From Candidatus Paraluminiphilus aquimaris (GTDB lineage Bacteria > Pseudomonadota > Gammaproteobacteria > Pseudomonadales > Halieaceae): a DNA stretch of 64,000 nt. Location: the NCBI RefSeq assembly GCF_026230195.1, contig NZ_CP036501.1:1860001-1924000 (forward strand). Direction: 5' to 3'. The translations under genes were made by a program, and so were the position numbers. The stretch's first letter is position 1. Each line of letters begins with the position of its first letter. The notes under the pieces were generated by a model, which saw only the letters and a list, made by a program, of their open reading frames with translations, ran no database searches and was not told the origin of the DNA. Below are positions 1 to 64,000 of this stretch, piece by piece.

Positions 1-126
1 AACGTAGGGCTTTACCGTGGAATTCCCAAGGAACTTAACGAGGTGATTCAAACGCAAAGAAACCATCTAGAGTCGCAGATCATCGCCATTGGCAGATCCA
101 AGGTCGAGCAAGAGCGGACCGAATGA
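1..126 (+). CDS. 3' end of an unrecognised gene, cut by the window edge
   Basis: The first frame is open from base 1 to a TGA at 124-126 and encodes 41 residues (NVGLYRGIPKEL... to ...KVEQERTE). The last part is charged and probably helical. I do not recognise the family. It lies just before a flagellin relic, so a motility or flagellin-modification role is possible but not shown. It could also be a chance open frame, because only 126 bases are visible. Confidence 0.4.
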   Translation, partial: NVGLYRGIPKELNEVIQTQRNHLESQIIAIGRSKVEQERTE

Positions 127-158
127 AATGCTCAGAAAAAAGGTGACCCTTGGGCTGA

Positions 159-478
159 GGAATACCCTTTAGTGCCATGAGATTGGAGGTAAAACCCTCG
201 TTTAGCCTCTCAATGGCCGCTGCACACCGGAGTATAGAAAATTTAAATTTGGCAAGTGAGAAGTAGGCGTTCAAATGAGCCGTGTTGAGTGGCCCTTAAG
301 CACCGTTCAGATCACCAGAGGAGATTCTGCTGCCAAGCCTCGTATTGTTGATGCTGACTACGCAGCTGAAAAAGCAAAGCTGGCAAAACATCAGATACTG
401 CAACAGGCGTCTATGTCTATGTTAGCTCAGGCTAATTCGCGACCAGAGATGGTTCTAAGGTTACTGTCGGACCTTTAA
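159..478 (+). pseudogene. flagellin C-terminal relic (frameshifted)
   Basis: The frame ending at 478 encodes a clear flagellin C-terminal D0 helix: DADYAAEKAKLAKHQILQQ followed by a stretch like SMSMLAQANSRPEMVLRLL, ending in SDL. Before it, SRVE...STVQ resembles the QNRLE...SNL segment of flagellins. In this frame a TGA stands at 263-265. Homology-like sequence continues upstream in the next frame (SMAAAHRSIENLNLASEK, about 210-261), as expected after a one-base indel. No N-terminal flagellin domain is present within the window. The visible piece is therefore the decayed 3' end of a flagellin gene. The 67-codon open stretch starting at 275 could still be translated, but without the N-terminal helix it could not build a filament. 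No RBS or promoter is obvious. Confidence 0.7.
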
Positions 479-603
479 TTCACCTGATACAGCTATATGC
501 CTCGTCTCAAGCCCTCGGTCCTGAGGCTCTAGCCTTAACGCTAGTAAATATGAGTGCAGATCACCCTCAAGGCATTTGATATTTATTATTTTTTTTTGGG
601 AGG

Positions 604-680
604 TGGCGCGCCCACCAGGACTCGAACCTGGAACCTGCCGCTTAGAAGGCGGCTGCACTATCCGGTTGTGCTATGGGCGC
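604..680 (-). tRNA. tRNA-Arg (anticodon UCU)
   Basis: The reverse strand folds into a full cloverleaf: acceptor arm GCGCCCA/TGGGCGC, anticodon stem GCCGC/GCGGC with loop CTTCTAA (anticodon TCT), T arm with TTCGAGT loop, discriminator G and an encoded CCA. It is 77 nt including CCA. It reads AGA codons. Its 3' end faces the flagellin relic, an orientation that also suits integration events. Confidence 0.95.
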
Positions 681-720
681 AGAGGGTATGCGGGCGCGAG
701 TATGGCATAAACTATCGGGG

Positions 721-1059
721 TTATTCCACGATATCGCGACCTTGGCAGTCCTTACCAGGCATCGGTTTTTCAGTCCAAATTTGCAGCAGTTGCATGATCG
801 CGGTTACAGCGGCGATTAGCAGACAACTGATCTGTATAGAGCTTGGGAGCGAATCGGTTGTGGCCACCTCTACCAGAATCGTCGTGATCGATAAGCAGTA
901 GGTGGTTACAAGCGCCCGGGCCGTGTTGGGAGCTCGGGAATCAGCGGCGCCTTCATGCATTGAGTGACTGAGCCTAAAACCCAGCCAAAGACCAATAAAT
1001 GAGGCGATAAGCCAGAGAGATGTAGAGGCGTCAGCCATGTTTTCAACCGCACATTGCAT
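721..1059 (-). CDS. small hypothetical membrane protein
   Basis: The 112-residue frame has two or three hydrophobic segments: about residues 14-27 (LWLIASFIGLWLGF), 50-65, and 76-93. The C-terminus is polar. I recognise no family. An alternative start is the second Met at 1038 (MADAST), and neither start has a convincing ribosome binding site. The gene stands alone between tRNA-Arg and the TetR gene. It may be lineage-specific or a chance open frame. Confidence 0.45.
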   Translation of the reverse strand: MQCAVENMADASTSLWLIASFIGLWLGFRLSHSMHEGAADSRAPNTARALVTTYCLSITTILVEVATTDSLPSSIQISCLLIAAVTAIMQLLQIWTEKPMPGKDCQGRDIVE

Positions 1060-1126
1060 TTACAAAATTAGTCACGATGGGGAATGTATAAAACCTTCGT
1101 CGCCGAGTCGAGCCTCATGGGAAGCC

Positions 1127-1735
1127 TCAGACCGCAACGCTTAAAATGGCGCGGGTTGCAGTCCGTAGTAGCGCATCGGCATCCGCATCTTCGTCAAAGG
1201 TATCCAAGAGGCGATTATGTTGCAGTGTGGCAATACCATGCGCGGTTGACCACAAAAGCGTGGCGGTCTGTAACGCCGTATCGACAGACTCAGGTCGGTG
1301 CTTTCTGAAGTAGAGCTCAATGGCCTCATGAACTAATTGAAACCCTGTTCGTTTTGCCCGTGCTTCAGCGCGTCGCTCATCGGCATCGCCATGGTTTTCC
1401 CACATGAGGCCAAAAAACGCTTTTTTGTCCATGGCAAAGCGCAGGTACGCGGCGCCAAGTGCATCGAGGTGCTCGAGTGTCCCGTGCTCGACTTTGTCTT
1501 GTGCGCTAGTGGTGTATTCCATAATGCCAATATGAGCGAGCTCTCGCACTGCGGTCAGCAGCGCATCTTTGTCCTTAAAGTGTCGATAAAGCGCGGGAGC
1601 ACTGACACCCGTGCGCTTAGCAACTTGAGCAATGGTGATGTCGTAGCTACCCATGGCCTCAATAAGCTCTGCCGCGGCGATGATCGCGCAGTTACGTAAA
1701 TCGCCGTGATGATAGGGCGTGATTGCCTGATTCAT
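1127..1735 (-). CDS. TetR/AcrR family transcriptional regulator of the RND operon
   Basis: The 202-residue protein has an N-terminal TetR helix-turn-helix (about residues 12-58, including VAKRTGVSAPALYRHFKDKD) and a C-terminal ligand/dimer domain of the kind with an LMWENHG-like segment near residue 110. Its start codon overlaps the stop of the RND permease (ATGA at 1732-1735), so it is the last gene of the adaptor-permease-regulator operon. From this placement I infer an autoregulated repressor whose operator is the twin palindrome at 6004-6039. The inducing ligand cannot be told from sequence. Confidence 0.9.
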   Translation of the reverse strand: MNQAITPYHHGDLRNCAIIAAAELIEAMGSYDITIAQVAKRTGVSAPALYRHFKDKDALLTAVRELAHIGIMEYTTSAQDKVEHGTLEHLDALGAAYLRFAMDKKAFFGLMWENHGDADERRAEARAKRTGFQLVHEAIELYFRKHRPESVDTALQTATLLWSTAHGIATLQHNRLLDTFDEDADADALLRTATRAILSVAV

Positions 1736-4700
1736 GCGAAAGCTCCTTTGGACGCCTTAGCCTGAGCTCGTTCGATTCGGTTGTCCCTTGGCGAGCCAAG
1801 TAGCACATAGGCGGGTGGCACCAAATAAAAGGAGATGATGGTCGATAATAAAACCCCACCGGCAATGGCCATCGCAAAGGGCGGCCAGAACTGACTGCCT
1901 TCAAGGATGAGAGGTAAAAAGCCGCCAAAGGTGGTCAACGTGGTCGATATGATGTGACGGCTCGAGTCGATGACCTCATCGCGCATGGCTCTTTTGTCAC
2001 CGCTCGCAGCCGCGGAGGATTGTTGGAAGGACGTTAATATAATGATGCAGGCGTTGATGGCGACACCAATGGAGCCAACAACTCCCACGAGCGCCATAAT
2101 GCCCAGCGGATAGCGGAAGAGCGCGAGGGCAAGAAAGCTGAGTCCAAATGCACAGGTAAGTACCCCAAAGGCGAGTGCAGTCAATCGCCACGAATTAAAA
2201 GTCAGCATAATGGTTGCTAGCAGCAGCGAAATCACAAGCCCCACGGGTCCAATTAAGTCGTTGACGACATCGGCTCGTTCACCACTGTCGCCACCAAAGC
2301 TATAACGGTAGCCATTTGGAAGTGGAATAGGGTCCTCTTTTAGTGATTTGCGAAGCAGCTTGAGTGCCTCCTCGGGCAGTACACCGCGCGTCAGAAAGGC
2401 TTGAATTTGATTGATGCGTTCGCCGCCTCGTCGACCTATTGGTGCATCGTCGGGCACAATATTGAGTCCTCCCAACGCTGACAGAGGCACGAAACGCGGT
2501 TTACCCGGCTGCCCAGGAAGCGGAATTTGCAGGTCGAGTAGCGTATCGCTTTTTTGCCAAGTGTCTCGCTCCAGCTTCGTCCGCACAGGAAGCTGCTCGG
2601 TGTCCTCGATGACCGCGCCGCCAAACCGGCCGCGCAAATAACCATCGACTAGCGAGGCAATTTGACTCCTTTCTAGACCCAACCGCCTAAGCTTTTCATC
2701 GTCAAGTTCGAACTCGACCTTGGGTGCTGCAGGACTAATGGAGAGTTTGGTGTGTGTAATGTCCGGTAGCTCCTGTAATCGCTGCCGAAATTGCTCTCCT
2801 AAAACACGGAGTGTGTGTGTATTTGGCCCATAAAGAATCACCTCCAGGGGCGCATCAACCGGTGGACCTTGATCAATCCCCAGTACGAGTATTTGTGCTA
2901 ATGGATACTTGCGATCGAAGTCTTTCTGAAGGCGTCGAATTAACGCATTGGTTTGATTTTCATCCCGGGTAAGGACCATGCCCTCGGCCCAGTCCGGCGC
3001 GTTACGTTTGTTGGAGCGCAAATTGTAGTAAAAAGCAGGGGGGCTCTCGCCAACAGACCAATCAACCCGCCGTATTAAGGGCTCAGCCTTGAGGTCATCA
3101 TCAAGCTTTCGGACAAGTTCGAGCGTTGACTCAATTCCTGCGCTTTTTGGCATCTCTACCCGCAAGTACAACTGATCTCTATCGGTGCCCGGGAAAAATT
3201 GCTCGGTCAAGGTGGATACGCTGGCAAACCCCAGCAGTGGTATGGAAGCGGCGAGAAGTACTGATGCCATGGGGTATTTCAGTGACCAGTCGATTGACGC
3301 TGCGAACAGGTCTTTTGTTCGTGGCAAGACAATCCCTGACCGCCACCAAGTAGGATTCTCGCTTAGGGCACCAGGCAATAAACGACCGCCGAGCGCCGGC
3401 GTCACAGTGAGTGCGAGCAATAGGCTCATGATAAGCATTACGATGACACAGGTCGCCAAACTCCCCAGAAAGTCACCGGACGGACCCTCTAATATCGCCA
3501 TGGGGGTAAAGGCGAGAACAGTGGTGGCCGTGGCACTGACGAGCGGGACCGTCATACGATTCACGGCCTTTTGCAAAGCCTCTAGCGGATCGTCTCCTCG
3601 GAGCAGATTTTTCCGGACTTCATCGGTGACGACTATCGAGCCATCTACCAACAAACCAAGCGCGACGACTAGCCCTGTCAGTGATAGCTGATGGATTGGG
3701 ACGTTTAAGTAGTTCAACACCAACATGGATAACAAGGTGCACAGAGGAAGGCTGACGGCGACGATGAGGGCCGCACGCCATCCGAGGGTAATAAAAAGTA
3801 CGGCAACAACGATGGTGATGCCGGCAACGATGTTAGAGGCTACGCCTGCGAGTCGAGCTTCAGTGTAGCCACTCTGATCATACGTAGTCTCAATACTCAG
3901 GCCCTCAGCAGCATCAGCGCGATACGCCTCTAGAAACGCATCGAAAGCTGCGCTGTATCTATCGACCTGGTAGCCCTCTTTCATCTCGACAGCAAGCAGC
4001 ACAGATCTGCGTCCGTTAGATAAGGCTAAACGGGATGGTGGATCGGATTCTGACTTGCTTACCGTCGCGATATCACTGATTCGAAGCCCCGTAAGGTTAT
4101 CGCGATCTGACTTGATGAATGTTTCTCTAACCGCCTCTACATTGTCAAAATCGCCTGAGACCTCGATAGTTAACGCTGTGGTAGGTGCTGCGAGTTTGCC
4201 AGCAGGTACTCGCGCGTCGGCCAGCGAAAGCGTTCTCGCTACATCCTCGATGGAGAGACCCAGCGTACTCAGTGCGGTGCCGTCAATCTCAACATTAATC
4301 TCTTCATCGGGCAGGCCATAATGCTTGACGCGCCTGGTCTGCGGCACTTTACGCGCCGCGTCGGCGAGCCGAAGTGCCTCACGTCGCAACAGAGAGGGCG
4401 AGATGTCGACGCCTTCATCGGTGCTTACGGCCACGATTTTGACAAAGCTGGTGAAGAGGTCGTCATCAAAAACAGGTTTTGTCGCGCCATCAGGAAGGTC
4501 AGCGGCAACGCGATCGACCTTGCCCCGCAGTTCCGACCAGACACGTTTTATATCAGCGCGAGATAAATAGTAATCCGCCTCGATGATGATGCTTGACACG
4601 CCATTAATCGAAGTCGAGTCGATCTCCTTTACATCTGGGTGTTCGCGCAGAGCATCTTCGAGTGGCTTTGTCACCAAACTCTCCACTCGCGCGGGACTGG

Positions 4701-4857
4701 CGCCGGGGTAAAAAGTCTGAACTGAGGCAACAAACGGGGTGATCGAGGGGTCTTCCTGGCGTCCCAAGCTGCTGTAGGAAGTCACCCCAACGACAATGAT
4801 GGACAGTATGAGCAGGGCGAGATAACGCCCATTTTGGTAGAGGCTTGTGGCAATCAT
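1732..4857 (-). CDS. RND efflux permease (AcrB/MexF superfamily, HAE1-like)
   Basis: At 1041 residues it has the normal length of an inner-membrane RND pump, with the duplicated 12-helix plan, a first helix at residues 10-30, a GRQEDPSITPF porter-domain start, and conserved GLVVALGLLVDGSIVV (TM4) and GVVGSIGVAINACII (TM10) segments. It should export small molecules from the periplasm or membrane using the proton gradient, with the adaptor encoded upstream. No outer-membrane channel gene is adjacent, so a TolC-like protein elsewhere is implied. Against AcrB, the first TM4 aspartate is kept (D405) but the second is glycine (G406), and the TM10 lysine position is asparagine (N935). This suggests a divergent RND clade whose coupling residues differ from AcrB. 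Confidence 0.93.
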   Translation of the reverse strand: MIATSLYQNGRYLALLILSIIVVGVTSYSSLGRQEDPSITPFVASVQTFYPGASPARVESLVTKPLEDALREHPDVKEIDSTSINGVSSIIIEADYYLSRADIKRVWSELRGKVDRVAADLPDGATKPVFDDDLFTSFVKIVAVSTDEGVDISPSLLRREALRLADAARKVPQTRRVKHYGLPDEEINVEIDGTALSTLGLSIEDVARTLSLADARVPAGKLAAPTTALTIEVSGDFDNVEAVRETFIKSDRDNLTGLRISDIATVSKSESDPPSRLALSNGRRSVLLAVEMKEGYQVDRYSAAFDAFLEAYRADAAEGLSIETTYDQSGYTEARLAGVASNIVAGITIVVAVLFITLGWRAALIVAVSLPLCTLLSMLVLNYLNVPIHQLSLTGLVVALGLLVDGSIVVTDEVRKNLLRGDDPLEALQKAVNRMTVPLVSATATTVLAFTPMAILEGPSGDFLGSLATCVIVMLIMSLLLALTVTPALGGRLLPGALSENPTWWRSGIVLPRTKDLFAASIDWSLKYPMASVLLAASIPLLGFASVSTLTEQFFPGTDRDQLYLRVEMPKSAGIESTLELVRKLDDDLKAEPLIRRVDWSVGESPPAFYYNLRSNKRNAPDWAEGMVLTRDENQTNALIRRLQKDFDRKYPLAQILVLGIDQGPPVDAPLEVILYGPNTHTLRVLGEQFRQRLQELPDITHTKLSISPAAPKVEFELDDEKLRRLGLERSQIASLVDGYLRGRFGGAVIEDTEQLPVRTKLERDTWQKSDTLLDLQIPLPGQPGKPRFVPLSALGGLNIVPDDAPIGRRGGERINQIQAFLTRGVLPEEALKLLRKSLKEDPIPLPNGYRYSFGGDSGERADVVNDLIGPVGLVISLLLATIMLTFNSWRLTALAFGVLTCAFGLSFLALALFRYPLGIMALVGVVGSIGVAINACIIILTSFQQSSAAASGDKRAMRDEVIDSSRHIISTTLTTFGGFLPLILEGSQFWPPFAMAIAGGVLLSTIISFYLVPPAYVLLGSPRDNRIERAQAKASKGAFA

Positions 4858-4865
4858 GGGCGTAC

Positions 4866-5990
4866 TCAGTTAACGGTGCGAATGTCAGGGACGATCTCAA
4901 CGGGTGACCCCGGGCTGAGGCGTTGCATGCCCGATGCAATGACATTCGTTTTGTTTGCTACGGTTCCACGGACGAAGACGCGATCGCCTTCGCTGTGGAC
5001 AACTTCCACACTCTCTCGCGCAGTGACGGTCTCGCCTTCAGCATTTTCCTTGGTAACGAGAACGGTCCAGAGACCCTTGTCGCCCTCAAGAAGCGCGGTT
5101 ATTGGGAGCCAGCCACCTTTGGATTGCACGCGCTCCACAAACGCGAGGGCAAGCGTTTGACCCACTCGCAAGGCATGTTCCTCAGGAATCGTTAAAACAG
5201 CTAAGACCGTAAGCGTCTGGGGGTCAACATCAGCGCCTATGCTTCGCAGTTTGGCGGTTATCGCCTTGCCCTCTACCAATAAGGTGTATTCCTGTCCTAC
5301 TAGCGCAATATCCGCAGATTTTGGGGAGATGCCGACATGGGCTTCACGCTCACCGACCGAAACTAATCTGAGGACAGGGACATTTGGGCCTATGATACTT
5401 CCAGGTTCACTTATCTTTTGTGAAACGACGGCGTCGAAGGGTGCAACTAAACGACTTTTCTCGATTACGATTTCCGCATTACGAACACTTGCTTGAGTCG
5501 TTTCGAGGCGAGCGCTGGTCGCTTGGAGAGTTAGACGGGCATCGTCAGCGTCACGCTGCGAAACCAGCGATTGGTCTAACAGGGCATCGACCCGTTCGTA
5601 ATTTAATTCGGCCAGTCGTAGTTGTGCAGCAACCTCTTTTTCTTGGGCACGCGCCAGAGACAGTGCGGCGCGCTGCTGTCGAGTATCGAGTTCACCCAAT
5701 ACTTGACCGGTAGTTACAAAGTCGCCTTCCTTTGCTGTGAGGCTCGCGAGCACGCCCGCCACCTCAAAGCCCACATTACTGTCGGTCGCGGCCTCCACGA
5801 CGCCAAGAAAGCGAGTCGTGACGGAGTAGCTCTCCTCGAGGTTGTAGGGCGTCACCTTCACGGGTAAAGGTTGTGCCTCGCTGGAGATCGTGGGTTTTAC
5901 GTTGGCTTCTATTGCGTTTGAGCCAAAAATGACGATACCCGCAGCGCCCAAAGCACTGAAGAGTGTTGTAAAGAAAAATCGTGGCGTCAT
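4866..5990 (-). CDS. RND periplasmic adaptor (membrane fusion protein, HlyD/AcrA type)
   Basis: The 374-residue protein begins with a membrane-anchoring signal (MTPRFFFTTLFSALGAAG), followed by a lipoyl/barrel-sandwich half (VGFEVAGVLASL..EGDFVTTGQVLGELD), an alpha-helical hairpin rich in A, R, L and E (about residues 95-165), the second lipoyl half (VAPFDAVVSQK) and beta-barrel/MP domains. It bridges the RND pump to an outer-membrane channel. An upstream in-frame ATG at 6041 exists, but it would place the coding region across the palindromic operator, and the signal sequence fits the start at 5990. It is the first gene of the operon, with an 8-bp gap to the permease. Confidence 0.9.
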   Translation of the reverse strand: MTPRFFFTTLFSALGAAGIVIFGSNAIEANVKPTISSEAQPLPVKVTPYNLEESYSVTTRFLGVVEAATDSNVGFEVAGVLASLTAKEGDFVTTGQVLGELDTRQQRAALSLARAQEKEVAAQLRLAELNYERVDALLDQSLVSQRDADDARLTLQATSARLETTQASVRNAEIVIEKSRLVAPFDAVVSQKISEPGSIIGPNVPVLRLVSVGEREAHVGISPKSADIALVGQEYTLLVEGKAITAKLRSIGADVDPQTLTVLAVLTIPEEHALRVGQTLALAFVERVQSKGGWLPITALLEGDKGLWTVLVTKENAEGETVTARESVEVVHSEGDRVFVRGTVANKTNVIASGMQRLSPGSPVEIVPDIRTVN

Positions 5991-6003
5991 GGTCAAGTCC
6001 CAT

Positions 6004-6039
6004 GTTAACAGCATTAACTTATATGTTATCAATATTAAC
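6004..6039. promoter_or_regulatory. twin 15-bp inverted repeats: candidate TetR operator
   Basis: Two near-identical imperfect palindromes, GTTAACAGCATTAAC (6004-6018) and GTTATCAATATTAAC (6025-6039), are spaced 21 bp start to start, about two helical turns. They sit just upstream of the adaptor start at 5990. The arrangement suits cooperative binding of two regulator dimers on one DNA face. Assignment to the TetR protein at 1127-1735 is inference from linkage. Confidence 0.65.
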
Positions 6040-6163
6040 ATTGGAGTGCGACTGTGCCCGCTTACTGTCTACGTCGACAATGACTACCATTTATCGCTTA
6101 TTCACTTGCTTAGGGAGGACGATTTCGAGACACTTTGCGACCTTGCCCAGCGGCAAGCGTTAT

Positions 6164-6273
6164 GGTGGCTCGAACGGTCCCCTCGCAGCGATAGGTAGCG
6201 AACCCCGCCAGGCCCGGAAGGGAGCAACGGTAGTTATCAACTCGGGTGCCGAGGTGTGGCTGTTCGAGTCACC
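6164..6273 (+). ncRNA. ffs: 4.5S RNA, signal recognition particle RNA (small bacterial type)
   Basis: The ends GGTGGCTCGAAC (6164-6175) and GTTCGAGTCACC (6262-6273) pair to form the long terminal stem. The apical domain carries the conserved Ffh-binding sequence CCAGGCCCGGAAGGGAGCA near 6208-6226 with its GGAA tetraloop. The length (about 110 nt) fits the Alu-less gammaproteobacterial SRP RNA. It works with Ffh and FtsY in co-translational membrane targeting. It ends 23 bp before dnaX, a neighbourhood also known from Pseudomonas. Confidence 0.95.
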
Positions 6274-6296
6274 TCCATATAACCATCGGGCACACT

Positions 6297-8198
6297 ATGA
6301 GTTATCAAGTTCTTGCGCGAAAGTGGAGACCATCCAACTTCTCAGAGATGGTTGGACAAGAGCACGTAGTGAGGGCACTCACGACCGCGTTGGAGTCAGA
6401 GCGCCTGCACCATGCTTACCTCTTTACGGGCACGCGTGGTGTGGGTAAGACGACGGTTGCTCGACTTATCGCAAAAAGCCTCAATTGCGAAGAGGGTGTT
6501 ACTGCAACGCCCTGCGGCGTGTGCGCAAGTTGCGTTGAAATTGCCGAGGGCCGAAGCGTTGACGTGCTGGAAGTTGATGCGGCATCGCGCACTAAGGTTG
6601 AGGACACACGAGAACTACTCGATAACGTGCAGTACGCGCCGACACGATCACGTTTCAAAATCTACCTGATAGACGAAGTGCACATGCTGTCCAACCACAG
6701 CTTTAATGCGCTGCTCAAAACGTTAGAGGAGCCACCCTCCCACGTTAAATTCTTGTTAGCGACAACAGATCCACAAAAACTCCCAGCCACCGTCTTATCG
6801 CGCTGTCTGCAGTTTAATCTCAAGAACATGGTGCCTGGGCAAATAATAGAGCACCTGAAACATGTTTTGAGCGAGGAAAGTGTAAGCTTTGATGACGAAT
6901 CGCTGGCCCTGTTAGCCCGGGGCGCCGAGGGTTCAATGCGCGATGCCTTGTCTTTGACGGATCAAGCTATTGCCCATGGATCCGGGAAGTTGGTCGGTGA
7001 TGACGTCCGTGCAATGTTGGGTACGGTCTCGCGTACCAAAGTGTTGGATTTACTCCAGGCCATTTCAACGAGCGATGTGCAGCAGGCCTTAGCCGTGGTT
7101 GACGACTTGGCAACACATTCGCCAGATTACTCCGGAGCGCTCGACGAGTTGAGTGGAATTCTTCATCAAATTGCGATTGAGCAGGCCGTGCCAGGCAGCT
7201 TAGACGAGGCCTCACCAGAGTTTTCTCGATTACAGGAGCTGGCCAAGCACCTGACAACCGACGACACACAGTTACTTTGGCAAATGGCGGTTGCGAGTAA
7301 GCGCGACCTTGTTCTTGCATCGGATCCACGAAGTGGTCTTGATATGGCGGTTTTACGGATGATTGCCTTCCGTCCGGCGGTCATCATTTCTGATGCTCAC
7401 GAGGCACCCCCAGCAAAAAAGTCTGAACCACCGGTGATGCCGGTGGCGACTCCGGTACCGTCAACTCAGGTTGCACCAACAGCCTTGGGACGCTCTGATT
7501 TACCTACTGATGCCACGGCGTCAGACTCATCTGTCGTGCCGCCATCGAGCGCTTCCGAGCCCGATTCGGCTATCGGCGGTAACCGAGTTAGTGGTGATAA
7601 CGCCGCAGTAGGTGGCACGCATGCTTCGAACCGAAATCACGGTTCGAGGCCATCTGGAATCTCTGAGGAGCCCAACGCTGAGAGCGTATCGCGTGCTGAG
7701 GAAAAACCTGCGGTTGTCGTGAAAGATAATGACGACTCCGATCGCTGTGTCGAGCAACAGGCAAGCCCAATTCCTGAGGGCGCTAAAGCGCCTGACGATG
7801 ACTTGCCAACGCCAGGCTCTTGGCCCGACTTCTTTAACGGCTTGGACCTCAAGGGCGTGATACACAACGTTGCGTCGCATTTCGAGCTCATTAAGACCTA
7901 CGACCGAACGCTTTGCTTTGCCATCGCTCAAGATAATGCAACCTTGTATAACGAGCGACATCAGCGAGGCTTGGCGTCTGCCATGGAAGAAATGCTCGAA
8001 GATGCGGTTGAGGTGCAAGTGTCAATTGCAGCGACGAGCGACAATACACCGGCGAGGCATCGTGAAATTCTAGAGCAGCAGCGTCTGCAGGCCGCTCAGA
8101 CAGCGCTGGAGGAAGACGATTGTTTGTCGGCACTACTCGTTGATTTTGATGCCGTCGTGATACCTAATTCGGTTAAGCCGCCGCTGACAGAGCTATGA
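6297..8198 (+). CDS. dnaX: DNA polymerase III subunits tau/gamma
   Basis: The full-length tau product has 633 residues. It opens with [15 protein letters not shown], the invariant DnaX start, which is why 6297 is chosen over an in-frame upstream codon lying inside the 4.5S RNA. Walker A is GTRGVGKTT, a C4 zinc module (CNCEE..CGVCASC) follows, and the clamp-loader core runs to about residue 365. A low-complexity acidic linker (about 370-510) and a tau-specific C-terminal domain (about 515-633) follow. The protein loads the beta clamp and organises the replisome. A complete minus-one frameshift signal at codons 373-375 should also yield a 376-residue gamma form. recR follows after 19 bp. Confidence 0.97.
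7401..7446 (+). promoter_or_regulatory. programmed -1 ribosomal frameshift signal in dnaX
   Basis: All three E. coli-type elements are present: an SD-like GAGG at 7401-7404, ten bases before the slippery heptamer A AAA AAG (7415-7421, read in frame as GCA AAA AAG); then a six-base spacer and a perfect 7-bp hairpin CCACCGG/CCGGTGG (7428-7434 with 7440-7446, loop TGATG). A slip to the minus-one frame adds one Val codon (GTC) and then meets TGA at 7424-7426, giving gamma. Confidence 0.9.
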
Positions 8199-8217
8199 TG
8201 CAAGGAGCGATGTCTCA

Positions 8218-8823
8218 ATGAAAATGAGTCCCGCAATTCAGGATTTAATCGATGCTTTACGTCATCTCCCTGGCGTGGGCCCCAAATCTGCGCAGCGTAT
8301 GACGCTCCACTTATTGGAAAGAGATCGAGAGGCAGCCGAGTCGTTGGGCGAGGCTTTGTTGGCCGCGCTTTCGCGCGTCCAGCAATGCCAGCGATGCCGG
8401 AACTTTACCGAGCTCACCATTTGTGAGATCTGCGGTGATCCCAAGCGGGACGATTCACTCCTGTGCGTTGTTGAGACACCGGCCGATGTTCTGGCGATTG
8501 AGCACACCGGAAGTTACCGCGGGCTTTATTTCGTTCTTATGGGGCATTTATCACCCCTCGATGGTATTGGCCCAAAGGAGCTAGGTTTGGACAGCTTAGA
8601 GGTTCTGCTCGAGCAAGAGACAATAAGCGAGGTTATTTTGGCAACGAATCCAACGGTCGAGGGTGAGGCCACCGGGCATTACATTGCTGAAATGGCGAAT
8701 CGCAATAAAATCCTTGTGAGCCGGATTGCCCACGGTGTTCCCCTGGGTGGCGAACTCGAATATATCGACGCAACGACACTTGCTCATGCATTGGGCGGCA
8801 GAAAAGTGGTGAGCCCAGAATGA
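8218..8823 (+). CDS. recR: recombination mediator RecR
   Basis: The 201-residue protein has the N-terminal HhH region ([15 protein letters not shown]), a C4 zinc finger ([18 protein letters not shown]) and a Toprim domain ([15 protein letters not shown] to about residue 170). With RecF/RecO it loads RecA on SSB-coated gapped DNA. An AAGGAG ribosome site lies before the start. The usual ybaB/ebfC gene between dnaX and recR is missing here. The stop overlaps the next start (ATGA). Confidence 0.96.
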
Positions 8824-9923
8824 CGTTTGAATTAATTACATCCGATAGGCGACTCAATGAGGTTCTTGCGGAGCACGAAAGCGAGCGCTTCGTTGCTGTC
8901 GACACGGAGTTTCGGCGGCGAGATACGTTTTATCCGCAAGTTGCCTTAGTTCAGCTTTGCTGGAGAGATGTTTCATATCTACTTGATCCTACAGAGCTTT
9001 CTGACTTTTCCGGACTCAAGGTGCTGCTGTTAAATGAGTCCATCGTCAAGCTTTTACATAGTCCAAGCGAAGACTTAGAAGTATTTGCCCACTGGCTCGG
9101 CATCCTTCCCACGCCACTCTTCGATACACAGCGGGTGATGGGGTACCTCGGATACGGCTTTGGCGTTGGCTACCGGCCGATGGTTGAGCAGTTTGTCGGC
9201 GTTGAAATATCAAAGGAGGAGACCACTTCAGATTGGTTGAAACGTCCTCTGACTGACAAGCAACTCAATTATGCAGCGCTTGATGTAAGCCATCTGCGCA
9301 AGATCGGTGAGGATCTGCATGACGAGGCAGACGAATCTGGGCGACTCGCTTGGGTTTATGAGGATACCGCTAATCAAAAACCGGGTGGCAGGGGCGTTGC
9401 GAGCAAATTTAAGTCGGCTTGGAAGTTAAGTACCAGTGAGCAGGCCATACTTGCGGCGCTTATTGCTTGGCGAGAAGGTGAAGCGCAACGCCTAGACAGG
9501 CCTCGGACTTGGATTTTACCCGATAAGGTCATGGTAGCACTCGCTCGCCGAGCGCCCGATCATATTTCACAACTTAAGCAAATAGAGGGCCTTCAGGAGG
9601 CGATTATTCGCAAGCGTGGCGAGAAGCTAATCTCGATCATTTTGGAGTCGCTCGGCGGCTCCACGACCGAGGTGATCTGGCCCGCGCCCGCGCGAGGGAT
9701 CGAGCGAGATTGGATCGTCACTATGACGGAGAGAGTCCAAGCACTCGCCGATGTGCTGGGTGTTGCGCCTCAACTTTTGTTATCGACACGAGACTTTGAG
9801 TCGCTTATTCAGGCAAAAAAGCAGACGATCCCCTTACCGAAAGAGCTTTCGGGATGGCGGTACGAAATTATCGTGGCTGAGTTACTCGAGTCACTTAACA
9901 CCGCCACCGCACCAACGAGCTAG
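8820..9923 (+). CDS. rnd: ribonuclease D
   Basis: The 367-residue protein has a DEDDy 3'-5' exonuclease domain: VDTEF near residue 28 (D and E metal ligands), the [10 protein letters not shown] segment near residue 80 and [10 protein letters not shown] near residue 155 (Y and D). An HRDC-like region follows from about residue 205. It trims the 3' ends of tRNA precursors and other stable RNAs. It overlaps recR by 4 bp, so the two are probably cotranscribed. Confidence 0.94.
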
Positions 9924-9932
9924 CCCCTTTAC

Positions 9933-11312
9933 GTGAATACGCGAGCCGAGGACGCTGGTGCCAGCACCAAACATCCAGAACCCAAAAACTATGCCGATCT
10001 CATTGCCATGGCGTGGCCCTTTATTTTGGCAAATGCGTCGGTACCGTTATTGGGGCTTGTCGATACGGCTGTTATCGGGAATACAGGATCGGTAGTAGAT
10101 CTTGGGGCAATAGCCCTCGGCGCACTGATTTTCTCATTCGTTTACTGGAGCTTTGGTTTTCTTCGCATGGGGACGACCGGGTTTGTTGCGCGGGCATTTG
10201 GCGCGGGCGATGAAGAGGAGGTGCGAGTAATTTTTGGGCGGGCCTGCCTAATGGCACTCGTGGTGGGAGGCACACTTCTTCTACTGCAGTTACCGATTGG
10301 CACACTTAGTTTTGCACTCTTATCTGGGGATGAGGGGGTCGAAAGTGTGGCAAAGACATACTTCTTTACGCGAATTTGGGGCGCACCTGCGACGCTCGTC
10401 ATCTTCGTCATTATGGGCGTGTGGATCGGCTTGGGCGAGCCTCGAGAGCTTCTGAGGTTGCAGGTCTTTCTCAACGCCCTGAATATGCTCCTCGATATTA
10501 TCGCTGCGGGCGTACTCGGGCTTGGCGCCCAGGGAATTGCCATAGGAACCGTGATTGCCGAGATAAGCACCTGTCTCATTGCGTTCTATCGGCTCCGAGC
10601 TCACCTGAGTCAAGTGTACGAGGCCGGGGACACTGTCAGTGCCCTCTGGCCTTGGCAACGGATCCGTGACTTGTCGGAAATGTCAGCCTTAATCCGTGCA
10701 AATATCGACATTATGATACGCACGTTACTACTTGTTTTTGCCTTTGCATATTTTACCAACGAGGCGGCGAAGTACGGTGTGGTTGCCTTAGGTGCAACCC
10801 ACATTGTGTTGCAAATAATGGCGTTTACCGCGTTTTTCTTAGATGGGTTTGCTTACGTGGCAGAAGCAGAAGCCGGGCAAAGTTATGGCGCAAAAAACAA
10901 GCCGTTTTTTGATGCCGCACTGCGCAAAACAACCGTTCTTGCGGGCCTGACGGCGTTTGTTCTGGCGGGGCTCGTCGCCCTCGCAGGTGGGGTTTTAGTG
11001 GAGTTAATTACCGACATCGACGAGGTCATTGTTTTATCGAAGACGCTCTTATCGATTTGTGCTGTTTATGTCTTCGCGTCGTTCCCGGCATTCCAACTAG
11101 ACGGTGTTTTTATTGGAACGTCCAAGACACGAGAAATGCGGGACGCGTCTATACTGTCGGTAATGGTGTTTCTGGCCGCCGTCTGGTGCCTTGGCGATAC
11201 CCTGGGCCTGCAAGGTCTCTGGTGGGCGATGGTTATATTTGTTGTGGTGAGAGCTGTCACTCTCTCGTTTTACCTAAGGCGAGTTACTGACCGGTTCATT
11301 GCGGTAAGCTAA
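9933..11312 (+). CDS. MATE family efflux transporter (DinF-like)
   Basis: The 459-residue membrane protein has about 12 hydrophobic helices and MatE-type signatures in each half (WPFILANASVPLLGLVDTAVIG near residue 28; the second half begins near residue 240). It should exchange cations (Na+ or H+) for drugs or metabolites. The start is GTG at 9933, nine bases after rnd; no strong ribosome site is visible, so coupling to rnd translation is likely. The substrate cannot be deduced. Confidence 0.9.
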   Translation: MNTRAEDAGASTKHPEPKNYADLIAMAWPFILANASVPLLGLVDTAVIGNTGSVVDLGAIALGALIFSFVYWSFGFLRMGTTGFVARAFGAGDEEEVRVIFGRACLMALVVGGTLLLLQLPIGTLSFALLSGDEGVESVAKTYFFTRIWGAPATLVIFVIMGVWIGLGEPRELLRLQVFLNALNMLLDIIAAGVLGLGAQGIAIGTVIAEISTCLIAFYRLRAHLSQVYEAGDTVSALWPWQRIRDLSEMSALIRANIDIMIRTLLLVFAFAYFTNEAAKYGVVALGATHIVLQIMAFTAFFLDGFAYVAEAEAGQSYGAKNKPFFDAALRKTTVLAGLTAFVLAGLVALAGGVLVELITDIDEVIVLSKTLLSICAVYVFASFPAFQLDGVFIGTSKTREMRDASILSVMVFLAAVWCLGDTLGLQGLWWAMVIFVVVRAVTLSFYLRRVTDRFIAVS

Positions 11313-11334
11313 TAGGGTTCAAAGGAATAGTTGT

Positions 11335-11580
11335 ATGTTGGTGAGAGTGCTCGCAGGTCAGCGCAAGGCGGATACGTATTTGTTCGTGCCGGCCGATCAG
11401 GATGTGGCAGAACTCCCCGAGGCGCTCTTGTCGTTGTTAGGTGAGTTGAGAGATGTCGTGGAATTGGATCTGGTGCCAGAGCGGCAACTGGTCCGATGCT
11501 CGGGCAGCGAGGTGCTAGCCGCCATCGCTGAAGTTGGTTACTACCTTCAACTACCACCTGCGGAGTTCGCGCGGTCATGA
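11335..11580 (+). CDS. ycgL: YcgL domain protein
   Basis: The 81-residue protein matches the YcgL family: an early KADTYLFVP strand, a central L.E.LLSLLGEL helix and the conserved YYLQLPP near the C-terminus. The family is small and soluble, with no firmly established biochemical role. In Pseudomonas, ycgL also follows rnd; here the MATE gene lies between. It overlaps the next gene by 4 bp. Confidence 0.85.
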   Translation: MLVRVLAGQRKADTYLFVPADQDVAELPEALLSLLGELRDVVELDLVPERQLVRCSGSEVLAAIAEVGYYLQLPPAEFARS

Positions 11581-11912
11581 TGACATCGATCAGTTACGTA
11601 TTCGCCATGGCCATCTACATCGTCGCAGCCTGCGCGGGTGCGAGGCTCATTCACCGCATGCTGCTCTCGGGGCTCTCATACCGACTGGGCTGCGCTTTAA
11701 CAGGTTTGATCTCGGGGGTGCTGTTGGTGCCCAGTTACGCGTCAAGCGAGGCAGAAACATTGGCGCCTGCCTTGGTCACAGCCTTGTTCAACTGGTTATT
11801 TGCCGGTGGGCTCGAAGCAGCGGGTGGCGCACTTATGATGCTAGGCGCCGGTGCAGTGACCGGCGTGATCTGCGGTCTAATTTGGGCGCGGCTGTCTACT
11901 TCTCGTCTATAA
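11577..11912 (+). CDS. hypothetical small membrane protein
   Basis: The 111-residue protein has three or four hydrophobic segments (about residues 5-22, 34-52, 66-80, 82-104) and a short basic C-terminal tail. Many Gly and Ala residues suggest close-packed helices. I recognise no family. It overlaps ycgL (ATGATG) and precedes the MoxR/VWA pair by 96 bp, so it may be translated with ycgL. The codon use looks like its neighbours. Confidence 0.6.
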   Translation: MMTSISYVFAMAIYIVAACAGARLIHRMLLSGLSYRLGCALTGLISGVLLVPSYASSEAETLAPALVTALFNWLFAGGLEAAGGALMMLGAGAVTGVICGLIWARLSTSRL

Positions 11913-12008
11913 GCGTACTGATCTCAAATAACGTCCCACTGGGTAAAACATCTCGAAAACCACCACATCATCCGTTAGTCTCACGTCTCGACTGTAGGGA
12001 GCTGTAAA

Positions 12009-12857
12009 ATGAAATTCACCGGAACCGAAAACTACGTAGCAACTGACGATCTCCGCATGGCGGTAGATGCCGCGGTTGCGTTGCAAAGGCCACTGCTTAT
12101 CAAGGGAGAACCGGGTACCGGCAAAACCATGCTTGCAGAGGAAGTTGCCGGCGGTTTGGGAATGAAGCTGATTCAGTGGCACATCAAATCTACGACCAAG
12201 GCACAACAGGGCCTGTATGAGTATGACGCGGTGTCTCGACTGCGCGACTCGCAGTTGGGTGGAGAGGGTGTGCACGACATCGCTAACTACATCAAGCGCG
12301 GGAAGCTCTGGGAAGCATTTGATGCCGACGAACAAGTGGTTCTTCTTATCGATGAAGTGGATAAAGCCGATATTGAGTTTCCAAATGACTTGCTGGTAGA
12401 GCTCGATAAGATGGAGTTCTTTGTCTACGAGACGGGAGAGACTGTTAAAGCGAAGCACCGGCCCATTATCATTATCACGTCAAATAACGAGAAAGAATTG
12501 CCTGACGCGTTCTTGCGCCGCTGCTTCTTCCACTTCATTAATTTTCCTGACCGCGACACCATGCGGCAGATTATTGATGTTCATTACCCCACCATTAAGC
12601 AAGACCTTGTGCAGGAAGCGCTCGAGGTATTCTTTGAGCTACGCGGAATTCCAGGTTTAAAGAAAAAGCCCTCAACCTCTGAGTTAATCGACTGGCTGAA
12701 ACTCCTCATGGCGGACGATATTCCGGATGAAGTGCTCAAGAACCGTGATCAGTCCAAAGCAATCCCACCACTTTATGGTGCACTTGTGAAAAACGAGCAG
12801 GATGTGCAACTCCTTGAGCGATTGGCGTTCATGCACCGTCGTGAGAGTAATCAGTAA
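12009..12857 (+). CDS. MoxR family AAA+ ATPase
   Basis: The 282-residue ATPase has Walker A GEPGTGKT (about residue 33), Walker B VVLLIDEVDKAD (about residue 115), sensor 1 (IIITSNNEKELPDAF) and an arginine-finger region (LRRCFF), followed by a small lid domain. MoxR proteins act as chaperone-like ATPases that remodel or mature partner proteins together with VWA proteins. The VWA partner gene starts 11 bp downstream. The client is unknown. Confidence 0.93.
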   Translation: MKFTGTENYVATDDLRMAVDAAVALQRPLLIKGEPGTGKTMLAEEVAGGLGMKLIQWHIKSTTKAQQGLYEYDAVSRLRDSQLGGEGVHDIANYIKRGKLWEAFDADEQVVLLIDEVDKADIEFPNDLLVELDKMEFFVYETGETVKAKHRPIIIITSNNEKELPDAFLRRCFFHFINFPDRDTMRQIIDVHYPTIKQDLVQEALEVFFELRGIPGLKKKPSTSELIDWLKLLMADDIPDEVLKNRDQSKAIPPLYGALVKNEQDVQLLERLAFMHRRESNQ

Positions 12858-12868
12858 GGGGTAGTTCG

Positions 12869-14044
12869 ATGCTCGTCAATTTCTTTCAGGCGCTAAAAGA
12901 TGGCGGTGTTCCCGTAACACCAAGAGAGCTATTGGACTTGCTTGCTGCAATGAACAAGCAGCTCGTCTTTGGCAGCATTGACGATTTTTACAACCTGTCC
13001 CGCGCGGTCATGGTGAAGGACGAGAAATATTACGACCGGTTTGACCGAGCGTTTGGTCTGCACTTTCGTGATCTGGAGGGGGTCGACGATGTGATCGAAG
13101 CCTTAATTCCTGACGATTGGCTTCGCTCTGAGTTCGTCAAGCAGCTTTCGGAGGAAGACAAAGCCAAGATCGAGTCGCTGGGCGGGCTAGAAAAGCTGAT
13201 TGACGAGTTTAAAAAACGGCTCGAGGAACAGGAAAAGCGCCACGAGGGAGGAAACAAATGGGTCGGTACCGGCGGAACCTCTCCGTTTGGTAATGACGGT
13301 TTTCACCCTGAAGGCATTCGGGTCGGCGGACAAGGTAAGAACAAGAAAGCCGTTAAGGTTTGGGATCGACGAGACTTTAAAAATCTCGATGATGGCGTAG
13401 AAATTGGTACCCGAAACATCAAAGTGGCGCTGCGTCGCCTGCGGAAGTTTGCACGAACGGGCTCAGCCGATGAGCTCGACCTCGACGACACGATTAGCTC
13501 GACGGCTCGAAATGCCGGATTTTTAGATATCAAGATGGTTCCGGAGCGGCATAACGCGGTTAAGGTTTTGCTGTTTCTAGATGTGGGTGGCTCGATGGAT
13601 CCGCACGTTAAGGTGTGCGAGGAGTTGTTCTCAGCTGCGCGAAGCGAGTTTAAGCACTTAAAGCACTTTTACTTCCACAACTTCCTTTACGATAACGTTT
13701 GGGAAAATAATATTCGTCGTCATAACCAGCGCACGGCACTTCATGATGTCATGCACAAGTTCGGACACGACTATAAAGTGGTTATCGTTGGTGACGCCTC
13801 TATGTCGCCGTACGAGATTGTCCAGCCAGGTGGCAGCGTCGAGCACTGGAATGAAGAGCCAGGTGCCATGTGGTTAGAGCGTTTACGCGGCACATACGAG
13901 AAGTGTGTCTGGCTAAATCCGGTTCCTGAGGATGAGTGGCAATTTACGCAATCTATCTCGATCACAAATCAACTGATGGAACAAAAAATGTATCCTCTGA
14001 CCCTAGGCGGTTTAGAGGATGCGATGGGCTTTTTGGCCAAATAA
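12869..14044 (+). CDS. VWA domain protein (CoxE-like), partner of MoxR ATPase
   Basis: The 391-residue protein has an N-terminal helical region (residues 1-120), a charged linker (EEQEKRHEGG), and a C-terminal von Willebrand A domain. The metal site is FLDVGGSMDPH: D238, G240 and S242, where the classical DxSxS would have a serine at 240. This form recurs, as I recall, in CoxE-type proteins, but it may alter metal binding. Together with the upstream MoxR it should form a bacterial AAA+/VWA remodelling module. No obvious client gene (such as a dehydrogenase maturation factor) is in the operon, although a PQQ dehydrogenase follows 70 bp later. Confidence 0.88.
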   Translation: MLVNFFQALKDGGVPVTPRELLDLLAAMNKQLVFGSIDDFYNLSRAVMVKDEKYYDRFDRAFGLHFRDLEGVDDVIEALIPDDWLRSEFVKQLSEEDKAKIESLGGLEKLIDEFKKRLEEQEKRHEGGNKWVGTGGTSPFGNDGFHPEGIRVGGQGKNKKAVKVWDRRDFKNLDDGVEIGTRNIKVALRRLRKFARTGSADELDLDDTISSTARNAGFLDIKMVPERHNAVKVLLFLDVGGSMDPHVKVCEELFSAARSEFKHLKHFYFHNFLYDNVWENNIRRHNQRTALHDVMHKFGHDYKVVIVGDASMSPYEIVQPGGSVEHWNEEPGAMWLERLRGTYEKCVWLNPVPEDEWQFTQSISITNQLMEQKMYPLTLGGLEDAMGFLAK

Positions 14045-14114
14045 ACGAGGTTCCACATCCTTCCGACATTGGCTAGACTCAGGGAAATAACAACAAAACT
14101 CTGAGGACCCTTGG

Positions 14115-16328
14115 ATGTCTACAAAAAACGTTTTTGCAAGTCTGGTTACCATTGCCATGCTCTCTGCGTGTGGTGGCTCTGACGCGCCTGCTGATATTGC
14201 CTCCGAGGCGGGTGTGGCTCCAGAGAATGGCGCCGCTGCGGTTGATATGGCACGACTTATGAATGCAGCCGAAGAGCCTGAGATGTGGCTGAGCTACGGC
14301 GGTTCCTACGATGAGACACGCCACTCTTCTTTGGCCTCGGTCAACGGAGACACCATTCAAGAGTTGGGCGTTGGTTGGGTTTACACGATGGATAAACCAC
14401 GTGGCGCTGAAGCCACTCCGATTGTGGTTGACGGGGTGATGTATGTGTCAGGCTCTTGGTCTGTCGTCTATGCAATCGACGCGAAGACGGGTGAGGAATT
14501 GTGGACCTATGATCCTCAGGTTTCGGGTGAAGACGCGGCTAAGGGCTGTTGTGACGTTGTGAACCGAGGAGTTGCCGTGCACAACGGCAAAGTATTCGTT
14601 GGCGTATTTGACGGGCGCTTGGAAGCGCTTGATGCAGAAACGGGCGCGGTCTTGTGGAGTAATGTCACGGTAGATCAATCCAAGCCCTATACCATCACAG
14701 GTGCTCCCAGGGTCTTCAAAGACAAGGTCATCATTGGGAACTCAGGTGCTGAGCTGGGCGTGAGAGGTTACGTGACGGCTTATAATGTCGAAACGGGTGA
14801 GGAGGCTTGGCGCTTCTACACCGTACCGAACCCCAACAAAGAGCCGGACGGCGCAGCTTCAGATGCGATCTTCGCTAAGCTAGCAAACGACAGCTGGGGG
14901 GATACCGGTGCGTGGACCACAGACGGTGGGGGCGGCACGGTTTGGGACTCGATTGTGTATGACACGGTGAATGATCAGGTGCTGATAGGCGTCGGTAATG
15001 GCTCACCCTGGAACGCGTCGGTGCGCGACCCAGAGGGCGACTTCAGTGGCGCGTATGACAACCTCTTTCTCTCTTCAATACTTGCGGTGGATGCTGATAC
15101 CGGCGCTTACCGCTGGCATTACCAAACGACACCGCGCGATCAATGGGATTACACTGCAACACAGCAAATGATACTCGCTGAGCTCCCAATGGGAGTCGAC
15201 GGCGCTATGCGCCGTGTTGTCATGCAGGCGCCTAAGAATGGCTTCTTCTACGTGCTGGATGCCGCCGACGGTGAGCTGCTATCGGCAATTCCGTTTGCAG
15301 AGCAGAACTGGACAACCGGAGAGGTCGACGAGAATGGCCGCCCCGTCATCGTACAGGAGGCGATCGACCTCGATAATTTTGCTGTTTACCCCGGACCCAC
15401 AGGTGGTCATAACTGGCATCCCATGTCATTTAATCCTGACACAGGGCTGGTTTACATCCCCACCAATGTTCAGTTGCCTATGGTTTACGCACGAACCGAG
15501 CAGGGCGAGAACGCGAATTCTCTTTGGAATATTGGCTACGACTATGCTGCCGGCTGGGCGTTTGAGTTCCCGGAGGGCACGCTGGAATTTACCAAGACAC
15601 TCGACGGTGGAACATTAGTTGCCTGGGACCCGGTAAAAGGGGCGCCAGCTTGGATGGTGCCATTTCCACAGGCGTTCAACGGAGGCACCTTGAGTACCGA
15701 CGGTGGCCTTGTTTTTCAGGGTAATAAAGCAGGTGAGTTTGTTGCTTATGATGCAACGACTGGGAGCCGCGTATGGTCCAGTAAGTTGTCGGGAGATGCA
15801 TCAGCGGCTCCGATGACCTATGAGATCGATGGTGAACAATACGTATCTGTCTTGTCCGGTTGGGGCAGTACGTCGAATCTCATTTACGGTATTGCGCTCG
15901 ATAAGCCCGTTTCCGCCGAACCCGGTAGGGTGATTACATTTAAGCTGGGCGGCACGGCGGAAATGCCCAACCCACTCGATTACAACGTTGTGGAAACCCC
16001 TAAGGCTGCGCTCGCGGGTGATGCAGGATCATGGCAGTTAGGAATGCAGCGCTTCGCCGAAAACTGCATGTTCTGTCACGGTGCCTACGCAATTGGATCT
16101 GGTGTATTACCCGATCTCCGGTGGTCGGCTATGGCTGCCAGCGAGCAGTCATGGCAGGCGATTGTCCGGGACGGTGCACTGACCGACACGGGTATGATCG
16201 CGTTTGGTGATCGTCTCGATGACAATGAAATTGAGGCGATAAGAACTTACGTTCTGCGCCAGGCCTGGTTAGCAGTAGAAAATGGGAACGCTGAGGCGCC
16301 AGACTTGGCGGTGGCCGGCGATCAGTAG
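14115..16328 (+). CDS. PQQ-dependent alcohol dehydrogenase with C-terminal cytochrome c (lipoprotein)
   Basis: The 737-residue quinohemoprotein oxidises alcohols in the periplasm and passes electrons to the heme. A lipoprotein signal ends in LSAC (C19). The eight-bladed propeller (about 55-600) carries the vicinal disulfide pair C145-C146 (KGCCDVVNRG), GVGNGSPWN, and the catalytic Asp in DQWDYT (D345). The residue two positions on is Thr rather than Asp, which fits a calcium rather than a lanthanide (XoxF/PedH) enzyme. A cytochrome c domain (about 635-715) has CMFCH (C651, C654, H655) and a likely Met ligand near GMIAFGD. No pqq biosynthesis gene is in the window. An SD-like GAGGA lies before the start. 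Confidence 0.92.
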   Translation: MSTKNVFASLVTIAMLSACGGSDAPADIASEAGVAPENGAAAVDMARLMNAAEEPEMWLSYGGSYDETRHSSLASVNGDTIQELGVGWVYTMDKPRGAEATPIVVDGVMYVSGSWSVVYAIDAKTGEELWTYDPQVSGEDAAKGCCDVVNRGVAVHNGKVFVGVFDGRLEALDAETGAVLWSNVTVDQSKPYTITGAPRVFKDKVIIGNSGAELGVRGYVTAYNVETGEEAWRFYTVPNPNKEPDGAASDAIFAKLANDSWGDTGAWTTDGGGGTVWDSIVYDTVNDQVLIGVGNGSPWNASVRDPEGDFSGAYDNLFLSSILAVDADTGAYRWHYQTTPRDQWDYTATQQMILAELPMGVDGAMRRVVMQAPKNGFFYVLDAADGELLSAIPFAEQNWTTGEVDENGRPVIVQEAIDLDNFAVYPGPTGGHNWHPMSFNPDTGLVYIPTNVQLPMVYARTEQGENANSLWNIGYDYAAGWAFEFPEGTLEFTKTLDGGTLVAWDPVKGAPAWMVPFPQAFNGGTLSTDGGLVFQGNKAGEFVAYDATTGSRVWSSKLSGDASAAPMTYEIDGEQYVSVLSGWGSTSNLIYGIALDKPVSAEPGRVITFKLGGTAEMPNPLDYNVVETPKAALAGDAGSWQLGMQRFAENCMFCHGAYAIGSGVLPDLRWSAMAASEQSWQAIVRDGALTDTGMIAFGDRLDDNEIEAIRTYVLRQAWLAVENGNAEAPDLAVAGDQ

Positions 16329-16337
16329 ACCTCGCGG

Positions 16338-16368
16338 GCGCTTATTGGCTTAAAAATCCGATAAGCGC
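16338..16368. terminator. hairpin between convergent genes, weak terminator candidate
   Basis: GCGCTTATTGG (16338-16348) pairs with CCGATAAGCGC (16358-16368), 11 bp with one G-T wobble and a nine-base loop. It overlaps the end of the methyltransferase gene and lies ten bases after the dehydrogenase stop. Neither side has a clear T tract, so it may instead be an mRNA 3' end stabiliser or Rho-related. Confidence 0.35.
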
Positions 16369-17085
16369 TGCGGTTACAGCGACGTTTAGGGATTCAACGC
16401 CATTCTTCATAGGTATACGTAGCGACAAGTTCGCTGCGTTTTTTATTGTCTCGGAGGCGCCCTCTGTTTCGCCCCCCAATACGAAAACCGTGCTCGCTTC
16501 CTTCTGATGCTCAAAGAGTGACAGCGTCGCGTGGCTATCCATAACGGCGATCTGCACGCCTCGCGCTTTGAGCGCTGTCGCGCAGCTAAATGCCTCCTCA
16601 CAAAAAACGATAGGTGCTCTGAAGGCTGTTCCAACCGACGCTTTAATGACCAAAGGCCCCAGTGTGGCTACTGATTTTTTTGGATAAAAAATGGCATCAA
16701 TGCCTGCAGCACAGCTTGATCGGATGATCATGCCGACATTTTGCGGGTTTGTGATGCCATCCAAAAGCAGGGCCTTGAACTTCCTCTCGGGGTTTCGCTC
16801 AAAATCCGTCAAAAATATATCGAGTGTGCTGAAGTTAGGGCAGAAAAGGTCCAGCGCAACGCCTTGGTCTTGTTTGCCATTTTTTGAGATGCGGGACAAC
16901 GCCAGTCGGTCATGGTGAGCGATTGGAATTGACCGATTTTTTGCGGCTGTTTCGATCTCACTTATAATGCCGCCCGGCTTGTTTTTATCGGCCAGGTGCA
17001 GGCGATGAGGGTCGAGTGTAGGGTCCCTCAAGGCCTCGAGAACGGGCTTTCGACCATATACAGTGAGAGTTTTCGATAAATCCAT
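16342..17085 (-). CDS. SpoU/TrmH family RNA 2'-O-ribose methyltransferase, RlmB-like
   Basis: The 247-residue protein has an N-terminal RNA-binding domain beginning LTVYGRKPVLEAL (as in RlmB) and a SPOUT catalytic domain from about residue 100 with motif 1 DGITNPQNVGMIIRS, motif 2 VFVLGGETEG and motif 3 IPMKNGVESLNVAVTAA. It uses S-adenosylmethionine to methylate a ribose in rRNA or tRNA. The start resembles RlmB, but a TrmH-type target cannot be ruled out. It is transcribed alone, convergent with the dehydrogenase gene. Confidence 0.87.
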   Translation of the reverse strand: MDLSKTLTVYGRKPVLEALRDPTLDPHRLHLADKNKPGGIISEIETAAKNRSIPIAHHDRLALSRISKNGKQDQGVALDLFCPNFSTLDIFLTDFERNPERKFKALLLDGITNPQNVGMIIRSSCAAGIDAIFYPKKSVATLGPLVIKASVGTAFRAPIVFCEEAFSCATALKARGVQIAVMDSHATLSLFEHQKEASTVFVLGGETEGASETIKNAANLSLRIPMKNGVESLNVAVTAALIGFLSQ

Positions 17086-17145
17086 GCGCGGCTCAGTTTA
17101 GTATTTGGCTGCTTATCACACAAACGAGAGAGGGTAGTTGGCTCA

Positions 17146-17364
17146 ATGAGTCTGACACTATATACGAGTCCGGGTTGTCATCTGTGTGAGCAGGCCGAGG
17201 AGATGCTTGATTACTTAGGTTTGGCATTTAATGCGGTCGATATTAGCCGAGATGTGGATCTTATAAGAATTTACGGTGTTCGTATTCCCGTCTTGCAGCG
17301 TAGCGATAAAGCTGAGCTCGGGTGGCCGTTCGACACGCTTGATATAGAGCGGTTTTACGCTTAA
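17146..17364 (+). CDS. glutaredoxin-like protein (DUF836 family)
   Basis: This 72-residue thioredoxin-fold protein has a CHLC redox motif (residues 10-14, SPGCHLCEQAEEML) and a cis-proline in VRIPVLQ. It probably serves as a small thiol-disulfide oxidoreductase. It ends two bases before the convergent UspA gene. The partner is unknown. Confidence 0.8.
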   Translation: MSLTLYTSPGCHLCEQAEEMLDYLGLAFNAVDISRDVDLIRIYGVRIPVLQRSDKAELGWPFDTLDIERFYA

Positions 17365-17366
17365 TC

Positions 17367-17804
17367 CTATTTTTCGCGATCGACTCTGACGGCCAAGACA
17401 TCGCAGTCTGCAGCGCCCAGAACACTATCGGTCGTGGTCCCCAGTAGCAGCTCTAAACCCCATCTACCGTGGCTGCCTAACACGATAAGGTCGGCACCGA
17501 TTTGCTTGGCCAAAGTGGGGATCTCATGCTCTGGTCGTCCGCTTCGCAGATGGCAGTGCTGCTCTGGGATGTTCAGGTGTGCTGCCAAGCGAGTAAGGTG
17601 GGTGTCGGCCTGCTCGTTGATCTCCTCTTGCAGCTCCGAGGTGTCAAGATGAAGGTCCGCTCCATAAGTGAGTGACAACGGCTCCACAATGTGAAGAACG
17701 TGAATTTCCGCCTGTTGATTTCGTGCCAACGTCGCAGCTTTAGTTGCAATTTTATCGGATGTTGCGCCCAGATCGATGGCAACAAGTAGTCGTTTATAAG
17801 CCAT
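17367..17804 (-). CDS. universal stress protein, UspA family
   Basis: The 145-residue single Usp domain opens with KRLLVAIDLGATSD and carries the ATP-binding pattern GSHGRWGLELLLGTTTDSVL (G-2x-G-9x-G-S/T type). It is cytoplasmic and usually induced by stress or growth arrest. It is a single-gene unit, divergent from the next gene. Confidence 0.9.
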   Translation of the reverse strand: MAYKRLLVAIDLGATSDKIATKAATLARNQQAEIHVLHIVEPLSLTYGADLHLDTSELQEEINEQADTHLTRLAAHLNIPEQHCHLRSGRPEHEIPTLAKQIGADLIVLGSHGRWGLELLLGTTTDSVLGAADCDVLAVRVDREK

Positions 17805-17876
17805 AATAAAACCTGCGGTATCCCCTAGTAAGCAGAGAATACCGCGCTCGGATTTCCAGCACTAGTAGAGGCGCCT

Positions 17877-18329
17877 ATGTCGATCGTATGGATCTTATTG
17901 ATTATTGCAGTTGCGATTGCCCCATTGGTGTCTGCGTTACCGTCGGAAGCTCAACGCTATGAGGCGAAGGTCAGGGAGCATGCAATGGACAGGGGGGTTA
18001 TCGTGAAATTAGGGTCGACCCCGGATATTCCCGCTCGATTTCGGATGCCCTCAGACTTGTCCCTCGTCGCTTACCGGCGAAGACGTGTTGACCGACATCT
18101 GTCGTTCGATCATCCCCAAGTTGCGGTCAGGTCATTGGGCGTCTGGTGCAGTGTTCCTCTCGAAAAACCGCTAACAGGAAGTGTGCTATCGCTCCCTGAC
18201 GGTGCTCACATTGTTGAGCTTAGTGAAGATTATGTCTCGGTTTTCTGGGACGAAAAAGGGAACGTGGAGGCCGTGGATAAGGTCATCACAGTCATTGACT
18301 CCTTAGTGAGTGACCACGGTTTTGAATAG
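17877..18329 (+). CDS. hypothetical protein with N-terminal membrane anchor
   Basis: The 150-residue protein has a hydrophobic N-terminus (residues 2-20, IVWILLIIAVAIAPLVSAL) that could be a signal or anchor, then a basic patch (AYRRRRVDRH) and a mixed alpha/beta C-terminal half. I recognise no family. It lies in front of topA, separated by 120 bp with its own topA promoter candidate. Confidence 0.6.
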   Translation: MSIVWILLIIAVAIAPLVSALPSEAQRYEAKVREHAMDRGVIVKLGSTPDIPARFRMPSDLSLVAYRRRRVDRHLSFDHPQVAVRSLGVWCSVPLEKPLTGSVLSLPDGAHIVELSEDYVSVFWDEKGNVEAVDKVITVIDSLVSDHGFE

Positions 18330-18359
18330 CTTTGACATAGGCAAATTCATATTAAGTGC

Positions 18360-18390
18360 TTGACCTCTGCCCGTCTTTGTCCCGTACACT
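18360..18390 (+). promoter_or_regulatory. candidate sigma-70 promoter for topA
   Basis: TTGACC (18360-18365) and TACACT (18385-18390) resemble -35 and -10 boxes with a 19-bp spacer. A long spacer of this kind can make a promoter sensitive to supercoiling, which would suit topA, but this is inference. Confidence 0.4.
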
Positions 18391-18449
18391 CCGCCGTCAA
18401 CGACGATCCTGTCGTCCCTAAATGTCATGTCGGAAGCAAAAGTTAGCTC

Positions 18450-21164
18450 ATGGGTAAATCACTGGTTATCGTCGAATCGCCCGCAAAAGCAAAGACGATC
18501 AATAAATATTTGGGTTCAGACTTCATTGTGAAGTCGAGTGTCGGGCACGTTCGTGATTTGCCTACGGCAGGCAGTGCACCGACCTCAGATCCAAAAGAGC
18601 GTGCTGCCCAGGCGGCGATTACCCGCAAAATGGCGCCTGATGAAAAGCTAAGATACCAAGCTAAGAAGAAGCGAGAGCAACTTGTGCGACGAATGGGTGT
18701 TGACCCTAAGAACGGTTGGGCCGCTCGCTACGAGATATTGCCAGGCAAAGAGAAAGTGGTCGATGAGCTCAAGAAGCTCGCAAAGTCTGCCGACGCTATT
18801 TATCTTGCCACCGATTTGGATCGAGAGGGGGAGGCCATTGCATGGCACCTCAAGGAGATCATTGGTGGCGATGACGCTCGTTACCAACGAGTGGTTTTTA
18901 ACGAGATTACAAAGCGTGCGATTCAAGAGTCTTTTGCTAAACCCACCCAGCTCGATACCAACCGTGTTTATGCGCAACAAGCGCGACGATTTTTAGATCG
19001 AGTTGTTGGCTTTGAAGTGTCACCGCTTTTATGGGCAAAGATTGCGCGAGGTCTTTCTGCGGGACGTGTTCAATCCGTAGCGGTACGCCTCATAGTCGAG
19101 CGCGAACGAGAGGTTCGCGCTTTCGTCCCAGAAGAATATTGGCAACTTCATGCTGATTTACAGCGAACGGGCGATCCAAGCGTTCGATTTGAAGTGGTCA
19201 GATACCAAGGGAAGGCATTCGAACCAAAGTCAGAGTCTGATGCCGCATTGGCGGTGTCGGCCCTGTCAGATGCGGCGTATACGGTGTCTGATCTGGAGGC
19301 GCGTAAAACGACGTCACGTCCTTCAGCCCCCTTTATTACGTCAACGCTGCAACAAGCCGCAAGCACACGCCTTGGTTTCAGCGTCAAAAAGACCATGACG
19401 CTGGCACAACGCCTTTATGAGGCAGGGCATATTACTTATATGCGAACTGACTCTACGAATTTGAGCAGTGAATCGGTGGCTTCCTGCCGCGATTATATTA
19501 CCGAGCATTTTTCAGCGGCGTACTTGCCTGACGCGCCTAATCGTTACGGCGCGCGAGAAGGCGCTCAGGAAGCCCACGAAGCGATACGTCCATCCAACGT
19601 CCGATTGCGGGCGGAGACGCTAAAAGACGCGGAGAGAGACGCTCAGCGCTTGTACGAGTTGATATGGCGGCAATTTGTAGCCTGTCAAATGACACCGGCA
19701 CGCTATTTGAGTACGACGCTCACTGTCACTGCCGCTGAATACGATATGACAGCAAAAGGCAGGGTAGTTGAGTTCGACGGATACACACGCGTTCAAACGC
19801 CTGTGGCGCGAAAAGGCGATGACGCGATATTGCCAGATTACAAGACAGGTGATGCGCTTATTCTGAGTGAGCTGTTGCCTTCACAGCATTTTACCAAGCC
19901 TCCAGCTCGTTACGGTGAAGCAAGCCTTGTAAGGGAGCTTGAAAAGCGCGGCATTGGACGTCCATCGACTTACGCGGCCATTATTTCAACCATTCAAGAT
20001 CGTGGTTACGTCAAGCTTGAGAACCGCCGATTTTACGCCGAGAAAATGGGCGACATCGTGACCCAACGTCTTCAGGAGAGCTTCGAAGACCTTCTCGATT
20101 ACGGGTTCACGGCTTCAATGGAAGAGAATCTCGACGAGGTTGCAGAGGGCCGAAAAGACTGGCGTGATGTACTGGATGCCTTTTACGACGATTTTCGCAG
20201 CAAGCTTGAGTTAGCAGAAAGCCCGGGCGAGGGCAGTATGCAGGCTAACGAGCCCACCGCGACGGGGATTGCTTGCACAAAATGCGGTCGGCCAATGCAA
20301 ATTAGGACCGCCAGTACCGGCGTATTCCTAGGTTGTTCGGGTTACAACTTGCCGCCAAAAGAGCGGTGTAAGAACACCATGAATCTGATTCCCGGCGATG
20401 AGGCAGTCTCCGCGGATGCTGATGATGAGGCGGAATCACGCTTGTTGCTTAGCAAGGAGCGTTGCCCCAAATGCAATACGGCGATGGACAGTTATCTGAT
20501 CGATGAGACACAAAAGCTTCACGTGTGCGGTAACAACCCCGATTGCGACGGTTATCTCGTTGAGCAAGGTAGTTTTAAGATCAAAGGCTATGATGGTCCA
20601 ACACTTGAGTGCGACAAATGCGGTTCTGAAATGCAACTCAGGACGGGGCGCTTTGGCAAGTATTTTGGTTGTACCAATTCTGAATGCTCAAACACCCGCA
20701 AGCTACTGCGAAACGGGGAGGCGGCGCCACCTAAAATGGATCCGATTCCCATGCCGGAGTTGCAGTGCGTAAAGGTGGAAGATCATTATATTTTGCGCGA
20801 TGGTGCGGCCGGTTTGTTTTTAGCGGCGAGTCAGTTTCCGAAACATAGAGAGACGCGAGCGCCGTTTGTTGACGAGCTTCTTGGGCATCAGGCTGAGTTG
20901 GACCCCAAGTATCATTTCTTATTGGATGCGCCGCGGGTCGATGATGCGTCAAATCGAACACAGATCCGCTTTAGTCGAAAGACCAAAGAGCAGTACGTCA
21001 TGACTGAGGTGGATGGCAAGGCAACGGGCTGGAAAGCTTACTTCAATGCATCCGGATGGGTAGCGGAGGGGTCGGGTAAGCCTGCTCCGAAAAAGAAAGC
21101 AAAGGCCAAACCACGTGCGAAGGCGAAATCGAAAGCCGCCGCTTCGTCTAAGTCCAAGAAATAA
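18450..21164 (+). CDS. topA: DNA topoisomerase I (type IA)
   Basis: The 904-residue enzyme relaxes negative supercoils. It has an N-terminal Toprim domain ([28 protein letters not shown]), the active-site tyrosine in [10 protein letters not shown] (Y330), and a C-terminal part with three C4 zinc-ribbon modules (starting [27 protein letters not shown], about residues 609-755). The end is a 30-residue Lys/Ala-rich tail, probably for DNA or RNA polymerase contact. Length fits E. coli TopA (865) plus the tail. The next gene starts 15 bp downstream. Confidence 0.97.
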
Positions 21165-21179
21165 GTCAGAGACCTTAGA

Positions 21180-21644
21180 TTGAGTCAGGCCCAATCCTAC
21201 GCAAATCACTCTTTGTATATGGCATCAATCATGATTGATGCTTGGCGGCGGGCTGAAACAGCGAAGGAGCAGGCGGCGCCAGCCATCGACGCCGCTTTTG
21301 CACCTGCAACGAGACTGCACTTACTCAATGCTTACGGTTGGCAGCTACTTGCTTGTCAACGCGTGGTAAATTTGCCCAACGATCCACCGCACTCAGCACG
21401 CGCGCTGCCGTCTCTCGCAGCTGGCATAGCGGTATCACCTGAGGTTCGCGAGATGGCGAACTTGGAGCAAGACGGTTGGCTGGCCGACCTCTTGCAACCC
21501 ATATCCCCGGGATTGTCCCCTCGGCGTCCAAAAAATGTGTTGGCGGTCACGCGTCAGCAATTTAATTCGGCGTCAGCGGCAGAGATCTATGAGAAGCTTG
21601 AGGCCCTAATTGGTCGGGTTGCTGATGCGATTGACGAGTCATGA
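21180..21644 (+). CDS. DUF6586 family protein (PA3010-like)
   Basis: The 154-residue soluble helical protein starts at TTG (21180). The stretch SQAQSYANHSLYMASIMIDAW resembles the N-terminus of the Pseudomonas protein next to topA, which supports the TTG start over the later ATG. The function is unknown. The order topA, this gene, the 86-residue gene and lexA matches Pseudomonas as I remember it. Confidence 0.7.
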   Translation: MSQAQSYANHSLYMASIMIDAWRRAETAKEQAAPAIDAAFAPATRLHLLNAYGWQLLACQRVVNLPNDPPHSARALPSLAAGIAVSPEVREMANLEQDGWLADLLQPISPGLSPRRPKNVLAVTRQQFNSASAAEIYEKLEALIGRVADAIDES

Positions 21645-21724
21645 AACTACCGCGCCTTTGTGGCAAAACCCGATCTATAGTGTTACTGTCGGTAAAACAA
21701 CACGACATATTGTGAGGTTGTCAG

Positions 21725-21985
21725 ATGTCTACGTCGCTTTTAGAAATTGTTGATTTGGGTGATGGTGAGGTCGTTCTGCAAAGAGCAGACGACGATTCAG
21801 AGCCATTAGTGAGCATCCAATTTTCGGAAGAGGCGAGTGCCTATCTCATGGAGAATAACCTCGAAGTTGCAAAGGTTATGATTCAAGCTGGGATTCAAGC
21901 GGCAGCAAAGATCGCGGAGATGACTGGTGTAGAAATCGAGTCTTCGGACGCTGCTGAGGCATCTGAGTCGCGAACGCTGCATTAA
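21725..21985 (+). CDS. conserved hypothetical protein (PA3009-like)
   Basis: The 86-residue acidic protein (MSTSLLEIVDLGDGEVVLQR...) has a short beta region followed by a helix (AYLMENNLEVAKVMIQAG). It resembles the small protein that sits between topA and lexA in Pseudomonas. An AGGTTGT element lies before the start. No biochemical role is known to me. It converges with lexA with a 13-bp gap. Confidence 0.75.
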   Translation: MSTSLLEIVDLGDGEVVLQRADDDSEPLVSIQFSEEASAYLMENNLEVAKVMIQAGIQAAAKIAEMTGVEIESSDAAEASESRTLH

Positions 21986-21998
21986 CAAGCGGTTCGCA

Positions 21999-22592
21999 CT
22001 ACCGGCGGATCACGCCGACACTTATCCCCTCTATCGCGACAGAGTCTTGGCTTAAGTCCAGCTGAATGGGCTCGTAGGCGTCGTTTTCTGCAACCAAGTC
22101 AACGCGAGTATCACTGAGCCTGTTCCAACGCTTGACCGTCACCTCGTCATCGATACGCACGACAGCAATTTGGCCTTGTCGAACCTGTGAAGTGCTGTGC
22201 ACGGCGAGAAGGTCGCCATCGAAGATTCCTGCATCGACCATGCTGTCGCCGCACACCTGTAAAAAGTAATGCGCAGGCGGTGAGAAAAAAGTTGAGCTCA
22301 AATCGCAATAGTCCTCAATGTGTTCCTGGGCCAGTAGTGGTGCGCCCGCCGCCACGCGGCCAACAATTGGGATGCCGTTTTGCTCTGTTAGTCTAATACC
22401 GCGAGATGTGCCGGCGACTAACTCAATCACGCCCTTTTTGGCGAGCGCTTTTAAGTGCTCCTCTGCGGCATTTGCCGACTTAAAACCGAGTGTTCGTGCG
22501 ATATCAGCGCGGGTAGGCGGCATGCCGGTTGTGTCGATACTACCCTTGATGACATCCATTACTTGCTGTTGGCGCGCGGTCAACTTTGCCAT
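21999..22592 (-). CDS. lexA: SOS regulon repressor LexA
   Basis: The 197-residue repressor has a winged-helix DNA-binding domain (residues 1-65), the self-cleavage site A82-G83 (VGRVAAGAPLL), the catalytic Ser in VCGDSM (S117) and Lys in VTVKRW (K154). RecA filaments trigger its autocleavage and de-repression of DNA repair genes. An SOS box 37 bp upstream implies autoregulation. Unlike Pseudomonas, no sulA-like gene follows in the same direction. Confidence 0.97.
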   Translation of the reverse strand: MAKLTARQQQVMDVIKGSIDTTGMPPTRADIARTLGFKSANAAEEHLKALAKKGVIELVAGTSRGIRLTEQNGIPIVGRVAAGAPLLAQEHIEDYCDLSSTFFSPPAHYFLQVCGDSMVDAGIFDGDLLAVHSTSQVRQGQIAVVRIDDEVTVKRWNRLSDTRVDLVAENDAYEPIQLDLSQDSVAIEGISVGVIRR

Positions 22593-22628
22593 AGTGCTAC
22601 TCCTTTCGATTTCCTGATGATAAAGGCA

Positions 22629-22648
22629 GTATGTATAAATGTACAGTA
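22629..22648 (-). promoter_or_regulatory. LexA box (SOS box) upstream of lexA
   Basis: On the minus strand the site reads TACTGTACATTTATACATAC. It matches the CTGT-N8-ACAG core of the gammaproteobacterial SOS box, with one change (ACAT) in the right half. It lies 37 bp before the lexA start codon, consistent with autorepression. Confidence 0.8.
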
Positions 22649-22704
22649 TTGGCCGATCGGGTTTCGATGGGTAGGTTAGGCGTCATCAATTCATTGGAGT
22701 CGTC

Positions 22705-23793
22705 ATGGAATCCATTCTCAGTTTTGTTTTGCCCTTGAGTGATTATTTGGGGACTCCCGCGGTCCCAACTGCACTGGTGTCGCTATTGTTACTTGGTGCT
22801 GTGGCTCATGTGCTTATTCGAAAGCTTGTCCAAAAGCTGGGTTCATTTGCCGATACGACGGCCGCTCGATGGGATGATGTCGTTTATTACGCGATTTCGC
22901 CGCCAGCCGAATGGGCGATGTGGATTTGTGTCCTCTACCTTTCGTTGGGGTTATTTGAACAGGCTCAGAGTCTGCGGATGGGGCTGTTGCACCTCGCCGA
23001 TACGGGCGCCATATTGCTCATTGGTTGGTTGTTGCACCGGGTATCAGCGGGAATTGAGGCGGAGTTATTAGCGGATCATCGAGGCCCAAAGGGATCCGAT
23101 GATCGTGCGTCCATTAACGCCGTTGCACGCTTGGCTCGCATTACTATTTGGGTGCTGGTTGTACTGATGGTAATGCAATCTCTGGGTGTGTCAGTGTCTG
23201 GCTTGTTGGCCTTCGGCGGCGTTGGCGGCATCGCGGTTGGTTTCGCAGCGAAAGACCTTCTGGCAAACTTTCTTGGGGGTGTCAGTATCTATCTGGATCG
23301 TCCCTTTGCCGTTGGTGACTGGATACGGTCTCCTGACCGGAATATCGAGGGAACTGTCGAGGAGATTGGTCTAAGAATGACGAGAATCCGGACTTTCGAC
23401 CAGCGACCGTTGTATGTTCCAAACTCGACGTTTTCAAGTGTTTCCCTCGAAAACCCTTCAAGAATGACGAATCGACGCATATACGAAACGGTAGGGGTGC
23501 GATACGAGGATGCCGCAAAGGTGGCGGACATTGTAAAGGCTGTGCATACCATGTTGCTCGAGCACCCTGACATCGCTCAGGATAGAACGCTCATCGTGAA
23601 CTTTAACCACATGGGGCCGTCGTCACTCGACTTCTTTTTCTACACGTTCACTAAAACAACCAATTGGGTGGAGTACCACAGCATTAAGGAAAATGTGTTG
23701 CTCAAAGTCCTCGAAATTGTCGCAGCACACGGTGCAGAGGTCGCGTTCCCGACCCAAACAATACATCACACACCGATTGAACCTAGCGAGTGA
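22705..23793 (+). CDS. MscS family mechanosensitive channel (YnaI/MscMJ-like)
   Basis: The 362-residue protein has four to five transmembrane helices. The pore helix region has the Gly/Ala-rich FGGVGGIAVGFAAKDLLANFLGG, followed by the beta domain (FAVGDWI..IEGTVEEIGLRMTRIRTFD, YVPNSTF) and a C-terminal alpha/beta vestibule. It releases solutes on hypo-osmotic shock. It is divergent from lexA and ends 11 bp inside the convergent csiV gene. Confidence 0.92.
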   Translation: MESILSFVLPLSDYLGTPAVPTALVSLLLLGAVAHVLIRKLVQKLGSFADTTAARWDDVVYYAISPPAEWAMWICVLYLSLGLFEQAQSLRMGLLHLADTGAILLIGWLLHRVSAGIEAELLADHRGPKGSDDRASINAVARLARITIWVLVVLMVMQSLGVSVSGLLAFGGVGGIAVGFAAKDLLANFLGGVSIYLDRPFAVGDWIRSPDRNIEGTVEEIGLRMTRIRTFDQRPLYVPNSTFSSVSLENPSRMTNRRIYETVGVRYEDAAKVADIVKAVHTMLLEHPDIAQDRTLIVNFNHMGPSSLDFFFYTFTKTTNWVEYHSIKENVLLKVLEIVAAHGAEVAFPTQTIHHTPIEPSE

Positions 23794-25627
23794 TTTGAGC
23801 TGGCTCTCGTTCGGCTGTAGACGGCTTTTGGGGCGCCGACTCGGTGTTAATGAGCCCGCGAGTTAGGCTGTCGATGTCTCGGCGCACACGCTGGGCCTCA
23901 CCGAGCTCAAAAAGCTCAGCGTACGTGAGTTCCCGCCAAACTGCGGCGACTTGTATGACGGGGTGGTCAATGTACCTCACATAACCCTCTCTCAGGTCGC
24001 GCTGGTCCATAAGCGCAATTGCGTGTTTCGGTAACGCCGCTACCACGGGGTCTTCATCCTCCGTCGTCACCGTGTCAATCGGCTCAGGTCTGAGAGTATT
24101 TAACCCGGTCGTGATATCAATGAACTCTACTGTCGGCTCCTCAAGCACCTGAGTGATTACCTGCTCAGGCTCAATTAGCAGGACGCGCGTAGGCGGGGCA
24201 GGCAGCGCAAGCGGGGGTAACTTTTGGGGCAGATAACTCCCCGTTGTGTTGGTCCACAGGTTGGTGGCCAAACGATACTCACGCGATGAAGCCGAAGGCC
24301 CGTTAATTTGCAGCGTCCCCTGAATATGAGGTTCCCTGTCGCTCTGAGTCCATTTATCCACGACAACCGCATCGCTTTCGGCACTTATGGGTTGTAGCCA
24401 AGATAAGACAGAGACTGGCGCTCTTCCCGTGTCCTTCTCAAGTTTTCGCAAACCGGGTTTGAGTATTTCATAAGGCATGAGTTGATAGCTTGCCGGCAGA
24501 GGCGGCGGCGTTGGGTCACCGGCAAGCGCTTCGCTATCCGATGGTTCCTCAGTTTCGAAATCTGACAACCAGTCGATACCGCCCCCTTCCGCGCTATCTT
24601 CGAGACCGGGGAGGGCGGTTTCGTCCCCACTTGAAAGCCCACTAAAGTCTTCTCCAAGTCCATCGATGGCAAAAAAGTTCTCTGACTCATCAGATGTCTC
24701 GTTGCGGCCATTTTCTGCAATCTCGATGCCCGCTTCATCGATCTCAGTGTTGGGTACTGTCAGTCCCTCTGATGAATCTATTCCTGATAACGCATCAGCG
24801 CCACGCTCATCGCTGAGCGGACGGCGATTCATAGGGTCGGCGACAGCAGTTGCTGGATCGGGTATTTCGTTTGGTGAAAACGACCCTATGTTCTCGTTTC
24901 CACTCAGCGTGGCTAGGTTCTCTAGGGGAATCTGCCCTGTGCGCTCGACGCTGTCGTCCTCTGGGCTCTCATCTGAGGTTTGGCTACCCAGCTGAGGCAT
25001 CTCCGCTACGCTGTTTGTCAAACTCTCCGCTCCGATACGGTCCTTCAGGCTCGCGTATTTCGCTGTCTCGGGTTGTGCAGAGGGGAGAGTATCGGCCGGC
25101 TGAAAGTCGCTATCTGAGCCTCCTGCTGCGTCGTCAACTAGTGTGACCCCCATTGCCCCGTCGATTGTCGGCTCAAAGTCTGAGGCCGCATTAAATAGCG
25201 GCTCAATAGCATCACCAACAAGACTTTGCTCTGCATCTGAGGCGTTAACCAGCATCGATTCTGTTGCTGGTGCTGGTGCTGGTACTGGCGCAATGACGAT
25301 AGACCCATTCGGATCTATTTTTACAGCTTCCTCACCCCATTGATCCATTAGGGTCTTTATCTCGTTGTAGTCAGTCAGCCAGCGTTTATTAGGGGGATAA
25401 GATAGGCTTGGCTCGACAGCCCAAAGTTCGGATGCCAACGCCGTCGAACTGCTATCAACGAAAATGGCGACTTCGATATGCATCCAACCAGAGGGCTCGT
25501 CACTGTTGTCAGCTATGGCGGCCAGCGGTTCGTCGATACTTTGGCTTAGCGTATTGAATGAAACGGTGAGCAAGGCGACGCTCGCGGCTATCTTGCCTAC
25601 TGAAGATCGGGGCATGCTTTTTCCCAT
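23783..25627 (-). CDS. csiV: CsiV family protein, enlarged by an acidic low-complexity insert
   Basis: The 614-residue exported protein has a signal peptide (residues 5-30). Both parts of the CsiV fold are present: the N-terminal strand GWMHIEVAIFVDS and the C-terminal half (from about residue 385) with HIQGTLQINGPSASSREYRL and RDLREGYVRYIDHPVIQVAAVW. CsiV is a periplasmic protein of Vibrio that supports peptidoglycan assembly factor LpoA. Between the two parts lie about 270 residues rich in Asp, Glu, Ser, Pro and Ala, which make this protein far longer than usual; a GCTGGT triplicate (25266-25283) lies in this part. The start overlaps the end of mfd by 31 bp, an arrangement also found in Pseudomonas. 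Confidence 0.8.
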   Translation of the reverse strand: MGKSMPRSSVGKIAASVALLTVSFNTLSQSIDEPLAAIADNSDEPSGWMHIEVAIFVDSSSTALASELWAVEPSLSYPPNKRWLTDYNEIKTLMDQWGEEAVKIDPNGSIVIAPVPAPAPATESMLVNASDAEQSLVGDAIEPLFNAASDFEPTIDGAMGVTLVDDAAGGSDSDFQPADTLPSAQPETAKYASLKDRIGAESLTNSVAEMPQLGSQTSDESPEDDSVERTGQIPLENLATLSGNENIGSFSPNEIPDPATAVADPMNRRPLSDERGADALSGIDSSEGLTVPNTEIDEAGIEIAENGRNETSDESENFFAIDGLGEDFSGLSSGDETALPGLEDSAEGGGIDWLSDFETEEPSDSEALAGDPTPPPLPASYQLMPYEILKPGLRKLEKDTGRAPVSVLSWLQPISAESDAVVVDKWTQSDREPHIQGTLQINGPSASSREYRLATNLWTNTTGSYLPQKLPPLALPAPPTRVLLIEPEQVITQVLEEPTVEFIDITTGLNTLRPEPIDTVTTEDEDPVVAALPKHAIALMDQRDLREGYVRYIDHPVIQVAAVWRELTYAELFELGEAQRVRRDIDSLTRGLINTESAPQKPSTAEREPAQITR

Positions 25628-28600
25628 CGCTGCAAAAGGTCGTCCACGTAGTCTTTTCTCTCGGCAACGCCGTCTAGATTTTTGACGAATCGCAACGTGT
25701 CGGATCCCCCTAGTTTGAATTCCTTGGGGTTGCTCTGTAACAGTTGTATCAACGCATTTACCGGCACTGGCGTCGATTCCTCAAACTTGACGCTACCACC
25801 TACGGCGCTCACGTCAATATTTGATATGCCGAGCCGCTGCGCACGAAGGCGAATTTCCGCTTGAGCGAATAACTGTTTTGTGGCGTCGGGTAATAGCCCG
25901 AAGCGATCGATCATTTCGATTTGTACTTCGTCGAGCTGATTCTTGGTTTTTGCCTGAGCAATGCGTTTGTATAAAACCAGCCTAGTCGAAATATTTGGCA
26001 AGTAATCATCTGGGATGAGTGCCGGCACATGAAGTTTTACCTCGGTACCTGTATCAAGCGGGGCGTCCACGTCAGGAATTTCACCCTTACGCAGTGACTC
26101 AACCGCGCGATTTAGCATTTCAAGGTACATCGAAAAGCCAACCTGCTGGATCTGTCCCGATTGCTCGTCGCCCAATAATTCTCCGGCGCCGCGTATTTCT
26201 AAGTCATGGGACGCCAGCATGAAACCGGCACCTAATGCGCCTGCTGATTCAATCGCCTCAAGGCGTTTTTCGGCATCACTGCTCAACCCTGTCCTGGGAG
26301 GCGTCAATAGGTAGGCATAGGCCTGATGATGAGAACGTCCAACACGGCCGCGAAGTTGGTGTAGCTGAGCAAGGCCAAACTTGTCGGCCCTCTCGATGAT
26401 GATGGTGTTGGCGTTGGGGACGTCGATCCCAGTTTCTATGATCGTGGAACAAACGAGCACGTTGTGTCGCTGGTGGTAAAAGTCGGACATGACTTTCTCA
26501 AGCTCTTGCTCGCGCAACTGGCCATGTGCCACCCCAAACGATATATCAGGCACCAGCTCGCGGAGCTTTCGAGCCGTCTCCTCGATGGTCTTCACTTCAT
26601 TGTGAAGGAAGTAAACTTGGCCCCCACGAAGCGTTTCGCGCAAAATGGCTTCTTTGACTAAGCCAATATTTTGCTCGCGTACAAACGTTTTAATCGAGAG
26701 GCGTTTGGCAGGGGGCGTCGCAATGACAGACAAGTCCCTTAATCCGCCCAGGGCCATGTTGAGGGTTCTGGGAATAGGCGTGGCGGTCATCGTGAGAATA
26801 TCGACTTCAGCCCGGAGTGCTTTGATCGCTTCTTTTTGCTTTACACCAAACCGATGCTCCTCATCGATAATGAGGAGGCCAAGATCAGAGAAGCCGAAAT
26901 CGGTCTGCAACAACTTGTGCGTGCCCACTAAGATGTCGATGTCACCTGCCTGAAGTCGTCGAGTGATATCTCGAATATCTTTTGCTGTTTTAAATCGCGA
27001 GACGACTTCGACAGTGATCGGCCAGCCGGCAAAACGATCGTTGAAGTTTTTAAAGTGCTGCTGGGCAAGCAATGTGGTTGGGACAAGAACAGCGACTTGC
27101 TTGTGATTGTGGGCTGCAATGAAAGCGGCCCGCATGGCAACCTCCGTCTTGCCGAATCCAACATCTCCGCAGACCAAGCGATCCATCACTTTCTCAGCGC
27201 ACATATCCGCTTTGACCGACTCGATTGCAGCGGCTTGATCAGGCGTTTCTTCAAAACTGAAACCGGTGCAAAACTCATCCCATGCTGCGTCATCGAGTTC
27301 GTGCGCATATCCGACGCGCGCCTCTCGCTTTGCATATACCTCAAGTAATTGCGCGGCAACGTCTGACGCTTTTTCGGATGCTTTCTTTCGGGCCTTAACC
27401 CAGTGCTCTGTGCCCAGTCGGTGCAGTGGCGCCGTATCTTCATCACCACCCGAATATCGGCTAATGAGGTGCAGAGAGCCGACGGGCACGTACAACTTGT
27501 CATCGTTGGCATACTCGAGCAGCAGAAATTCCGCATCGTGCCCGTCAATCGTTAGCATCTCGAGACCGGTGTACCGACCGACGCCGTGTTCTAGGTGCAC
27601 AACCGGCACGCCCGGGCGAAGCTCGGTGAGGTCACGAATAATGACCTGTGTATCGGTTTCTTCTTCGCGCTTTCGTCGCCGCTTCTGAGCGACGCGTTGA
27701 CCGAATAACTGATCCTCAGAAATGAGCGCCGGTCCGTTGGGCGTTGTAAACAGCTCGCGACTAATGTCGGTGACAGTGATGCCAAAGGTCGTACCGCTCT
27801 GGTTAAACTCGCTCCAACTCGAGACAGCGGTTGGTTTGAGCCCCTCCTTATTTAAGGACTCAAGTATGATTTCACGACGTCCTGCACTTTCGACACTGAG
27901 TAAAACAGGTGAGTCGTGGGACTCAAGCAACACAGAGAGTTTTCCTACGCCTGACACGTTGCGGTAATTCTCAGTCGCTGAGAAGGGCTCAGGTCTGTAG
28001 TCACCGAGTTGATAATGGAGCGAGGCATCGGTGTTGTCTCTAAATTCAATTGCGCAGTAGTCCCCGAGTCGCGCGTACAACTCCTCAGGAGCGATAAACC
28101 CGCGGGGCGGCGGGACCAATGGTCGTCTGGGATCAACACCGTACTCTTCGTATCGATTATTCACCTCTGCCCAAAAGCGTTTAGCAGATGCAAAATTATT
28201 CCCAACCATGATCAGTGGAATGTCGCTGGGTAAATAGTCGAAGAGCACTTCGCACTCGTCAAAGAAGAGCGGCATATAGTACTCCGCTCCTTGAGGCGCG
28301 CGGCGCTGACTGATATCCGTAAACACGCTGCATTTTTCTGGATCGCCCTCAAAGCTGCGATACCAGTCAATTTTGAAGCGCTCGATTGCATCGGTATGAA
28401 GGGGGTATTCGCGCGCGGGCAATAAGTCTACCTTCTCCAGCCGTTCGGTTGTTCTTTGAGTATCCGGGTCGAAACTTCTGAGCGTTTCTATCTCGCCGTC
28501 AAACAGATCAATGCGAAGTGGCGCATCGCTTCCCATGGGGAAAACATCAAGCAGTGAGCCGCGCGTAGCAAACTCTCCATGCTCATAAACGGTATCGACG

Positions 28601-29070
28601 CTTCGGTAACCGTTCTTGGTGAGATTGCGAGTAAAGCGCTGAAGATCCAGTTCTTCTCCAATAGCCAAACTCAAAACGCCCGTCTCGATAAAGTGTCGGG
28701 GAGGTACGCGATGCATTAGCGTTGTTATCGAGACGATAACAATGCCCTCCGTGAGCGAGGGAAGGCGGGAAAAAGCCTTCAGTCTGTCGGAGATAATGTC
28801 TTCATGGGGGGAGAAATTGTCGTACGGAAGGGTTTCCCAATCCTGAATTAAAAGGGTCTCTTTTTTGTCGTCCATGAAAAAGGGCAATTCAGACGCCAAA
28901 ATATGCGCAGCCGCAGTATTTTCAGTGATAACGAGAATCAGTGGGGTCGTTTTTGCGAGCTCAGCAACGAAGTGTGACTGCGCAGCACCCGTTACGGGTC
29001 CAATGGCGGTGCGCTTACCTGTTGCGTTTGGCCAAGGCAGCGTGGATTGGATGTCAAAAAACGAGGTCAT
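25597..29070 (-). CDS. mfd: transcription-repair coupling factor Mfd
   Basis: The 1157-residue ATPase has the UvrB-homology region (residues 1-340), an RNA polymerase-interaction domain (about 470-545, PGVPVVHLEHGVGRYTGLE), a RecG-like motor (Walker A VCGDVGFGKTEVA near 630; LLIIDEEHRFG; GRVGRSHHQAYAYL) and a C-terminal autoinhibitory TRCF domain. It removes stalled RNA polymerase and recruits UvrA to template-strand lesions. Length fits the family (about 1150). It is divergent from gap and is followed by csiV with overlap. Confidence 0.97.
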   Translation of the reverse strand: MTSFFDIQSTLPWPNATGKRTAIGPVTGAAQSHFVAELAKTTPLILVITENTAAAHILASELPFFMDDKKETLLIQDWETLPYDNFSPHEDIISDRLKAFSRLPSLTEGIVIVSITTLMHRVPPRHFIETGVLSLAIGEELDLQRFTRNLTKNGYRSVDTVYEHGEFATRGSLLDVFPMGSDAPLRIDLFDGEIETLRSFDPDTQRTTERLEKVDLLPAREYPLHTDAIERFKIDWYRSFEGDPEKCSVFTDISQRRAPQGAEYYMPLFFDECEVLFDYLPSDIPLIMVGNNFASAKRFWAEVNNRYEEYGVDPRRPLVPPPRGFIAPEELYARLGDYCAIEFRDNTDASLHYQLGDYRPEPFSATENYRNVSGVGKLSVLLESHDSPVLLSVESAGRREIILESLNKEGLKPTAVSSWSEFNQSGTTFGITVTDISRELFTTPNGPALISEDQLFGQRVAQKRRRKREEETDTQVIIRDLTELRPGVPVVHLEHGVGRYTGLEMLTIDGHDAEFLLLEYANDDKLYVPVGSLHLISRYSGGDEDTAPLHRLGTEHWVKARKKASEKASDVAAQLLEVYAKREARVGYAHELDDAAWDEFCTGFSFEETPDQAAAIESVKADMCAEKVMDRLVCGDVGFGKTEVAMRAAFIAAHNHKQVAVLVPTTLLAQQHFKNFNDRFAGWPITVEVVSRFKTAKDIRDITRRLQAGDIDILVGTHKLLQTDFGFSDLGLLIIDEEHRFGVKQKEAIKALRAEVDILTMTATPIPRTLNMALGGLRDLSVIATPPAKRLSIKTFVREQNIGLVKEAILRETLRGGQVYFLHNEVKTIEETARKLRELVPDISFGVAHGQLREQELEKVMSDFYHQRHNVLVCSTIIETGIDVPNANTIIIERADKFGLAQLHQLRGRVGRSHHQAYAYLLTPPRTGLSSDAEKRLEAIESAGALGAGFMLASHDLEIRGAGELLGDEQSGQIQQVGFSMYLEMLNRAVESLRKGEIPDVDAPLDTGTEVKLHVPALIPDDYLPNISTRLVLYKRIAQAKTKNQLDEVQIEMIDRFGLLPDATKQLFAQAEIRLRAQRLGISNIDVSAVGGSVKFEESTPVPVNALIQLLQSNPKEFKLGGSDTLRFVKNLDGVAERKDYVDDLLQRWEKACPDLQ

Positions 29071-29217
29071 GATTGCTCCTACTGGGGACGCGGATTTTAC
29101 GTGTCACGTTGGTCGCTTACTAGGGCTGAACGGTTGCTGTTCGGGTGGTCTGAGAGCGATAATCCAAAAACACTCACACGTTGGCCATTCAACCGGCCAA
29201 AAACAAAAGGAAAAAGC

Positions 29218-30699
29218 ATGGCGCCCCAAAGAAAGCGTCAGCGTCCTGACGATTATTTCGTAGATTGGAAAGAGCGAGAAGCTCTGGCTGAATCCATGAT
29301 CCCTATCGTCGGAGCACTGGCACGTGAACAAAATGTAAAGTGCTACATTTATGGGAAATCTCTCGTAAACCTTAGCGTACTAGACATCATGAAAGCCCAT
29401 CGTTGGGTACGTCAGGTTGAGGATAACGAGCTCTCTGAGTTTGAGACTATTCGAATTCTCGAAGCGATGGCGAAACTTCATCTCGGACCGTGTCACATTG
29501 ATATCGGTCGCCTGTCGGTTGAATATTTTGATAAAGAGCAGGGCGAAGGTGCGTCCTTGGACGACTTCGTTGCGAGCCGCCTGTCACACCTTCTTGATTC
29601 GGGCGAGCAAGCAGAGGGGCCCGTTGATGTTGTTTTGTTCGGTTTTGGTCGGATCGGACGCCTCATGGCACGCATACTCGTTGCCAAGACAGACGGTGGC
29701 GACAATTTACGGTTACGTGCAATCGTTGTTCGTAAAGGCAGTGCACCCGACGACCTCGTGAAACGAGCAAGTTTGCTGCGACGAGACTCGGTGCACGGCG
29801 TGTTCCAAGGGACTATTAGAGTTGACGAAGAGCGACAGTCGTTCGTTGCCAACGGTAATGAGATAAAGGTCATATACGCAAACGCGCCTGAGGATGTCGA
29901 TTACGAAGCGCATGGCATCAGTAACTGTCTTGTCGTTGACAATACGGGTGTTTGGCGTGATCGCGCGGGCCTCTCGAGACACCTGAGCGCGAAAGGTGTC
30001 AGTAAAGTGATTTTAACCGCGCCCGGTAAGGGCGATATCAAAAACATTGTCGCGGGTATCAATCACAACGAGATCGACGCTGGCGATGAGGTGCTGTCCG
30101 CTGCATCGTGTACGACAAACGCCATTGTTCCGCCCCTTAAGGCCATTCATGATCAATTCGGCATCGAGTCGGGACATGTGGAAACCGTTCATGCGTTTAC
30201 CAATGATCAAAACCTTATCGATAATTATCACAAGGCGGACCGCAGAGGGCGCAGTGCGCCGTTGAACTTAGTGTTGACTGAGACAGGGGCCGCAAAAGCC
30301 GTTGCAAAGGTGCTGCCTGAGTTAACAGGTAAATTGACCGGTAATGCTATCCGAGTGCCGACACCGAATGTTTCGATGGCGATTCTTAATGTCACGTTAT
30401 CCAAGGATACGACGAAGGAAGAGCTGAACGAGTTCATGCGGCAGACGGCCCTACACAGTGAGTACAGAAAACAGATCGATTTCTCGAACTCGCCAGAAGT
30501 TGTCTCTACTGATTTTGTGGGATCTCGCGCAGCCTGTGTCTTCGATGCACAAGCGACCATCGTCAATGGCCGACACGCCGTGTTATACCTTTGGTACGAC
30601 AACGAATACGGCTACAGCTGTCAGGTTTACCGCGTTTTAGAGAAAATGGCTGGCATCAAATATCCTACCTATCCACCGACGGACAGGGGTGGTCTCTGA
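29218..30699 (+). CDS. gap: glyceraldehyde-3-phosphate dehydrogenase, N-terminally extended type
   Basis: The 493-residue enzyme carries an N-terminal extension of about 135 residues (RKRQRPDDYFVDWKEREALA...) before the NAD-binding Rossmann fold (VLFGFGRIGRLMARIL near 143) and the catalytic domain with the nucleophile in SAASCTTNA (C298) and the C-terminal WYDNEYGYSCQV. It converts glyceraldehyde-3-phosphate to 1,3-bisphosphoglycerate. The start at 29218 has an AAAAGGA ribosome site; an upstream in-frame extension overlaps mfd and is unlikely. The order mfd-gap-nqr matches Pseudomonas, whose GAPDH here is also extended. Confidence 0.94.
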   Translation: MAPQRKRQRPDDYFVDWKEREALAESMIPIVGALAREQNVKCYIYGKSLVNLSVLDIMKAHRWVRQVEDNELSEFETIRILEAMAKLHLGPCHIDIGRLSVEYFDKEQGEGASLDDFVASRLSHLLDSGEQAEGPVDVVLFGFGRIGRLMARILVAKTDGGDNLRLRAIVVRKGSAPDDLVKRASLLRRDSVHGVFQGTIRVDEERQSFVANGNEIKVIYANAPEDVDYEAHGISNCLVVDNTGVWRDRAGLSRHLSAKGVSKVILTAPGKGDIKNIVAGINHNEIDAGDEVLSAASCTTNAIVPPLKAIHDQFGIESGHVETVHAFTNDQNLIDNYHKADRRGRSAPLNLVLTETGAAKAVAKVLPELTGKLTGNAIRVPTPNVSMAILNVTLSKDTTKEELNEFMRQTALHSEYRKQIDFSNSPEVVSTDFVGSRAACVFDAQATIVNGRHAVLYLWYDNEYGYSCQVYRVLEKMAGIKYPTYPPTDRGGL

Positions 30700-30781
30700 C
30701 AACTTAATTCAATGGTCATTTGAATTGCAGAGAGTTGTGGTAACTCGGCGCCAGCTTGGTTAGAATTCGCGGCGCCGGGTG

Positions 30782-30894
30782 TATATAAAACTGAGCTGAA
30801 AACAGCCGCCGGCAAACCTGTAGTTCACTTCGCTGGGGGGAGTGGCCACTCACATCAGGCAGCGCCTGATCCGCTTCAGTGCAAGCTGACTACA
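30782..30894 (+). promoter_or_regulatory. promoter -10 box and candidate structured leader of the nqr operon
   Basis: The 249-bp gap between gap and nqrA holds two GGCGCC palindromes (30747-30752, 30771-30776), an AT box TATATAAA (30782-30789) and then hairpin elements: GCTG-AAAA-CAGC (about 30795-30806), the palindrome GAGTGGCCACTC (30840-30851) and a perfect 7-bp hairpin ATCAGGC-AGC-GCCTGAT (30854-30870). TGTAGT (30819-30824) can pair with ACTACA (30889-30894) to enclose the last two. This looks like a structured 5' leader; the regulatory role is inference. Confidence 0.4.
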
Positions 30895-30948
30895 TGACAG
30901 CCAGCGGAGGCGCGTGCGCGCGATATGCGAACGATGATAGGGAAAGGC

Positions 30949-32295
30949 ATGATTAAAATTCGCCGGGGACTCGATATCCCATTGGCCGGAGCTCCAGAGC
31001 AGTCAATCGCTCGTGAGTTCTCGCCACGAAATGTAGCACTCGTTGGAGCCGACTACATTGGTATGAAACCAACCATGGCCGTGTCAGAGGGCGATATCGT
31101 CTCTAAGGGCCAAACGCTATTCACAGACAAAAAGTGCGAAGGTGTAGCCTACACGGCGCCGGCATCTGGCAGGGTTGCAGCCATCAATAGAGGCGCGCGA
31201 CGAGTCTTTCAATCGCTTGTGATTGAGATCGACGAATCTGTCGAGCCTAAGCGCTGGGATGCGGTTGCGCGCGAGGCCATCGCGTCACTTACCGCCGAGA
31301 GCGTGAAATCGCGGCTCCTTGAGTCGGGTGAATGGACGTCACTGCGAGTGCGTCCCTTTAATAAGGTAGCTGACCCATCAACTGAGCCTGCGGGCATCTT
31401 TGTGACAGCGATGGATACCCGTCCTCATGCCGTGAATCCAGACTGGGTGATCGCAGAGAACGCGGATACCTTCGTTGCTGGGCAGGAAATATTGGCTGCA
31501 CTGAGTGACGCTCCTGTGCATGTGTGCATGGCAGCCGGAAGCGAAGTGCCTGTTGCAGGGCACCAACGTGTTCAGGCAGCCGAATTTTCAGGCCCTCATC
31601 CCGCGGGATTGGCTGGAACCCATATTCATTTTCTACAAGGTGCCTCGCTGACTAAGCTGGCGTGGACCATCGATTATCAAGACGTGATAGCGATCGGTAA
31701 CTTGTTCCTCAACGGAGAGATCGATTCGGCGCGTGTTGTTTCTGTTTCAGGTCCCGCAGTGAGCAATCCCGAAATCGTACGCACCGTTCGCGGCGCTGAT
31801 ATTGAAGCCCTCACGGCAGGCAATCAGGCCGGTGGTGAAAACCGTCTCATAAGCGGTTCTGTTTTGGGGGGGCGCAGTGTGCAGGCGCACTCGGCTTACC
31901 TTGGACGCTTCCACAATCAGATTTCCCTGCTCTCAGAGGGCAGAGATCGAGCATTTATGGGCTGGTTATCACCCGGCGCAAAGAAACACTCAGCCATGGG
32001 CATTTACCTATCGAGTTTGTTCGGCAATAAGCCACTCGCCATGACAACGACCACCAACGGCTCGGAACGGGCAATGGTTCCCGTTGGCGCCTACGAGCGG
32101 GTTATGCCGCTTGACGTGCTTCCCACTCAATTACTAAGGGCGCTTTTGGTGGGTGATACCGAGACAGCTCAGGCCTTGGGGTGTTTAGAGCTCGACGAGG
32201 AAGACTTGGCCCTGTGCACCTACGTGTGCCCGGGAAAATATGAATACGGTCCGGTGTTGCGAGACAACCTGGCGAGAATTGAGAAAGAGGGATAA
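30949..32295 (+). CDS. nqrA: Na+-translocating NADH:quinone reductase subunit A
   Basis: The 448-residue peripheral subunit begins MIKIRRGLDIPLAGAP, as in Vibrio NqrA, with an SD-like GGGAAAGG before this ATG; the earlier ATG at 30925 is less likely. NqrA contributes to quinone binding at the cytoplasmic face of the six-subunit sodium pump, which couples NADH oxidation to Na+ export. It opens an operon of nqrABCDEF, apbE and nqrM. The length is close to Vibrio NqrA (446). Confidence 0.96.
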   Translation: MIKIRRGLDIPLAGAPEQSIAREFSPRNVALVGADYIGMKPTMAVSEGDIVSKGQTLFTDKKCEGVAYTAPASGRVAAINRGARRVFQSLVIEIDESVEPKRWDAVAREAIASLTAESVKSRLLESGEWTSLRVRPFNKVADPSTEPAGIFVTAMDTRPHAVNPDWVIAENADTFVAGQEILAALSDAPVHVCMAAGSEVPVAGHQRVQAAEFSGPHPAGLAGTHIHFLQGASLTKLAWTIDYQDVIAIGNLFLNGEIDSARVVSVSGPAVSNPEIVRTVRGADIEALTAGNQAGGENRLISGSVLGGRSVQAHSAYLGRFHNQISLLSEGRDRAFMGWLSPGAKKHSAMGIYLSSLFGNKPLAMTTTTNGSERAMVPVGAYERVMPLDVLPTQLLRALLVGDTETAQALGCLELDEEDLALCTYVCPGKYEYGPVLRDNLARIEKEG

Positions 32296-32298
32296 GTC

Positions 32299-33498
32299 GT
32301 GGGATTACGCAGTACATTAGACAATCTTGAGCCTCATTTTAAGCCCGGTGGTAAGTACGAGTCGTGGTATGCGCTCTTTGAAGCTGTCGACACGATCTTT
32401 TACAGCCCATCAAGTGTTACCAAGGCTTCGGCACACGTGCGAGATGGCATCGACCTCAAGCGCATCATGATCACGGTTTGGTTTTGCACCTTTCCGGCGA
32501 TGTTTTATGGCATGTACAACATTGGGTACCACGCCAATGAAGTGATTGCAGCGGGCGGTTACGGTCTAGAGGGTTGGCGAGGTGCGATTGTCGCCAGTTT
32601 GGGCGGTTTTAATCCAAACAGCCTGTGGGATAACTTTTTATACGGTGCCGTCCACTTTCTGCCCTTGTACGCGATCACCTTTATTGTCGGTGGGTTTTGG
32701 GAAGTCCTGTTCGCGATGAAGCGCGGACACGAAATCAATGAAGGGTTCTTTGTTACCTCGATTCTTTTCACACTCACACTGCCGCCAGACCTTCCGTTGT
32801 GGCAGGCGGCGATGGGTATTTCCTTCGGTATTGTGGTCGCCAAAGAGGTGTTTGGTGGCACAGGGAAGAACTTCCTGAACCCGGCGCTGACAGGTCGCGC
32901 TTTTCTGTACTTCGCTTATCCAGCACAACTTTCAGGCGATACCGTCTGGACAGCGGTCGATGGCTACTCTGGTGCGACAGCATTGAGCGTCGTAGCAAGC
33001 GATGGCATGGCCGGTCTTACCTCAGCCTACACTTGGTCAGAGGCGTTTTTGGGCGCGATGCCAGGTTCAATCGGTGAGACTTCAACGCTTGCGATCATGA
33101 TTGGCGGTGGCGCGCTACTGCTTATGGGGATCGCGTCGTGGCGTGTCGTGGCTGGCTGCTTCGCCGGCATGATTGGCTTCTCACTACTGCTTAATGCGAT
33201 CGGTTCCGATTCAAACCCCATGTTTGCCATGCCTTGGTACTGGCACATGGTCATAGGAAGCTTCGCATTCGGTGCATTTTTCATGGCAACCGACCCCGTT
33301 TCCGCTGCCATGACCAACAGCGGGCGATGGGCGTACGGTGCATTGATCGGCGTTATGTGTGTATTGATCCGTGTTGTTAACCCCGCCTTCCCCGAGGGGA
33401 TGATGCTCGCCATCCTATTTGCGAATCTGTTTGCTCCGCTTTTTGATAATTTCGCGGTGCAAGCCAATATTAAAAGGAGACTAGCTCGTGTCAGCTAA
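32299..33498 (+). CDS. nqrB: Na+-NQR subunit B (covalent FMN, riboflavin)
   Basis: The 399-residue membrane protein has about ten helices and the SGAT flavinylation motif ([11 protein letters not shown], about residue 224), where ApbE attaches FMN to the Thr. It starts at GTG three bases after nqrA. It is the main Na+ pathway subunit and also binds riboflavin. nqrC overlaps its end by 11 bp. Confidence 0.96.
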
Positions 33499-34264
33499 TA
33501 ACGAGACGCTGTCCCGCGTACTTACGGTCGCTCTTGGACTCTGTATTGTCTGCTCTGTCGTCGTGTCTACAGCGGCGGTTGCCTTGAAACCGCAACAGGA
33601 AGCCAACAAGGCCAGAGACCTAAAGCGCAACATATTGATGGCCGGTGGTTTGTACGATCCCGAGCGATCGGTAGAAGAGCAGTTCGAAACGATCGAAGCC
33701 CGCGTGGTTGATCTAGACACCGGCTTGTTTGTCGATGATGTCGACCCGGAAACCTTTGATCAGCGCAAATCATCGAAAGATCCCTCGCAGTCACGGGCAT
33801 TGAGTGGCGATGAGGATCCAGCAAAGATCATTCGGCGTGAGAATCGAGCTGTGGTTTACCTCGTAAACAACGGAAACGGTGGTCTCGACCGCATCATCTT
33901 GCCTATTCATGGATACGGTCTGTGGTCGACGCTCTATGGCTTTGTGGCGCTAGAGTCTGACGCCAATACCATTGTCGGTCTCGGGTTCTACGAGCACGGA
34001 GAAACGCCTGGGCTCGGTGGCGAGGTTGATAACCCAAGCTGGAAAGCAAAGTGGTCGGGCAAGCTTGCTTACAAAGAAGGCGACGTTGCCATTACTGTTC
34101 TGAAGGGGACGGTTAACCCTGCGTCTGCAAACGCGCAATGGCAGGTCGATGGACTCTCTGGAGCAACGCTGACGACAAAAGGTGTAAGCAACCTAGTTCA
34201 ATATTGGCTCGGGGACGACGGCTTTGCGCCGCTTCTCGGTAACCTGCGCGGAGGTAATGTGTAA
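33488..34264 (+). CDS. nqrC: Na+-NQR subunit C (covalent FMN)
   Basis: The 258-residue protein has one N-terminal helix (about residues 8-32) and a periplasmic FMN-binding domain with the [10 protein letters not shown] motif (Thr near residue 224) and [12 protein letters not shown] is attached by ApbE, encoded downstream. The GTG start overlaps nqrB by 11 bp and the stop overlaps nqrD by one base, so translation is likely coupled. Confidence 0.96.
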
Positions 34265-34923
34265 TGAGTGTTCGCGAGACCTTATTTTCCCCTGTTATTC
34301 AGAACAACCCGATCGCGTTACAAATTCTCGGTATTTGCTCTGCCTTGGCGGTGACCTCATCGCTGCAGGTAAGCCTCGTAATGTCAGTTGCTTTGACTGC
34401 GGTGACAGCCTGCTCCTCATTCTTTATTTCGTGTATCCGGAGCTACATTCCATCGAGCATTCGTATCATCGTTCAGATGACCATCATTGCGTCGCTGGTT
34501 ATTGTGGTCGACCAGATTCTCAAGGCTGTTGCCTACGATATTTCTAAGCAACTCTCGGTATTTGTCGGTTTGATCATTACGAACTGCATCGTTATGGGTC
34601 GTGCAGAAGCCTTTGCGATGAAGAACCCACCGGTACCGAGCTTTTTGGATGGTTTGGGTAACGGGCTAGGTTATTCCTTTGTACTGATCGCTGTGGGCGT
34701 AGTTCGTGAACTCTTCGGTGCTGGCTCCTTGATGGGTATTGAGATCCTGCCAGTGGTCACAGAAGGTGGCTGGTATAACCCTAACGGCCTGCTGCTGCTT
34801 CCACCGAGCGCTTTCTTCCTCATTGGCTTCCTCATCTGGGCAATTCGAGCGGTGCAAACAGAGCAAGTTGAAGAGCCTGAGTTCAAAATTGCCAAGCACA
34901 CAGCCGCAGAGGAGAGTGCGTAA
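34264..34923 (+). CDS. nqrD: Na+-NQR subunit D
   Basis: The 219-residue membrane protein has six hydrophobic helices. NVxN-like and [10 protein letters not shown] segments identify the NqrD/RnfE family. Together with NqrE it forms a membrane core that holds a [2Fe-2S] centre between the two subunits. TAATG overlaps join it to nqrC and nqrE. The family also includes Rnf subunits, but the operon settles it as Nqr. Confidence 0.96.
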
Positions 34924-35531
34924 TGGAACATTATTTAAGCCTCTTTGTGCGGGCGGTATTCATTGAAAACATGGCCTTGGCGTGGTTCTTGGGCATGTGT
35001 ACCTTCCTCGCCGTCTCCAAGAAAATTTCTGCTGCGTTTGGTCTGGGTATCGCCGTGGTCGTGGTTCTCACGATTACCGTCCCCGTAAACAATCTGATTT
35101 ACCAAAATCTGTTGGCGGAGGGCGCCTTGGCCTGGGCGGGCTATCCTGATCTCGATCTGAGCTTCTTAGGATTGCTCTCGTATATCGGCGTTATCGCAGC
35201 GATGGTCCAAATTCTCGAGATGTTCCTCGATCGGTACGTTCCTGCGCTGTATTCTGCGCTCGGTGTTTTCCTTCCGCTCATCACAGTGAACTGCGCGATT
35301 TTGGGTGCATCACTCCTGATGGTTGAGCGAAGCCTCGATTTTGGCGAGAGCGCTGTGTTTGGGTTCGGTGCGGGCGTCGGCTGGGCACTGGCAATTGTTG
35401 CGCTGGCAGGGATTCGTGAGAAGTTGAAGTACAGCGATATTCCCGATGGGTTGCAGGGGCTTGGCATAACCTTTATCACTGTGGGATTGATGTCGCTTGG
35501 CTTCATGTCCTTTGGTGGTATCGATATTTAA
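34923..35531 (+). CDS. nqrE: Na+-NQR subunit E
   Basis: The 202-residue membrane protein has six helices, with the [15 protein letters not shown] segment near residue 19 and the paired [15 protein letters not shown] segment near residue 119, each giving a conserved Cys for the intramembrane iron centre shared with NqrD. It is the NqrE/RnfA type; its neighbours make it NqrE. A 28-bp gap with a GGAG site separates it from nqrF. Confidence 0.96.
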
Positions 35532-35559
35532 TTGGCTACATAAGCTCTAGGAGAGATCT

Positions 35560-36783
35560 GTGTATACAACTATTTTCTTTGGCGTTGGCATGTTTACTGC
35601 CGTTGTTGTCGCCTTGGTGATGGTCATTCTTGCAGCACGCAGTAAGCTGGTTGCAAGCGGCAATATCAGTATCGAAATTAATGGTGAGAAGACGATACAA
35701 GTCCCAGCGGGCGGCAAGTTGCTGCAGACGCTAGCGGATGCTGACTTATTCCTCGCCAGTGCCTGTGGTGGAGGTGGTACTTGCGCACAGTGCAAATGTG
35801 TCGTCTCCGAAGGGGGCGGTTCTTTACTCCCAACGGAAGAAAGCCACTTCACGCGTCGAGAGGCGAACGAAGGTTGGCGGCTGTCTTGTCAGACACCTGT
35901 CAAACAGGACCTGAAAATAGAGATTCCGGAAGAAGTCTTTGGTGTTAAGCAGTGGGAGTGCACAGTTGAATCCAACGACAACGTGGCCACCTTTATTAAG
36001 GAGCTAGTGCTTAGACTTCCAGAGGGCGAGACCTGCGACTTCCGAGCGGGGGGCTACGTACAGCTCGAGTGTCCGCCGCATGCGGTGAAGTTCTCGGACT
36101 TTGAGATCGGTGAAGAGTACCGGGGTGACTGGGAGCATTTTGGCTTCTTCAAACTCGAGTCCTCTAGTCCAGACACCACGATTCGTGCTTACTCCATGGC
36201 TAACTATCCCGAAGAGAAGGGCGTCGTGAAGTTCAACATTCGGGTTGCTACTCCGCCGCCTCGAACCGAAGGTTTACCCCCGGGCATCATGTCGAGCTGG
36301 GTCTTTAATCTTAAGCCCGGTGACAAGATCAATGTTTACGGCCCGTTCGGAGAATTCTTCGCAAAAGAGACCGATGCTGAGATGGTGTTTATCGGTGGTG
36401 GTGCTGGTATGGCGCCAATGCGTTCGCACCTGTTCGATCAGCTACGTCGGATCAATACTGATCGTAAAATTAGCTTTTGGTACGGTGCGCGGTCGCTTCG
36501 CGAGATGTTTTACGTCGAAGATTACGACACGCTCGCGGCCGAAAATGACAACTTCGACTGGCATGTGGCGTTATCGGACCCCCAGCCTGAAGATAATTGG
36601 GATGGCTTAACCGGCTTCATTCACAACGTGTTGTATGAGCAATACCTGAAGGACCATCCAGCGCCTGAAGATTGCGAGTTCTATATGTGTGGGCCACCCA
36701 TGATGAACAAGGCCTGCATCGACATGCTCGTCGACCTGGGCGTTGAGCGCGAGAATATTTTCTTGGATGACTTCGGTGGGTAA
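35560..36783 (+). CDS. nqrF: Na+-NQR subunit F (NADH dehydrogenase, FAD and 2Fe-2S)
   Basis: The 407-residue subunit has an N-terminal helix (residues 3-24), a plant-type [2Fe-2S] domain ([13 protein letters not shown] with the fourth Cys in LSCQTP), a FAD domain ([10 protein letters not shown]) and an NADH-binding domain ([27 protein letters not shown]). It is the electron entry point of the pump. The start is GTG at 35560. Its end overlaps the apbE start by 17 bp, and a terminator-like hairpin follows 22 bases after its stop. Confidence 0.97.
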
Positions 36784-37831
36784 GCGCCGACCATTGTCAA
36801 TCACAAGGCCAGCCATCGCGCTGGCCTTTTTGCTTTTTGCTGCTGGTTGCAGTGAGTCATCAAGCACAGAGAAGTTATCGGGCCGTATTTTTGGAACCAG
36901 CTGGAACTTAACCTTTCACACCTCACCAGAGGGCTTAACGCCGGACCAAGTTGAGTCAGCAGTAATGGACGCGTTTAAGGTTGTTGATGACAGCATGAAC
37001 AACTATCGCGACGATTCAACAATCAGTCGTTTAAATGCTCTCGATGCCAATCAAGTCTTTGAGGTTGACTGGGACTTTGCGCTGGTCTTTAACACAGCCC
37101 TCGATATTTATTACGCGACCGGAGGCGCCTACGACCCCTCGGTATCGCCGCTCGTCAATTTATGGGGGTTTGGGCCAAAGGGAGTTACGCAAAGACCCTC
37201 TGAAGACGCGCTCGATGCACTTGAGCCTATTATTGGTCTCGAAGAATTTGCCTGGGATTTATCAACACGGGCTTTTGTGAAACAACATGCACAAGCCGAG
37301 CTCGATTTTTCATCGATCGCCAAGGGCTATGCCGTTGATCTCGCGTCTGACGCACTGCTTGAGATGGGTATTGAGCACTTCATGCTGGAAGTAGGGGGTG
37401 AGGTGCAGGTGCGCGGATTGAGTCCTCGTGGTGATCGGTGGCGACTAGCTATTGAGAATCCCGTACCCGCGCGCGCGGGCGCCGTGTATGCGGCGATAGC
37501 CGTAACGGACGTTGGTATTGCGACGAGTGGGGACTATCGCAATTTCTTTGTCGATAAGGGCACTCGTTACTCTCACCTTATTGATCCACGAACCGCGCTA
37601 CCGATAGAGCATGACCTGGTATCTGTCACTGTCGTGCATCCTTCTACGATGGTGGCCGATGCTTGGGCGACGGCCCTTATGGTCGTTGGCACCGAGGAGG
37701 CTTTACGCTTGGCTGATCTTTATGAGCTGGGCGTTACCCTGATTTCTCGCGATGGCCAGCAGCTGGTAAGCTCGGACAACGGGGTCATGGCACAGTGGTT
37801 AACGACATCAACGGGAGAGGATGCCCTCTAA
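36767..37831 (+). CDS. apbE: FAD:protein FMN transferase, Nqr flavinylation enzyme
   Basis: The 354-residue lipoprotein (lipobox LFAAGC, C28) is an ApbE/Ftp enzyme: [54 protein letters not shown] and [12 protein letters not shown] are family motifs. It transfers FMN from FAD to the Thr of the SGAT motifs in NqrB and NqrC. The start at 36767, overlapping nqrF by 17 bp, gives a proper basic n-region and signal peptide. The first codons also encode a terminator-like hairpin. Confidence 0.95.
36805..36831 (+). terminator. terminator-like hairpin inside the apbE signal-peptide codons
   Basis: AAGGCCAGC (36805-36813) pairs perfectly with GCTGGCCTT (36820-36828) around a six-base loop, and a run of five T (36827-36831), then GC and five more T, follows. 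It lies 22 bases after the nqrF stop. The form is that of an intrinsic terminator, but it sits in translated sequence, so ribosomes on apbE may suppress it. Confidence 0.55.
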
Positions 37832-38094
37832 TGATTTTTCTGATTAGTTTTATTGTTTTTGCATTCATTCTTAGCGCTATGGCCGTGGGTGTTATAGCGG
37901 GTAGGGCGCCTATTAAGGGTTCGTGCGGCGGCATCGGCGCGCTGGGTATCGATCAATCCTGTGACCTGTGTGGCGGTGATCCTCAGCGTTGCGAAACAGA
38001 GACGCGGGACCACTTTGAGGCAAGTAGCTCCGAGGCTGGGGCCAGCAACAAGGCCGATAAGGGTGCGGTTGTTTTCGATCCTGCTGAGCGGTAG
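37831..38094 (+). CDS. nqrM: Na+-NQR maturation protein NqrM
   Basis: The 87-residue protein has an N-terminal helix ([21 protein letters not shown]) and the family's Cys-rich motif (IKGSCGG... then CDLCGGDPQRC). NqrM (DUF539) is needed to assemble the iron centre between NqrD and NqrE. The start shares one base with the apbE stop (TAATG), preferred over an in-frame upstream codon inside apbE. The C-terminal 35 residues are a charged variable tail. Confidence 0.92.
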   Translation: MIFLISFIVFAFILSAMAVGVIAGRAPIKGSCGGIGALGIDQSCDLCGGDPQRCETETRDHFEASSSEAGASNKADKGAVVFDPAER

Positions 38095-38099
38095 GACAC

Positions 38100-39329
38100 T
38101 TGCCATTTGAATTAGACATAGCGCAGAGGCTCAGCTTTGGCGCCGGACAGCGATCTTTTACGCGCTGGGTGGCTATTTTGTCCGCGACGGGCATGGCTAT
38201 TGGTGTCGCGAGTCTTATTGTTGTGCTGTCGGTAATGAATGGACTGGCTGGAGAGCTGACTGGGCGGTTGTTGAACGCGACGCCTCACATTTCTGTAACT
38301 CCAGCGGGAACACTGTCTGAGGCAGAAATTCGTGCCACCGATATTGAGCGTCGCTGGGCGGCGGTAAGCGCCTCTCCTTTTTTGAGTCGGCAAGTTATGC
38401 TGAGGTCATCCTTTACCTCGGCCGGTGCCGAACTAACGGGTTATGCCTCCGGTCCCTCTGGGCTTTCTGGCGTGACGGTGGTGGGCGGTGATTTGTTATC
38501 GGTGTCAGGTGCTGGCTATAACGTCGTCTTGGGTCAGTCGCTTGCGGAGCAGTTGGGAGTTGGCATTGGCGACCAGGTAGACGTCGTTCTTCCAAACTTA
38601 TCCGTGACCCCCTTGGGTTTATTACCCCGCTACCGAAGGCTCACCGTATCCGCGATTGTTACGGTGGGTGCGTCACCAGATGGAATTCTGGCATGGACCT
38701 CCTATGAGACACTCCAGAAATTAGCGAGAGCCGACGCACCCGATGGAGTTCAAATTCGGCTGGATAACCCCGATCGTGCCGGCGCCATCGCTGCGCAACT
38801 TAAACTGGAAGCCTCAGAGCCCTCGACGGTCACGACGTGGGCCGATACGAATCAATCACTTTTTGCGGCGATAAGAATGGAAAAGGTGTTGGTGAGTATC
38901 CTGCTGTCAGCCCTTATCGGCGTGGCGGCGTTTAGCGTTGTATCGTCGCTAACGATGTCCGTATCTGAGAAGCGATCAGACATTGCGGCGCTTCGTGTGC
39001 TTGGACTGACGCCCCTAGGCGTGATGCGTGTTTTCTTATTCCACGGTTTGCTTCTGGCCGTACTCGGCGTTGTGGTCGGCGCCAGTAGCGGGCTACTGAT
39101 CGCTACCAATCTTGAGTTGGTGATGACATTCATTGAGACGTTATCGGGATGGACACTGTTTGATCCGAGCGTCTATTACATTGGCGGTCTGCCGACTGAG
39201 ATCCTGTATTCAGATGTTGTAACTATCATCTCAGGGGCCTTAGTGCTCAGCGTTATTGCCGCGATTTACCCCGCGATCAGAGCAAGCCGGGTATCCCCTG
39301 TGAATGCGTTGGAGGGTATCAGCCTATGA
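38100..39329 (+). CDS. lolC: lipoprotein-releasing ABC transporter permease LolC/LolE family (first copy)
   Basis: The 409-residue protein has the N-terminal helix (about 25-48), a large periplasmic domain and three C-terminal helices of the MacB/FtsX plan, with VSSLTMSVSEKRSDIAALRVLG near residue 283. With LolD and LolE it extracts outer-membrane lipoproteins from the inner membrane and hands them to LolA. The start is TTG, five bases after nqrM. Which of the two permeases is LolC and which LolE is set by order only. Confidence 0.9.
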   Translation: MPFELDIAQRLSFGAGQRSFTRWVAILSATGMAIGVASLIVVLSVMNGLAGELTGRLLNATPHISVTPAGTLSEAEIRATDIERRWAAVSASPFLSRQVMLRSSFTSAGAELTGYASGPSGLSGVTVVGGDLLSVSGAGYNVVLGQSLAEQLGVGIGDQVDVVLPNLSVTPLGLLPRYRRLTVSAIVTVGASPDGILAWTSYETLQKLARADAPDGVQIRLDNPDRAGAIAAQLKLEASEPSTVTTWADTNQSLFAAIRMEKVLVSILLSALIGVAAFSVVSSLTMSVSEKRSDIAALRVLGLTPLGVMRVFLFHGLLLAVLGVVVGASSGLLIATNLELVMTFIETLSGWTLFDPSVYYIGGLPTEILYSDVVTIISGALVLSVIAAIYPAIRASRVSPVNALEGISL

Positions 39330-40000
39330 GCGTTAAGCTAAGTGCACAGCACGTACGCAAGGTGTATGGCACTCACGAAGGTGCTGTAGAGGTTTTAAAT
39401 GAGCTCTCACTTGATCTTTATGCAGGAGAGAAGGTGGCCATTGTCGGCGGATCAGGTGCAGGGAAGTCGACACTGCTTAATATTCTAGGTGGGCTCGACA
39501 ACCCCACATCGGGCAAAGTGTTATTGGAGCAAGCCGATCTCTGGGCGTTAAATGAGCTAGAGCGAAGTCAGTGGCGCAATCGTCATCTTGGGTTTGTTTT
39601 TCAATTTCACCACCTAATGCCCGAATTCAGTGCGCTGGAAGCCGTAGCGATGCCGGCTCGAATTGGTGGCAAAAGCAAGCAGGTGGCGGTTGATTCAGCA
39701 AAACGGCTGCTCGAGGAGCTTGGGCTTGCGGATCGAATGAATCATCGCCCCGCTCAGTTATCTGGTGGAGAACGACAACGCGTCGCTATTGCCAGAGCAC
39801 TGATAAATCGCCCCACTTGCGTTTTGATGGACGAGCCCACTGGAAATCTAGACCCGGCAACAGCCGAGCAGGTACTTGCACTCATTCACGATCTCACCTT
39901 CACCGATACAGCCTTTGTCATCGTCACCCATGATCCGAGAATTGCTGAGCAGATGGATAAACGGTATCGACTGCAGGACGGACAGCTGTGTCCCGAATAG
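39326..40000 (+). CDS. lolD: lipoprotein-releasing ABC transporter ATPase LolD
   Basis: The 224-residue ATPase has Walker A GGSGAGKST, signature LSGGERQRVAIARAL and Walker B VLMDEPTGNLD, with the LolD/MacB-type FVFQFHHLMPEFSALE Q-loop region. It powers the LolCDE complex. It overlaps lolC by 4 bp and lolE by 13 bp. Confidence 0.96.
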   Translation: MSVKLSAQHVRKVYGTHEGAVEVLNELSLDLYAGEKVAIVGGSGAGKSTLLNILGGLDNPTSGKVLLEQADLWALNELERSQWRNRHLGFVFQFHHLMPEFSALEAVAMPARIGGKSKQVAVDSAKRLLEELGLADRMNHRPAQLSGGERQRVAIARALINRPTCVLMDEPTGNLDPATAEQVLALIHDLTFTDTAFVIVTHDPRIAEQMDKRYRLQDGQLCPE

Positions 40001-41220
40001 GCACGAATTTGTGGCCCCGCGCTGTCCATTACGAGATGGCTTATCGGCAGTCGTTAGGTGAAGGCCCTGGGTTGTCGGCGTTTTTGTCAAAATTATCAAT
40101 TGTAGGCATGGTGATCGCGGTCTCTTTTCTCTTGGCGTCACTGTCAGTGATGAACGGTTTTGAACAGGAAATGCGCTTGCGCATTCTTAACCTTGTTCCC
40201 CACGTTACCGTTCAAAGCTATGCAGGTACCTCCGATAACCGTGAGACGGCGAAGTATTTTAGTGAAATGCCTTCTGTTGTCAGAAGCCATCGATTTGAAG
40301 AGGCTAATGCGCTTTTTTACGCTAATTCGGGGTCACGTGTGGGCCGGCTGGTGTTTGCTGAGGCCGGTGCGCTCGGGCCGTTATCGGAGCACCTCCGACC
40401 GAAGGTTGAAGATGTAAAATCGAATGAAATTGTGCTCGGAAGTAAATTGGCCCAAGCCCTCGATATAAAGGTTGGAGAGTCCGTTGTTGCTTTGATCAGC
40501 GAGAAGGGCAGTGAGCGTCGGTTTTCACCGTTATCACTCACCTTGGTATCGACGCTTGAGTCTAATACCGAAATTGATCGGGTTTTCGCATTTTCTGCCG
40601 CCTCGGCGAGCGTTTACTACACGTCGGCGCCACCACCGGCTTGGGCTATTACGATCGAGGACCCGCTGGATGCCCCTGAGGTGGCGCAAGCGCTTCGCCG
40701 GAGCTTGGGTCCACAGTATTGGGTTTCCGACTGGACTCGCTCGTTGGGAAATTTGTATCAAGCTATCCAACTATCAAGGCAGATTGTGGGGTTAATGCTC
40801 GTCGCATTGCTTGTCGTTGCGGTATTCAACGTCGTTACGTCGCTCGTGCTCGTGACAGCGGATCGTCGCCCCGGTTCTGCAATGCTACGGACTATGGGTG
40901 CAACGCCTGCAGACGTTTTAAAGATTTTCACTATCCAAGGAACGATCATCGGGGCCGGCGGTGCGACAATCGGTGCGGCTCTGGGAGCCATGATTGCACT
41001 GGGGATACCCTCTCTCGTAGCGCTTATGGAGAGCGTTAGCGGCCAACCTTTACTCGATACCAGTGTCTACCCACTCGCGTATGTCCCCGTCGATTTGAGA
41101 GCAGTCGATTTCATCAGTATTTCAGCCACGGCTTTCGTTCTATCACTCTTGGCCTCTGTGTTACCGGCCATTAGCACATCGCGGTCTTCGATTACCGAAT
41201 CACTGAGGCAGTCGCGTTAA
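39988..41220 (+). CDS. lolE: lipoprotein-releasing ABC transporter permease LolC/LolE family (second copy)
   Basis: The 410-residue protein is homologous to the first permease (IVGMVIAVSFLLASLSVMNGFEQEM; VTADRRPGSAMLRTMGATPADVLKIF) with the same four-helix plan and periplasmic domain. The GTG start at 39988 lies inside lolD. It converges with the DUF2062 gene, overlapping its end by 4 bp. Confidence 0.9.
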   Translation: MSRIGTNLWPRAVHYEMAYRQSLGEGPGLSAFLSKLSIVGMVIAVSFLLASLSVMNGFEQEMRLRILNLVPHVTVQSYAGTSDNRETAKYFSEMPSVVRSHRFEEANALFYANSGSRVGRLVFAEAGALGPLSEHLRPKVEDVKSNEIVLGSKLAQALDIKVGESVVALISEKGSERRFSPLSLTLVSTLESNTEIDRVFAFSAASASVYYTSAPPPAWAITIEDPLDAPEVAQALRRSLGPQYWVSDWTRSLGNLYQAIQLSRQIVGLMLVALLVVAVFNVVTSLVLVTADRRPGSAMLRTMGATPADVLKIFTIQGTIIGAGGATIGAALGAMIALGIPSLVALMESVSGQPLLDTSVYPLAYVPVDLRAVDFISISATAFVLSLLASVLPAISTSRSSITESLRQSR

Positions 41221-41756
41221 CGGGGGTGGGAGCGTTTACGAGCTAATCGCTTTCGCGCGCGTTCGGTTATTCGTTGACTAATTCGTAGGCGCCACAAGCC
41301 ATCGGCCATTACATACCCAACAAACGCGGCTGCTACGCCGATCACTGCGCAGCCGAGTACAAACGCGGGCAGGATGCCCAGAAACTCGGCGCTCAGCGGG
41401 TATAACCAGTTTACAGCCGTCACATCCAACACCGGTGTGCCTAGCAGGGCGCAACCCAGGAGGTATGCTCCCAAGTAAATGACGGGCATGGTTATTGGGT
41501 TGGTTATGAAGATCAGCATGAAGGACAGTGGCACATTTGCGCCGAGGCGGATGGCCAAGAACACGGCGACGAACATTTGCCCTGGGAGCGGTATCATTGA
41601 ACAAAACAAACCGATAGCCGTCGCTCGGGAAATCGATATTCGGCTGACATGCCACAACTCTCGTCGCTCTAGCAAATTCCCAAAGCGCTCAAGTCCATTG
41701 ACACGCATGAGGCGCGTCGGACTCAGCAGAAATTTTCGTAATGACCGTTTCGGCAT
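41217..41756 (-). CDS. DUF2062 membrane protein
   Basis: The 179-residue protein has a basic N-terminus (RKFLLSPTRLMR) and the DUF2062 core with three to four helices (ATAIGLFCSMIPLPGQMFVA; FITNPITMPVIYLGAYLLG). The C-terminus is very basic. The function is unknown. The order lol genes, DUF2062, comEC matches Pseudomonas as I recall. The next 159 bp to comEC show no further gene. Confidence 0.85.
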   Translation of the reverse strand: MPKRSLRKFLLSPTRLMRVNGLERFGNLLERRELWHVSRISISRATAIGLFCSMIPLPGQMFVAVFLAIRLGANVPLSFMLIFITNPITMPVIYLGAYLLGCALLGTPVLDVTAVNWLYPLSAEFLGILPAFVLGCAVIGVAAAFVGYVMADGLWRLRISQRITERARKRLARKRSHPR

Positions 41757-41915
41757 TTCTCTTACTTAGTTATCAGCAATATCAGGGCTTTATCGCCTAA
41801 AAAGCCACCAAAGTAGCCAATGCTATGCCCTCTGAACGGTTGATGTGAAGACTGAGGACACGCGCATCTAGTATGAGGCTCCAGCTCAGGTTCTTCCAGC
41901 TGCTGTCAGGGAAAA

Positions 41916-44177
41916 TTGCGAACATTCATCCGGGAAAATGACACGTTATTGGTGTATGGGTTCGTATGCGTCGTGGCGCTGTTAACCCCGTCGAATGGCT
42001 TTTACGGCGTTAGCCTTGCCATTGCACTGTGTATGACGTGGCGGCAAATACCGACACGAATCACCATCGCGGGTTGCATGGGCTTATTGGTTAGCACAGC
42101 TCACGCTCATCACTACACACATTCACAACTCCCTTCCTCTTGTTTTGACCTCCCGATGCAGGCGTCTGGCACGGTGGTGTCATTTGTTGAGCGGCACCAA
42201 GGCGCCGGCGAAGTTCCTTATCTAACCTTCGATTTGGCAATTCGATGGTTAGCGGCTGACGATTGCGGCATTGGCAATACCGTTAGAGCTTTCGTTAGCA
42301 CGTCGCCTGATACGCCCATGTTCAAGTTGGGCGATTCGATTACCGTCAAACTCCGGTTAAGACCCGTGGCGTCTATTTGGAATCGGGCCCAACTGCCCAG
42401 AAACATACTGTCATTAGCGCGAGGTATCGCCGCTACGGCCAGCATCAGTGACCTTCAACACATCGAGCATGACACGACGTTGCTAAATGCTCTGCGCCAT
42501 AACGTAAGTGAGCTCATTACTGAAAATTCGGGCACGGGTGATGCAGAGCGGGTGTTACAAGGCTTGCTACTTGGGCGAAAAAGCGCGATGACACAGGACG
42601 ATTGGGCGCTTTTACGAGGTATTGGGATCGTTCATGTATTAATTGTGAGCGGTGTCCATGTCTCCTTGTTCGCATTATGGGCTCAATGGCTTTTATCGCT
42701 ACCAAGGCGTTTCGCACTCTATCCCCGGGACTCTGGGCCTAGTGCATTTTATGCACTCGTCGTGTGCGCGGTAACTGGCGGGTATGTCTTGCTTACGGGT
42801 GCATCATTACCGGCACAGCGAGCATTCATCATGATGAGCTTAATAATGCTTATGCGCGCCACGCTGTGGCCTGTTAATCCGCTTTCTGCTGTCGTTCTCG
42901 CCGCCGCGATCTTAATTACCATCAATCCCTTCTCGGCCTTAACACCTGGGTTTTGGTTAAGCGTAGTGCTAACCGGTGTCATCCTTGTTGAAACGGAGCG
43001 AGTAGCAGTGAATACACTAGGTTCTTGGTTTCGCCTTACTTCGATTATGACCCTTGTCTCATCCCTCTTAAGTCTTGTGTTCTTTGACCAGTTTTCGCCC
43101 ATTGCACTGCTAGGTAACCTTGTTATAGCACCGATTTTTACGCTGGTCGTGCTACCCGTAGGGCTCCTTGGCGCGGTGTTGGGTGGGGTCTTTGGTGAGC
43201 GAGCTGGGTGGGTGATAGAGGGAGTTGCCTATTTGGTATCCGCGGTTTTATCGACAATCAAAGAGGTGATTCCCCAAAACGCGGACGACTTATTGTTATC
43301 TGTTTATGTGCATCCCGGTATTTGGGTGTTGGGAGCCCTCATCGGAATGGCGAGTATTTTGAGATCTGCAAAAGCGGTCGTGGCAATCTTGGTCGTTCCT
43401 CTGTGTCTAGCAGGCTCCACGCATTTCAACCCAAGAACCGAGGTGGTTATTGCCGACGTTGGTCAGGGCACTATGGGTGTTTTATTTCATGGAGATTTCA
43501 CCTTGGTTTACGACACAGGGCCTGCTCACGGCTCGGGTGATTCGGCGGCCGAGAGAGACGTCATTCCATGGCTTAAAGCACGCGGTATCCGTCGCATAGA
43601 TCTCCTTGTGGTCAGCCACAGCGATCTCGATCATTCAGGTGGCTTGGCCGCATTGCGGCAACATTTTGAAATAGCGCGTCATTGGGGCTTTGGTGGAGAA
43701 GGTTGCGTTGCGGATCGAAGGCTGAGACTGGCCGACTCACTTTATACACAAGTCATCATGGGCACGGGGCAATCGACGACAACACCAAACGCCGATTCGT
43801 GTGTGCTTTTCGTCGAGGCACATGGCACAACGATACTCTTTCCCGGGGATATTCCAGCTCGTGCCGAACTACAACTTATCGCCAGCGGGAGTTTACCCGA
43901 GCAAATAGACATATTAGTTGCAGCCCACCACGGGTCAGACACCTCAAGTTCGCAGACGTTTATCGATCGTGTTGACCCTAAACACACCGTGTTTACGACC
44001 AAGCAGGCCAACCGTTTCAACCACCCCAGCCCCCAGGTTTTAGGGCGATATCAGGAGAGTGGGGGCGTCCTGTGGGATACAGGCCGTCATGGTGCGGTTA
44101 GCTTTAGAAAGCGGCCGGCCAGGAACCTTTCAGCGACAGCTATGCGCATAGGCTACCTGCCATACTGGGCAAAATAG
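41916..44177 (+). CDS. comEC: ComEC/Rec2 DNA uptake channel protein
   Basis: The 753-residue inner-membrane protein has an N-terminal DUF4131 region, the Competence domain with many helices (about 215-485, VHVLIVSGVHVSLFAL) and a C-terminal metallo-beta-lactamase-like domain (VVIADVGQG; VSHSDLDHSGGL; AAHHGSDTSSS). It should take single-stranded DNA across the inner membrane during natural transformation. The start is TTG at 41916, backed by a well-spaced CAGGGA ribosome site. No other competence gene is in the window. Confidence 0.92.
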   Translation: MRTFIRENDTLLVYGFVCVVALLTPSNGFYGVSLAIALCMTWRQIPTRITIAGCMGLLVSTAHAHHYTHSQLPSSCFDLPMQASGTVVSFVERHQGAGEVPYLTFDLAIRWLAADDCGIGNTVRAFVSTSPDTPMFKLGDSITVKLRLRPVASIWNRAQLPRNILSLARGIAATASISDLQHIEHDTTLLNALRHNVSELITENSGTGDAERVLQGLLLGRKSAMTQDDWALLRGIGIVHVLIVSGVHVSLFALWAQWLLSLPRRFALYPRDSGPSAFYALVVCAVTGGYVLLTGASLPAQRAFIMMSLIMLMRATLWPVNPLSAVVLAAAILITINPFSALTPGFWLSVVLTGVILVETERVAVNTLGSWFRLTSIMTLVSSLLSLVFFDQFSPIALLGNLVIAPIFTLVVLPVGLLGAVLGGVFGERAGWVIEGVAYLVSAVLSTIKEVIPQNADDLLLSVYVHPGIWVLGALIGMASILRSAKAVVAILVVPLCLAGSTHFNPRTEVVIADVGQGTMGVLFHGDFTLVYDTGPAHGSGDSAAERDVIPWLKARGIRRIDLLVVSHSDLDHSGGLAALRQHFEIARHWGFGGEGCVADRRLRLADSLYTQVIMGTGQSTTTPNADSCVLFVEAHGTTILFPGDIPARAELQLIASGSLPEQIDILVAAHHGSDTSSSQTFIDRVDPKHTVFTTKQANRFNHPSPQVLGRYQESGGVLWDTGRHGAVSFRKRPARNLSATAMRIGYLPYWAK

Positions 44178-44194
44178 TCGTACTAAAGCATCGC

Positions 44195-44222
44195 TTGGCT
44201 CACCTCTTAAGCAAGGTATACT
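44195..44222 (+). promoter_or_regulatory. candidate sigma-70 promoter for the exbB-pgsA run
   Basis: TTGGCT (44195-44200) and TATACT (44217-44222) are spaced by 16 bp, 28 bp before the exbB start. The -10 box is close to consensus. Confidence 0.5.
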
Positions 44223-44249
44223 CAAGGTCGTGCTATGGGGTGTTGATAA

Positions 44250-44867
44250 ATGTTAGACCTAATAATCGCCGGTGGATGGGTGATGCCGCTCATTGTTTGC
44301 TGCTCAGTCGTGGCCGTCAGCATTTGTATCGAGCGCTATATCGCCTTAGACCGGCAAAAAATAGCGCCTTCGCATCTCCTTGCAACAGTATGGCGTGACC
44401 TAAAACAGGGAGAGCTTAATGCCAAAAAGCTCAATGATCTGAGAGCGAGCTCCCCACTGGGTGCCATCTTGGCCGCGGGAATTAGCAATAGATCGCAAGG
44501 ACGAGACGTGATGAAGGAGAGCATCTCTGAGGCTGCGAGCCACGTGGTGCATGACCTCGAAAAATACTTAAATTCGTTGGGCACGGTGGCGGCAATCGCC
44601 CCATTACTGGGTCTGCTTGGCACTGTAGTAGGTATGATTGATGTGTTTACTCAGATTACGACCGTGGGGACTGGTAATGCCAATGCGCTAGCAGGCGGCA
44701 TCTCCGAAGCGCTTCTGACAACCGCCGCGGGGTTGATCGTGGCCATTCCGGCACTCGTCATGCACCGTTATTTTACGGGCTTAGTTGACACCCTCGTGGT
44801 CAATCTTGAGCGCGAAGCCATAAAGTTGGTAGATGCGCTTCACAGCGGTACGCACCAGGAATACTGA
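44250..44867 (+). CDS. exbB: ExbB/TolQ-type proton channel protein
   Basis: The 205-residue protein has three helices (about residues 4-26, 108-130, 150-172) and the MotA/TolQ/ExbB motif APLLGLLGTVVGMIDVF. With ExbD it makes a proton-driven motor. No tonB or tolA gene is next to it; its place between comEC and msbA is the Pseudomonas PA2983-type locus. The two-base gap to exbD suggests coupled translation. Confidence 0.92.
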   Translation: MLDLIIAGGWVMPLIVCCSVVAVSICIERYIALDRQKIAPSHLLATVWRDLKQGELNAKKLNDLRASSPLGAILAAGISNRSQGRDVMKESISEAASHVVHDLEKYLNSLGTVAAIAPLLGLLGTVVGMIDVFTQITTVGTGNANALAGGISEALLTTAAGLIVAIPALVMHRYFTGLVDTLVVNLEREAIKLVDALHSGTHQEY

Positions 44868-44869
44868 GC

Positions 44870-45289
44870 ATGAAGTTCAAGCGCCAGCGTAAAGAAGCTT
44901 TGGCGGTGAATCTAACGCCACTTATCGACGTTGTTTTCTTGTTGCTTATTTTCTTTATGGTCTCAACAAGCTTTACTGACCTCAGTGAGCTTGTCGTTAA
45001 CTTACCTGAGGCCGATGGCGAGCAAAGGCAAGCAGAGACTAAAGGGCTGGAGCTCGTTATTACGGCAAGCGAAGAAATGTTTCTTAATGGCGTACCGTTT
45101 CCAGCTGACGAGAAAAATTTACGGTTAATACTCGTTGAAAAAGCAGGTTCTCGTCGCGATATTCCCATATCAATCATCGCCGATGCCGATACACGTCATG
45201 CAATGGTTGTTATGTCGATGGACGCAGTGAGCCAGTTGGGCTTTAAACAGCTGTCTATCGGAACACAAAAACCACTATCGGGTGATTAG
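44870..45289 (+). CDS. exbD: ExbD/TolR-type protein
   Basis: The 139-residue protein has one N-terminal helix (about residues 18-36, LTPLIDVVFLLLIFFMVST) that includes the essential Asp of the motor (D in PLIDVVF), then a periplasmic peptidoglycan-binding type domain. It pairs with the upstream ExbB. Confidence 0.93.
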   Translation: MKFKRQRKEALAVNLTPLIDVVFLLLIFFMVSTSFTDLSELVVNLPEADGEQRQAETKGLELVITASEEMFLNGVPFPADEKNLRLILVEKAGSRRDIPISIIADADTRHAMVVMSMDAVSQLGFKQLSIGTQKPLSGD

Positions 45290-45291
45290 CC

Positions 45292-47115
45292 TTGTCAAAT
45301 AAGACAAAAAACGCACCAAGTGATTCACAGCTTTATGGGCGACTGTTGAGCTACGCGTTTCAGTACAAAGGGTCACTGATTCTGAGCTTTTTTGGCTTCG
45401 TTGTTTACTCACTGGGTAATGTGCTGCTTGCGGATTTAACGCAATTTCTGCTCGACTCCCTCGGCGGCGAACAAATGCTGAGCTTAGGGTTTGTGGCTCA
45501 AGCATCACAGTGGGTTTGGCCCGCGGGGGATAAATCTACAACGGACTACGCACGCGTAGCTGTCCCTATTGCGGCCGTCGTGTTGTCATTGGGGCGTGCG
45601 CTCGGTTTTTTTGCCGGCAGCTATTTCATGAACAAGGTCGCACGGTCCGTTGTCCACACCGTCAGAACCGACCTGTTTAGCGCATTGGTTCGAGCACCGA
45701 AAGCTCACCTCGATCAATTTTCAACGGGCGAGCTGTTATCAAAAGTGACGTTCAACGTTGAGCAAGTCAGTGGCGCCGCCTCCGACGCGTTAAAAACGCT
45801 GCTTCGTGAAGGGCTAACGATCATCGCTCTCGTTGCTTACATGCTTTATCTCAATTGGGAGCTTACCGCCGTCTTCTTTGTGGTCGCGCCTGCAATTGGT
45901 CTCGTCGTGCACATTGTTGGGAAGCATTTTCGCCGATATAGCCGTCGTATTCAGGAATCGATGGGATCTGTAACCGAGGTGACCGCTGAGAGCTTGGCCG
46001 GGCTGGATGATATTCGCATTTACGGTGCGACCGAGCAGGTTAATGCACGATTTGAATCGGCTAGTGCTTTCAATAAACAACAGAGCTTGAAGCTAGCATT
46101 TGTGCAAGCGGCCTCGACACCCATCATGCAGACGCTTCTTGCACTGGCGCTTGGTGCGCTTTTTTGGTTTGCATTGGACCCGACGGTCCTCAGGGAATTC
46201 AGTGCGGGCTCGCTGGTTGCCTTTATCACTGCCGCTGCGCAACTCGGCAAGCCCATCAGGACATTGAGTAGCATTCAAAGCATTGTGCAGCGGGGACTAG
46301 CAGCCGCTGAGGATATTTTTGAGCAGCTTGATGTGCCTGCTGAAGTTGATGACGGAGAATTTCAGCCTGCTGACGTGACAGGGGCTGTGGAATTTCGGGA
46401 CATTGACTTCAGATACCCAGGTGCCCAAATTAATTCGCTGTCTAATGTCGGTTTCAAGGTCGATGCGGGTCAAACGGTCGCTGTCGTTGGGCGTTCTGGA
46501 AGTGGAAAAAGTACCCTCGTAAAATTGTTAGCGCGTTTTTACGTGCCGACCTCGGGTGAAATCCTGCTGGATGGTTGCAACATTCAGGACATCGACCTCG
46601 GACATTACCGTGAGCACCTGGGCTTTGTTCCCCAAAATATAACGTTGTTCAGTGATTCAGTCGCAGCGAATATCGCGCTAGGGTCAATGGAAGGACGAAG
46701 TCCTGAGGAAATTATCGTCGCTACAGAGCGGGCGCAGGCCGATAAGTTCGTCAATGATCTAGAGCACGGCTACGACACACTCATTGGCGACCAAGGCCTG
46801 GGGCTATCGGGCGGGCAGCAGCAACGTATTGCGATCGCTCGGGCGCTGCTAAAGCAGGCGCCAGTGTTGATTCTGGATGAGGCAACATCTGCGCTCGACA
46901 CGGAATCAGAGGCGCTTATTCAGTCAGCACTTGATGCGAGTCGAGAGGGCAGAACGACGTTTGTCGTTGCTCATCGACTTTCCACTATTGAATCGGCAGA
47001 CACCGTGCTGCTTATGGATGAGGGGCGGGTGATAGCGCATGGCTCTCACACGCATTTATTGGATACAGAGCCTCTATACCGCGGACTTCACCAGCAGGGA
47101 TTCACCGACGCATGA
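45292..47115 (+). CDS. msbA: lipid A flippase, ABC exporter MsbA
   Basis: The 607-residue half-transporter has six helices (residues 25-330) and an ATPase domain with Walker A GRSGSGKST, signature LSGGQQQRIAIARALL and Walker B VLILDEAT. It flips core-lipid A across the inner membrane. The start is TTG two bases after exbD. The stop overlaps lpxK by 4 bp, a pairing typical of msbA-lpxK in enterics. Confidence 0.94.
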   Translation: MSNKTKNAPSDSQLYGRLLSYAFQYKGSLILSFFGFVVYSLGNVLLADLTQFLLDSLGGEQMLSLGFVAQASQWVWPAGDKSTTDYARVAVPIAAVVLSLGRALGFFAGSYFMNKVARSVVHTVRTDLFSALVRAPKAHLDQFSTGELLSKVTFNVEQVSGAASDALKTLLREGLTIIALVAYMLYLNWELTAVFFVVAPAIGLVVHIVGKHFRRYSRRIQESMGSVTEVTAESLAGLDDIRIYGATEQVNARFESASAFNKQQSLKLAFVQAASTPIMQTLLALALGALFWFALDPTVLREFSAGSLVAFITAAAQLGKPIRTLSSIQSIVQRGLAAAEDIFEQLDVPAEVDDGEFQPADVTGAVEFRDIDFRYPGAQINSLSNVGFKVDAGQTVAVVGRSGSGKSTLVKLLARFYVPTSGEILLDGCNIQDIDLGHYREHLGFVPQNITLFSDSVAANIALGSMEGRSPEEIIVATERAQADKFVNDLEHGYDTLIGDQGLGLSGGQQQRIAIARALLKQAPVLILDEATSALDTESEALIQSALDASREGRTTFVVAHRLSTIESADTVLLMDEGRVIAHGSHTHLLDTEPLYRGLHQQGFTDA

Positions 47116-48122
47116 CAAATCGTCGAGATGGGCTTGAGAGAGCACTAAACGATGCCTGGTATGGCAGTGCCCGTTGGACCTACCTGTTTCTTCCGCTCCT
47201 TCCTTTTGTTGCGGTCTTCGTTGGGTTGAAACGCATTTTTCGCCCCAGATCAAAATTTGCGGTGCTTGGTGCTCCGGTCATTGTGGTGGGGGGGCTCACA
47301 GCAGGCGGTACGGGTAAGACGCCCACGCTGATTGCGATAGCGCGGTATTTGTCGGGTCGCGGGTTTAAAGTAGGTGTTGTGAGCCGAGGTTATGGTCGTG
47401 AGCCAGGACAAAGTGCGTTACTGATCCAATCGGACCACACTGCCGAGAAGGCGGGGGATGAGCCACTGCTCATCAAGCGCTCGGTAGAAAAAGCATCAGT
47501 GATTGTTGGAAATTCCCGGCGTGACGCGGCCACGAGTCTGTGTCGGGAGCAAGGGGTGAGTGTTATTTTGTCGGACGATGGTCTACAGCACTACGCACTC
47601 CCAAGAGATTTTGAAATTGCTGTCCTTGACGCTGAGCGAGGCGTTGGGAATGGCAGGTTGATGCCCGTAGGGCCCTTACGGGAGCCTACCAGCCGTTTAC
47701 GGTCCGTGGATTTCGTGCTGGAGCGTAACGGGTCAGATCCGATGCGCTCGCTTACCTATCGCTCGCGACGTCTCTTAAGCCTCAATAGCTCCCTGTACAT
47801 CGAAGTAGAAGACGCGCTAAAAGAGTGGCGAGGCAAAAAGGTTGTAGCAGCAACTGGCCTTGGGCAGCCCGCTCAATTTTTTAAGACGCTTCATGATCTC
47901 AAAATTGAGTGTGAGACTGTCAGTGTTGCTGACCACAGCAAGCTCGATCTTGCCTTGATACAGAGGGAGTACGAGCCCGATATTATCGTTGTTACCGCCA
48001 AGGACGCGGTAAAACTTGAGCATGAGCCATGCGATAATGTTTGGGTACTGGAGATCGAGGCAATATTGCCTGATTCACTGTACTCGGCGATCGAGCAACG
48101 ACTGGCACAGGTCGCTAATTAA
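47112..48122 (+). CDS. lpxK: tetraacyldisaccharide 4'-kinase LpxK
   Basis: The 336-residue kinase has an N-terminal membrane-facing helix (residues 17-40) and the P-loop GLTAGGTGKTPT (about residue 59), plus SRGYGR and LSDDGLQHY motifs. It adds the 4'-phosphate of lipid A. It overlaps msbA by 4 bp; kdsB follows after 11 bp. The small Trm112-like gene often found between lpxK and kdsB is absent. Confidence 0.96.
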   Translation: MTNRRDGLERALNDAWYGSARWTYLFLPLLPFVAVFVGLKRIFRPRSKFAVLGAPVIVVGGLTAGGTGKTPTLIAIARYLSGRGFKVGVVSRGYGREPGQSALLIQSDHTAEKAGDEPLLIKRSVEKASVIVGNSRRDAATSLCREQGVSVILSDDGLQHYALPRDFEIAVLDAERGVGNGRLMPVGPLREPTSRLRSVDFVLERNGSDPMRSLTYRSRRLLSLNSSLYIEVEDALKEWRGKKVVAATGLGQPAQFFKTLHDLKIECETVSVADHSKLDLALIQREYEPDIIVVTAKDAVKLEHEPCDNVWVLEIEAILPDSLYSAIEQRLAQVAN

Positions 48123-48133
48123 CGAGGTCTTTC

Positions 48134-48877
48134 ATGTACCACATTGTGATTCCTGCGCGATATAGCTCTACACGCTTGCCCGCTAAAGCGTTGGCTGAAA
48201 TAAACGGTAAACCTATGGTTTATTGGGTGTGGCGGCAGGCGCTTCAGAGTAGCGCCGTCTCCGTAACGGTTGCGACGGACGATGAGCGTATACGTTCCGC
48301 CTTGAGCGTTCACGGCGCGGAGGTTGTTATGACTGACCCCGCCCACCCATCAGGCACAGATCGGCTAGCGGAGGTGGGGCGATTAAAGGGCTGGGACGAT
48401 GGCAGTGTGGTGGTCAACCTGCAAGGTGACGAGCCGTTAATGCCCGTCGCCAACCTCGAGCAGGTGGCTGAACTCCTGTTGACTCACCCTGAGGCGTCGA
48501 TCTCGACGTTATCTGAACCTATCAGTTCGTATTCTGCCTTTACAGATCCCGCCGTGGTGAAGGTTGTTTCGGACCGTGTTGGGCGTGCGCAATACTTTTC
48601 ACGCGCTCCAATCCCGCAGTTGAGAGGCGATACCAATAACATCGTTCCAACGGAGGCGCGGCGACACATTGGTTTGTATGCCTACAGGGTGAGCTTTTTG
48701 CGTGAGTTTAGCTCGCGCTCAGTGGCACCTTATGAACAACTTGAGTCGCTTGAACAGTTGCGAGCGCTGCACTACGGGCATGAAATACGCATAGCGGATG
48801 CCTGTGAGACGGTTCCCGCGGGTGTCGATACGCTTGCTGACTTAGAGGCGGTAAGAGCCATCATGGCTGACCGATGA
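48134..48877 (+). CDS. kdsB: CMP-KDO synthetase KdsB
   Basis: The 247-residue cytidylyltransferase starts YHIVIPARYSSTRLPAKAL and has VATDDERI, QGDEPLMP and the RHIGLYAYR motifs. It activates KDO for lipid A glycosylation. It overlaps murB by 4 bp. Confidence 0.96.
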   Translation: MYHIVIPARYSSTRLPAKALAEINGKPMVYWVWRQALQSSAVSVTVATDDERIRSALSVHGAEVVMTDPAHPSGTDRLAEVGRLKGWDDGSVVVNLQGDEPLMPVANLEQVAELLLTHPEASISTLSEPISSYSAFTDPAVVKVVSDRVGRAQYFSRAPIPQLRGDTNNIVPTEARRHIGLYAYRVSFLREFSSRSVAPYEQLESLEQLRALHYGHEIRIADACETVPAGVDTLADLEAVRAIMADR

Positions 48878-49896
48878 GCAAAGTCCGAGAAGGTGTCCCA
48901 CTTCGTGAGCTCAATACGTTAAAGCTTGAGTCACAAGCGACGTACTTTTTATCTGCGTCCTCAATTGAAGAGGTTCGGCTAGGGGTCATGGAGGCAAAAA
49001 AACATGACCTTCACATTACTGCGCTGGGAGGTGGGAGCAACGTCATTTTGAGCCCTGTCATCGAGGGTCTGACCCTCCATCTCAATATAAAAGGGCGTGA
49101 AGTTGTCGAAGAAGGAACAGATCATATTGTGGTTCGCTTAGGTGCTGGAGAGTCTTGGCACGAATGCGTTCTATGGGCACACTCAAAAGGCTATTACGGA
49201 CTCGAGAATCTGGCACTGATACCCGGTAGTGTAGGTGCGGCCCCTGTGCAAAATATTGGCGCCTATGGCGTTGAGATTCAGGATTTAATAGCGGGCGTAG
49301 AGGTCGTTGATGGGCATTGTGGTGAAACGAAAACGCTGACGAAGGACGATTGTGCGTTTGGCTATCGCGACAGTGTTTTTAAGCGCGAAGTTGGTCGGCA
49401 TTGGCTGATCGTGAGTGTGGATGTCCGTCTCTCGAAGCAAGCCGTCTGTTGCATCGAATATCCGGGTTTACGCGATCATATGTCGGACGATCCTATGAGC
49501 CCTGAAAGCGTGCTCCAAGCTGTCATAGCCTTAAGAAAAGCGAAATTGCCAGATCCACTTGTTGACCCAAATGTTGGTAGCTTTTTTAAAAACCCTATAG
49601 TGAGTCAATCTTTCGCTAAACAGTTAAAGGCAACGTATCGTGACATGCCGCAATTCACAACGCATGACAACCAGACCAAACTGTCGGCTGCGTGGATGAT
49701 CGATTACCTAGGGTGGCGGGGTGTCGAGGAAAACGGGGTTATCGTGTCGGTTAATCACGCGCTGGTGTTGATCAATAAGTCAGCCCTCTATGCTCCGCAG
49801 ATAACCCAGTTTGCAGGCAAGATTTCGGCGTCTGTTAAGGCGACTTTTGATGTGACCCTCGAGGTGGAACCTCAACTGATTGGCTCGGGGTGCTAG
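48874..49896 (+). CDS. murB: UDP-N-acetylenolpyruvoylglucosamine reductase MurB
   Basis: The 340-residue FAD enzyme is of the E. coli type: LGGGSNVILS (FAD binding), LIPGSVGAAPVQNIGAYGVE, the YRDS motif, the Ser of NVGSFFKNP and a C-terminal Glu region LEVEP. It makes UDP-MurNAc with NADPH. It begins 4 bp inside kdsB. The ptpA gene found between kdsB and murB in Pseudomonas is missing. Confidence 0.96.
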   Translation: MSKVREGVPLRELNTLKLESQATYFLSASSIEEVRLGVMEAKKHDLHITALGGGSNVILSPVIEGLTLHLNIKGREVVEEGTDHIVVRLGAGESWHECVLWAHSKGYYGLENLALIPGSVGAAPVQNIGAYGVEIQDLIAGVEVVDGHCGETKTLTKDDCAFGYRDSVFKREVGRHWLIVSVDVRLSKQAVCCIEYPGLRDHMSDDPMSPESVLQAVIALRKAKLPDPLVDPNVGSFFKNPIVSQSFAKQLKATYRDMPQFTTHDNQTKLSAAWMIDYLGWRGVEENGVIVSVNHALVLINKSALYAPQITQFAGKISASVKATFDVTLEVEPQLIGSGC

Positions 49897-49898
49897 CT

Positions 49899-51731
49899 AT
49901 GGCAAGCGGCGTATTTGAGGCGGAGCCCTTTCTCAAGCAACTCACGACGCGTCCAGGCGTTTATCAAATGTACGATAGGTCCGGTGGGCTGCTTTACGTT
50001 GGCAAGGCGAAAAACCTTAAAAACCGTGTGACGAGCTATTTCCGCGCAAGTGGTCTGTCAGCGAAGACCATGGCCCTCGTGGCTAGAATTCAGGACATAC
50101 AGGTTACGGTCACAACAACGGAACGCGACGCGCTGCTCCTTGAGCACAATTTAATCAAGGAGTATCACCCGCCTTACAACATTTTACTTAAAGACGATAA
50201 GTCATACCCCTACATCTATCTTTCTTCTGAGGACAAATGGCCGAAACTCGGTTTTCACCGAGGACCGAAACGACGCAAGGGTGAGTACTTCGGTCCCTAC
50301 CCGAGTGCGGGTGCTGTTCGATCAACACTGCATCTGATGCAAAAAGTTTTCAAAGTTCGCCAATGCGAGGAATCGTATTTTCGTAACCGCTCTCGACCTT
50401 GCCTTCAGTACCAGATTGGTCGCTGCTCGGGTCCCTGTGTCGGTCTAGTCAGCGATGAGGACTATCAGAAGCAAGTTGAGAACTCCGCATTGTTCTTAAG
50501 CGGAAAGTCCCAGAAGGTAATGAAGCGCCTTGCTGATGATATGGAACGTGCCGCAGAGAAGCTTGAGTTTGAAAAAGCGGCTGAGTATCGCGATCAACTC
50601 CAGCGGTTACAGGATGTGCAGGCCAGTCAGGGAATAGAAGGCTCGCGCGGTGAGCTCGACCTGTTGGCGGTAAAGCAAGCCCATGGGCAAGCCTGTGTTC
50701 AAGTGCTGTTCGTTCGAGAGGGCCGAGTTCTTGGGTCTCGTACCTATTATCCGGCAACTCAGCTTGAGGAAGACGAAAGCTCGGTTCTCGATGCATTCAT
50801 TCCCCAGTTTTACCTGTCAGGTCGTCAAACAATTCCGCAGGAGATTGTTGTAAGTCACAAGCCCAACTTCGCAGATTTGTTAGCCGATACCCTCATGGAG
50901 CAGAGTAAACGGAAAGTGGTTTTAAAAACCTCGGTTCGTGATGCGCGAGCGCGTTGGCTGCAGCTGGCAAAACAGACAGCCGAGAGCAACCTAGATTCAT
51001 TTCTCAGCGGCAAGCAAACGATGGCGGGGCGCTTAGAGGCACTGCGTAGAGAACTGGATTTGGAAATGTCACCGACCCGTATGGAATGTTTCGATATCAG
51101 TCACAGTTCCGGCGAGGCAACAGTGGCTTCTTGCGTTGTTTTTGACAGTAACGGCGCGCGCAAGGCGGATTATCGGAAGTTTAACATTGACGGTATAACG
51201 GGTGGGGACGATTACGCTGCCATGCAGCAGGCGCTTGAGCGTCGTTACCGGCGCCTCTCAAAGGGTGAAGGCGTGCTACCCGACGTGTTGTTTATCGACG
51301 GCGGCAAGGGACAGGTCTCGCAGGCACAACAGGTTCTCGAGCAGTTTGAGTTGACGACTGTTAAAGTTGTGGGTGTCGCCAAGGGTACGACCCGAAAGGC
51401 AGGTTTTGAGACGCTTATTGATGGTGATACCGGGGCCGAGACACAATTGCGTGGCGATAACCCCGCATTACATTTGATCCAGCAGATTCGTGATGAGGCT
51501 CACCGCTTCGCGATCGGTGGACACAGGGGGCGGAGATCAAAAGCGCGCAAGCAGTCAACCCTAGAAGGTATATCGGGGGTGGGTGCTAAACGCCGACGGG
51601 ACTTGCTTCGTCACTTTGGCAGTATAAGAGGGGTGGAGAACGCATCCGTCGATGAGATTTGTAAAGTTGACGGGGTCAGTGCAACTCTCGCCCAGAGTAT
51701 TTATGATCACCTACACACTGTTGAACAGTAA
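49899..51731 (+). CDS. uvrC: excinuclease ABC subunit C
   Basis: The 610-residue nuclease has a GIY-YIG domain (GVYQMYDRSGGLLYVGKAKN, residues 20-40), a UvrB-binding UVR motif (about 200-235), an RNase H-like second nuclease (MECFDISHSSGEATVASCVV, about 390) and C-terminal HhH motifs. It makes both incisions in nucleotide excision repair. ATG at 49899 is preferred over a GTG nine bases upstream that overlaps murB. uvrC-pgsA-tRNA-Gly is a conserved gammaproteobacterial order. Confidence 0.96.
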   Translation: MASGVFEAEPFLKQLTTRPGVYQMYDRSGGLLYVGKAKNLKNRVTSYFRASGLSAKTMALVARIQDIQVTVTTTERDALLLEHNLIKEYHPPYNILLKDDKSYPYIYLSSEDKWPKLGFHRGPKRRKGEYFGPYPSAGAVRSTLHLMQKVFKVRQCEESYFRNRSRPCLQYQIGRCSGPCVGLVSDEDYQKQVENSALFLSGKSQKVMKRLADDMERAAEKLEFEKAAEYRDQLQRLQDVQASQGIEGSRGELDLLAVKQAHGQACVQVLFVREGRVLGSRTYYPATQLEEDESSVLDAFIPQFYLSGRQTIPQEIVVSHKPNFADLLADTLMEQSKRKVVLKTSVRDARARWLQLAKQTAESNLDSFLSGKQTMAGRLEALRRELDLEMSPTRMECFDISHSSGEATVASCVVFDSNGARKADYRKFNIDGITGGDDYAAMQQALERRYRRLSKGEGVLPDVLFIDGGKGQVSQAQQVLEQFELTTVKVVGVAKGTTRKAGFETLIDGDTGAETQLRGDNPALHLIQQIRDEAHRFAIGGHRGRRSKARKQSTLEGISGVGAKRRRDLLRHFGSIRGVENASVDEICKVDGVSATLAQSIYDHLHTVEQ

Positions 51732-51745
51732 TTTTTGGAGCCTAT

Positions 51746-52315
51746 GTGCGTTGGACGCTTCCTAACATTTTGACCTTATTGCGCGTTGGCTGCATTCCCT
51801 TTCTGGTGGTCGCCTTCTATTTAGCTGGGCCCTATGCAGGCTTCCTATCGGCACTTATTTTCCTTATTGCAGCGATTACGGACTGGCTTGATGGCTGGCT
51901 TGCCAGAACACTGAACCAGGAGAGTGAATTTGGGGCTTTTATGGACCCCGTGGCTGATAAGCTGATCGTGGCCACCGCGCTTGTCTTACTCGTGGCTCAT
52001 TACGATAATATTTGGATAACACTGGCTGCCATGGTCATTATCGGCCGAGAGATCCTGGTCAGTGCTCTGCGTGAGTGGATGGCTCGAAGCGGACGAAGTG
52101 AATCGGTAGCTGTGACCATCGTTGCAAAGTTCAAAACCACCCTCCAGATGACAGCGATTACCTTGTTGCTTTGGCGGGCCTTTAAACCCAATAACGATAT
52201 CTGGCTGATGGCAGGTTATGTCGCCATGGCAATTGCGGTTTTCTTGACGCTTTGGTCGATGTGGAACTATCTGCAAGTTATGTTGGGAAAGGCTACCGAC
52301 AACGAAACTGCTTGA
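51746..52315 (+). CDS. pgsA: phosphatidylglycerophosphate synthase
   Basis: The 189-residue membrane enzyme has the CDP-alcohol phosphotransferase motif DWLDGWLAR...GAFMDPVADK (about residues 45-70) and four to five helices. It makes PGP from CDP-diacylglycerol and glycerol-3-phosphate. The start is GTG at 51746 with a TTGGAG ribosome site; the ATG two bases earlier is out of frame. Confidence 0.95.
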   Translation: MRWTLPNILTLLRVGCIPFLVVAFYLAGPYAGFLSALIFLIAAITDWLDGWLARTLNQESEFGAFMDPVADKLIVATALVLLVAHYDNIWITLAAMVIIGREILVSALREWMARSGRSESVAVTIVAKFKTTLQMTAITLLLWRAFKPNNDIWLMAGYVAMAIAVFLTLWSMWNYLQVMLGKATDNETA

Positions 52316-52348
52316 CCGCTAAGTCCTAGCGAATACACTCGGTACTAT

Positions 52349-52424
52349 GCGGGAATAGCTCAGCTGGTAGAGCGCAACCTTGCCAAGGTTGAGGTCGCGA
52401 GTTCGAACCTCGTTTCCCGCTCCA
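52349..52424 (+). tRNA. tRNA-Gly (anticodon GCC)
   Basis: The sequence folds as a full cloverleaf: acceptor GCGGGAA/TTCCCGC, D arm GCTCAGCTGGTAGAGC, anticodon stem CAACC/GGTTG with loop TTGCCAA (anticodon GCC), T loop TTCGAAC and encoded CCA. It is 76 nt. Its place after pgsA is conserved. Confidence 0.96.
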
Positions 52425-52503
52425 ATTTGTCAACTTGAATTCTACTCGGCCGTCGTTGAGCACAACGGGGTCTGACAAATGCGAGACCTTCTGGCGACTT
52501 CCC

Positions 52504-53148
52504 GTGACACTTGAACTTTGGCTACTACTTATTATTACCTTGCTCGCGGGGGCCATGTCACCGGGTCCTAGCGTAGCGCTTGTCATGCGCACCACCATTG
52601 TCCACGGACGCAGAAGCGGCGTACTCGTTGCGCTTGCCCACGGTGTGGGAATAACCGTTTACGCCCTTGCTGTGGTCTTAGGTTTGGCCACCGCAATTCA
52701 GAGCTCTAGTTCCTTAAATATAGGCTTACGAATAGGTGGCGCGCTGTTTCTTTTTTACCTGGGTTATCGGATGTTATCTAGCGGGATTAAAACCGCGAAA
52801 AAGGGCGAGGATGTGGTCACAGAGGCGCCCGCAGAGCGCGATCATCAAAGCCTGACTCAATGGCAACATGTGCTCAATGGATTTTTCATCGTCTTTTTGA
52901 ATCCGAAAGTAGTGTTGTTTTTTGTGGCGATTTTCAGTCAGTTCTTAACGCCTAATCAATCGATAACAACCCAGTTAATGGCTGCGAGCATGGCAGGAGG
53001 TATCGATGCTGCGTGGTACGCGCTTGTGGCTTTTTGTGTCAGTAACCAACGCTTAGCCGGGGCTCTCAGCTCGGCATCTCCCATGATCGATGTCGCATTT
53101 GGAGCGTTGTTTATGGCGTTCGCAGGCTTTGTTTTGCTTAACTTCTAA
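52504..53148 (+). CDS. LysE family amino-acid exporter
   Basis: The 214-residue membrane protein has six helices and the LysE/RhtB signature AMSPGPSVALVMRTTIVHGRRSG near its N-terminus (in two parts, residues 16-38). The GTG at 52504 gives the usual length (about 205-215); an in-frame TTG at 52435 would add 23 polar residues and is less likely. It probably exports an amino acid or a homoserine lactone-type compound. The substrate cannot be set. Confidence 0.85.
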   Translation: MTLELWLLLIITLLAGAMSPGPSVALVMRTTIVHGRRSGVLVALAHGVGITVYALAVVLGLATAIQSSSSLNIGLRIGGALFLFYLGYRMLSSGIKTAKKGEDVVTEAPAERDHQSLTQWQHVLNGFFIVFLNPKVVLFFVAIFSQFLTPNQSITTQLMAASMAGGIDAAWYALVAFCVSNQRLAGALSSASPMIDVAFGALFMAFAGFVLLNF

Positions 53149-53159
53149 CGTCGTACGGC

Positions 53160-54524
53160 TTACTCGCTTATGGCCGACACCACTCTGGTGTGAAACTCAG
53201 TGATAGAAAAGGTCGACGGCGCCTGAATTGCCATGGCATTGGGTACCGAACCTAGCCAGTTCGAAGTCGCTACCGAGCCAGGTATGAGGAACATTTTTCG
53301 GTCGTCTGAATGGTTGAGATAGGACTTGTACAGGCTTGCACGAACAATGATCAGGTTGTTCTTGAAGTCCAGGACAACAAACTGCCCATCGAACCCAGAA
53401 GTGTGAATGACGCGATTGAGGCAATTGCCGTCAGCGTTTTGCTCTGCGCAGAAGCTCCAAAACTGTTTGTCGTAGAAGCTATCCATGGCGAGGATGTCAG
53501 AGACGTAGCCACTGTATTGAGTCCCGCTTTCAACCTCGATGCCACCTAACTGCATCAGGTAGCCGAATTTCGCAAAATCCTGTGCTGTGGCATCAAGGCA
53601 ACAATATGAGAGGTAGTTACCGTTTGCCTGACCGCTCTCAACGTTATCGCGCCACCAATAGGCGGTCATATTGATGGGCTCAAAGAGCTCAGCTTGGGCA
53701 AATAATCCCGGGTCTTGGCCTGTGGCTCGAAACAGGATTTCTCCCAGTACTTGAGTGTCGCAGTTTGAATAGAGGAACTCGCCTTCTGTGTAGATACCAT
53801 CAGCGTCCCAGGGGTAGGGAGCACCATCAACCGCAAGGCCTCGATTGATACAACCGGTCATTTGATCGGGGTAGAAAACAATATTCCCACCCGCCGCGGC
53901 ATCCCCCTGGTTAGTGCACTCGCCGAGCGCACCCGAGTCGAGTAAAAAGCAAACCGGGACCAGGCCTGAACGCATATCCAATAATTGCTCGATCGTAATA
54001 TTGATACGATCGTCCGCCTTCCACTCGGTAATGAAGTCAGATGCCAATTGGTTGGTAGAGGTTATAAATTCCTTTTCGATTGCCATACCGATCAACAGGC
54101 TTGTGAATGACTTAGCTGTAGACCACGAGGTCATGAGACTTGTGCTGTCACGCGCACCATAATTCTCCGTCCAAAACGCTGGATCTTACGCGCCTGGATC
54201 TGAGGCTAGTGAGACCAGCGTGTCGATTTCCCCATCCGCAATTCCGCGGTATTGTTCTTCAATGAGCTTGCCGTCTCGTATAACAATGGCTGCCTGGGTA
54301 AACGAACCGTCTTGCATCGCGTAGTTAAAAGCATCTGATAATGCGGCTGCGTTGAAGCCCGCGTCTGTGGGTGCTTGTGTCTCCCACGTTTCCGGATGCG
54401 GAGATACAAAACCTGGGGGCGGCGTTATTGCCGCTTGAGACGATGGCGAGCTACCACCACCACCGCCACCGCAAGCCTGGACAGCAAGCGCGATACAACA
54501 AACTAGGAAAGTCCGTTTCTTCAT
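53160..54524 (-). pseudogene. beta-lactamase-family serine hydrolase, interrupted by an in-frame stop
   Basis: One reading frame of 455 codons runs from 54524 to 53160 but has a TAA at 54186-54188, after codon 112. The first part has a lipoprotein signal (LAVQACGGGGGG) and the start of the fold (FTQAAIVIRDGKLIEEQYRG). The second has all catalytic motifs: SxxK in SWSTAKSF, the YxN motif in YSNCDT, and HTSG in place of KTG. Without the stop it would be a class C/esterase-type penicillin-binding-like hydrolase. Only one base change separates it from an intact gene, so it may be a recent pseudogene, a sequencing error, or a read-through case. Confidence 0.85.
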
Positions 54525-54542
54525 GTGGTAGCCGTAGAAAGC

Positions 54543-56168
54543 TTACTGATGGGCTTCAGCCGTCGCTTTTGCCCACTTGTAGTCGGCTTTGCCGTTGGGT
54601 GCCCTCTGTACAACTCCGACCAAAATGCATTGTTTGGGTGCTTTATAGCCGGCTAATTGAGTTTTGACATGCATCCGTAGACCTTCTTCGCCGATCGGTG
54701 CGGTGCCTGGCTTTTGTGAATAAACAGCAATAACACGGTTGCCCAAGCGCTCGTCGGGCAGCCCGACGACGAGGCAATCTTCCACGTCAGTGTGGCGCTT
54801 AATCGACTCCTCAACCTCTTCTGTGAAGACCTTTTCACCGCCTGTATTGATGCATTGAGAGCCGCGGCCTAAGAGCGTAATGGAGCCGTCAGCCTCAACC
54901 GTTGCAAAGTCTCCGGGGAATGAATAGCGAACACCATTTACTTCCCGAAATGTGCGTGCCGACTTTTCTGGATCTTTGTAATAGCCTCGGGGAACAATGC
55001 CTGCGGTCGCCACCATACCCATTTCACCGGAACCAGGTGTCACCGGCTGATCATTCTCGTCGAAAACCTTGACGTATTCGGCGATGGTGAACTTTGCGGT
55101 TTTTGCTGCGTTTCCGCGTGTACTGATCGATCCGCCCATGGACCCTTCGGTGGAACCCATCAAGTCGTTCAGGACCATATCTTTATGTCGTAAAAGGCCT
55201 TGCTTAATCTCACTGGACCACATGACGCCTGATGACGCCATCTGGCCGAGTTTAGACAGATCATAAGGCTCGCCCGCTGTCTCAGCGGCGTCCAGCGCCC
55301 CCAAAATCGGCCGAGCGAAGGCATCGCCGACTATTGTAAGGTCGGTAATCTCGTTCTCTACAACACAGCGCAGAAGGGCATCTGGATCAAGCCTGGATGT
55401 ACGCTGCGTGACGACAGTACCGCCGCAGTTTAGGGCGATCATCGTGCCGATCCACATGCCAGTACCGTGCATTTGGGGGCATGCGGGCAAACTTCGATGA
55501 ACGGCCCCCATTTGTGTCAGCGTACGTGCCGCCTCCAAGGCTTCGTCGGTGGTAGTGGGAGGTGCCAAGCCACGCGAGGTGAAGCCACCAACCACAAGCC
55601 AGTGCGCGAGGGCGCCGTTGTCGTACATGACACCTTTGGGCATTCCGGTGGTGCCGCCCGTGTACAGCATGTAACGATCGCCATATTCACTCGGGCTAAA
55701 GGGCAATGGCGTGGCTTCAGCCAGCGATGCTTCGTAATCCAGAGCACCCTCAAGGAGCCCCACATCTGAATCGTCTTCGACCTGTATGTAGAGCTTGATT
55801 TTTGGCAGGCTTCCCCGGATTTCTTGGATACGTGGCGCGTAGCTAGCGTGATAGATAACAACCTCAGAGTCGCTGTTATCGAGCAGGTAAATTAACTCCT
55901 CGGCACGGTAGCGGTAGTTCACATTTACTGGGCAAACGGACTGTTTAAAGCAGCCGAAGTGCGCCTCGGTGTATTCGTTACAGTTGAGCATATATAAGCC
56001 CACTGAAGCGCCATTGGTAACGCCGTGTGCGGCAAAAAGCCCGGCAAGCCGAGCGGCTCTATCGTTGAATTGGGACCATGTGACGGTCTTTCCTTCACAG
56101 ATCAGCGCGGGGCGATCCGGAAACTCCTCAGAAAGTGCCGTCCAAACGTTATTGAAATGAAAATCCAT
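54543..56168 (-). CDS. acyl-CoA synthetase (AMP-binding, FadD family)
   Basis: The 541-residue adenylate-forming enzyme has the P-loop-like motif YTGGTTGMPKGV (about residue 170), the A5-type motif GSTEG near residue 340, GDFATVEADGSITLLGRGS (about 430) and the C-terminal lysine in PNGKADYKW (about 530). It activates a fatty or other carboxylic acid to its CoA thioester. The acid is unknown. It ends 18 bp before the broken hydrolase gene on the same strand. Confidence 0.92.
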   Translation of the reverse strand: MDFHFNNVWTALSEEFPDRPALICEGKTVTWSQFNDRAARLAGLFAAHGVTNGASVGLYMLNCNEYTEAHFGCFKQSVCPVNVNYRYRAEELIYLLDNSDSEVVIYHASYAPRIQEIRGSLPKIKLYIQVEDDSDVGLLEGALDYEASLAEATPLPFSPSEYGDRYMLYTGGTTGMPKGVMYDNGALAHWLVVGGFTSRGLAPPTTTDEALEAARTLTQMGAVHRSLPACPQMHGTGMWIGTMIALNCGGTVVTQRTSRLDPDALLRCVVENEITDLTIVGDAFARPILGALDAAETAGEPYDLSKLGQMASSGVMWSSEIKQGLLRHKDMVLNDLMGSTEGSMGGSISTRGNAAKTAKFTIAEYVKVFDENDQPVTPGSGEMGMVATAGIVPRGYYKDPEKSARTFREVNGVRYSFPGDFATVEADGSITLLGRGSQCINTGGEKVFTEEVEESIKRHTDVEDCLVVGLPDERLGNRVIAVYSQKPGTAPIGEEGLRMHVKTQLAGYKAPKQCILVGVVQRAPNGKADYKWAKATAEAHQ

Positions 56169-56299
56169 TGCTTGCTCCGCTGACTTTATGTTTTTTTTAC
56201 AGCGCGGCGCAGATCATGAATCAAACGCCGATCCATGAGGAAGAGACTCTCATGAGCAGGCGAAAATTTCTAGCCCGCGATTGGGGCGGGCGGGCGAGT

Positions 56300-58039
56300 T
56301 CAGGCGGAGTGGGAGTCCACAACTCGCACGATACCGAGGTTTGTACCCTTCACCCGAATTTTCTTAAGGTGTTTTAGGATGGGCTTGGGCATCCCCTCGG
56401 GCAAGTCGATTGTTGCGTAGTGTTCGAAAATATTAATGCTGCCGATAAACTGTCCTTCGATTCCCGCCTCGTTTGCAATGGCACCAACAATTTCGCGCGC
56501 TTTCACGCCTTGTTTGTTACCCACGGCTAACCAAAACCGCTCCATAAGTACATCGGGGTGCTCGTCTAGCGGTCGCGCTCTTCCGAGTTCCTTTACCGTA
56601 TAGGTAAGTGGAACAACACGCTCTTTACCGTGCTTGTCCTTGATCGGGCTTGGCTCTCTTGAATTACCACGAGACGGCCGATTGTCTTGGTCATCGCTGA
56701 CCTTCTTCGGGCGTCTTGATTCCTTCGCGGGTTCGGCTCCGTCGATCACAAGGCCAGCGAGGGCCATGGCGATATCCTGATGAGTATGGCCTTCATTAAT
56801 GAGTTGCTCGATTGCCTCGCCAGCACGCGGATGGACGGGGTTCGTCATGGCTGTACGCAACTGGTCGATCAATCGCTCGCGCGCTTTCGCATCGATATCA
56901 GCAAAGCTTGGAAGCTCGATGGACTGGATTTTTTGCCTTGTAACGCGCTCAATATTTTGGAGCATACGACGCTCTCTTGGTGCGACAAACAAGATGGCTT
57001 TTCCGGCGCGACCCGCGCGGCCTGTTCGGCCGATTCGGTGCACATACGATTCTCTGTCGAAAGGGATATCGTAGTTGATAACGTGCGTTATTCGCTCAAC
57101 GTCCAATCCACGTGCCGCGACATCGGTCGCCACGATGACATCGAGTCGACCATCTTTCAGCTGTTCTACGGTTTTGATTCGGGTTTTTTGATCGATATCA
57201 CCGTTCAGTGGTGAGGCACTGAAGCCACGCTGCCTTAACTGATCGGCGATAGCGGACGTTGATTCTCGTGTACGCACGAAAACAATGACGCCTTGTGTGT
57301 CTTCCACACTGAGAAAACGTCCGAGGGCATCGAGTTTGTTGGTGCCTTTTACAAGCCAGTAGCATTGCTCAATATTGGTATTGGTCGTTGCCTGAGAGGT
57401 AATAGAAACCTCGACTGGGGCCTGCAGGTGCTCGCTTGCGATCTCGCGAATCCGCTGCGGCATGGTGGCTGAGAAAAGAGCAACGCGTCGACCAGTCGGC
57501 GTCTGAGAAAGAATTTTATCGACATCGTCGATGAAACCCATCCTGAGCATCTCATCGGCTTCATCGAGCACGACAGTCTTGATCCTGCTGAAATCAGCCG
57601 TTCTGCGATTGAGGTGATCGAGAAGCCTTCCCGGTGTTGCAACGATGACATGAACCCCGTCTTTAAGTTGGCGCAATTGCTGGCGCATATCGTTGCCCCC
57701 GCAAAGTGCGACGACCTTGCAGCCCTTAGACCGTTTTGCGTAGCTCCTGAAGGCATCAGCGACTTGCATTGACAGCTCGCGAGTAGGGCATAGCACTAAT
57801 ATTTGCGGTGTCGCTGTATCAAAGTCCAAGCTTGCCAAAGAGGGAAGCGCGAAGGCAGCTGTTTTGCCCGTCCCCGTTTGTGCAATACCCACGACATCTT
57901 GTCCGCTCAGCATCGCTGGAATCGTCTCAGCTTGAATAGGGGTAGCGGCTTCGTATCCCAATTCTTTGAGTGAATTGAGTAAAAAAGTCGGTAGCCCAAG
58001 GCTACTAAAAGCCGTGGGGGAAGGCGCAGATTCGGTCAT
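56300..58039 (-). CDS. deaD: DEAD-box RNA helicase DeaD/CsdA
   Basis: The 579-residue helicase has the Q motif (FSSLGLP..TPIQAETIP), motif I AQTGTGKTAA, motif II VLDEADEMLRMGF, motif III SAT and motif VI HRIGRTGRAGRAG. It then has a dimerisation-like region, a charged linker (about 435-485) and a DbpA-type RNA-binding domain at the C-terminus. It unwinds RNA in ribosome assembly and cold adaptation. The flanking 131 bp to the acyl-CoA synthetase hold no gene; a GC-rich inverted repeat near 56274 might end the transcript. Confidence 0.94.
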   Translation of the reverse strand: MTESAPSPTAFSSLGLPTFLLNSLKELGYEAATPIQAETIPAMLSGQDVVGIAQTGTGKTAAFALPSLASLDFDTATPQILVLCPTRELSMQVADAFRSYAKRSKGCKVVALCGGNDMRQQLRQLKDGVHVIVATPGRLLDHLNRRTADFSRIKTVVLDEADEMLRMGFIDDVDKILSQTPTGRRVALFSATMPQRIREIASEHLQAPVEVSITSQATTNTNIEQCYWLVKGTNKLDALGRFLSVEDTQGVIVFVRTRESTSAIADQLRQRGFSASPLNGDIDQKTRIKTVEQLKDGRLDVIVATDVAARGLDVERITHVINYDIPFDRESYVHRIGRTGRAGRAGKAILFVAPRERRMLQNIERVTRQKIQSIELPSFADIDAKARERLIDQLRTAMTNPVHPRAGEAIEQLINEGHTHQDIAMALAGLVIDGAEPAKESRRPKKVSDDQDNRPSRGNSREPSPIKDKHGKERVVPLTYTVKELGRARPLDEHPDVLMERFWLAVGNKQGVKAREIVGAIANEAGIEGQFIGSINIFEHYATIDLPEGMPKPILKHLKKIRVKGTNLGIVRVVDSHSA

Positions 58040-58177
58040 GGGTAATATACGGGCTGGGAAAGCGCGCAGACTACGCTCAGTTGTATAACTGAGAAAGGTA
58101 AATCCTGCCTATATTTAGATTTAAGTCTCACGAGACTCTGTTGTGAAGTAATCAAAAGCGCGCAGGAGCCAGCTATC

Positions 58178-59467
58178 TCAACCGTCTTGCGACAAGCTCT
58201 TGGCCTTCTCGATATCACCGAGCAAGGCTTTTTGGGCTTTCCAAAAAAAGAACAGACCGGATGTACCCAGTGTGAGTGAGGTAATCATTGCGAAGCGCAA
58301 ATTTTCATCGCCGAAGTGCGCACTGTAGGCATCGGACAAGGCTCCGACAAAGAGTGGCCCCAAGCCTAAGCCGATCATATTGATCACGAACAATAAGACA
58401 GCCGAGGCGCTTGCTCGCATCGCAGGCGACACTAACGTGTGGCAAATTGCGATGCAGGGACCCAGGTAGAGTGTGTTGAGAATGTGCCCGGGCGCATACG
58501 CCATGATGACATAAAGCGGCTCACTCCCAAGGAGCGTGAGATACGACAGCGGGAACGACAAGGCAAGACCGTACAGTGGGATTCTCACGTACCAGCGCTT
58601 ATCGTGTTTGCCCCAACGATCGGCAAGGTATCCCCCCAAGAAAGTTCCCAGCATACCGGTGGTGCCACCGATCACCCCTAAAACGATACCGGCCTCTGTC
58701 ACCGATAGCCCGTAGTTTCGAATAAGCAGAGACGGGAAGAAGTTACCGTTTCCATAACCGACAAATGAGGCGGTAGAACACCCCAGTGCTATCCACCAAA
58801 ACGCGGGACGCCTTAGTAGGACCGAAATGGTTTCCTTAAACCGGGGCTTTGACGACACGGTCGACGCAATGGGTTGAGTGCGTGGGGGTTCTCGCACCAA
58901 GAGTAAAAGTAGCAGTGCAAGTGCGATGCCAGGGATCCCGACGATAAAGAAGGCCTTGCGCCAACCAAAGCTTTCGGCAATCCAGCCACCTGCGAAATAG
59001 CCAAAAAAGATACCGAAATAAATCCCCGTGGTGTAAATGGATAGGGCAGTTCCACGTTTCTCCTCGGGAAAATAATCACTCAGCATTGAGTGTGAGGGTG
59101 GAGACCCACCAGCTTCCCCGAGACCTACGCCAAGCCGTGCGAGCAGTAATTGAGTGTAGTTTTGAACCAAGCCCGAGAGGGCAGTCATAACGCTGAAGAT
59201 ACCGAGCGATGCGGCCACGATGTTGCGACGATTACTGCGATCTGCGAGCCATGCGATGGGGATGCCGGCTGTCACGTACACAACGGCAAAACTGAACCCG
59301 GTCAGTAGCCCCAGTTGTGTATCGCTTAGGCCCAAATCAGCTTTAATGGGTTCCTGTAAAATGACCAGGATTTGGCGGTCTATAAAATTAAAGGTATAGA
59401 CCAGTGTGAGAATTCCCAATACAAACCACTTATAGTTCGATGATTCTCGGTTCACTTCGCAATCCAC
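58178..59467 (-). CDS. MFS transporter, Spinster-like family
   Basis: The membrane protein has 12 helices, with MFS motif A in the loop GIPIAWLADRSNRR (about residue 75) and the FNFIDRQILVIL first-helix signature of Spinster-type carriers. The start is uncertain: GTG at 59467 has a GGGA site and gives 429 residues; GTG at 59455 and a longer upstream frame to 59587 are alternatives. The longer form would cross the moaC promoter and adds polar residues unlike the family. The substrate is unknown. Confidence 0.87.
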   Translation of the reverse strand: MDCEVNRESSNYKWFVLGILTLVYTFNFIDRQILVILQEPIKADLGLSDTQLGLLTGFSFAVVYVTAGIPIAWLADRSNRRNIVAASLGIFSVMTALSGLVQNYTQLLLARLGVGLGEAGGSPPSHSMLSDYFPEEKRGTALSIYTTGIYFGIFFGYFAGGWIAESFGWRKAFFIVGIPGIALALLLLLLVREPPRTQPIASTVSSKPRFKETISVLLRRPAFWWIALGCSTASFVGYGNGNFFPSLLIRNYGLSVTEAGIVLGVIGGTTGMLGTFLGGYLADRWGKHDKRWYVRIPLYGLALSFPLSYLTLLGSEPLYVIMAYAPGHILNTLYLGPCIAICHTLVSPAMRASASAVLLFVINMIGLGLGPLFVGALSDAYSAHFGDENLRFAMITSLTLGTSGLFFFWKAQKALLGDIEKAKSLSQDG

Positions 59468-59529
59468 TCCATTCCCGCGTTTCCCATCTTTGACGTTATT
59501 GAGGACGTCGATATCACAGCATGCCACAG

Positions 59530-59557
59530 TTGAGTTAAGCTTCCAGCTTCTTATAGT
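59530..59557 (+). promoter_or_regulatory. candidate sigma-70 promoter for moaCDE
   Basis: TTGAGT (59530-59535) and TATAGT (59552-59557) with a 16-bp spacer. The likely transcript start near 59564 leaves only about nine bases before the moaC ATG. Confidence 0.5.
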
Positions 59558-59572
59558 GCGATGGGCTGCGCC

Positions 59573-60067
59573 ATGAATAACGAGCAACAGTTAAGCCATC
59601 TCGACAGGCGAGGAGAGGCTCACATGGTCGATGTGGGCGACAAGCAGGTTACTCAGCGAGTGGCGGTTGCCCGCTCCAAAATCCGCATGGCGTCTCAGAC
59701 CTTAATTGCCCTCGAAGCAAGCGAATTAAAAAAAGGCGACGCGCTGGCAACCGCAAGAATCGCAGCGATTCAAGCCGCAAAAAAGACGAGTGACCTCATC
59801 CCACTTTGCCATCCGCTCCCTATCACAAAGGTGTCGGTCGACTTGCAGGTGGATCATGATCTGCCCGGTATCATTACGCACGTAACGTGCAAGGTGCTGG
59901 GCCAGACGGGCATCGAGATGGAGGCGTTGACGGCGGCATCAGTTGCAGCCTTGACCATTTATGACATGGCGAAGTCGCTCGATCGCGGGATGGTGATAGA
60001 GGAGGTGGTTTTGCTGGAAAAAATGGGTGGTAAATCGGGAGAGTGGCGGCATGACGATCACAGTTAA
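59573..60067 (+). CDS. moaC: cyclic pyranopterin monophosphate synthase MoaC
   Basis: The 164-residue enzyme has [18 protein letters not shown], the [13 protein letters not shown] active-site segment, [20 protein letters not shown] and a C-terminal GGKSGEW. It makes cyclic pyranopterin for molybdopterin. ATG at 59573 is preferred to one 12 bases upstream because homologs start near the LSHLD region; no ribosome site is visible. moaD overlaps by 17 bp. Confidence 0.95.
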
Positions 60068-60305
60068 ATTTTTTTCGCTTATCCGAGAAGCGGTAGAGAC
60101 CGAGCAACTTTCGCTCGAGCTCGACGCCAGTATGTCAACCGTTGCCGGCTTGAAAGAAACTCTGGGCGCGCGAGGTGAGGCGTGGGTAGAAGCTTTGTCA
60201 CACCCAAACCTCATCCAAGCAGTGAATCAACGCGTTGTATTTCAGGAGGAGGCGATTAACGACGGCGATGAGATCGCTTTCTTCCCACCCATGACCGGTG
60301 GCTGA
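60051..60305 (+). CDS. moaD: molybdopterin synthase sulfur carrier MoaD
   Basis: The 84-residue ubiquitin-fold protein ends PPMTGG; the terminal Gly carries the thiocarboxylate. The start at 60051 ([15 protein letters not shown]) lies inside moaC with a GAGAGTGG site. It works with MoaE, whose gene overlaps by 8 bp. Confidence 0.95.
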
Positions 60306-60771
60306 AGTGTCGGTTATTGTCACCGATAGCGACATAGATCCGGGCCGTCTTGCTACTGCCTTCTACGCGCATAATCCGCATGGAGCCGTAACCACATTCA
60401 CTGGGTTTGTTCGCGACTTCAACGCGCAGGGTTCTGTTCATACTCTCTACCTTGAGTGCTACGTGGAAATGGCGGAGCGTGTACTACATGACCTCGGAGT
60501 AGAGGCAGAGCAGCGTTTCGGTCTGAAGTCTTGGCAAATCGTCCATCGTTTCGGCTGTCTCTCCGGTGAAATGCCCATCGTCTTCGTCGCCACGAGCGCG
60601 GATCACCGTGCCGAGGCCTTCAGTGCCTGCGAGTTTGTTATGGACACACTCAAAACAGAAGCGCCTTTTTGGAAGCGAGAAGATTTCGAGGGCGAGGGGC
60701 AATGGGTTACAGTGGCGACACGAGATATTGACCGTAAAAAGCGGTGGGAAACAAAGGACCCGAGTTCATGA
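60298..60771 (+). CDS. moaE: molybdopterin synthase catalytic subunit MoaE
   Basis: The 157-residue subunit has AVTTFTGFVRDFN, LYLECYVEMAE, the RFGCLSGEMPIVFVATS core and the catalytic lysine region LKTEAPFWKRE. It inserts sulfur into cyclic pyranopterin. It starts at GTG inside moaD and overlaps the Nudix gene by 4 bp. moaA and moaB are not nearby. Confidence 0.95.
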   Translation: MAEVSVIVTDSDIDPGRLATAFYAHNPHGAVTTFTGFVRDFNAQGSVHTLYLECYVEMAERVLHDLGVEAEQRFGLKSWQIVHRFGCLSGEMPIVFVATSADHRAEAFSACEFVMDTLKTEAPFWKREDFEGEGQWVTVATRDIDRKKRWETKDPSS

Positions 60772-61316
60772 AGTTTTGTTCCAACTGCGGCGCAGAAGTC
60801 GAGCGAAGAATTCCCGAGGGAGAGGATCGCGAGCGCGATGTGTGTCCCGCTTGCCACACCATCCATTATGTCAATCCCAAAATTATCTGTGGCTGCATTC
60901 CCACGGTTGGTGACAAGGTGCTTCTTTGCAAGCGCGCAATAGAGCCTCGATACGGTAAGTGGACATTGCCAGCGGGTTTCATGGAAAACCGCGAAACAAC
61001 CGAAGAGGGTGCAGCGAGGGAGATGTGGGAAGAGGCCGAGGCGAGAGCCGTGGATATGAGCCTCTATCGCATTTTCGACGTGCCTCATATCAGTCAGGTA
61101 TACGTTTTCTATCGCTGCGAGGTGCTTGATGGGGAGTTTGGTGCCGGTTCTGAAAGTCTAGAGAGCAAGCTTTACGCAGAGGACGAGATTCCCTGGGATG
61201 AGCTCGCTTTTCCTGTTGTCATTGAGATGCTGCGAGAATTCTTTGAAGATCGAAAGACGCAAGACTTCCCGATTCGCAATAGCACAATCCGATACCAGCA
61301 TCGCCGCTCGGGCTAA
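60768..61316 (+). CDS. Nudix hydrolase with N-terminal zinc ribbon
   Basis: The 182-residue protein has a C4 zinc ribbon (CSNCG...CPAC, residues 3-31) and a Nudix box (GFMENRETTEEGAAREMWEE, about 70-90) in which the usual late Gly of REUXEEXGU is Glu (EEAEA). It should hydrolyse a nucleoside diphosphate derivative such as an NAD- or ADP-ribose-type compound. It is coupled to moaE by an ATGA overlap, though a molybdopterin role is not shown. Confidence 0.88.
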   Translation: MKFCSNCGAEVERRIPEGEDRERDVCPACHTIHYVNPKIICGCIPTVGDKVLLCKRAIEPRYGKWTLPAGFMENRETTEEGAAREMWEEAEARAVDMSLYRIFDVPHISQVYVFYRCEVLDGEFGAGSESLESKLYAEDEIPWDELAFPVVIEMLREFFEDRKTQDFPIRNSTIRYQHRRSG

Positions 61317-61367
61317 CGCTTACTGACGCGGCGTTTTACGAATAATCACCTATATGAGGTTTCGAAA

Positions 61368-61844
61368 ATGGCTTTACCAACTACCGGTGCACCTGCACCT
61401 GAGTTCACACTCCAAGATCACACTGGCACTGAGATTTCACTCTCTGATTATCAGGGCGAAAAGAACGTGCTTGTGTATTTTTATCCAAAAGCAATGACCC
61501 CCGGGTGTACGGTTCAGGCGCAAGGTCTTCGTGACATTGCTGAACAACTTGCAGCGCACGACGTGGTTGTCTTCGGTGTCAGCCCCGACCCAGTGAAGCG
61601 TTTGGCTAAATTTGTCGAGCGGGATGCGCTCAACTTTCAGCTATTGAGCGATGAGGACCATTCGGTCGCCGACGCTTACGGCGCATGGGGCCCCAAAAAG
61701 TTCATGGGGAAGGAGTTCGATGGCATTTTGCGGACCAGTTATCTGGTCGATAAAGCCGGCAACCTCTGTGAGATCATCAATAAGTTTAAGACTAAAGACC
61801 ACCATGAGGTTGTGCTGAACACCTTGCAAGAACTCGGACTATGA
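61368..61844 (+). CDS. bcp: thioredoxin-dependent peroxiredoxin Bcp, one-Cys form
   Basis: The 158-residue peroxiredoxin keeps the peroxidatic Cys in MTPGCTVQ (C47) and the Bcp features [17 protein letters not shown] and KFMGK. The position five residues later, Cys in E. coli Bcp (resolving Cys), is Gln here (Q52), so it should work as a one-Cys enzyme or with an outside thiol. A GST gene overlaps its stop (ATGA), which could be its glutathione partner (inference). Confidence 0.94.
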
Positions 61845-62542
61845 TCGATCTGTTTACATCGCCAACCCCCAACGGGCACAAAGTGTCGATAGCTTTGGAA
61901 GAGATGGGCCTCGATTACGAAGTTCATACGATCGATCTCAGGTCAGGAGAACAGAAAGAGGAGCCGTTTCTGGCGCACTCGCCCAATGGACGGATTCCAG
62001 CAATTTATGACCGAGAGCATGATCTTTCTATTTTTGAATCGGGCGCGATCATGATTCACTTGGCGGAGAAGAGCGGCAAATTCATGCCCAGCGATGTGGT
62101 GGGTCGTTCGCGCGTTATTCAATGGTTAATGTTTCAAATGGGGGGAGTAGGACCCATGATGGGACAAGCGAATGTGTTCTTTCGCTACTTTCCCGAGAAA
62201 ATCCAGCCAGCAATAGACCGTTACCAGAGCGAAGGGCGTCGATTATTTGAGGTTTTGAATACGCAGCTGGGCAAGACCGAATATTTGGCCGGCGAATACA
62301 GTATCGCGGATATGGCTAATTGGGCTTGGGTCCGTTCCTATCGCTGGAGCGGCATCGAAATCGATGGCTTAGAGCACTTGCAGCGCTGGCACAAGGCAAT
62401 CAAAGTGCGACCCGCGGCGGAAAAAGGCATAACCGTTCCAGTCGATATGCGATTGTTGCGAGATGGAAACGAGAACTCGAAAGAGACGGAGGATTTCATC
62501 AAGGGTGCGCAAACAATGGTGCAGGGTTTAAAAAAGGACTGA
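61841..62542 (+). CDS. glutathione S-transferase, Nu/Ure2p-like (YfcG/YghU type)
   Basis: The 233-residue protein has a thioredoxin-fold domain ([41 protein letters not shown]) and an all-helical domain. The TPNG start resembles the YfcG class, which shows disulfide reductase activity. It overlaps bcp by 4 bp, hinting at a shared peroxide/thiol task. Confidence 0.88.
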
Positions 62543-62546
62543 CAGC

Positions 62547-63317
62547 GTGTTTAGAGTAATTACCTGTAATACCAACGGAATTAGGGCTGCGCAGCGAAAG
62601 GGCTTCTTTGAGTGGCTTGCGAAGCAAGATGCCGATGTGGTGTGCATTCAGGAAACCAAAGCGCAGGAGCATCAGCTGGTTGATGAAGCGTTTCGCCCTG
62701 ATGGCTACCACTGTTATTACAACGACGCGGAAAAAAAGGGCTACAGTGGTACCGCCGTATACGCTAAGCGAGAGCCCTCTCGGATTGAAACCAAAGTAGG
62801 ATGGGACCCCGTCGACTCGGAAGGCCGCTATTTGAGGGCTGATTTTGAGGGCCTGAGCGTCATTTCGCTCTATGTCCCATCGGGCTCGAGCAATGAGGCG
62901 GCCCAGGCGCGCAAAGACCTATTTATGAAAAAGTTTACGCCGCACATGAAAGCTCTCCTAGATGAAGACCGTGAATTCATTATTTGTGCCGACTGGAATA
63001 CCTGCCACCAAAACATTGATATTAAGAACTGGCGCAGCAATCAAAAGAATTCTGGTTTCATGCCGCATGAGCGAGAATGGCTTACCGAGCTTTACGATGA
63101 GCAAGGCTGGGTTGATGTGTTTCGCCAAATGACCACAGAGCCCGATCTCTACACTTGGTGGTCGAATCGTGGTCAGGCGTGGACGAATAATACGGGTTGG
63201 CGACTTGATTATATGCTTGTGACGCCCGGATTATCCGGAACCGGTAAGGCTTTCTCGATACTCCGAGATGAGCGTTTTTCTGACCACGCACCGGTTACCA
63301 TTGATTTTGAGCTCTAA
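62547..63317 (+). CDS. exonuclease III-family protein (Crc-related clade, catalytic residues kept)
   Basis: The 256-residue EEP-fold protein starts at GTG. Its overall pattern (PSGSSNE, HQNIDIKNWR, GFMPHEREWL, TGWRLDYMLVTPGL) resembles Pseudomonas Crc, the catabolite control protein, but nuclease residues lost in Crc are kept: IQETK (Glu metal ligand; Crc has QDTR as I recall) and the terminal SDHAPV (Asp-His). It is probably an active AP endonuclease/exonuclease III. It starts four bases after the GST gene. Confidence 0.85.
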   Translation: MFRVITCNTNGIRAAQRKGFFEWLAKQDADVVCIQETKAQEHQLVDEAFRPDGYHCYYNDAEKKGYSGTAVYAKREPSRIETKVGWDPVDSEGRYLRADFEGLSVISLYVPSGSSNEAAQARKDLFMKKFTPHMKALLDEDREFIICADWNTCHQNIDIKNWRSNQKNSGFMPHEREWLTELYDEQGWVDVFRQMTTEPDLYTWWSNRGQAWTNNTGWRLDYMLVTPGLSGTGKAFSILRDERFSDHAPVTIDFEL

Positions 63318-63368
63318 ATTTTTCTAGAAAAGCACCCTTACCAACTGATTTAAAAGAGGTAAATTTAT

Positions 63369-63701
63369 ATGTTTATTAGCCAGGCACATGCGCAAGCAGG
63401 TACACCGCCACCGGCAGGCGGGGAGTGGTTCCTTCCGGTCATGATGATCGGTTTGTTGGTTTTTATGTATTTCACGACCATCAGACCGCAGCGCAAGCGC
63501 CAAAAGGAACATGCGGAATTGGTGAGCTCATTGGGTAAGGGCGACGAAGTCCTAATGAGTTCTGGGATGATGGGTAAAATTGTTGGCTTATCTGAGCTCT
63601 ACGTGGTTGTTAACGTGTCCGACAAAGTTGATCTCAAGTTTCAGCGAACGCATGTCACTGCCACACTACCCAAGGGCACGATTAAGAATTTAGGGGCGTA
63701 A
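63369..63701 (+). CDS. yajC: preprotein translocase subunit YajC
   Basis: The 110-residue protein has one helix (about residues 22-38), the conserved IRPQRKRQKEH and LGKGDEVLMSSGMMGKIVG. It binds SecDF and helps protein export. It is preceded by an AGAGGT ribosome site. secD and secF, which usually follow, are not here; a desulfhydrase-like gene comes next. Confidence 0.93.
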   Translation: MFISQAHAQAGTPPPAGGEWFLPVMMIGLLVFMYFTTIRPQRKRQKEHAELVSSLGKGDEVLMSSGMMGKIVGLSELYVVVNVSDKVDLKFQRTHVTATLPKGTIKNLGA

Positions 63702-63705
63702 ACCT

Positions 63706-64000
63706 ATTATTAGCTATCCACCTAGAGAGACCCTCGCGGTTCTGCCGTCACCCTTTCAGTGCTTGCATAGAGCCTCAGAGCGGTGGGGGAACGGGCGACG
63801 TATTTGGTGTAAGCGTGATGATCTCACGGGGTCTCTGCTCACCGGCAATAAGGTTAGGAAGCTGGAATTCCTTGCTGCGGACGCGATTAATCGAGGTTGT
63901 ACTGTTTTAGTCACTGCAGGCGCACTGCAAAGCAACCATTGTCGCGCAACAGCTGCGGTTGCGGCACAGCTAGGACTTAAGTGTGAACTGATATTGCGAG
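63706..64000 (+). CDS. D-cysteine desulfhydrase / ACC deaminase-like PLP enzyme, 5' part
   Basis: The frame encodes about 98 residues to the window edge and has family motifs: SYPPRETLAVLPSPFQ, WCKRDDLTG, GNKVRKLEFL (PLP lysine region) and GALQSNHCRATAAVAAQLGL. It should break down D-cysteine or a related amino acid with pyridoxal phosphate. No ATG, GTG or TTG stands near the conserved N-terminus; the frame opens after a TAG at 63691-63693. ATT at 63706, nine bases after AGGGG, is the best-placed start; CTG at 63742 and TTG at 63763 are alternatives. The 3' end is outside the window. Confidence 0.8.
   Translation, partial: MISYPPRETLAVLPSPFQCLHRASERWGNGRRIWCKRDDLTGSLLTGNKVRKLEFLAADAINRGCTVLVTAGALQSNHCRATAAVAAQLGLKCELILR

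Follow-up and report, generated by a model that had tools for sequence, protein, structure and literature searches.

The window, by which we mean the whole stretch of 64,000 nucleotides analysed from Candidatus Paraluminiphilus aquimaris, belongs to a genome of 2.72 Mb in one contig and carries on its forward strand a dnaX gene (6297..8198), which opens with an ATG at 6297 and whose codons begin at positions divisible by 3. Translation of the zero frame gives tau, a product of 633 aa, in which Pfam places the clamp-loader ATPase at residues 20-178, the lid at 182-230, domain III at 235-357 and tau domain V (alpha-binding) at 508-622. Residues 1-375 of this protein are identical in the Halieaceae MAG MED611. 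A small SRP RNA gene (RF00169, 71.6 bits) lies on the same strand at 6172-6268 and ends 28 nt 5' of the dnaX start codon. The gene ybaB/ebfC, which stands between dnaX and recR in E. coli, is absent at 8198-8218, and its family PF02575 gave no match in the window's 98.7%-complete genome. PF02575 was found in only 7 of 37 genomes of the same genus, many of them incomplete, versus 20 of 21 genomes from other families of the order, which suggests that ybaB/ebfC was lost within the genus.

Just 3' of the part of dnaX that codes for clamp-loader domain III, the positions 7401-7446 (+) hold a set of elements resembling the programmed -1 frameshift signal of E. coli. The slippery heptamer A_AAA_AAG (7415..7421) is in frame, its codons AAA (7416-7418) and AAG (7419-7421) encoding K374 and K375, and a Shine-Dalgarno-like GAGG (7401..7404), the putative 5' stimulator, stands 10 nt 5' of it with an anti-SD pairing energy of -5.9 kcal/mol. 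After a short spacer (7422-7427) comes the putative 3' stimulator, the stem-loop CCACCGG-TGATG-CCGGTGG (7428..7446), whose arms (7428-7434 and 7440-7446) form seven perfect base pairs around a 5-nt loop (7435-7439); RNAfold and conservation both support it, and on the window RNAfold forms this stem and lengthens it to 8 bp by a U-G pair. The -1 frame reads GTC (7421-7423) and then the stop TGA (7424-7426), thus ending after one codon (7421..7426), and past the cassette the zero frame continues into the tau domains. The preliminary description had claimed a complete cassette of GAGG, heptamer, short spacer and 7-bp hairpin at this place, spaced close to the arrangement in E. coli, with a shifted frame that stops after one codon, and direct reading and translation agreed with it exactly, coordinates included. 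The spacing is indeed much as in E. coli K-12, where 9 nt separate the end of the best SD 7-mer from the heptamer (8 nt in the window) and the stem starts 5 nt after the heptamer (6 nt in the window).

The predicted gamma (6297..7426, +) would have 376 aa, made up of 375 zero-frame codons to 7421 followed by GTC (V) in the -1 frame and TGA. Frameshifting at residue 375 had been proposed from the outset; the position and the K-K-V C-terminus of that proposal are right, and the production of gamma itself is a prediction. Residues 1-365 of the window's DnaX align with residues 1-366 of 1jr3_A, the gamma chain of E. coli (373 residues), which puts the shift point directly 3' of domain III and would leave the predicted gamma without nearly all of the linker.

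Conservation was examined in 37 genomes of the genus, including the window's own and many relatives that are MAGs; dnaX was not obtained from seven of them (G003, G013, G015, G021, G023, G027 and G029). Conservation of heptamer and hairpin in close relatives was what the preliminary description had staked its reading on, and heptamer, stem and -1 stop are kept in all 29 same-genus genomes with an intact frame. These genomes provided 30 loci (27 loci, those of G033 and G035, and L297, a second copy in G032), and in a thirtieth genome, G011, whose dnaX frame is interrupted, the heptamer, the following TGA and the stem are kept as DNA. The heptamer lies in frame at residues 374-392, and in each of the 30 loci exactly one -1 codon precedes the stop, which is TGA in 28 and TAG in two. 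The stem takes the form CC[A/G]CCGG-N5-CCGGTGG, with all seven pairs standard in 30 of 30 loci and the third pair A-U in 25 and G-U in five; the stem is nearly constant in the genus, and for that reason none of the seven pairs shows a two-sided compensatory change there. Minimum-energy folding of the 30 nt 3' of the heptamer recovers the stem in 30 of 30 loci, and folding of 60 nt downstream in 27 of 30 (absent in L003, L012 and L027). Compared with control positions in the same linker, the stem ranked in the top 5% in all 24 same-genus rows tested, 4 of the 28 same-genus rows and one other having too few control positions. This conservation is seen among proteins whose N-terminal DnaX identity to the window's falls to about 67% and whose linkers vary in length and sequence. 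The two dnaX copies of G032 (L297 at G032:C27:45900-48300, and L026) both carry the cassette; this MAG has 3% contamination, and the copies may perhaps stem from two organisms.

Codon usage points to selection at the RNA level. Alignment of 27 same-genus sequences gave 167 columns in which the residue is invariant and could be encoded by more than one codon, and only five of them use one codon in all 27 sequences; all five lie in the cassette, namely the heptamer's AAA and AAG, and CCG, CCG and GTG of the stem. In each of the other seven invariant Lys columns both AAA and AAG are found. Because A_AAA_AAG served as the anchor of the alignment, the two Lys columns of the heptamer are fixed partly by construction; no fetched same-genus locus is without an A_AAA_AAG. 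Setting the Lys columns aside, three of four cassette columns are fixed versus none of 161 others, a result with a chance of about 5e-6 if columns are exchangeable, and the fourth is CCA or CCG, with the stem pair kept either way.

This pattern bears on the possibility that the linker holds a conserved peptide motif, KK-x-x-PP-x-x-PV, of which the RNA features would be by-products, only tau being made. All 27 same-genus proteins have the KK, PP and PV residues, as such a motif would require, yet a peptide motif would not account for single-codon columns that are confined, among the 167, to the cassette. Nor would it account for an SD-like element that is retained over different peptides and in different registers, or for a -1 stop kept as TGA or TAG while the zero-frame residues over it are E, D or R in different loci, and we consider this explanation very unlikely. 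The codon, stem and stop conservation argues instead that the elements of a frameshift cassette are themselves the object of selection.

The Shine-Dalgarno-like element behaves in the same-genus loci as an internal stimulator would be expected to. Pairing peaks 7-10 nt 5' of the heptamer, with a mean best energy of -7.1 kcal/mol versus -2.0 kcal/mol at control positions (29 loci), and reaches -4 kcal/mol or lower in 29 of 29 loci versus 17% of controls. The 16S tail in the window's genome, GGATCACCTCCTTA, holds a canonical anti-SD that matches the internal SD. Among 39 tRNA places found by Rfam in the genome there is one tRNA-Lys, with anticodon UUU, and the single place lacking an ARAGORN call has anticodon GUC in the Rfam alignment. 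A sole tRNA-Lys that pairs weakly to AAG is given as a condition for slippage in E. coli in an excerpt of PMC5009743.

We consider it highly probable that dnaX of the window carries a programmed -1 frameshift cassette of the E. coli type that yields the 376-aa gamma. A ribosome on A_AAA_AAG would have two tRNA-Lys(UUU) in its P and A sites and would be held there by GAGG, paired with the anti-SD of 16S rRNA, and by the GC-rich stem downstream, which would resist unwinding. Some ribosomes would then slip back by one base, the tRNAs moving from AAA AAG to AAA AAA, decode GTC and terminate at TGA, which would free a gamma of 376 residues with the ATPase, lid and collar domains and none of the C-terminal tau domains; unshifted ribosomes would make tau (633 aa). 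The slippage, its efficiency, the stability of gamma and its entry into clamp loaders are what we infer from the DNA. That the cassette is a real signal is very probable because close relatives keep it.

The window has 21 copies of AAAAAAG on its two strands together (12.1 expected), so the heptamer alone is not rare, and AAAAAAGNNTGA, with 16 occurrences in the genome versus two for a reversed control pattern, is likewise common as a part alone; only the dnaX site among these 16 joins a long open zero frame, an SD of -5 kcal/mol or lower and a stem of at least 7 bp. The 61-nt stretch folds no better than expected from shuffled sequences (z = -0.67; 46 of 200 shuffles fold as well), and an energy search on the window favoured a longer alternative hairpin over the 7-bp stem. 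The cassette stands well above chance because it is conserved in relatives. Rfam at gathering scores reported no frameshift element in the window; in e-value mode RF00382 aligned at full length in the right place (7396-7451) with 15.6 bits, below its gathering score of 35, and a model that falls below threshold on this variant can overlook such sites. A second in-frame A_AAA_AAG, followed by a -1 stop one codon later and accompanied by a strong SD-like stretch, was seen in the genome at L305 (G000:C1:1095811-1095822, -). Its stem is poor and it lies at about codon 40 of an ORF that we take, from reading its translation, to be carbamoyltransferase-like; this site is probably due to chance.

Outside the genus, we defined a cassette as an in-frame A6G with a run of 6-7, an SD of -4 kcal/mol or lower and a -1 stop within 10 codons, a definition of our own that partly sets the run lengths and stop distances found there. 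By this definition the cassette is present in 28 of 28 same-genus rows, in 8 of the 21 further families sampled from the order (9 of the 21 if no SD is required) and in 3 of 124 families of other orders, or 3 of 119 readable ones, five being unreadable. Among named relatives it was found in 59 of 70 readable loci (61 of 70 without the SD demand; three more were unreadable), the 80 named loci being the best matches to the window and hence biased to close relatives. The order and family labels of the sampled genomes are those we assume from the named relatives and from standard classification. The cassette lies at residues 373-537 in the order and named sets, and one lies at residue 583 in another order.

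On a DnaX tree of 247 rows, in which many forks are weak and near-copies are included, the distribution of the cassette needs 19 changes versus 76 with shuffled labels. Left out of the tree counts were six named loci on the same contigs as same-genus loci, and L032 (nearly identical to the window), L188, L296 and L297; eight loci whose frame runs off the contig before residue 500 stand in the tree without a state, G038 (partial) is outside the locus set, and L187 ends at residue 414. In the tree of named relatives, three Haliea-type loci without a cassette (L070, L095 and L111) group inside the cassette-bearing Halieaceae, which suggests that the cassette was lost once in the Haliea clade. L070, from Haliea sp. 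MAG_44, has G_AAA_AAG without the -1 stop and sits in this signal-free clade, and its G_AAA_AAG is perhaps the remnant of a decayed cassette.

SD pairing is stronger outside the genus than within it (mean -8.5 versus -7.0 kcal/mol). For the stem the picture outside the genus is mixed, and it is often weak: 18 of 70 non-genus rows, E. coli and L035 (84% identity to the window) being among the 70, fall in the top 5% of same-linker controls (3.5 expected by chance), and 25 of the 70 have a stem worse than half of the controls. By this measure, which scores perfect stems, even E. coli stands only at 19%. A -1 stop after exactly one codon was found in 46 of 70 cassettes (E. coli among them, L035 here being counted with the genus) versus 6.5% of control positions, a comparison in which the cassettes were pre-filtered to at most 10 codons and the controls were unfiltered. 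A +1 stop within five codons occurs at control level (11 of 69 versus 19% of controls). A search of 369 genomes of the class with E. coli DnaX as query (E <= 1e-137) gave the cassette in none of the 30 best loci, some of which belong to genomes already in the class sample; one of the 30 has an A6G that lacks both an SD and a nearby -1 stop, and another a frame that ends at the contig edge at residue 377. The best match shares 68% identity with E. coli, which suggests that close relatives of the enterics are absent from these 369 genomes.

This distribution also bears on transcriptional slippage, a second route to gamma known from Thermus, in which RNA polymerase would add or lose A residues within the run and ordinary translation would end at stops close by in both other frames. 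In its favour are the richness of the site in A, the nine A used by Thermus dnaX (PMC1088944, excerpt) and a +1 stop that follows after four codons in the window and in other same-genus loci, 11 of 30 in all (range in the genus 4 to 139). In other orders, 19 of 119 readable families have a dnaX linker with a run of at least nine A or T. Yet the run at the site is six A long in the window and in all 30 same-genus loci, short of the about nine or more of the Thermus type, and the excerpted text of PMC1088944 has avoidance of runs evident at nine in many genomes. Moreover, -1 stops are enriched outside the genus and +1 stops are not, conserved SD and stem would have no role in slippage by the polymerase, and runs of at least nine are distributed on the tree no differently from chance, needing 23 changes versus a mean of 23.2 after shuffling. 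A six-A run accompanied by SD and stem in all 30 loci argues for ribosomal frameshifting and against transcriptional slippage, which we rejected as highly improbable on the length of the run, the bias to -1 stops and the tree scatter of long runs. Runs of at least nine A or T were also seen in the dnaX linker of 3 of 21 families of the order, and loci with long A/T runs (L182, L177, L187, L121, L140, L191 and others) are candidates for Thermus-like slippage of their own.

Another RNA function of the stem and codons, such as a pause for the folding of domain III or an RNA processing site with little or no frameshifting, would fit the place of the stem just behind domain III and an excerpted account of stem-loops impeding ribosomes (PMC7282821), but it leaves unexplained the invariance of A_AAA_AAG, the conserved -1 stop and the joint absence of full heptamer and -1 stop in L070, and we give it hardly any credence.

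The closest known system is the -1 frameshift of E. coli dnaX, with which the window's site shares the gene, A_AAA_AAG, an SD about 10 nt upstream, a stem 5-6 nt downstream and a -1 stop after one codon. The two differ in the shift codon (375 in the window, 430 in E. coli), and hence in the length that gamma would have (376 versus 431 aa), in the SD and stem sequences, and in the stem, which is a perfect 7 bp in the window, whereas for E. coli a functionally relevant stem of 11 bp is described, along with a frameshifting efficiency of 50% (PMC5009743, excerpt). Thermus thermophilus likewise obtains tau and a shorter gamma out of one dnaX gene, but excerpts of PMC5009743 and PMC1088944 describe nine A with nearby stops in both other frames, in contrast to six A with SD and stem in the window. 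Caulobacter crescentus also needs a shorter DnaX form beside tau; its gamma, unlike the frameshift product proposed here, is a cleavage product of tau made by proteolysis, according to the same excerpt of PMC5009743. That the cassette lies outside the enterics, as first pointed out, holds for the window and is not new per se, since the dnaX logo described in excerpted text of PMC3711429 was drawn from nine genera, Vibrio and Neisseria among them. A 2012 review reports, in its excerpted text, similar sequences in all enterobacteria and most other bacteria without them (PMC3290774). A search of one open-access library for Halieaceae together with dnaX found no paper. P. aeruginosa belongs to the same order as the window. 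Its dnaX is reported to have given only tau in recombinant E. coli, in an excerpt of PMC3290774, which counts against the frameshift reading; among the sampled genomes no dnaX of P. aeruginosa was recognised.

The mechanism proposed is a known one in a new group, and its distribution appears wider and more mobile than the literature, as far as the excerpts go, suggests. We somewhat favour the view, against the published one, that a -1 frameshift gamma is widespread in marine bacteria around Halieaceae, Cellvibrio, Microbulbifer and Neptuniibacter, all of which we take to belong to the order Pseudomonadales. On this view the cassette would wander along the tau linker (residues 373-537 in the order), change its hairpin and be lost in at least one clade (Haliea), and gamma in the window's lineage would come close to the minimal clamp-loader subunit of the E. 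coli crystal structures. The role of gamma as against tau is a long-standing question, and a marine order in which sister lineages keep or lack the cassette would offer a natural experiment on it. The same order would also supply, by the dozen, naturally occurring versions of a model frameshift signal that differ in stem strength, SD strength and position.
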